Source of the DNA: Parcubacteria group bacterium GW2011_GWA2_50_10b
GTDB lineage: Bacteria; Patescibacteriota; Minisyncoccia; Phycocordibacterales; Zambryskibacteraceae
Direction of reading: 5' to 3'
DNA length: 23,933 bases
Assembly (NCBI GenBank): GCA_001004085.1
Contig: LCQJ01000014.1
Coordinates: 1-23,933, forward strand
Part shown: piece by piece, positions 1-23,933 of the stretch
Layout of the letters: each line of letters begins with the position of its first letter
Position numbering within the stretch: position 1 is the first letter of the stretch
Position numbers and translations under genes: made by a program
Notes under the pieces: model-generated
Seen by the model: the letters and a program-made list of their open reading frames with translations, nothing else
The model's database searches: none
Told to the model about the DNA's origin: nothing

Positions 1-213
1 TTTGCGGCGCTTCTTTCCATCAATCTTTCCATCATCAATCTCATGCCTTTCCCGGCGCTCGACGGCGGACGCCTCCTTTTTGTCGGTATCGAGACCGTGA
101 CCAGGCGCCCTATTCCGTCGCGTTTCTTCAATGCGGTCAATACCGCCGGCTTCGCCCTGCTTATTTTCCTCATGATTCTTATTACTATCCAAGACGTGCG
201 TAACATCTTTTGA
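1..213 (+). CDS. C-terminal end of a site-2 (M50) zinc metalloprotease, partial
   Basis: The window opens inside this gene; 70 codons and a TGA stop are visible. The peptide contains INLMPFPALDGGRLLF, which matches the third conserved motif of RseP/SpoIVFB-type intramembrane proteases (NxxPxPxLDG), where the Asp is a zinc ligand. A final hydrophobic segment (AGFALLIFLMILITI) follows and the protein ends just after it, as is usual for the family. In RseP relatives the enzyme cuts membrane-embedded substrates such as anti-sigma factors; the substrate here is unknown. The HExxH motif would lie upstream, outside the window. It is followed by the inverted repeat and promoter of proS, so it probably ends a separate transcription unit. 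Confidence 0.8.
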   Translation, partial: FAALLSINLSIINLMPFPALDGGRLLFVGIETVTRRPIPSRFFNAVNTAGFALLIFLMILITIQDVRNIF

Positions 214-247
214 GCCCGGCTTTGTTTTCTAGCCGCTTTTCGGTAGA

Positions 248-316
248 CCCCCACACCTAAAATTAGGGAACACCACGCCCTGTAAAACAACATTTGGGAA
301 ATTTTAGGTGTGGGGG
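248..316. repeat. Inverted repeat family 1, copy at proS
   Basis: The 17-bp arms CCCCCACACCTAAAATT (248-264) and AATTTTAGGTGTGGGGG (300-316) are perfect reverse complements separated by 35 bp. The distal 12 bp (TAGGTGTGGGGG) recur in both arms of the dnaE/rnhB intergenic repeat at 11726-11863. A -10-like box follows the right arm directly. Confidence 0.85.
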
Positions 317-322
317 TAGAAT
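317..322 (+). promoter_or_regulatory. -10 box of the proS promoter (TAGAAT)
   Basis: TAGAAT lies immediately after the GGGGG of the repeat arm, six bases before the proS ATG, so transcription should start at or next to the start codon (leaderless mRNA). No good -35 box is visible; the TAGGTGTGGGGG arm occupies the spacer, as at dnaE and rnhB. Confidence 0.5.
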
Positions 323-328
323 AGCGCA

Positions 329-1540
329 ATGAAGCAAAGCCAACTATTCACCAAGACGCGCCGCGAGGCGCCGGCGGACGAAGTCTCGAAGAACGCAATA
401 CTCTTGACCCGGGCCGGTTTTATCAATAAAGAAATGGCGGGAGTCTACGACTTCCTGCCTTTGGGGCTTCGGGTGTTGAATAAAATAATCGGCATCATCC
501 GGGAAGAAATGAACACTCTCGGAGCCCAGGAAATACTGATGAGTTCTTTGCAAAGGAAAGAACTTTGGCAGAGGACTGACCGCTGGGATGACGCCAAAGT
601 GGATAATTGGTTTAAGACGCAATTAAAGGATGGCGGGGAACTGGGTTTGGCATTTACTCACGAAGAACCGATTTCCAATACGCTTGAACAGTTTGTCTCT
701 TCCTACAAAGACCTGCCGTTTTCCGTCTATCAATTCCAGACCAAATTCAGAAATGAAGCCAGGGCCAAAAGCGGTATTATGCGCACCAGAGAATTTATCA
801 TGAAAGACCTGTACTCCTTCAATATCGACGAAGCCGCTCATCAAAATTTCTATGAAAGAGCCAAAGAATCGTACAGAAAGATATTTAATCGAATGGGCAT
901 CGGAGACAAGACTTATCTGACCGAGGCTTCTGGAGGCAGCTTCTCCGCCCGTTCCCACGAATTTCAGACCATAACTGATGCCGGAGAAGACACGATATTT
1001 ATTACAAATGAAGGTAAGAAAGAAGCGGTCAATAAAGAAGTGGATGACAGGCAAGAGGCGGGCCATAAGGCTGTCGAGGTCGGCAACATATTCACTTTAG
1101 GGACGAAGTTTTCCGACCCGTACCTGAAGTTTAAAGACCAAGCGGGCAAAGAACACAACGTTTTTATGGGCAGTTACGGCATTGGACCGGCTCGAGTGAT
1201 GGGCACTATCGTCGAAGTGCTTTCGGATGAGAAGGGTATTATCTGGCCCAAGGAGGTGGCGCCGTTTCGAGTCCATCTTATTTCACTTGGTCAACACTCG
1301 GTGTTAGCCAATGAGGTTTATCAGAAGTTACAGGCAGAAAATATCGAAGTGCTCTATGACGACCGTGATGCTCGTGCGGGAGAGAAATTTGCCGATGCCG
1401 ACCTTATCGGCATTCCTACTCGCGTAGTTATCGGCGACAAAGCTCTTGAATCGAAAATGCTCGAAATTAAAGAAAGAAACTCTGAAGATGCTAAGATGAT
1501 GACCTTAGAACATTTGATAAATGAACTTTCCAAGTCTTAA
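329..1540 (+). CDS. proS: Prolyl-tRNA synthetase, short form
   Basis: Charges tRNA-Pro with proline in the cytoplasm. The class II core is visible: FTHEEP around residues 109-114, motif 2 FRNEARAKSGIMRTREF at 140-156, and motif 3 GSYGIGPARVMG near 282. A C-terminal anticodon-binding domain starts near APFRVHLISLG. At 403 residues it is much shorter than the about 570-residue bacterial form, because the editing (INS) domain between motifs 2 and 3 is missing; such short ProRS proteins are common in CPR bacteria. The loop between AVNKEV and EVGNIF also looks shortened. The start at 329 is six bases after a -10 box, with no ribosome binding site. The 3' end overlaps mreB by 20 bp, so it likely leads a proS-mreBCD-mrdA operon. 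Confidence 0.95.
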   Translation: MKQSQLFTKTRREAPADEVSKNAILLTRAGFINKEMAGVYDFLPLGLRVLNKIIGIIREEMNTLGAQEILMSSLQRKELWQRTDRWDDAKVDNWFKTQLKDGGELGLAFTHEEPISNTLEQFVSSYKDLPFSVYQFQTKFRNEARAKSGIMRTREFIMKDLYSFNIDEAAHQNFYERAKESYRKIFNRMGIGDKTYLTEASGGSFSARSHEFQTITDAGEDTIFITNEGKKEAVNKEVDDRQEAGHKAVEVGNIFTLGTKFSDPYLKFKDQAGKEHNVFMGSYGIGPARVMGTIVEVLSDEKGIIWPKEVAPFRVHLISLGQHSVLANEVYQKLQAENIEVLYDDRDARAGEKFADADLIGIPTRVVIGDKALESKMLEIKERNSEDAKMMTLEHLINELSKS

Positions 1541-2585
1541 GAAATTAAAACGCCTATTTTCGCACGACGTCGGCATCGACCTGGGCACCGCCAACACCCT
1601 GGTTTATTTGCGCGGCAAGGGCATCGTCATCAACGAGCCGTCGGTGGTGGCGGTCAACCAGAAGACCGGACAAATTGTGGCCATCGGCACCGAGGCGAGA
1701 GCCATGCTAGGACGCACGCCCGGGCATATCCTCGCCATCAAGCCTCTCGTTGACGGCGTGATTTCTGATTTCGAAACAACCGAAGAAATGATCGCCTACC
1801 TTTTAAGCAAGGCGACTAGCGGTTCCAATAAAATTTTTTCCCCGCGGGTGGTGGTCGGTGTGCCGTCCGGCATTACCAACGTCGAGATTCGCGCCGTCCG
1901 CGACGCGACCAAGAATGCCGGAGCGGGGGAAGTGCACATCGTCGAAGAGCCGATGGCTTCGGCTATCGGTATGAGGCTCCCCGTCCATGAGCCGGTCGGC
2001 AACATGGTCATCGACATCGGCGGCGGCACATCGGACATCGCTATTATTTCCCTCGGTGGAGTGGTCACTTCCAAGAACCTGCGCATCGCCGGGGATAAGT
2101 TTAACGCCGACATCGTCGCCTATGTCAGAAACCAGTTCAAGATTCTTATCGGCGACAAGACCGCGGAGGGCATCAAGACTTCCATCGGTTCGGTGCTGCC
2201 GACGCACGCGCCGCTCGAAGCGTCGGTCAAAGGACGCGACCTGGTCACCGGATTGCCCAAGGAAGTGATTTTGACCGACACCGATATCCGGGAAGCGCTC
2301 TCCCAGTCGGTGGAAACTTTGGTTGAGGCCACGCGCGAGGTTTTGGAGGCCACTCCGCCGGAGATATTGAGTGATGTCATGCATCGCGGCATCTTCCTTT
2401 CGGGCGGCGGCGCGCTGATCAAAGGGCTCGCGGAACTTTTGGAAAACGAACTCAATATTCCGGTGCACATCGCCGCCGACCCGTTGACGGCCATGGCCCG
2501 GGGCACCGGTATTATCCTCGAGGATTTGGACAGTTTCGCCGACATTCTCATTGCCAATGAAGATGAATTACCTCCCAAGAAATAG
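1521..2585 (+). CDS. mreB: Rod-shape determining protein MreB
   Basis: Actin-like ATPase that forms membrane-associated filaments and guides lateral wall synthesis. Sequence support: the phosphate-1 loop GIDLGTANTLVYL (about residues 18-30), DIGGGTSDIAIISLGG (phosphate 2, near 165), LSGGGALIKG (adenosine motif, near 292), and a normal length of 354 residues. The basic N-terminal MNFPSLKKLKRLF resembles the amphipathic membrane-binding helix of other MreB proteins. Translation starts inside the 3' end of proS (20-bp overlap), which suggests translational coupling. It is followed by mreC and mreD in the canonical order. Confidence 0.96.
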   Translation: MNFPSLKKLKRLFSHDVGIDLGTANTLVYLRGKGIVINEPSVVAVNQKTGQIVAIGTEARAMLGRTPGHILAIKPLVDGVISDFETTEEMIAYLLSKATSGSNKIFSPRVVVGVPSGITNVEIRAVRDATKNAGAGEVHIVEEPMASAIGMRLPVHEPVGNMVIDIGGGTSDIAIISLGGVVTSKNLRIAGDKFNADIVAYVRNQFKILIGDKTAEGIKTSIGSVLPTHAPLEASVKGRDLVTGLPKEVILTDTDIREALSQSVETLVEATREVLEATPPEILSDVMHRGIFLSGGGALIKGLAELLENELNIPVHIAADPLTAMARGTGIILEDLDSFADILIANEDELPPKK

Positions 2586-3339
2586 GTCGAGAAGTAACCG
2601 TCACAAGCTGGTGCTGTTCCTGCTGGGGGTTTTGGCGTTCGGTGTGCTCGTTTTTTATCTCATGAACGGCGTCTTCATCTCTGCCGCCGCACCGCTCTGG
2701 CGGATGGAAAATGGCCTCTCGGGGGTCTGGGCCGGCGCCACGGAAATCTGGCGTTCGCGTCAGAGCCTGGTTTCGGAAAACGTGAGCCTCAAAGAAAGGC
2801 TCTCTTCGCTGGAGCTGGAACTGGCGGCACGTCCGCCCGCGCCGGAAGAAAACGGGGCCTGGCTCGCTCTGCTCAACCGGGAAGCGCAAAGCGACGGCCT
2901 GGTCGCCGGAGTGCTGGTCCGGCCGCCGAGGACTCCTTACGATATTCTCATCATTGATGCCGGGGAAGATGACGGAGTGGCGGCCGGCGCGACGGTGGCA
3001 CTCCCGGAGGGGCCGGTTTTAGGAGTTGTCTCGGAGGTTTACGGCGGCACGTCCAAGGTCAAGCTGTTTTCCAGCGCCGGAGAAGAGACCAGCGCCGTGC
3101 TTGAGCGCTCAGGTCTGCCGGTCATTCTGGAAGGCTCCGGCGGCGGTAATTTCCGGGTAGCGGTGCCGAGAGAAACCTGGGTGGAAAAAGGTGACCGGAT
3201 TCTTTCCGCCGACGTCTTTGCCCGCTTGCTCGCGGTAGTCGAGGAAATCAACGTCGAGCCGACCGATTCTTTCAAAGAAGTGCTTTCGCGCGGCCCGGCC
3301 AATCTTTTCAATATCCGCTTTGTCGTTATCAGACCATGA
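2563..3339 (+). CDS. mreC: Rod-shape determining protein MreC
   Basis: Bitopic membrane protein that links MreB to PBP2 and the elongation machinery. A basic N-terminus (RNRSRSNRHK) precedes one membrane segment (LVLFLLGVLAFGVLVFYLM). A short coiled-coil region follows (ENVSLKERLSSLELELA), then the beta-rich MreC domain (DIGEDDGV-like DAGEDDGVAAGATVALPEGPVLGVVSEVYGG). About 258 residues, close to the family norm. Two ATGs at 2557 and 2563 are possible; neither has a clear Shine-Dalgarno. Both lie inside the end of mreB, so the overlap is about 23-29 bp. mreD follows with an ATGA stop/start overlap. Confidence 0.9.
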   Translation: MNYLPRNRSRSNRHKLVLFLLGVLAFGVLVFYLMNGVFISAAAPLWRMENGLSGVWAGATEIWRSRQSLVSENVSLKERLSSLELELAARPPAPEENGAWLALLNREAQSDGLVAGVLVRPPRTPYDILIIDAGEDDGVAAGATVALPEGPVLGVVSEVYGGTSKVKLFSSAGEETSAVLERSGLPVILEGSGGGNFRVAVPRETWVEKGDRILSADVFARLLAVVEEINVEPTDSFKEVLSRGPANLFNIRFVVIRP

Positions 3340-3605
3340 GTTACCGCCCCATAACCACCATTCTGCTCGTCGTTTCCATTTTTTTCCTGCCATACTGGTT
3401 CTACATCTCGGCACTCGTCGTAGCCATGGCCGCTTTCCCGCTTTATTGGGAAAGCATTTTGCTGGGGCTTTTGATTGACGTGTTGTACGGGGAAAGAATC
3501 GACTCATTCTCCGCCTTTCTCTTTTCCGCCGGTTTCCTGGCGTTGGCGGGCCTCTTAATACTTTTGCCTTTGCGGGCGCGCTTAAGAAGCCATGCATCCC
3601 ATTAG
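3336..3605 (+). CDS. mreD: MreD-like small membrane protein
   Basis: Assigned mainly by position (mreC-X-mrdA) and by three to four hydrophobic segments: TTILLVVSIFFLPYWFYIS, ALVVAMAAFPLYWESILLGLLIDVLYG and FLFSAGFLALAGLLILLPL. At 89 residues it is about half the usual MreD (about 160); short MreD-like proteins are typical of CPR genomes. ATGA overlap with mreC. Its last codons and stop lie inside the left arm of the inverted repeat that covers the start of the next gene, so the 3' end and the mrdA start are physically tied. Confidence 0.75.
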   Translation: MSYRPITTILLVVSIFFLPYWFYISALVVAMAAFPLYWESILLGLLIDVLYGERIDSFSAFLFSAGFLALAGLLILLPLRARLRSHASH

Positions 3606-3679
3606 AAGTCTAAACATATATACTCTAGTGATATATTATTTTATGAAATTTAATCGAAGTAACTTCTAACGGGATGCAT
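3592..3679. repeat. Inverted repeat family 2, copy between mreD and mrdA
   Basis: The left arm ATGCATCCCATTAGAAGT (3592-3609) and right arm ACTTCTAACGGGATGCAT (3662-3679) pair with one mismatch around a 52-bp AT-rich loop. The mreD stop codon (TAG, 3603-3605) is in the left arm and the mrdA ATG (3674) is in the right arm. The same element occurs before rnc at 14301-14383, including the conserved right edge GAAGTAACTTCTAACGGGATG. Confidence 0.85.
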
Positions 3680-5395
3680 AGGTACTTCCTCAAAAAAATC
3701 AGGAAACGTTTCAATCTCTCGAAACCGGTCGGGCGGAAATACCACGACATCAATCCGGAAGACATTTTTCTCGATTCAACCAACCTGCCCGGTTTCGAAG
3801 AGCATGCTCTTCAGGGACGGATTGAGCGCCCGATGGGCGGTGAGACTTTCACCGTGCTTAAAATATTCCTGGCCTGCCTGGTCATCGCGCTTTCCGCCAA
3901 ACTCTGGTTTCTTGCCATCGTGGACGGCAAAGTCTACGCCGAGATTTCCGACAACAACCGGCTCGAGCAGACTCTCATTTTCGCCAACCGAGGCGTTATC
4001 AAAGACAGAAACGGTTTGGAGCTCGCCGGCAACGCCATCAAGGATGCCGGCAGCGACTTCGCTGCCCGCCTCTACGCTCCGATGGAAGGGCTCTCTCACG
4101 TGGTCGGCTATATCAAATATCCCCAAATCGACCGCGCCGGCTTCTATTTTGAAGAAAATTACCGCGCGCGTGACGGAGTCGAGCGCGCCTATGACGATAA
4201 GCTCAAAGGCACTAACGGTCTCAAATTGAAGGAAACCGACGTCTCGGGCAAGGTCACTTCCGAAAGTATCATCGAGAGTCCTCTGGACGGCGAAGTCATC
4301 ACGCTCTCCATAGACGCCGAAGTGACGGAAGAGCTGCATAAAGCCGTTAAAGCGCTGGCGAATGAAAGGGGCTTTAGCGGCGGGGCGGCGGTTATCATGG
4401 ATGTTAATTCCGGAGAGATACTGGCCATGACCAGCTACCCCGAATACAACCAGAACGCCTTGACTACCGGCATGGACCAGAAATCTTTCAACCAATTGCT
4501 TGAGAGCCCGAGAAAACCCTTCCTGAACCGTGTCATCGGCGGACTCTACACTCCCGGCTCCATCGTGAAGCCCATTGTTGCCTTGGGCGCTCTTAACGAA
4601 GGAATCATTTCTCCGGAGAAAGAGATTTTAAGCACCGGCTCAATCACGGTGCCCAATCCTTACGACCCCGCGAAACCAACCATTTTTAAAGATTGGAAAG
4701 CGCACGGCTGGACCGGCATGGAGGAAGCGCTGGCGGTTTCCTCGGATACTTATTTCTATTCGATTGGCGGTGGTTTCGGCGGTCAAAAAGGGCTTGGCAT
4801 TTCGCTCATTGATAAGTATTTCCAGCTTTTTGGTCTCGCCGAGACCACGGGCATCGCTCTTTCCGGAGAGGCCGAGGGTGTCATCGCCACTCCGGAGTGG
4901 AAGGCCGAGAAATTTGATGGTGATGCGTGGCGCCTGGGAGACACCTATATCGCCGCCATCGGGCAGTATGGCACTCAGGTGACTCCTCTTTCGGCGGTGC
5001 GCTTTGTGGCAGCCGTGGCCAACAAAGGCAAACTGCTTAAGCCCTCCCTCCTGCTTGGTGGTGAACCAGACCCGGTCGAGCGCACCATCGTGTTTAAGGA
5101 AAAAGATTGGAAAACGGTGCACGAAGGTATGAGGAAGGGGGTCACTTACGGCACCTCGGTCGGCTTGAACGTGCCTTACGTCAACGCGGCCGGCAAAACG
5201 GGCACGGCCGAAATCGGTTCGGGCAAATCTTACGTCCATTCATGGTCGGTCGGCTTCTTTCCCTATGAGCATCCGCGCTACGCCTGGGCCGTGATTATGG
5301 AGAAAGGTCCGGCCACCAACAGTGTGGGGGCTACTTCGGTCATGCGCACCCTTTTCGACTGGATGAGCATCAACGCCTCTCATTATTTTGAATAG
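3674..5395 (+). CDS. mrdA: Penicillin-binding protein 2 (peptidoglycan transpeptidase)
   Basis: Cross-links peptidoglycan during elongation. About 60 cytoplasmic residues precede a single membrane anchor (residues 61-82, VLKIFLACLVIALSAKLWFL). The dimerisation domain carries the RGVIKDRNG signature (106-114). The transpeptidase domain has the active-site SIVK (Ser296, Lys299), SSD (356-358) and KTG (508-510). Length 573 residues, complete. The start ATG lies in the right arm of a long inverted repeat, so initiation could be limited by RNA structure in read-through transcripts. Its place after mreBCD fits the elongasome. The exact ATG has no Shine-Dalgarno but matches the analogous start at rnc. 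Confidence 0.95.
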   Translation: MHRYFLKKIRKRFNLSKPVGRKYHDINPEDIFLDSTNLPGFEEHALQGRIERPMGGETFTVLKIFLACLVIALSAKLWFLAIVDGKVYAEISDNNRLEQTLIFANRGVIKDRNGLELAGNAIKDAGSDFAARLYAPMEGLSHVVGYIKYPQIDRAGFYFEENYRARDGVERAYDDKLKGTNGLKLKETDVSGKVTSESIIESPLDGEVITLSIDAEVTEELHKAVKALANERGFSGGAAVIMDVNSGEILAMTSYPEYNQNALTTGMDQKSFNQLLESPRKPFLNRVIGGLYTPGSIVKPIVALGALNEGIISPEKEILSTGSITVPNPYDPAKPTIFKDWKAHGWTGMEEALAVSSDTYFYSIGGGFGGQKGLGISLIDKYFQLFGLAETTGIALSGEAEGVIATPEWKAEKFDGDAWRLGDTYIAAIGQYGTQVTPLSAVRFVAAVANKGKLLKPSLLLGGEPDPVERTIVFKEKDWKTVHEGMRKGVTYGTSVGLNVPYVNAAGKTGTAEIGSGKSYVHSWSVGFFPYEHPRYAWAVIMEKGPATNSVGATSVMRTLFDWMSINASHYFE

Positions 5396-5424
5396 TTGCG
5401 TCAGGGGGCCGAGTAGAGTATCAT
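5396..5424 (+). promoter_or_regulatory. Promoter of greA-lysS
   Basis: TTGCGT (5396-5401), a 17-bp spacer and TATCAT (5419-5424). The -35 box begins within 1 bp of the mrdA stop. The predicted start is about 15 bp before the greA ATG. Confidence 0.65.
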
Positions 5425-5445
5425 ATCTGCCAATAATTAAAAAAT

Positions 5446-5916
5446 ATGCACACCACCGAGCGGGAGTATTTGACCAAGGAGAAATTTAAAGAACTGGAGA
5501 AAGAATTAGGATATTTAAAGACGGTCAAGAGGAAGGAAATTGCGGACGCTCTGGAGTATGCCAAGTCATTGGGCGACCTCTCGGAGAACCAGGAGTACCA
5601 GGAAGCGCGCGACAGTCAGGCGGTTCTCGAGGACCGCATCAACCGACTCGAGCAGATTCTCAAATCCGCCTCGATTGTCTCGACCCAGAGCACCAGCGTT
5701 GTTTCGGTCGGCTCGTTTATCACCGTGGAGAAGGAAGTCGACAAATCTCGCAAGTCTTACTCGATAGTCGGTTCCGAAGAAGCCGATGCCGCCAAAGGCC
5801 TCATCTCGACCCGCTCACCCTTTGGACACGGTGCGATGGGTAAGTCTAAAGGCGACTCATTCTCCTTTGAGACGCCGTCGGGCACTATGTCCTACAAGAT
5901 TATTGATATAAAATAG
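5446..5916 (+). CDS. greA: Transcription elongation factor GreA
   Basis: Rescues backtracked RNA polymerase by stimulating its intrinsic transcript cleavage. The N-terminal coiled coil is obvious, with the tip motif [13 protein letters not shown] (about residues 43-55) whose acidic residues reach the polymerase active site. The C-terminal FKBP-like domain contains [28 protein letters not shown] and [14 protein letters not shown]. 156 residues, the standard size. It has its own promoter and an A-rich leader without Shine-Dalgarno. lysS starts 4 bp after its stop, so the two are probably co-transcribed. Confidence 0.95.
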
Positions 5917-5920
5917 AAGA

Positions 5921-7264
5921 GTGGCATCATTAGAAGAAATACGTTCGGCAAGACTAGCGAAGCTAGAGCTCTTAGAAGGGCTTGGCATTAACCCATATCC
6001 GGCAACTTCACACCGCACTCATAGCAACGCGGAAGTCTCTAAAAATTTCAAAGAAGGGGAGAAGGTGACTCTCGCCGGTCGCGTCATGTCCTTGCGCGCG
6101 CAGGGGAAGATTATTTTCTTCGACTTTGACGACGGCACCGGCCGCTTCCAGGCTCTTTTGAAGAAGGGTGAACCTCTCTCGGCAGAACAATTTGAATTAT
6201 TTGAGAAAGCTTTTGATATTGGTGATTTTGTAGAAATAAAAGGCGCGCTTTTTCTCTCTAAACAAAACGAGAAGACAATATTGGCGCAAGATTTAAGAAT
6301 GCTTTCCAAGTCTCTGCGCCCCTTGCCCGAGAAGTGGCATGGTCTCCAGGATGTGGAAGAAAGGTTCCGCAAGCGTTACCTCGACACCCTCTCTAATCCA
6401 GAGGTCAAAGAGCGTTTTATCACGCGTTCGAAAATCGTTTCTTTGATTAGGCAGTTTTATCTGGACAAAGGTTTCGTAGAGGTCGACCTGCCTAACTTGC
6501 AACCACTTGCGGGGGGAGCCACTGCAGCGCCTTTCAAAACGCACCATAACGCGCTCGACATGGACTTCTATTTGCCTGTGGCCCAGGAACTTTACCTTAA
6601 GGAACTTCTGGCCGGTGGCTTCGAAAAAGTTTTTGAAATCGGCAAGCGGTTTAGGAACGAAGGCGTCGATACCTCACACAATCCGGAGTTTACCATGCTT
6701 GAAAGTAACGAGGCTTATGCTGATGCGGTAAGCCAGAGAGAATTTACCGAAGAACTATTTAAATACGTGGTCAAAAATTTGTTTGGTAAACTGCAATTCC
6801 AACATCAAAGCCAGACTATCGACTTGAAACCGGCTTTTAAGGTAATGAAGTATCCAGATGTTTCTGACGAGGAATATAAAAGGGAAATCCGCCCTAGCCT
6901 CGTACAACCTACTTTTCTCATCGATTATCCGGTTTCGTTCAACCCCTTTGCCAAGAGGAAGGAAGATAATCCGGAACTCATCGACCGCTTCCAGTTGGTT
7001 ATCGCGGGAGTTGAGTTGGTAAATGCTTTCGCGGAGCTAAATAATCCCGTCGACCAGAAAGAACGCTATCTGGAAGAAGATAAGAAAGGGGCGAAAGGGG
7101 AGAAAGAAATCTCACCGTCGGATATGGAATATCTGGAAGCCATGGAATACGGCATGCCGCCGAACGGCGGCATCGGTATCGGCATCGACCGCCTGGTCAT
7201 GCTTCTCACGGACGTTAAAAATATCAAAGAAGTAATCCTCTTTCCCACTTTGAAACCAAAGTAG
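5921..7264 (+). CDS. lysS: Lysyl-tRNA synthetase, class II
   Basis: Attaches lysine to tRNA-Lys. An OB-fold anticodon-binding domain ([21 protein letters not shown]) is followed by the class II core: motif 1 region ERFRKRYLD, motif 2 [20 protein letters not shown] and motif 3 [16 protein letters not shown]. 447 residues, about 50 shorter than typical LysRS. The segment after FKVMK runs straight into [15 protein letters not shown], where relatives carry roughly 30 more residues, so a small in-frame deletion is likely. The start is GTG at 5921, the only start that gives a normal N-terminus ([15 protein letters not shown]). The gene ends just before a strong terminator. Confidence 0.93.
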
Positions 7265-7284
7265 TAAATGTCGCTAGCAAGCGA

Positions 7285-7315
7285 AAAGGGCGGGACCACG
7301 CGGTCCCGCCCTTTC
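7285..7315 (+). terminator. Rho-independent terminator after lysS
   Basis: A perfect 13-bp stem AAAGGGCGGGACC / GGTCCCGCCCTTT (7285-7297, 7302-7314) with an ACGC loop. The symmetric A and T ends could also stop transcription coming from the other strand. Confidence 0.85.
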
Positions 7316-7351
7316 TACATATTTAATTCATAATTATTTTTAAATCACATC

Positions 7352-7387
7352 TACATAATAACGCAACGGTCGTGGGCTTATTATGTA
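7352..7387. repeat. Inverted repeat family 3, copy after lysS
   Basis: Arms TACATAATAA and TTATTATGTA around a 16-bp spacer. The consensus with the copy at 15080-15117 is CATCTACATNATAAC - N14-15 - GCTTATNATGTA. The rest of 7316-7460 is AT-rich and holds no gene that I can see. Confidence 0.7.
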
Positions 7388-7460
7388 AATAGGAAAGTAA
7401 CTATCCACACCCCTCACCACATTCTGTGATATAGCGGAAAATATGGCCAATTTCTCATGC

Positions 7461-8578
7461 TTATTTTTTATCCTTTATTTCGGTTTTCAGTTTTTCAACC
7501 AAGTCTTCGATGGTGGATTCACCGAGTTTGCCGAAGTCGCGACTTTCGACAGTCACTTTTTTACCAGAAACTTCGCTATCACCGATAACAAGGGCGTAGG
7601 GGACTTTCTCTGTTTTGAAATTTCTAATCTTCTTGCCCAATGTTTCGTCTGAGACATCAAGTTCTACTCTAGAATGCCGTTAAAATGTTCCAGGAGCACT
7701 GCAGCGCATCTCTCAATCGAGCCGGTAATAGCCGAATGTATCATGATAATTCTTTCTTTCTCACCTTTTTCATTGATGCAAGTTAAATCAAAACGCTCTG
7801 GCAGGTTCATATCAAGCTGGATAGTAGCCACTTGCCATTCCCGGCCGGCGGCATTCATCGCCATGAAATCTAGTTTGGGTCCGTAGAGGGCAGCCTCACC
7901 CGGACCTTCGAAATAGTCCGCCTTTCTTTCTTCAGCAATTTCACGCAAAGAATTTTCGGCATGGTCCCAGATTTCTTTAGTGCCCAGATATTTTTCCGGA
8001 GTATTTGGGTCGCGGAAAGAGAGGCGTACTTTTAGGCTGAAGCCGAATGTTTTATAGAAAGTGTCAACTATATCCCAAATTTTAAGGAACTCATCCTTGA
8101 TTTGGCTTGTGCGGCAGAAGACATGCGAGTCATCTTGAGTAATGGAGAGGACTCTAGTCAAGCCCCCCAGTTCACCAGACTGCTCGTCACGGTAAACCAT
8201 GGTGGTTTCGGCGTAGCGTTGAGGCATCTGTCTGTATGAATGAGGCTTCCGGGCGAAAATTTGCGTGTGGTGCGGGCAGTTCATGGGCTTCAAAGCATAT
8301 TCCTTGCCTTCACGTGAAGTAATTTTAAAGAGATCATCGGCAAATTTCTCCCAATGTCCCGAGGTGTCATAAAGGTCACGCTTCGTTATATGCGGGATAG
8401 TGACACGGTCGTAGCCATGCTTAGAGCGGAGTTCCCAAACGAAATTATCGAGCTCCTGGCGGACTATAGTACCCCGAGGAGTCCACATGGGGAGTCCGGG
8501 CCCGACCAAATCAGAAAAGACAAAAAGGTCCAACTCCTGCCCAATCCTTCTATGGTCGTTGTTTTCCAATTCAGACAT
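7461..8578 (-). pseudogene. thrS: Threonyl-tRNA synthetase, short form, interrupted by an internal deletion and frameshift
   Basis: Charges tRNA-Thr. The first 300 residues are a clean class II core: MSELENNDHRRIGQELDLF start, PMNCPHHTQIF (zinc/threonine site), FRDEQSGELGG-type motif 2 (YRDEQSGELGG), and RDPNTPEKYLG. It has no TGS or editing domain; a start at this point is usual for short CPR ThrRS. After IERCAAVLLEHFNG the frame runs into ILE-stop (7664). The anticodon-binding domain resumes in another frame (VELDVSDETLGKKIRNF to the stop at 7461). About 35 codons that normally join these parts (the AFPxWLAPVQ region) are missing. The enzyme is essential, so this is either an assembly deletion or a truly broken copy. 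It lies 10 bp after dnaE on the same strand. Confidence 0.85.
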
Positions 8579-8588
8579 AGGATATATC

Positions 8589-11500
8589 CTACAGGGCCTT
8601 TATCTTCTCGGCAATGAAAGAGGTTTCGCCTTTGCGCTTGCTGACTTTGCCTTTGATGGCGATGCAGGCTTGAGGTTCGACAAACTGGCGGAACTCGGTT
8701 AACACTCTGGGGAAGATAGCCACCTCAATCGAGCCCGAAAGGTCGGCCAATTTCATGAAGACCATGCGCTCGTTATTTTTGGTCAAGACGTCGCGCGCTT
8801 CCTCGACCATGCCGCCAATCACAGCGAGCGCTCCTTCGGGCATTTCGGCGAGTTTGGCGATGTTGCCGTCTTTGGCCAGGAGTTTGTCTTTATAAGCTTC
8901 CAGAGGGTGGCCGGAGATGTAGAGGCCCAAGAGCTCCTTCTCCCAGGCAAGTTTGTCTTTCATAGTGGCGGCGGGAGCGGAGGTTAAGCGCAGAGTGGGA
9001 AGACTTCCCGGGTCTTCCAACAGACCGAAGAGTGATTCTTGGTTGTCGGTCCTGCCCAGCCGTTCCCGGTGGTAGTTTAAGAGAGTATCAAGATTAGCGA
9101 GCAGTATTCCGCGCTCTTCGAAGTCATCGAGCGCGCCCGATTTGATGAGCGCTTCCACAGATTTTTTATTGAGATTTTTATCTTTGATGCGGTCGAGAAA
9201 GTCCGCCAGGCTCTTGAACTTACCGTTTGCTTTACGCTCTGCGGTGATAGCGGAAGAGATCCCTTGGCCGAAGTTTTTGATAGTGGTCAGTCCGAAGCGG
9301 ATTTTGTAGCCCAGTCCAAGCCCTCCCCTTGGATTGCTCGGGTTATCCAAGGGGAGGGCTTGGACATTCTTTACTACGCTAAACTGCGAGAAGCTTTCAT
9401 TGATGGAGGGCGGCAAAACACTGAGACCCATGCGCTTGCATTCCGCGACCATGATGCCTATCGTGTCAACATCGCCGGATTCGGCGGTTAAGACCGCGCT
9501 CATGTAAATGGCGGGGAAGTTGGCTTTGAGGTAGGCCGTGACGTAGGCGATGTGGCCGTAGCTCGCCGCGTGCGCTTTGTTGAAGCCGTAGCCCTGGAAC
9601 GGCACGAAGAGGTCCCAGAGAGCCTCGGCTTTATCAGGCGTCATGCCGCCGTGTTTGACGCAGCCATCGACGAAGAGAACGTGCTGCTTCTTCATCTCTG
9701 CCGGGATTTTTTTGCCGACTGCCTTTCGGAATTTATCGACTTCGCCCCAAGAATAGCCGGCCACCTCAATTGCCGTCATAAGAAGGTCATCCTGATAAAC
9801 CAGCACTCCGTAAGTGGTAGCGAGGAAATTTTTCATTTTTGGATGAAGGTAGGTGGCCGGTTTCTTGCCGTGCTTTCTGGCAATATATTCTTGGATGTTA
9901 TCCATGGGGCCCGGGCGGTAGAGCGCCACCATGACGTTAATGTCGTGAATAGTGTTCGGTTTGAGATCGATAAGTGAGCGTGTCATACCGGAGCCGTTCA
10001 ATTGGAAGGTGCCTTCAGTTTCGCCGCGCGCGAGCATGGCGAAAGTCTTTTTATCGTCGAGTGGGATGTTTTCGATGCGGATTTCTTTCCCTTCGATTTT
10101 CTTGATGCGCTCCAGAGTGTCGGCGATGATGGAGAGATTGCGGATGCCCAGGAAGTCGAATTTCAAAAGCCCCGCCTCTTCGATGGAATACATGTCGTAC
10201 TGGGTGATGATTTTCTGCTCGCCCTTGGTGTCGTACTGGAGCGGAGTGTAGTCGGTCAAAGGCCCGGGCGAAATAATGACTCCTCCGGCGTGTACCGAGA
10301 TGTGGCGGGCGTTGCCTTCAATTTTCTCCGCCATATCCATGACGGTTTTCGTGTCCGCGTCTTCTTCATAAAGCTTTTTGAGGTCCGGATTCTCTTTCAT
10401 GGCGCGTTTGATGGTCATCGGGAAGCCCTGCGCGCCCATGGGAATCAGTTTGGCAATCCGGTCGCCGACCGCGTACGGGAAATTCATAGCCCGGGCCACG
10501 TCGCGTACGGCGCCACGGGCCATCATGGTGCCGAAGGTGCCGATTTGGGCCACATGGTCGACGCCGTATTTCGAACGGGCGTAAGCGATGACTTCGTCCC
10601 GGCGGTTGTCGGCGAAGTCCATGTCGATATCGGGAGGAGAAGGTCGGTCGGGATTTAGGAAGCGTTCGAACGGCAGGTTGTATTCCAGAGGATTGATGTT
10701 GGTGATGCCTGCAAGATAGGTGATAAGCGAGCCGGCGACCGAACCTCGGACGTTGGTGAGAATACCATGCTCGTGAGAGAAGCGCAGAAGGTCGGAGACC
10801 ACCAGGAAGTATTTGGCGTAGCCCTTGTCTTTGATGATTTTCAATTCGTATTCGGCGCGTTCGATTTCCTCCGGCGTTTTCTTAAGGCCACGGACACCGA
10901 AACCTTCATAGACGATTTTCTTTAGTGCTTCATCGGGGCTTAAGCCATCTTCGGTCTTAATGTCGGGGAAGACCCATTTGCCCAGCTCAATAGTGACGTT
11001 GCATCGTTCGGCGATTTTTGCAGCGTTTTCCAGTACTTCGGGCCGGGACTTGAAGTCCTTCTTGACTTGTTCCGACGAGACGAAAGAGAGGTCCTCTTCC
11101 TCATCGAAAGAAGCGCCGCCTCCCTGCGAATAGCCTTGAATGGAGAGAAGCATGTCGCGTACCGGCCGGTCTTCGGGATTAAGATAATAAACGTCATAAA
11201 AGGCCACAGCCTGTTCACCCGCCGGTAATTTGTCCAGGTCCGCAGGCTTCACTCCCAGATAAAAATCGGAGCCGAACACTTCCTTGTACCAACTGTCCTC
11301 GCTGGCGACGGCGATGAGGCCTTCTTTGTATTGCTCCGCCAGTTCCCGGTCGATGCGCGGCTTGTAATAGAAGCCTTCAAGGTATGAGGCGGAGACTAGT
11401 TTCAAGAGATTGTGGTAGCCGGTATTGTTCTCGGCCAGGAGCACCAGCCGGCCGCGGGTATTATCGATTCGGGCTTCTTTGTCGTGACGGGTGCGCACGG

Positions 11501-11711
11501 CGACGTAGAAATCAACACCGATAATGGGCTTAATGCCTTTCTCCCGGCATTCCTTGTAGAACTCTATGGCGCCGTAGAGGTTCCCGGAGTCGGTGAGCGC
11601 CAAAGCCGTCATGCCGGCTTTTTTGGCTCTGGCGACCAGTTCCGGAATTTTTGGCAGAGCCTCCAAGAGGGAGTAATGGGAGTGGGTATGGAGGTGTACA
11701 AACTTGGACAT
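8589..11711 (-). CDS. dnaE: DNA polymerase III alpha subunit
   Basis: Replicative polymerase. In order: PHP domain (FVHLHTHSHYSLLEALPKI, residues 4-22), palm with catalytic PDIDMDFADNRRDEV, fingers (VYQDDLLMTAIEVAGY; GYGFNKAHAASYGHIAYVTAYL), helix-hairpin-helix (KSLADFLDRI; KKSVEALIKSGALDDF) and a C-terminal OB fold. 1040 residues from the ATG at 11711, chosen because MSKFVHLHTH is the normal N-terminus and a -10 box ends 7 bp upstream. Two oddities: the PHP region near residues 130-172 (GLIAVASEDSWYKEVFG; EQAVAFYDVYYLNPED) looks 20-40 residues short but in frame, and a 52-bp palindrome is inserted in frame at 9314-9365. Leads dnaE-thrS on the minus strand; divergent from rnhB. Confidence 0.95.
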   Translation of the reverse strand: MSKFVHLHTHSHYSLLEALPKIPELVARAKKAGMTALALTDSGNLYGAIEFYKECREKGIKPIIGVDFYVAVRTRHDKEARIDNTRGRLVLLAENNTGYHNLLKLVSASYLEGFYYKPRIDRELAEQYKEGLIAVASEDSWYKEVFGSDFYLGVKPADLDKLPAGEQAVAFYDVYYLNPEDRPVRDMLLSIQGYSQGGGASFDEEEDLSFVSSEQVKKDFKSRPEVLENAAKIAERCNVTIELGKWVFPDIKTEDGLSPDEALKKIVYEGFGVRGLKKTPEEIERAEYELKIIKDKGYAKYFLVVSDLLRFSHEHGILTNVRGSVAGSLITYLAGITNINPLEYNLPFERFLNPDRPSPPDIDMDFADNRRDEVIAYARSKYGVDHVAQIGTFGTMMARGAVRDVARAMNFPYAVGDRIAKLIPMGAQGFPMTIKRAMKENPDLKKLYEEDADTKTVMDMAEKIEGNARHISVHAGGVIISPGPLTDYTPLQYDTKGEQKIITQYDMYSIEEAGLLKFDFLGIRNLSIIADTLERIKKIEGKEIRIENIPLDDKKTFAMLARGETEGTFQLNGSGMTRSLIDLKPNTIHDINVMVALYRPGPMDNIQEYIARKHGKKPATYLHPKMKNFLATTYGVLVYQDDLLMTAIEVAGYSWGEVDKFRKAVGKKIPAEMKKQHVLFVDGCVKHGGMTPDKAEALWDLFVPFQGYGFNKAHAASYGHIAYVTAYLKANFPAIYMSAVLTAESGDVDTIGIMVAECKRMGLSVLPPSINESFSQFSVVKNVQALPLDNPSNPRGGLGLGYKIRFGLTTIKNFGQGISSAITAERKANGKFKSLADFLDRIKDKNLNKKSVEALIKSGALDDFEERGILLANLDTLLNYHRERLGRTDNQESLFGLLEDPGSLPTLRLTSAPAATMKDKLAWEKELLGLYISGHPLEAYKDKLLAKDGNIAKLAEMPEGALAVIGGMVEEARDVLTKNNERMVFMKLADLSGSIEVAIFPRVLTEFRQFVEPQACIAIKGKVSKRKGETSFIAEKIKAL
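9314..9365. repeat. Perfect palindrome inside the dnaE coding sequence
   Basis: 21-bp arms (9314-9334 and 9345-9365, beginning GTCCAAGCCCTCCCC) are exact reverse complements around a 10-bp loop. On the dnaE strand it encodes the proline/glycine-rich stretch QALPLDNPSNPRGGLGLG, between SVVKNV and YKIRFGL, where relatives have a short surface loop. It looks like a REP-type element inserted in frame. Confidence 0.85.
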
Positions 11712-11718
11712 AATCAAT

Positions 11719-11724
11719 AGTATA
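11719..11724 (-). promoter_or_regulatory. -10 box of the dnaE promoter (TATACT, minus strand)
   Basis: On the minus strand TATACT follows the GGGGG of the repeat arm by one base and lies 7 bp before the dnaE ATG, predicting a leaderless message. No strong -35 box is visible; the conserved arm TAGGTGTGGGGG fills the spacer. Confidence 0.55.
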
Positions 11725-11725
11725 A

Positions 11726-11863
11726 CCCCCACACCTATCTTGCTCATAGTGTCTTGTTGCGACTTTATATTTTGAAATAACCCTGCTGTCTGTTTAAGTT
11801 TGACGTACTTTGCCAAATATGGCGAAAACACAATTTAGAGCAATGACAAGATAGGTGTGGGGG
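11726..11863. repeat. Inverted repeat family 1 in the divergent dnaE/rnhB intergenic region
   Basis: Perfect 17-bp arms CCCCCACACCTATCTTG (11726-11742) and CAAGATAGGTGTGGGGG (11847-11863), 104 bp apart. Each arm is followed outward by a -10 box, one for dnaE and one for rnhB. The distal 12 bp are the same as in the proS repeat, while the inner 5 bp differ but still pair, so the pairing itself is kept. Confidence 0.85.
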
Positions 11864-11869
11864 TATAAT
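11864..11869 (+). promoter_or_regulatory. -10 box of the rnhB promoter (TATAAT)
   Basis: A consensus TATAAT directly after the GGGGG of the right arm; predicted start about 15 bp before the rnhB ATG. An ATGACA is found upstream at a short 15-bp spacing. Confidence 0.6.
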
Positions 11870-11890
11870 ATAGCCAAGATTTCTGAACTA

Positions 11891-12505
11891 ATGACACACA
11901 TTGTAGGGATAGACGAAGCGGGGAGAGGTCCTTTGGCCGGACCAGTGTCGGTCGGCGCGGTGCGGGTTCCGAAAAGTTTCAACAAAAAGTTCTGGAAAGG
12001 CATCAAAGATTCCAAACAATTAACACTTGAAGAGCGGGAACTCTGGTTTGCTCTGGCACAAGAGGGCAAGAAGAAGAAAGAATTGGATTTCGCCGTCTCA
12101 CTCGTCTCGGAGAAGGTGATAGACAGGCACGGTATCGCTTATGCCATCCGTCTTGGTATTAAAAGAGTGTTGAAAAGTCTTGGAACTTCTAAAACAGAAT
12201 CACAAATCTTTCTCGACGGCGGCATCAAAGCGCCGATTGAATTCAAGCATCAACTCACGGTGATAAAAGGGGACGAGAAAATTCCAATCGTTTCGCTTGC
12301 CTCTATCTGTGCCAAGGTTGTGCGTGACAGAAGAATGGTCAAGCTTTCCAAAAAATATCCGGAATATGACTTCGATTTACACAAAGGCTACGGTACGCTT
12401 ATTCATCGCCAAGCTCTTAAAAAATACGGCTCAACGGAGCTTCACCGACAGAGTTTTTTGAAGAACCTGCCTACCGGCAGGCTTGACAGTAGCAAAATAG
12501 GGTAG
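11891..12505 (+). CDS. rnhB: Ribonuclease HII
   Basis: Cuts the RNA strand of RNA-DNA hybrids and removes single ribonucleotides from DNA. Motifs: VGIDEAGRGPLAGP with catalytic Asp8-Glu9, KDSKQLT, IFLDGG (third acidic residue) and AKVVRDRRM (fourth), then the usual YPEYDFDLHKGYGT and HRQSFL near the end. 204 residues from the ATG at 11891; an upstream GTG would put the -10 box inside the coding region and is rejected. The last dozen residues (LPTGRLDSSKIG) come from a small palindrome and from the -35 and spacer of the next promoter, so the natural end has probably been extended by a repeat insertion. Confidence 0.95.
   Translation: MTHIVGIDEAGRGPLAGPVSVGAVRVPKSFNKKFWKGIKDSKQLTLEERELWFALAQEGKKKKELDFAVSLVSEKVIDRHGIAYAIRLGIKRVLKSLGTSKTESQIFLDGGIKAPIEFKHQLTVIKGDEKIPIVSLASICAKVVRDRRMVKLSKKYPEYDFDLHKGYGTLIHRQALKKYGSTELHRQSFLKNLPTGRLDSSKIG
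12466..12481. repeat. Short palindrome at the 3' end of rnhB
   Basis: CCTGCC-TACC-GGCAGG. Resembles the small CCTGCCGG-type palindromes found widely scattered in bacterial genomes. It supplies the C-terminal codons of rnhB and abuts the next promoter. Confidence 0.55.
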
Positions 12506-12511
12506 TATAAT
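12483..12511 (+). promoter_or_regulatory. Consensus promoter of the Nudix gene
   Basis: TTGACA (12483-12488), 17-bp spacer, TATAAT (12506-12511): a perfect sigma-70-type promoter. It overlaps the last codons of rnhB. A strong Shine-Dalgarno AGGAGG (12522-12527) follows, which is unusual among the genes of this window. Confidence 0.9.
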
Positions 12512-12533
12512 AGAGAGCAGAAGGAGGTGGGTC

Positions 12534-13007
12534 ATGACAGACCCCCAGAAAACCAGTTTCGTTCTAGGTATGATCTGGAAGATGAATGAGAAGCAGGAAA
12601 TCGAATTCCTGGTTCTCGATGTCATTTCCACTCATCCGGCGACTGGCCGTAAGAGTGAAAACCAGACCAAGTTTCCGGGCGGTAAGAATCGTATCCCGGA
12701 CGAGCCTCTCGACGTTATGCTGCGCCGGGAGATTCTCGAAGAGACCTATTTGGCCTGTCTCCCAGACAAGGCCAGACTGGTTTGGCAGAAAGAACTCCCG
12801 GTAGCCGGGGGTGAACAGCATACTAAGTACGGTTATCTTCTTGCAGAGAAGGATTGTCGTGGCGAACTTCGCAAAGAGCGAGTCAACGATAATGGCGATG
12901 ACATGTCGCCGCCTTACTGGGAACCGCTCTGGTCTCTCAAGTTCAAGCTTTTCGGCGGACATCAGCCTGCGTTGTTGGCTGCCATGGCTCATCTCAATCT
13001 CCCATAG
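12534..13007 (+). CDS. Nudix family hydrolase
   Basis: Predicted hydrolase of nucleoside diphosphate-linked substrates. The Nudix box is recognisable as FPGGKNRIPDEPLDVMLRRE followed by ILEETY; the REILEE core that binds the metal is intact. 157 residues. The substrate cannot be told from sequence. The gene is a self-contained unit with a perfect promoter, a strong Shine-Dalgarno and a strong terminator, so it is likely well expressed and independent of its neighbours. The start is fixed by the ribosome binding site 6 bp upstream. A second Nudix domain occurs 1 kb downstream fused to NusB. Confidence 0.85.
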   Translation: MTDPQKTSFVLGMIWKMNEKQEIEFLVLDVISTHPATGRKSENQTKFPGGKNRIPDEPLDVMLRREILEETYLACLPDKARLVWQKELPVAGGEQHTKYGYLLAEKDCRGELRKERVNDNGDDMSPPYWEPLWSLKFKLFGGHQPALLAAMAHLNLP

Positions 13008-13024
13008 TCCTCGGTTCTGTAGTT

Positions 13025-13061
13025 AGGGCCGGTCTTCTCATGAAGACCGGCCCTTTCCTTT
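13025..13061 (+). terminator. Rho-independent terminator after the Nudix gene
   Basis: A 13-bp stem AGGGCCGGTCTTC / GAAGACCGGCCCT with a TCAT loop, followed by TTCCTTTT. Confidence 0.9.
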
Positions 13062-13088
13062 TATCAATTTAGCTGGTAAAGTAACGCC

Positions 13089-13310
13089 ATGACAGTACGG
13101 ATGAGGCATACCAGGTCGCATACCAACAACAGGCGCTCTCACCACGCGCTTGCGAAGCCCGCTATTTCGAAAGATGAGTCGGGCAATGTTTATTTACGCC
13201 ATCGTCTTTCGTCTATAACTGGTAGTTATCGGGGCAGGAAGGTTATAGACTTCTCGGCCAAGCTCGACCGTATGGCCAAGAGGACGAAGGAAAGAGAAAA
13301 TGCAAGATAA
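13089..13310 (+). CDS. rpmF: Ribosomal protein bL32
   Basis: A small basic protein of 73 residues. MTVRMRHTRSHTNNRRSHHAL corresponds to the bL32 N-terminus (usually MAVPKKKTSKSRRNMRRSH), and HRLSSITGSYRGRKV to the C-terminal part (HRVCPSCGYYKGREV). The zinc-binding cysteines of many bL32 proteins are absent, as in other C-minus versions. The extra tail is charged (KLDRMAKRTKERENAR). The ATG at 13089 lacks a Shine-Dalgarno. It is preceded by a terminator, so it must have its own promoter, which I could not place. nusB follows after 58 bp containing three AATTAGG repeats. Confidence 0.85.
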   Translation: MTVRMRHTRSHTNNRRSHHALAKPAISKDESGNVYLRHRLSSITGSYRGRKVIDFSAKLDRMAKRTKERENAR

Positions 13311-13368
13311 TTTCTAATTAGGTTAATTAGGAATTAGAATAATTAGGTCAATTTGTTTACAGTTCTTT

Positions 13369-14295
13369 ATGTCACAAAGGCATCTTTCTAGGTCAATAGT
13401 GCTTCAGACCCTGTTCGAGTGGGATTTTGAAAAGCTGAAGGTCGCCGATATTTATCCGATATTCGAGAGAAACATCGCCGAGTTTGCGCCAGGCTCAAAC
13501 GATCGTCCGTTCATGGAAGCCTTGCTTAAGCGCGTACTGGAAAAGAAGAATGATTTGAACACTCTGATCGAGAAAGCGGCGCCCGACTGGCCGCTCGACA
13601 AGATTTCTCCCGTTGACCGCAACATTTTGAGAATCGGGCTCTCCGAATTGCTTTTCGCTGACCGCAAAGAAGTGCCGCCGAAGGTGGCTATTAACGAGGC
13701 CATCGAGCTCGCTAAGACCTTCGGCGGCGATACTTCCGGCAGGTTCATTAATGGCGTCCTCGGCGCGGTTTACAAGGAAATGGGCGAGCCGGGCAAGTTC
13801 GACCAGCCTAAACCGAAGAAGGCTTACGGGAACGTACCATTCGACAAGCTGCCGGTCGAGAAGCTGGCCGGGGCGGTGGTTTATGCCAAGCACGAAGGCG
13901 GGATTTATATGGCCTTAGTACATGACGTCTTCGGCCATTGGACTCTTGCCAAGGGTAAGATTGGCGACAGTCGAGAGACCGCTAACGAGACTCTGGAGGA
14001 GGGTTTGGTGAGGGAAGTCCAGGAAGAGCTGGGTGTCCCAGTCAAAATTATCGAAAAGCTCGGCGAGAACTCCTACTCGACCTTCCACCCGGAGAAGGGG
14101 AAAATCGTCAAGCATGTCACCTATTTCCTGGCCGAAGCGCCCTTCAAGGAACTGACTCTCGAGAAGAAAGAGGAGAAGGGTGGCCTCGACGACGTCAGAT
14201 GGTTCAAGTTGGCCGATATCCTTGATTTGAATTTCTATGATGATATCCTGCCTATCGTGACCAAGGCCCTGACCCGGCTCGCCGAATCGAAATAA
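13369..14295 (+). CDS. nusB: NusB antitermination domain fused to a Nudix hydrolase domain
   Basis: Residues 1-140 are NusB: SQRHLSRSIVLQTLFEWDF, then SPVDRNILRIGLSELLF and VAINEAIELAKTFGGDTSGRFINGVLGAVYKE, the RNA- and S10-binding helical fold used in rRNA antitermination. Residues 165-300 are a Nudix domain: GAVVYAKHEGGIYMALVHD, box GKIGDSRETANETLEEGLVR with REVQEELGV, two residues longer than consensus between the first Gly and Glu. The join (FDQPKPKKAYGNVPFDKLP) is proline- and lysine-rich, like a linker. Such fusions occur in CPR genomes; the job of the Nudix half is unknown. The next gene, rnc, also acts on rRNA, which fits an rRNA-making cluster. Confidence 0.9.
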   Translation: MSQRHLSRSIVLQTLFEWDFEKLKVADIYPIFERNIAEFAPGSNDRPFMEALLKRVLEKKNDLNTLIEKAAPDWPLDKISPVDRNILRIGLSELLFADRKEVPPKVAINEAIELAKTFGGDTSGRFINGVLGAVYKEMGEPGKFDQPKPKKAYGNVPFDKLPVEKLAGAVVYAKHEGGIYMALVHDVFGHWTLAKGKIGDSRETANETLEEGLVREVQEELGVPVKIIEKLGENSYSTFHPEKGKIVKHVTYFLAEAPFKELTLEKKEEKGGLDDVRWFKLADILDLNFYDDILPIVTKALTRLAESK

Positions 14296-14300
14296 CATGG

Positions 14301-14383
14301 ATCCCATTAGAAGTTCCGAAAAATATGAAATGAGTGTAATCTTCTTTACAAGGAATGTTATTAGAAGTAACTTCTAACGGGAT
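14301..14383. repeat. Inverted repeat family 2, copy between nusB-Nudix and rnc
   Basis: Left arm ATCCCATTAGAAGTT (14301-14315) and right arm AACTTCTAACGGGAT (14369-14383) pair with the same single mismatch as the mrdA copy. The right half also contains a smaller palindrome, TTAGAAGTAACTTCTAA (14361-14377). The rnc ATG overlaps the right edge. Confidence 0.85.
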
Positions 14384-15071
14384 GGATTTTTCCAAATTTG
14401 AAGAAAAAGCGGGGATAATGTTTGCGGATAAAAATCTCCTGAAGCAGGCTTTCACCCACCGCTCATACATCAACGAGAACCGCGGCTCCAACCTTGAGCA
14501 CAACGAACGCTTGGAATTCCTGGGCGACGCCGTCCTGGAGCTCGTCATCACCGACTATCTTTATAACCGGCTCAAAGAGGCCGACGAGGGCGAACTGACT
14601 TCGCTCAGAAGCGCCTTGGTCAATGCCGATACCTGCAGCCGCGTGGCCCAGCTTCTCGGAGCCAATGAATTCCTGCTTTTGTCGAAAGGAGAATCGAAAG
14701 ACACCGGCCGCGCCCGCCAGTACATCCTGGCCAATACTCTGGAAGCCATCATCGGAGCGATTTATGTCGACCGCGATTATGAAGCCGCTAAAGATTTCAT
14801 TCTCAAAAATTTCTCGCCGCTGACGGAAGAAATTCTTTCGGGCGGGAAGTGGATTGACCCCAAAAGCCTTTTCCAGGAAAAGGCCCAGGAGCATGAAGGG
14901 GTAACTCCTATTTATAAAACCGTGCGCGAATCAGGCCCGGACCACGATAAGCATTTTACGGTCAGCGTTTCGTTGGGAAATAAAGTCTACGGGGAGGGCG
15001 AAGGTAAGTCCAAACAGGATGCCGAACAGGAAGCGGCCAAAAACGCGCTGGAGAAGCAGGGGTGGAAGTAA
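14382..15071 (+). CDS. rnc: Ribonuclease III
   Basis: Double-stranded RNA endonuclease for rRNA and mRNA processing. The catalytic signature HNERLEFLGDAVLELVI (about residues 40-56) carries the conserved acidic residues; a second acidic site lies in YILANTLEAIIGAIYVD. The C-terminal dsRNA-binding domain begins at DPKSLFQEKAQEHEG and ends GEGEGKSKQDAEQEAAKNAL. 229 residues. An in-frame ATG at 14355 exists, but it lies inside the repeat; the ATG at 14382 matches the mrdA arrangement and gives a standard N-terminus (MDFSKFEEKAGI). A hairpin over its start invites self-regulation by RNase III cleavage, as known for E. coli rnc, but that is inference. Confidence 0.95.
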   Translation: MDFSKFEEKAGIMFADKNLLKQAFTHRSYINENRGSNLEHNERLEFLGDAVLELVITDYLYNRLKEADEGELTSLRSALVNADTCSRVAQLLGANEFLLLSKGESKDTGRARQYILANTLEAIIGAIYVDRDYEAAKDFILKNFSPLTEEILSGGKWIDPKSLFQEKAQEHEGVTPIYKTVRESGPDHDKHFTVSVSLGNKVYGEGEGKSKQDAEQEAAKNALEKQGWK

Positions 15072-15079
15072 TTTCCCAT

Positions 15080-15117
15080 CTACATTATAACAAAGCCATA
15101 GCTTGCTTATAATGTAG
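15080..15117. repeat. Inverted repeat family 3, copy after rnc
   Basis: Perfect 11-bp arms CTACATTATAA (15080-15090) and TTATAATGTAG (15107-15117), 16 bp apart. Closely matches the copy at 7352-7387 in arms and spacing. Each arm contains a TATAAT-like hexamer facing outward. Confidence 0.75.
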
Positions 15118-15163
15118 AGTAAGATAAGGAAAATTAATCTTTAAATAAGGTGAGATTCGGTAC

Positions 15164-15192
15164 TTGACAGATAGTCTACCAGGGTATATAAT
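15164..15192 (+). promoter_or_regulatory. Consensus promoter of the DGR target gene
   Basis: TTGACA (15164-15169), 17-bp spacer, TATAAT (15187-15192): perfect match and spacing. The predicted 5' leader is about 90 bases and strongly structured. Confidence 0.92.
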
Positions 15193-15204
15193 AATAAGAG
15201 ATAG

Positions 15205-15262
15205 GCAAGAGTTTCTTGCAACTGGTCCGGCAGTTTCCGGAAGCACCTGTTAGTAGCAGGTG
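15205..15262 (+). promoter_or_regulatory. Three consecutive hairpins in the leader of the DGR target gene
   Basis: GCAAGA-GTT-TCTTGC (15205-15219), TCCGG-N6-CCGGA (15226-15241) and CACCTG-N7-CAGGTG (15244-15262). They occupy most of the leader between promoter and ribosome binding site (AGGAG, 15278-15282). No known riboswitch class recognised. Confidence 0.6.
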
Positions 15263-15288
15263 TCAGTTCATTACACTAGGAGCGTGCC

Positions 15289-15744
15289 ATGAGCAGTGGC
15301 AATCAGTTCGAACGTCTCTTCAAGCTTTGGGCAACGGTGACGAAACTTGTCATCGACGGCAAGCGCAGCGCGGCGAAAGTCGCGGACACACTCCAGTCAA
15401 TCGTGGACGAGCAGCTGCCCTCCAAACTCTACCTCGCTCCCGGCCAGCAGAACGGCGGCGTGATGGTGGGCTTCGACCTCGAGAAGCATCTCCAGGAGGA
15501 GAAGCTCATCGAGCGGGCCTACACTCTCGAAGACGAACTCGTGAAGAGCTGGCTCGAGAACCCCGCCTCTTACCCGGAGGAGTTCAAGAACAAAGCCATC
15601 TTCCTCTGGAAATCCCAGCGGGCCTCCGGCGACTACCGCGAGGTCGCGTGCCTCTGCTGGCACGGCGGGCGCGTGGTCGTGCACTGGCGCTGGCTCGAGC
15701 GCAGGTGGGACGGCTACCGCCCGGCCCTCCTCGCAAGTTCCTAG
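15289..15744 (+). CDS. Variable protein, target of a diversity-generating retroelement
   Basis: 151 residues. Residues 1-109 are constant: a helical start (FERLFKLWATVTKLVIDGKRSAAKVADTLQSIVD) and then AIFLWKS leading into the variable part. Residues 110-150 are encoded by the variable repeat. Compared with the template, residues 112, 116, 118, 121, 123, 125, 127, 132, 134, 138, 141, 143, 144 and 150 differ, and the invariant scaffold is W, G, V, L and P rich (VVV, W133, W135, W140, PALLA). This layout, with variation at the extreme C-terminus among conserved aromatic residues, fits DGR target proteins, whose variable domains usually have a C-type lectin fold. No signal peptide or membrane segment is seen, so export is not evident. 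Strong promoter, Shine-Dalgarno 6 bp before the ATG and a strong terminator make it a separate unit. The ligand is unknown. Confidence 0.92.
   Translation: MSSGNQFERLFKLWATVTKLVIDGKRSAAKVADTLQSIVDEQLPSKLYLAPGQQNGGVMVGFDLEKHLQEEKLIERAYTLEDELVKSWLENPASYPEEFKNKAIFLWKSQRASGDYREVACLCWHGGRVVVHWRWLERRWDGYRPALLASS
15617..15738 (+). other. DGR variable repeat (VR)
   Basis: 122 bp, collinear with the template repeat at 16101-16222 at a constant offset of 484 bp and without gaps. There are 19 substitutions, every one where the template has A: 11 A-to-G, 6 A-to-C and 2 A-to-T in my alignment; 12 template adenines are unchanged. The invariant GC-rich run CCGGCCCTCCTCGCA (15721-15735) near the 3' end is in the position expected of an IMH (initiation of mutagenic homing) site. 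Confidence 0.95.
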
Positions 15745-15780
15745 ACTCTTTGACCCTTTGGACCCTTGGACACTTTGTCC

Positions 15781-15810
15781 GCCCGGCGTGCTAGCACGCC
15801 GGGCTTTTTT
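15781..15810 (+). terminator. Rho-independent terminator after the DGR target gene
   Basis: A perfect 24-nt palindrome beginning GCCCGGCGTGCT, followed by TTTTTT. Confidence 0.95.
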
Positions 15811-16100
15811 GTATTAAAATCTTAAATGGCGTTAGGTGACATGCCGGCGGCCACGGCTTCCGGCGACCGAAGCCAGTATCCATAAGCTGAGAACGTCTGC
15901 GATTACGGTTTCAGACGGAGGGTTTATGGGGAACTTCACCCTTCGACGGGCTCAGGGTGTCCCGAGCACAGTCGAGGGACAAAAAATGAAGGAACTTGGT
16001 GGGGAGTGCTATCGCATTATGATGCGGAATACGATACAGCCCAGAAGCTTGCTTAAAAACATTCACGCTGGGCAGTGGCACGGACGGCACTCTCTACGTT
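15811..16100 (+). other. Non-coding spacer between DGR target gene and template repeat
   Basis: 290 bp with no convincing gene on either strand and no similarity to reverse transcriptase or to an accessory Avd protein in any frame I read. It contains one palindromic repeat (15939-15978). The end (16045-16100) reads in one frame as KTFTLGSGTDGTLYVNG, which may be a leftover of a coding sequence, but too little remains to name it. A promoter for the template RNA should lie here; I could not place one with confidence. Confidence 0.5.
15939..15978. repeat. REP-like palindrome in the DGR spacer
   Basis: Starts CCCTTCGAC and ends GTCGAGGG with an inner GCTCAGGG / CCCGAGC pairing. This CCCTTCGAC...GGGCTCAGGGTG type of palindrome is scattered in many bacterial genomes. 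Single copy in this window. Confidence 0.6.
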
Positions 16101-16222
16101 AACGGACCTCCGGCGACAACCGCAAGGTCGCGTACCTCTACTGGAACGGCGAACGCGTGGTCGTGAACTGGAACTGGCTCGAGAACAGGTGGAACGGCAA
16201 CAACCCGGCCCTCCTCGCAAAT
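16101..16222 (+). other. DGR template repeat (TR)
   Basis: Non-coding copy of the variable region. Read in the VR frame it encodes N-rich SGDNRKVAYLYW, then VVVNWNWLENRW and NGNNPALLAN. Seven AAC codons sit exactly at the positions that vary in the target, as is typical of DGR templates, because AAC can mutate to 15 amino acids without creating a stop. In the VR frame a TAA stop lies just before it and no start codon is available, so it is not an expressed gene. Homology to the VR stops sharply at both ends. Confidence 0.95.
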
Positions 16223-16232
16223 CTCTTCATTT

Positions 16233-16266
16233 CTCTTCCGGCCATTGTCGGGAGAGTTTTGTTTTT
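16233..16266 (+). terminator. Hairpin and T-run after the template repeat
   Basis: A 10-bp stem CTCTTCCGGC / GTCGGGAGAG (two G-U pairs) with a CATT loop, followed by TTTTGTTTTT. Probably ends the template RNA; it also separates it from smc, which starts 15 bp later. Confidence 0.75.
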
Positions 16267-16280
16267 AATATTCTTCAATC

Positions 16281-18238
16281 ATGTATCTTAAATCTATCGA
16301 GCTTTCGGGGTTCAAAGCATGCGAGGCAAGCGTGGCGAGGACCTCATCTGGAACGGGGCGATGAGCGAGCCGCGCGCCAACCGGGCTTCCGTCAAGGTCA
16401 CTTTCGACAATTCGCGGAAAATTTTCGATATCGATTTCCCCGAAGTTTCCATCGAGCGCGTGGTCCATCGCGACGGGCTGAATGAATATTCCATCAATGG
16501 CAGCCAAGTCCGCCTTAAAGACGTTTTGGAACTCCTGGCGGGCGCTCATATAGGCAGCAGCGGGCATCACATCATCTCGCAGGGCGAGGCCGATAAAATT
16601 GTTTCAGCCAACGCCAAGGAGCGTAAAGCGATGGTCGAAGACGCGCTGGGACTCAAGCTTTATCAATACAAGCGGCTGGAGAGCGAGCGCAAACTCAAGA
16701 AGACCTTCGAGAACATCGCCCAGGTCGAAGCGTTGCGCAAGGAAATCGCTCCGCATCTAAAGTTTTTGCAAAAACAGGTAGAGAAACTCGAGAAAACGGA
16801 AATTTTGCGCGAAGAACTGATAAAGCTCGCGCAGGAATATTTTAAAAATGAAGAAGTTTATATCGCTTCACTTAAATCAGAGCTTAGAGATGAAAGGGAG
16901 CCGTTAGATAAAGCATTAAAAAAACTTTCGAAAGAATCTGATGACGCGAAGAAAATGATTGAGCTCGAGTCCGGCTTAAGCGCAGCCAGAAAGCATAGGG
17001 ACGAGTTGACGAGAGAGCTAGGCAAACTTGAAGGGCTTATTATGGCCGAGGAAAGGGCGATAGAGAATGAACAAAGGCTCGCGGCTTCGGAAGAGACAAA
17101 GACCGTGCGGCTTAAGGAGGTTGAAGATTTGTTTCAAGAAGTAAGCGTTTTCTCCGATATCGGTAAAATTATCGGACGAATCAAACAGTTTATCCAGGAG
17201 AGGAAGCACAACAGGGATTCCAAACTCATTGCCGAAGCACAGGTGAGAATTTCAGAGCTTAAAAAGCGCAAAACCGCCGATGAGACTGCGCTTGCCGCGG
17301 CAAGAGAGAAAGAGAATGAGATTAATGAGGCAGAAAAGGCCATTTTCCGCATTATGTCTGAAGAATCGGAACTTGTTTCGAAATTAAATCTTTTGAAATC
17401 ACGCGAGGAGAGGCTTAATATGGAAGAAACCGAATTTAAGCGCGAGCTCGAAGAAGTTGGACGCCTGGCGGGCCATCAAGCTCTTCACTACAAAGATGTT
17501 ACCGCGGCAAATGAATCGCGAAGTAAGCAGGAAGAGCGCAAACGCGCGCTTGAGAAGGGTAAATTCAGGCTTGAGGACTCCAGTATGGCGGGCTCGGAAG
17601 AGCTGAAAAAAGAGCATGCGGAAACATCGGAACGAGACGCATTTTTATCGCGGGAGCTTCTGGATCTTGAACATTCCGCAGAGTCTCTTAAGGGACTTAT
17701 TAAGGATTTGGAAGCCAGGCTTGCCACGGAGTTTGAGACGGGGCTCGAAAATATCAATAAGGAATTCGATAAATTATTTACAGCCATGTTTGGTGGCGGA
17801 GAGGCGCAGCTTATTTTGACCAAAGAGTCGGCTAAAAAAGAGATTGAAGATGTTGAGGAAGAGATAGGGGAAGAAAAAGTAGAAGAGGGTTTGGAGATTA
17901 AAGTCACCATGCCGAAGAAAAAGATTCGCGGACTGATGATGCTCTCGGGCGGCGAGAGAGCGCTTACTTCCATCGCCCTCATTTTCGCCATCTCGGCCGT
18001 CAATCCGCCGCCCTTCATCATCCTCGACGAGACGGATGCGGCCCTCGACGAATCCAATTCCAAAAAGTACGGCGACCTGGTGGAACGGCTTTCCCAATAC
18101 TCCCAGCTCATTTTGATTACCCACAACCGCGAGACCATGAGCCGCGCCGGCGTCATTTACGGCGTGACTATGGCCTCGAACGGCATTTCCAAACTGCTTT
18201 CCATCTCATTCGATCAAGCGGTCGAAGTGGCGAAGTAA
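16281..18238 (+). pseudogene. smc: SMC-type chromosome segregation ATPase, broken at the N-terminus (Walker A lost)
   Basis: SMC proteins are coiled-coil ATPases that organise the chromosome. MYLKSIELSGFKA at 16281 is a typical SMC start, but after FK the sequence jumps in another frame to MRGKRGEDLIWNG (ORF 16319-18238, 639 codons). About 45 codons holding the Walker A loop (GPNGSGKSN in relatives) are missing. The C-terminal head is complete: signature LSGGERALTS (about residues 542-551 of the long frame), Walker B FIILDETDAALDE, and H-loop LITHNRE. The middle is coiled coil (LESERKLKKTFENI onward) with no recognisable hinge; a shortened, hinge-poor SMC is a recurring CPR form. Without Walker A it cannot bind ATP, so this is a pseudogene or an assembly deletion. 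Confidence 0.85.
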
Positions 18239-18266
18239 AGGTGTCAACCTGGCAGGTTGACACCTT
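18238..18266. repeat. REP palindrome, left copy beside the transposase
   Basis: A 29-nt perfect palindrome, AAGGTGTCAACCTG-G-CAGGTTGACACCTT. It begins on the last base of the smc stop codon. An identical copy is at 18931-18959. Confidence 0.9.
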
Positions 18267-18290
18267 AGCCGTAGATGAGAAAATTAAGTG

Positions 18291-18953
18291 ATGATAGGAG
18301 ATATTGCTCACATTTACAATCGCGGGGTAGATAAAAGAAAGATATTCAATGGTCATAGTGATTATAAGCGTTTTCGCGACAACCTATTTTTATTGAATAA
18401 CTTAGAAGGGAAAATTAGAACCAAGCTTCCGGATATATTTAGCTCGGATGCTAAATTGCCAGAAAGAGATAAGCTGGTTGAGGTATTGAAATGGTCATTG
18501 TTGCCTAATCACTTCCATATACTTCTTTATGAAATGATTGATGGTGGTATTCTTGAATTTACTAAGCGTCTAGGAAATGCCTATACCAAGTATTTCAATT
18601 TGAAAAATAATGGCCGAAGTGGATACTTATTTCAAAACAGCGCCAAGATAGTTCCAATGCAAAGTGAAAGCTATTTTGCCTACATTCCCATTTACATTGA
18701 TCTAAATCCAATTGATTTAATTCCAAAAAGTTCCCATAAAAAACTGGAACTTTTAAAATCTTACGAATGGTCAGGCCTAAAAAATTACTACGGTGAGTGT
18801 CAGGATGACAAAATAGTCAATAAGGAACTTTTTTACAAAGTTTTTGAAACTAACCCGAATAAGTACGAACGGGATTTGAAAGGCTTTCTAGAAAATAGGC
18901 AAAAGTTGGAGACCGAACTTAGGTCAACCAAAGGTGTCAACCTGGCAGGTTGA
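18291..18953 (+). CDS. REP-associated tyrosine transposase (Y1/IS200-like HUH family)
   Basis: Single-strand DNA transposase related to IS200/IS605 TnpA. Support: the N-terminal IAHIYNRGVDKRKIF, the HUH motif LLPNHFHILL (His-Phe-His) and the downstream KRLGNAYTKYFNLKNNGRSG helix with the likely catalytic Tyr. 220 residues from the ATG at 18291; a GTG just upstream is also possible. An ATG at 18275 in another frame (MRKLSDD) resembles the usual family start, so a 1-base slip near the 5' end may exist. The codons are AT-rich compared with smc and rnr, a sign of acquisition. Identical REP palindromes flank it, and the second supplies its last codons (GVNLAG) and the stop. Confidence 0.9.
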   Translation: MIGDIAHIYNRGVDKRKIFNGHSDYKRFRDNLFLLNNLEGKIRTKLPDIFSSDAKLPERDKLVEVLKWSLLPNHFHILLYEMIDGGILEFTKRLGNAYTKYFNLKNNGRSGYLFQNSAKIVPMQSESYFAYIPIYIDLNPIDLIPKSSHKKLELLKSYEWSGLKNYYGECQDDKIVNKELFYKVFETNPNKYERDLKGFLENRQKLETELRSTKGVNLAG

Positions 18954-18959
18954 CACCTT
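18931..18959. repeat. REP palindrome, right copy beside the transposase
   Basis: Identical to 18238-18266. The transposase stop TGA (18951-18953) is inside it. RAYT enzymes are known to act on their own flanking REP sequences. Confidence 0.9.
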
Positions 18960-18975
18960 GCCGAATAAAATGAAT

Positions 18976-19004
18976 CCGCCGGCGATGCAACGCATCGCCG
19001 GCGG
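18976..19004 (-). terminator. Terminator hairpin on the minus strand, downstream of rnr and the candidate small RNA
   Basis: A perfect 13-bp stem CCGCCGGCGATGC / GCATCGCCGGCGG with a 3-nt loop. On the minus strand it is followed by ATTCATTTTATT, which is T-rich; on the plus strand no T-run follows. Confidence 0.65.
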
Positions 19005-19036
19005 TCTCAAATGAGACATATCTCTAGAAAAGGTAC

Positions 19037-19134
19037 GAGGGTCGACAACCGATGTTACAGCCTGGCCGTACTAATAGGAGTAGTTCCCAGTTACCCCTAT
19101 CGTGGATATACGACTAGCGGAGTCATCGACCCTC
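19037..19134 (-). ncRNA. Candidate structured small RNA of unknown family
   Basis: A 98-nt segment closed by a 9-bp stem GAGGGTCGA / TCGACCCTC. Inside, read on the minus strand, are three hairpins: GACT-CCGCT-AGTC, ATAGGGGTA-ACTGGGAAC-TACTCCTAT (9 bp, one G-U) and ACGGC-CAG-GCTGT. The G-U pairs become A-C mismatches on the plus strand, favouring the minus strand. A TATAAT box (19145-19150, minus) lies about 10 bp upstream of the first stem and a GC-rich terminator lies downstream, giving a transcript of about 170 nt. I do not recognise it as tmRNA, SRP RNA, 5S rRNA or a common riboswitch. Function unknown. Confidence 0.45.
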
Positions 19135-19144
19135 TAAGATTTAG

Positions 19145-19150
19145 ATTATA
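19145..19150 (-). promoter_or_regulatory. -10 box (TATAAT, minus strand) before the candidate small RNA
   Basis: Consensus hexamer in the loop region of an AT inverted repeat (ATTTAGAT at 19139-19146, ATCTAAAT at 19155-19162) that overlaps the rnr stop codon. A TTTACA lies upstream at a short 15-bp spacing, so the -35 is weak. Confidence 0.45.
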
Positions 19151-19156
19151 TCAAAT

Positions 19157-21076
19157 CTAAATAAATGTAAAGTCCAGAGTTTTGCGTTCCGGGTCGGAGG
19201 CGATGAGCTTGACGCGGATTTTGTCGCCGAGAGAGAACTTTTTGCCGGTTTTCTTGCCCACGATGGCGTAGAGCTTCTCGTTTAATTCATAGAAATCATC
19301 TTTCATGTCGCGGAGCTTGACCATGCCTTCTGCTTTGGTATTGACCTCCTCTACATAAATGCCCCATTCGGAAACGCCCGAGACGATGGCGTCGAAGGTC
19401 TCGCCGATATGCCCCTGCATGTACTCGACCTGCTTGTATTTGATGGAGGCGCGTTCCGCTTCGGCCGCTTCCATTTCGCGTTCGCTCGAGTCTTCGCAAA
19501 GTCTCTGGTATTTGATCATTTCGTCCTGTTCGATCCGGCCTTTAACGAGGAAGCGTTGCAAGAGGCGATGGACCATCAGGTCCGGATAGCGACGGATGGG
19601 GGAGGTAAAGTGCGTGTAATATTCGAAAGCCAGACCGAAGTGTCCGATGTTGGTGGTCGAATAAACCGCTTTCGACATACTCCTAATGGCCGCGGTTTTG
19701 ACGAGCATCTCCGCCGGGGTACCTTCGACCGAATGGAGCATCCGGGTTATGTCTTCGGCGGTGGTTTCGCCGTCTTTGTTCTTGAGTTCAAAGCCCAGTG
19801 CTTTGACGAAAGTGGCGAGGTTGACGATTTTCTCGCGGTCGGGGGCGTCGTGGATGCGGTAGACGAAAGCGGCGCGGCTGCCGTTGTTGACGGTGTGCAT
19901 GTGAGCGGCCACTTCCCGGTTGGCGAGGAGCATGAAGTCCTCAACCAGCTTGTGGGTGTCCTTACGCTCTTTTTTATAAACCCGTATAGGCTTGCCAGCC
20001 GCGTCGAGTTCGAATTTCACCTCTTCGGTTTCGAATTCAATGGCGCCGTTTTTGAATTTCTCCGTCCGCAGCTTGTAAGCGAGGTCGTTGAGGGTTTTCA
20101 GCTCGTCATAAAAGACGCCCGCTTTCTTGTCCAGGATTTCCTGGGCTTCTTCGTAAGTAAAACGTTTGTCCGATTCGATGAGCGTCCGGCCAAACCACCT
20201 TTCTTTAACCTTGGCGTTTTTATCCATGATAAATACGGCCGAGAAGGCGTATTTCGGTTCATTGGCATTGAGAGAGCAGAGGTCGTTCGATAAAACTTCC
20301 GGGAGCATGGGGATGGTCCGGTCGACCAGGTAGATGGAAGTGCCACGCTTCCTGGCTTCTTTGTCCAGGGCGGTTTTCTCCACCACGAAGTGCGAGACAT
20401 CGGCGATATGGATGCCGATTTCGAAATCGCCGTTTTCCAGACTCTTTAATGAGATGGCGTCATCGAAGTCCTTGGCATCGGCGGGGTCGATGGTAAAGGT
20501 GGTGGCGCCGCGGAAATCCTTGCGGTCTTTCGATTTGTCCTCCTTTTCGTATTTTGTTTTCCAAGCTTTAGCTTCTTGCTCGACCTCGGGAGGGAAGTCG
20601 ACTTCAAAGCCGCTCTCGTAGATGATGCCGAGCATTTCGGTGTTGTGCTCGCCGGCCTTGCCGATGATGCGTACCACTTCGCCCTTAGGGCTTTTTGATG
20701 CATCCTCCCATTCCGTGATTCTTACCTGCACTTTCTCTCCCGCTTTTCCTCCATTGGCTTTGTCCGCTGGTACGAAAATGTCCCGGTACATCCGCTTGTC
20801 GTCGGGCACTAGAAAGAAGCCCGCATCCGCCTTCTCTAGAATGCCGACGAATTCAGTCTTGTGACGCTCAACGATTTCTACAACCTGAGCCTGCTTTCTG
20901 CCCAACAATTCTTTATCCAGAATCTCAATTTTGACCTTGTCTCTGTTGAGTGCGGCATTTAAATTATCCGGCTGGACTTCGAAGTCATCACTCTCATCCG
21001 GGGCAGGGAAATAACCCACGCCTTTGCCGGTCACGCGGATAATTCCTTCCAATATATTCTTATTTTCTTTTTCCAT
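19157..21076 (-). CDS. rnr: Ribonuclease R (RNase II/R family 3'-5' exoribonuclease)
   Basis: Degrades structured RNA from the 3' end. An N-terminal cold-shock-like domain begins EGIIRVTGKGVGYFPAP, a second OB fold follows (TEFVGILEKADAGFFLVPDD), then the RNB catalytic domain from TFTIDPADAKDFDDAISL, whose Asp cluster (about Asp197, 203, 205, 206) binds the metals. Further RNB motifs are RGTSIYLVDRTIPMLPEVLS and HFTSPIRRYPDLMVHRLL. A C-terminal S1 domain (IGETFDAIVSGVSEWGIYVE) completes it. 639 residues, smaller than E. coli RNase R (813) but complete for this lineage. The ATG at 21076 is 8 bp after the tRNA-Leu gene on the same strand, so rnr probably sits in one transcript with tRNA-Lys and tRNA-Leu. 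Confidence 0.95.
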   Translation of the reverse strand: MEKENKNILEGIIRVTGKGVGYFPAPDESDDFEVQPDNLNAALNRDKVKIEILDKELLGRKQAQVVEIVERHKTEFVGILEKADAGFFLVPDDKRMYRDIFVPADKANGGKAGEKVQVRITEWEDASKSPKGEVVRIIGKAGEHNTEMLGIIYESGFEVDFPPEVEQEAKAWKTKYEKEDKSKDRKDFRGATTFTIDPADAKDFDDAISLKSLENGDFEIGIHIADVSHFVVEKTALDKEARKRGTSIYLVDRTIPMLPEVLSNDLCSLNANEPKYAFSAVFIMDKNAKVKERWFGRTLIESDKRFTYEEAQEILDKKAGVFYDELKTLNDLAYKLRTEKFKNGAIEFETEEVKFELDAAGKPIRVYKKERKDTHKLVEDFMLLANREVAAHMHTVNNGSRAAFVYRIHDAPDREKIVNLATFVKALGFELKNKDGETTAEDITRMLHSVEGTPAEMLVKTAAIRSMSKAVYSTTNIGHFGLAFEYYTHFTSPIRRYPDLMVHRLLQRFLVKGRIEQDEMIKYQRLCEDSSEREMEAAEAERASIKYKQVEYMQGHIGETFDAIVSGVSEWGIYVEEVNTKAEGMVKLRDMKDDFYELNEKLYAIVGKKTGKKFSLGDKIRVKLIASDPERKTLDFTFI

Positions 21077-21084
21077 AATCTAAG

Positions 21085-21165
21085 TGGGCGGGAGAGGACT
21101 CGAACCTCCATGGGTTACCCCGTTGCGTCCTAAGCGCAGTGCGTCTGCCATTTCGCCACCCGCCC
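21085..21165 (-). tRNA. tRNA-Leu (anticodon TAG)
   Basis: Cloverleaf with a 7-bp acceptor stem GGGCGGG / CCCGCCC, anticodon loop CTTAGGA, a short variable arm (ACGGGGTAACCC) and T-loop GGTTCGAGTCC. CCA is not encoded, unlike in the neighbouring tRNAs. Confidence 0.93.
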
Positions 21166-21198
21166 TCGTCCCGCCGAAGCTTTATGCGAAGGGGGACC

Positions 21199-21274
21199 TG
21201 GTGCGCCCTGAAGGGATCGAACCTTCGACCTTATCCTTAAGAGGGATCTGCTCTACCAGCTGAGCTAAGGGCGC
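21199..21274 (-). tRNA. tRNA-Lys (anticodon CTT)
   Basis: Acceptor GCGCCCT / AGGGCGC, D-arm GCTCAGCTGGTAGAGC, anticodon loop CTCTTAA, T-arm GGTTCGATCCC, encoded ACCA end. Confidence 0.95.
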
Positions 21275-21285
21275 AAGCACGTTAA

Positions 21286-21314
21286 AGTATGCCATCGATT
21301 CCCCCATTTTTCAA
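21286..21314 (-). promoter_or_regulatory. Likely promoter of tRNA-Lys / tRNA-Leu / rnr
   Basis: On the minus strand: TTGAAA, 17-bp spacer, CATACT, ending 11 bp before the first base of tRNA-Lys. It lies in the 66-bp gap to the divergent tRNA-Cys gene. Confidence 0.5.
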
Positions 21315-21340
21315 CATTTTGTGGTATCGTATTAGCCATT

Positions 21341-21415
21341 GGCGTGGTGGCGAAGTGGCAACGCGACAGTCTGCAAAACTGTTATGCAGGGGTTCGATTC
21401 CCCTCCACGCCTCCA
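21341..21415 (+). tRNA. tRNA-Cys (anticodon GCA)
   Basis: Acceptor GGCGTGG / CCACGCC, anticodon stem-loop ACAGT-CTGCAAA-ACTGT, T-arm GGTTCGATTCC, encoded TCCA end. Confidence 0.95.
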
Positions 21416-21416
21416 G

Positions 21417-21501
21417 GCCCGGGTGGCGGAATTGGTATACGCGCACGACTTAAAATCGTGTCTCGCAAGAGATGTGGGTTCGATGCCCACCCCGGGCACC
21501 A
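21417..21501 (+). tRNA. tRNA-Leu (anticodon TAA)
   Basis: Acceptor GCCCGGG / CCCGGGC, anticodon stem-loop CACGA-CTTAAAA-TCGTG, long variable arm (TCTCGCAAGAGA), encoded ACCA end. It starts one base after tRNA-Cys. Its 3' end abuts a serine-recombinase remnant. Confidence 0.95.
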
Positions 21502-21945
21502 TAGGTAGGAAAGGATTGGATTCCGAGAGTTCGTACTTGGCTTGGCTGATGAAAACCCAAGGAATTTCAGGCACAGCGCGCGCTTCGCGCGAGTGGAGGT
21601 GGAGGTTCGAGCCAAAGATTTTCTGAAGGGGAGGTCGTTCGATTGAGCGGCTTCGGCTAATCCTGAAGCCACCTTTAGCCATTCTCGCATTGGTTCGAGC
21701 CACCTAGCGGCGTCTCGTTCAAGCAATATGTTTGCCCTCCCAAACTTCGCCAGTATAATAGAAGTTCCCATAATAAAAGGGATTCTCCAATATCCATTTT
21801 ATTTGATCTCGCTTTAGCGGTTTGCCGCCGGTGGCATCTGGTCTTCTGATTAACCTGCTCCGAATTCTGAAAGCTGTGCTTCAATAGAAAGCACTTGCTT
21901 ATCTTCGACATCAGTAGATTTTCTAGCGTATAAAAAATATTTCAT
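21502..21945 (-). pseudogene. Serine site-specific recombinase remnant, copy 1, ending at tRNA-Leu
   Basis: Four pieces of a large serine recombinase lie in order on the minus strand but in different frames. An N-terminus MKYFLYARKSTDVEDKQ... starts at 21945. A mid part GLIRRP...GGKPLKRDQIKW is followed by ILENPFYYGNFYYTGEVWEG, the recombinase-domain signature. Next comes LERDAARWLEPMREWLKVAS, and then LQKIFGSNLHLHSREARAV and PEIPWVFISQ, typical of CPR recombinase C-termini. A full enzyme has about 500 codons; roughly 150 remain. The catalytic Ser region (YARKST) is present but followed by a quick stop. The 3' end reaches the CCA end of tRNA-Leu, as for elements integrated at tRNA genes. Family assignment rests on my memory of these motifs. 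Confidence 0.75.
21535..21598. repeat. 64-bp inverted repeat, copy 1 (partner 22930-22993)
   Basis: 60 of 64 bases match the reverse complement of 22930-22993. All four differences are transitions at third codon positions of the recombinase frame (Ala, Pro, Ile, Pro), so both copies evolved as coding sequence. Confidence 0.9.
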
Positions 21946-21953
21946 ATAACTTA

Positions 21954-22012
21954 AATGGCCGCCCCGGTGCACTCAACTCAAGTTTGGCTTGAATTGACCC
22001 GAGACGGCCATT
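21954..22012. repeat. Nested hairpin upstream of the DUF3800 gene
   Basis: Outer arms AATGGCCG / CGGCCATT and inner arms TCAACTCAAG / CTTGAATTGA with a TTTGG loop. A second, competing partner for the left inner arm is at 22020-22041 (CCAAACTTG...AATTGAGTGC). The 22013-22067 stretch also holds AT-rich promoter-like sequence before the ATG. Confidence 0.6.
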
Positions 22013-22067
22013 AAAAAATCCAAACTTGTCGAATTGAGTGCAGATTTAGTATATCATAGGTCAAAAT

Positions 22068-22712
22068 ATGTCTTACATTTATCTGGATGAAAGCGGAGAT
22101 TTGGGCTTTAACTTCAAAAAGAAAGGCACTTCTAAAAAATTTATAATAACTTTTCTTTTTGTTCCTGAATCCACTAAAAGAGGACTTGAAAAAGTAGTAA
22201 AGAAAACACACGGCGAACTATCAAAAAGCATTAAGAGAAGAGTAGGTGTTCTACACGCCACCAATGAGAAGCCTATTACTCGACAAAGACTACTTAAAAG
22301 GTTAAGCGAGAAAAATTGCACTATTATGACAATTTATTTAAATAAGCAAAAAGTTTTCACCAAATTGCAAGACGAAAAACAGGTGCTTTATAACTACGTC
22401 ACAAATATTTTACTCGATCGAATTTACTCAAAGAGGGTTGTGGATACTAATAGAGAAATAGAGCTAATCGCATCTCGTCGCGAAACTAATAAATTTTTAA
22501 ATGAGAACTTTAAGGATTATTTAAGAAAAAAGGTTAGTGATAATCACAAAGGAAAAATGAAGATTTTAATAAAGACTCCTAGTGAAGAAAAAATATTACA
22601 AGCAGTAGATTTTGTAAGCTGGGCAGTTTTCCGAAAATACGAAAAGGGGGACGATAGCTACTATAATATTATTAAAAGCAAGATTATTGAGGAGAGCCCA
22701 CTTTTCCCATAA
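22068..22712 (+). CDS. DUF3800 domain protein
   Basis: 214 residues. The N-terminal YIYLDESGDLGF is the hallmark of DUF3800, a family with a predicted RNase H-like fold; its Asp/Glu residues would be metal ligands. The C-terminal ILQAVDFVSWAVFRKYEKGD with YYNII is the second conserved block (Q/D at the end of the fold). The centre is lysine-rich. Many DUF3800 genes lie in defence or mobile regions, but the biochemical role is not established. The gene is clearly more AT-rich than the core genes and stands between two recombinase remnants, which suggests it was cargo of a tRNA-integrated element. ATG at 22068 is the natural start (MSYIYLDESGD); no clear Shine-Dalgarno. Confidence 0.85.
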   Translation: MSYIYLDESGDLGFNFKKKGTSKKFIITFLFVPESTKRGLEKVVKKTHGELSKSIKRRVGVLHATNEKPITRQRLLKRLSEKNCTIMTIYLNKQKVFTKLQDEKQVLYNYVTNILLDRIYSKRVVDTNREIELIASRRETNKFLNENFKDYLRKKVSDNHKGKMKILIKTPSEEKILQAVDFVSWAVFRKYEKGDDSYYNIIKSKIIEESPLFP

Positions 22713-22721
22713 AAAGCAAAA

Positions 22722-22767
22722 CCCCGTACGTTATTGGGAGCAACCATCCGGAAGCCCACGTACGGGG
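22722..22767 (+). terminator. Large hairpin after the DUF3800 gene
   Basis: Stem CCCCGTACGT / ACGTACGGGG (10 bp) enclosing 26 nt, extended by AAGCAA / TTGCTT further out (22714-22779). No run of T follows, so it may be a structural or recombination site rather than a standard terminator. Confidence 0.45.
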
Positions 22768-22893
22768 AATTACTTGCTTATAAATAGAATAGCATAAATG
22801 CGTATAAAAATCCATCTTATCCACAGGCCAGAATAAGGGCCTATTATAGCTATAGTACGACCTCCCCGAACCCTGGTATTAAAATCTACCCTC

Positions 22894-23026
22894 CAGAAAA
22901 TCTTGGCTTTGAATTTTATGAACCTCACACTCCACTCGCGCGAAGCGCGCGCCGTGCCCGAAATCCCCTGGGTTTTCATCAGCCAAGCCAAGTCCGAATT
23001 ATCCGAATTGGGTTTAATCCCATCTA
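22894..23026 (+). pseudogene. Serine recombinase C-terminal remnant, copy 2, ending at tRNA-Ala
   Basis: The frame QKILALNFMNLTLHSREARA then VPEIPWVFISQAKSELSE is the same C-terminal recombinase tail as copy 1 (protein identity near complete over 25 residues). It reads into the antisense of tRNA-Ala (MVDPTGFEPVTSS...). Nothing recognisable of the rest of the enzyme lies upstream in 22780-22890. In both copies the recombinase 3' end meets the 3' end of a tRNA gene. Confidence 0.7.
22930..22993. repeat. 64-bp inverted repeat, copy 2 (partner 21535-21598)
   Basis: Reverse complement of copy 1 at 60 of 64 positions. Together the copies enclose the DUF3800 gene. Confidence 0.9.
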
Positions 23027-23102
23027 TGGTGGACCCTACCGGATTCGAACCGGTGACCTCCTCATTGCAAATGAGGCGCTCTACCAACTAAGCTAAGGGC
23101 CC
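23027..23102 (-). tRNA. tRNA-Ala (anticodon TGC)
   Basis: Acceptor GGGCCCT / AGGGTCC (one G-U), D-arm GCTTAGTTGGTAGAGC, anticodon stem-loop CCTCA-TTTGCAA-TGAGG, T-arm GGTTCGAATCC, encoded ACCA end. Confidence 0.95.
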
Positions 23103-23149
23103 AGGCGCTTGATTCTAACCCAAAAATGAAGCAAAATAAAGCCTCAAAA

Positions 23150-23223
23150 GGGCCTATAGTATAGCGGTAGAACGGTTCCATGGCATGGAACAGGTCGGGG
23201 TTCGACTCCCCGTAGGTCCACCA
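23150..23223 (+). tRNA. tRNA-Ala (anticodon GGC)
   Basis: Acceptor GGGCCTA / TAGGTCC, anticodon stem-loop GTTCC-ATGGCAT-GGAAC, T-arm GGTTCGACTCC, encoded ACCA end. It lies 3 bp before the dedA start codon. Confidence 0.93.
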
Positions 23224-23226
23224 CAT

Positions 23227-23705
23227 ATGTTCGATTTAACTTCACTCATCCAAACAGCCGGCTACCTGGGCCTCTTCGCCATCATTTTCGCCGAATCCGG
23301 TTTACTTGTCGGCTGGATTCTGCCGGTTATCTCTTCGGCAAGAAAGTCGGGCCGAAAGTCTTTTCTCGCCCAAAGTCTCTGTGGTTCAATCCGGCCAATG
23401 TCGACAAGACCCGCGCCTTCTTCGAGCGCTATGGAGCGAAGACCATCGTCCTTGCCCGCTTCATCCCGGTGGTGAGAACCTTTGCGCCCATCATGGCCGG
23501 GGTGGGGGAGATGAAGTACAAGACTTTCGTTACCTATAATTTCATAGGAGCGCTTTTGTGGGCGGCGGGGCTGACTCTGGCCGGTTATTTCTTCGGCCAG
23601 GTTATCCCGGATGCCGACAAATATGTGTTGCCGGTGGTCGCTTTAATCATACTGGCTTCCCTTGCTCCGCCGGCCTGGCACTACATTCGCGGATTTAAGA
23701 AATAA
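23227..23705 (+). pseudogene. DedA family membrane protein, internal deletion with frameshift
   Basis: DedA/SNARE-associated proteins are membrane proteins linked to lipid (undecaprenyl phosphate) flipping. The first frame gives MFDLTSLIQTAGYLGLFAII then FAESGLLVGWILP, a standard DedA start. After ILP, where relatives continue with GDSLLF and a membrane helix, it shifts frame to GYLFGKKVGPKVFSRPKSLW. The rest is normal: FERYGAKTIVLARFIPVVRT (the F/Y-G-x-x-x-x-x-x-R-F-I-P-x-x-R signature), then two hydrophobic segments to a stop at 23705. Roughly 30-50 codons are missing near 23325. The encoded protein would be non-functional unless the gap is an assembly error. Confidence 0.85.
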
Positions 23706-23751
23706 GATTTAAGATTTAAGAATGATTCCTTAATCCTGAATCATAAATCAT

Positions 23752-23825
23752 GGGCCTATGGTCTAGTGGTACGACGCGTCGTTCGCAATGACGAGACTCG
23801 GGTCCGATTCCCGATAGGTCCACCA
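23752..23825 (+). tRNA. tRNA-Ala (anticodon CGC)
   Basis: Acceptor GGGCCTA / TAGGTCC, anticodon stem-loop CGTCG-TTCGCAA-TGACG, T-arm GGTCCGATTCC, encoded ACCA end. Acceptor stem identical to tRNA-Ala(GGC), so the two may be duplicates that diverged in the anticodon arm. Confidence 0.92.
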
Positions 23826-23840
23826 ACACGAAATAATGTC

Positions 23841-23933
23841 CTAGGTACACACATTTGGCGGACTAAGTCTTGAATAATCGGCAAGAAATTCATTCGGTGT
23901 CTTGCCGCCCAATCCGCAGTGCTCAAGATTGTT
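23841..23933 (-). CDS. C-terminal end of an IS3/IS481-type transposase, partial
   Basis: The window ends inside this gene; 30 codons and a TAG stop are visible on the minus strand. NNLEHCGLGGKTPNEFLADY matches the end of DDE integrase-type transposases (usually ...RPHxSLGGKTPxEFL). The sequence TGTCCTAGGTACACA at 23838, just past the stop and 12 bp after tRNA-Ala(CGC), has the TGT start expected of a terminal inverted repeat, so the insertion sequence edge is probably there. The matching end and the catalytic DDE residues lie outside the window. Confidence 0.75.
   Translation of the reverse strand, partial: NNLEHCGLGGKTPNEFLADYSRLSPPNVCT

Follow-up and report, generated by a model that had tools for sequence, protein, structure and literature searches.

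The window analysed here is a stretch of 23,933 nucleotides from Parcubacteria group bacterium GW2011_GWA2_50_10b. It carries the repeat signature of a diversity-generating retroelement (DGR), and the locus is without a reverse transcriptase (RT) and without Avd. The question raised by this locus is how a gene could be rewritten from its own template where no enzyme is encoded, and which RT, if any, would serve it.

The template and variable repeats

The template repeat (TR) and the variable repeat (VR) are both on the + strand, with the VR 484 bp upstream of the TR (Table 1). The two copies can be aligned over 122 bp without gaps, and their likeness drops beyond the ends of both. There are 19 mismatches in the alignment, and all 19 are located at adenines of the TR (12 changes to G, 5 to C and 2 to T). 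The 91 non-adenine bases are identical, as are 12 of the 31 adenines of the TR. The initial annotation had described a gapless pair that differs at template adenines only, and this description is confirmed by the alignment. It had also put the chance of such a pattern at about 5e-12. The chance is indeed tiny, and that figure is conservative, the exact hypergeometric p value for 19 of 19 differences at the 31 adenines being 1.7e-14. A plain duplication followed by GC drift is ruled out by the lack of any difference at the 91 non-adenine sites.

In the frame of the variable protein (VP), 14 of the 40 codons, and 14 residues, are different between VR and TR. All eight AAC codons of the TR in this frame are altered in the VR, in agreement with the earlier assignment of the template AAC codons to the variable residues. 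The invariant run at the 3′ end, which had also been pointed out before, is the same in the two repeats; it sits where an IMH is expected, and by analogy it is a putative IMH. A search of the assembly with the TR returned the TR itself, the VR and two short matches, one of 17 bp on contig C15 and the other of about 25 bp inside the VP gene. With VP as the query, the only matches in the assembly were VP itself and the TR.

The TR/VR signature, and the fact that the VR forms the 3′ end of the VP gene, support DGR-type diversification at this locus, and not a complete DGR. The first reading of the locus as a DGR is supported as regards the adenine-directed diversification of a C-terminal VR; it does not hold for a complete element, since RT and Avd are missing from the locus.

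Table 1. Features of the cassette in the window
Feature	Position	Strand	Basis
Promoter-like site of VP gene, TTGACA-17-TATAAT	15164..15192	+	12/12 consensus matches; predicted
VP gene, 151 aa	15289..15744	+	ORF
VR, 3′ end of VP gene	15617..15738	+	TR/VR alignment
IMH-like invariant 17-bp run in VR	15720..15736 (TR copy 16204-16220)	+	Alignment; IMH name by analogy
GC-rich hairpin and T run after VP	15781..15804	+	Terminator and/or DNA stem-loop near IMH
Predicted template RNA unit (leader, TR, terminator)	15828..16262	+	5′ end guessed
Conserved leader RNA core (model R1)	15889..16087	+	127.6 bits, E 1.7e-28; among the 10 build sequences of R1
Leader helix 1	15894..15917	+	Covaries; outer six pairs at probability >= 0.99 (single-sequence fold)
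Leader box AAATGAAGG, clamp 5′ strand	15984..15992	+	Duplex strength, fold probability
Leader helix 2 (CGCAT/ATGCG)	16013..16026	+	Covaries; probability 0.79-0.99
Leader helix 3 (16035-16044 with 16068-16077, one A-A mismatch)	16035..16077	+	Pair probability 0.71-1.0
TR	16101..16222	+	TAA in matching frame
TCTTCATTT directly 3′ of TR, clamp 3′ strand	16224..16232	+	56-locus pairing test; here probability >0.97 for 6/9 pairs
Terminator-like hairpin of template RNA	16233..16256	+	Predicted; likeness to sister cassette drops after ~16270

The components of the cassette are arranged in the order promoter-like site, VP gene, GC-rich hairpin, leader, TR and terminator-like hairpin. The span first assigned to the element (15617..16222) contains the leader 5′ of the TR, which had not been described, and omits the clamp partner located just 3′ of the TR. 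A looser promoter pattern has a mean of 0.8 sites in shuffled sequences. The predicted template RNA unit folds better than shuffled sequences (z −2.72, with 2 of 100 shuffles as low).

No family match above the cut-off was found for VP in Pfam, PHROGs or NCBIfam. A search of PDB sequences with the VP profile gave two chance-level rows (E 0.43), and no relatives were confirmed in the collection of named genomes. The predicted fold of VP leans weakly towards a C-type-lectin-like domain. A homologue of VP is found in protein P0003 (154 aa, JGI), the N-terminus of which is like that of the VP in genome G016 (see below), while its C-terminus, including the VR, is identical to that of the window VP. 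P0003 is the product either of recombination between two VP genes or of a chimeric assembly.

Reverse transcriptases elsewhere and a sister cassette

Neither RT nor Avd was found in the window, with Pfam RVT_1 run across the genome and with RT/Avd matching. A search with 54 RT queries, at E 0.01, was likewise negative for the window and for the 18 kb of locus L030. An RT overlooked inside the window is ruled out by the RVT_1 and RT-query searches. Pfam RVT_1 finds two RTs in the genome, on contigs C26 and C30 only. They share about 50% identity, and both are open frames with the G-x3-SQ and Y[AC]DD motifs, the first of which is typical of DGRs. An Avd-like gene adjoins each RT, with Pfam bAvd scores of 44.9 bits for C26 and 39.9 bits for C30 (cut-off 40) and NCBIfam Avd scores of 68 and 49.6 bits, respectively, both below the cut-off of 80. 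The best match of the C26 RT in the PDB is 8ub7 ('Reverse transcriptase', E 8e-46), presumably the RT of the BPP-1 DGR. The two RTs are assigned here to the DGR type by their Avd neighbors, the TR/VR pair of C30 and the G-x3-SQ motif. C30 is a complete DGR with RT, Avd, a TR (5955-6061 of locus L011) and a VR (6298-6404), and all 19 of its mismatches are at adenines. A genome-wide search for an RT, as the initial annotation had suggested, is positive for C26 and C30 and negative for the window. The assembly comprises 31 contigs and has a completeness of 77.65%. The host is presumably a CPR bacterium, which the small genome and the gene content fit.

Contig C26 starts with what appears to be the 3′ part of a TR. 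Its flank, CTCTTCATTTCTC followed by a hairpin, matches the 3′ flank of the TR in the window; the leader of C26 would be located beyond the contig end, and this comparison covers the partial TR and the 3′ flank only. Because of this flank, and because the leader is carried by relatives of the C26 RT and is absent from both of the C30-type loci that were examined, C26 is preferred over C30 as the source of the enzyme. The C30 RT does belong to a complete DGR in the same genome. However, no match to the leader model R1 was found in L011 or in its relative L070, the TR flanks of these loci are different, and the window TR has the 3′ flank of C26, which makes a supply from C30 very unlikely. We propose that the locus is an RT-less DGR cassette, comprising the VP gene and its own TR, and that it is probably diversified in trans by the C26 RT and Avd through the conserved leader 5′ of the TR.

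The cassette is located between rnc and smc. The rnc gene was found in 16 of the 17 genomes of the genus, and in the other 15 smc is located at most about 0.65 kb downstream. A search of the rnc–smc gap with the cassette DNA found no cassette in any of these 15 genomes, which have both genes. In G016, of the same genus, a sister cassette occupies the serS–ftsQ gap, and it likewise lacks RT and Avd. The two cassettes have about 80% identity over 884 bp (window ~15427-16270). The likeness falls off beyond the terminator at one end and inside the N-terminus of VP at the other, and the promoter region and the first codons of VP are unlike. In a tree of the leaders the two are sisters, with a support of 0.894.

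Between the TRs of the two cassettes, 14 of 118 sites are different. At nine of these the window TR does not have an adenine, and there the window VR agrees with its own TR at all nine and with the G016 TR at none. The G016 VR agrees with its own TR at eight of nine sites and with the window TR at one. This comparison has nine sites per genome, only four of them without an adenine in either TR. The TR/VR pair of G016 has 2 of 15 mismatches off adenine. As both cassettes lack an RT, occupy different sites and have sister leaders, the RT was likely lost before the latest rewriting in both of them. The simplest history suggested by these sequences is likely one in which the RT was lost before the split of window and G016 and the rewriting took place after it. 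Rewriting after the split of two RT-less cassettes needs an enzyme from elsewhere.

The serS–ftsQ gap of the host's own genome (on C15, ~4840-5100 of L009, − strand) contains a remnant of a sister cassette with two deletions. There, an apparent VP leader and the IMH end meet at a short CCCGGC common to both, and the TR is gone up to the terminator. In the rnc–smc gap of three other loci, L175 (G013), L179 (G002) and L182 (G015), there are other inserts of 0.3-0.6 kb, each with an apparent short ORF and a terminator hairpin, and this gap is a possible hot spot of insertion.

In the smc gene of the window (16282-18238), about 40 codons, including the Walker A region, are absent after MYLKSIELSGFK, and there is a frame change near 16318. 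The N-terminal smc query aligns fully in 15 other genomes of the genus, and the gap in the window is either a real loss or an assembly error. This gap and the doubly deleted cassette on C15 indicate that there are deletions or errors in this assembly, in favor of a mis-assembly of the fragmented MAG that joined the TR and the VR or dropped the RT. Such an artefact is extremely unlikely, as TR/VR pairs of at least 100 bp without RT and Avd are also present in G016, G056, G127 and G137.

The leader RNA and its predicted clamp to the 3′ flank of the template

No gathering-score match to Rfam was found in 15740-16320 (top sub-threshold score 20.6 bits against 36), and a known Rfam family is thereby ruled out for the leader. 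The model R1 was built from ten leaders located 5′ of TRs, those of the window and G016 and eight beside C26-type RTs. In the alignment of these ten, 13 of the 22 predicted pairs have changes on both sides. Pairing is found in 95.7% of the cells, compared to 80.3% after shuffling and at most 46.9% when slid. One of the five measures, further pair types, is not above the shuffles (61 of 500 as high). A larger alignment of 78 leaders (A4) was fitted to the R1 structure and compared with shuffles that ignore relatedness: 95.0% of 1658 cells are paired (68.7% shuffled), 448 cells are double-changed (122 shuffled), and the covariation is 0.735 (0.224 shuffled, at most 0.160 slid). Here too one of the five measures does not exceed the shuffles, namely the number of doubly changed pairs (18, compared to 16.3). 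For helix 3, covariation is observed in the inner pairs and not in the outer three.

The leader also contains a box, AAATGAAGG, that is complementary to TCTTCATTT just 3′ of the TR. The duplexes of box and flank could be evaluated for 56 of 78 loci. With permutations that ignore the relatedness of the loci, own duplexes have a mean of −5.58 kcal/mol, compared to −3.70 kcal/mol for permuted ones (sd 0.234, 0 of 10000 permutations), and with one locus for each of the 24 distinct boxes the values are −4.16 and −2.64 kcal/mol (0 of 10000). No signal was observed between the box and the interior of the TR (6864 of 10000 for the 56 loci, 1247 of 10000 for the 24 boxes), nor between the box and the sequence upstream of the leader (8327 of 10000). 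Variants of box and flank change jointly, as in GAAGC/GCTTC, GAAGT/ACTTC, AAATCA/TGATTT, AAATAAACA/TGTTTATTT and AAAAGAAA/TTTCTTTT. The clamp is not universal, the longest run being shorter than six pairs in 16 of the 56 loci. In a single-sequence fold of the window RNA, the clamp and all three leader helices are predicted at high probability.

These elements suggest how the cassette could be served in trans. The TR would be transcribed as a free RNA of about 430 nt, and the leader helices would recruit RT-Avd. The clamp would loop the TR out and bring the leader next to the 3′ end of the TR, the expected start of cDNA synthesis, beside the clamp. Error-prone copying at adenines and retrohoming at the putative IMH would then rewrite the upstream VR.

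Distribution of the leader and comparison with known systems

Matches to R1 were found in 57 of 148 genomes in a search of relatives, the host's own included, and in 60 of 379 genomes sampled across the phylum (about one in six). There is no match in G011, despite the DGR-type RT at its locus L073. The leaders examined are 77 of the 81 R1 matches listed, from 54 genomes including this one. A TR/VR pair is present in 66 of the 77 loci, and 1037 of the 1101 mismatches in these 66 pairs are at TR adenines, a biased figure as the finder favors adenine mismatches and keeps pairs with at least 60% of them there. An RT is located 300-1400 nt 3′ of the leader in 55 loci, all 55 of which have Avd as well. 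Another 7 leaders are cut by a contig end. For 15 leaders no RT is present in the downstream sequence, which extends over at least 2 kb. Nine of these 15 have a VR, and seven of the nine are also without Avd (the window, G016, G056, G104, G125, G127 and G137). The TR/VR pair is as short as 57 bp in G104 and 39 bp in G125, and in the G127 pair (L151) 11 of 28 mismatches are off adenine, as would be the case for a decaying one.

Most of the RT-less leaders are located apart from those of the window and G016 in the leader tree, and the RT-less leader of G137 is the sister (0.999) of an RT-bearing leader of G137 itself. With the RT-less leaders scattered in this way, the RT-less state likely arose several times. 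Among the genomes with RT-less or cut leaders, an RVT_1 hit is present in 12 of the 15 checked. There is none in the leader-bearing G056, G104 and G125, and it is therefore possible that some of the cassettes are relics or that the assembly has missed the RT. These three genomes are the main evidence against a general role in trans. At four loci (L127, L131, L136 and L167) the leader is found with no detected VR or RT; these may be decaying elements or an RNA in other use. At L119, L124 and L168 the best VR match is on the opposite strand, about 1.4-2.1 kb from the leader, and not in the usual position.

The same genomes bear on a different explanation, by which the cassette is a former complete DGR that was diversified in cis and later lost RT and Avd, or, in a variant, by which other cells keep the RT at this site. 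It is consistent with the three leader genomes that have no RT hit, with the four RT-less leaders that have upstream sequence but no VR, and with RT fragments in 2 of the 17 RT-less loci searched (L150 and L112). In addition, two disrupted-RT loci of Thiohalocapsa PB-PSB1 are ascribed to earlier or RT-bearing cells in the available text of PMC10907252. For the window, however, the occupation of two different sites by RT-less sister cassettes, in each of which the VR follows its own TR, argues against a fossil, as do the 91 intact non-adenine sites and the lack of any match to the 54 RT queries here and in L030. We regard this explanation as unlikely, and keep to diversification in trans by the C26 enzyme as the preferred reading.

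By extension, such loci may on balance be non-autonomous (satellite) DGRs, in which the target gene and the template RNA move and evolve jointly without the enzyme. They would be licensed by a portable tag, made up of the three-helix 5′ leader and the template-closing helix, that any C26-type RT-Avd in the cell could read. If so, this tag would represent a new family of RNAs and a 5′-sided alternative to the 3′ spacer of BPP-1.

In the DGR survey of Roux et al. 2021 (PMC8144416), clade 2 comprises the DGRs of Patescibacteria/CPR, according to the available text. The cassette resembles these in the adenine signature of TR and VR, the short target without a recognized domain and the small genome of the host, and differs from them in that RT and Avd are missing although it has its own TR. 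The available text of the survey states that remote targets would go undetected, and no mention of a leader RNA was found in it. Remote VPs are described, as far as the available text goes, for Treponema denticola and cyanobacteria (PMC4891356, PMC7517822), where the target is also far from the RT and diversification in trans has been proposed. In those cases, however, the target is remote from a TR linked to the RT, whereas here target and TR lie together and it is the enzyme alone that is at a distance. Thiohalocapsa PB-PSB1 has incomplete DGR loci as well, with trans action discussed in that same text, but there the disrupted-RT loci are ascribed to variants of that very locus, either earlier ones or ones with an RT, and here the RT-less state is common to sister cassettes at different sites.

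The DGR RNA of BPP-1 (PMC12875486), as far as its available text describes it, likewise has a structured RNA beside the TR that serves RT-Avd, and an IMH at the TR 3′ end. The recruiting structure of BPP-1 is the spacer 3′ of the TR. In contrast, the conserved structure is 5′ of the TR here, with a long-range helix to the TR 3′ end. A BPP-1-type structured spacer 3′ of the TR was not found at this locus, where about 10 nt separate the TR from the terminator-like hairpin. In the earlier literature found, to the extent of the text available, it is only the target that is separated from the enzyme, the TR being kept beside it; no report of a family of TR leaders or of an RT-less cassette of TR and target was found in the available text of the open-licence PMC literature.

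If the proposal is correct, a single RT could diversify many genes by way of templates that have their own recognition RNA and borrow the enzyme. This would help explain the spread of targets in very small genomes, and targeted mutagenesis would gain a portable RNA tag. The covarying leader is a testable structure for the choice of template and the start of synthesis by the RT, and its covariance model finds such loci where there is no RT.

The window contains several other repeats. A gene at 18288-18953 is located between two identical 30-nt palindromic sequences (18237-18266 and 18930-18959). It has no Pfam or NCBIfam hit, and from its motif we take it to resemble a REP-associated Y1 transposase. 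A similar palindrome adjoins serS on C15. Another intergenic palindrome, of the type TACATTATAA-N-TTATAATGTA, recurs at 15079-15118 and 7345-7387 of the window and also in L009 and L175. No pair flanking the cassette was seen that would point to its transposition by the Y1-like gene or the TACATTATAA palindromes. Near tRNA genes there is an 89-nt inverted repeat (21520-21608 and 22920-23008) with 88% complementarity. Its 64-bp core has four differences, all at adenines of one copy, which is likely due to chance.
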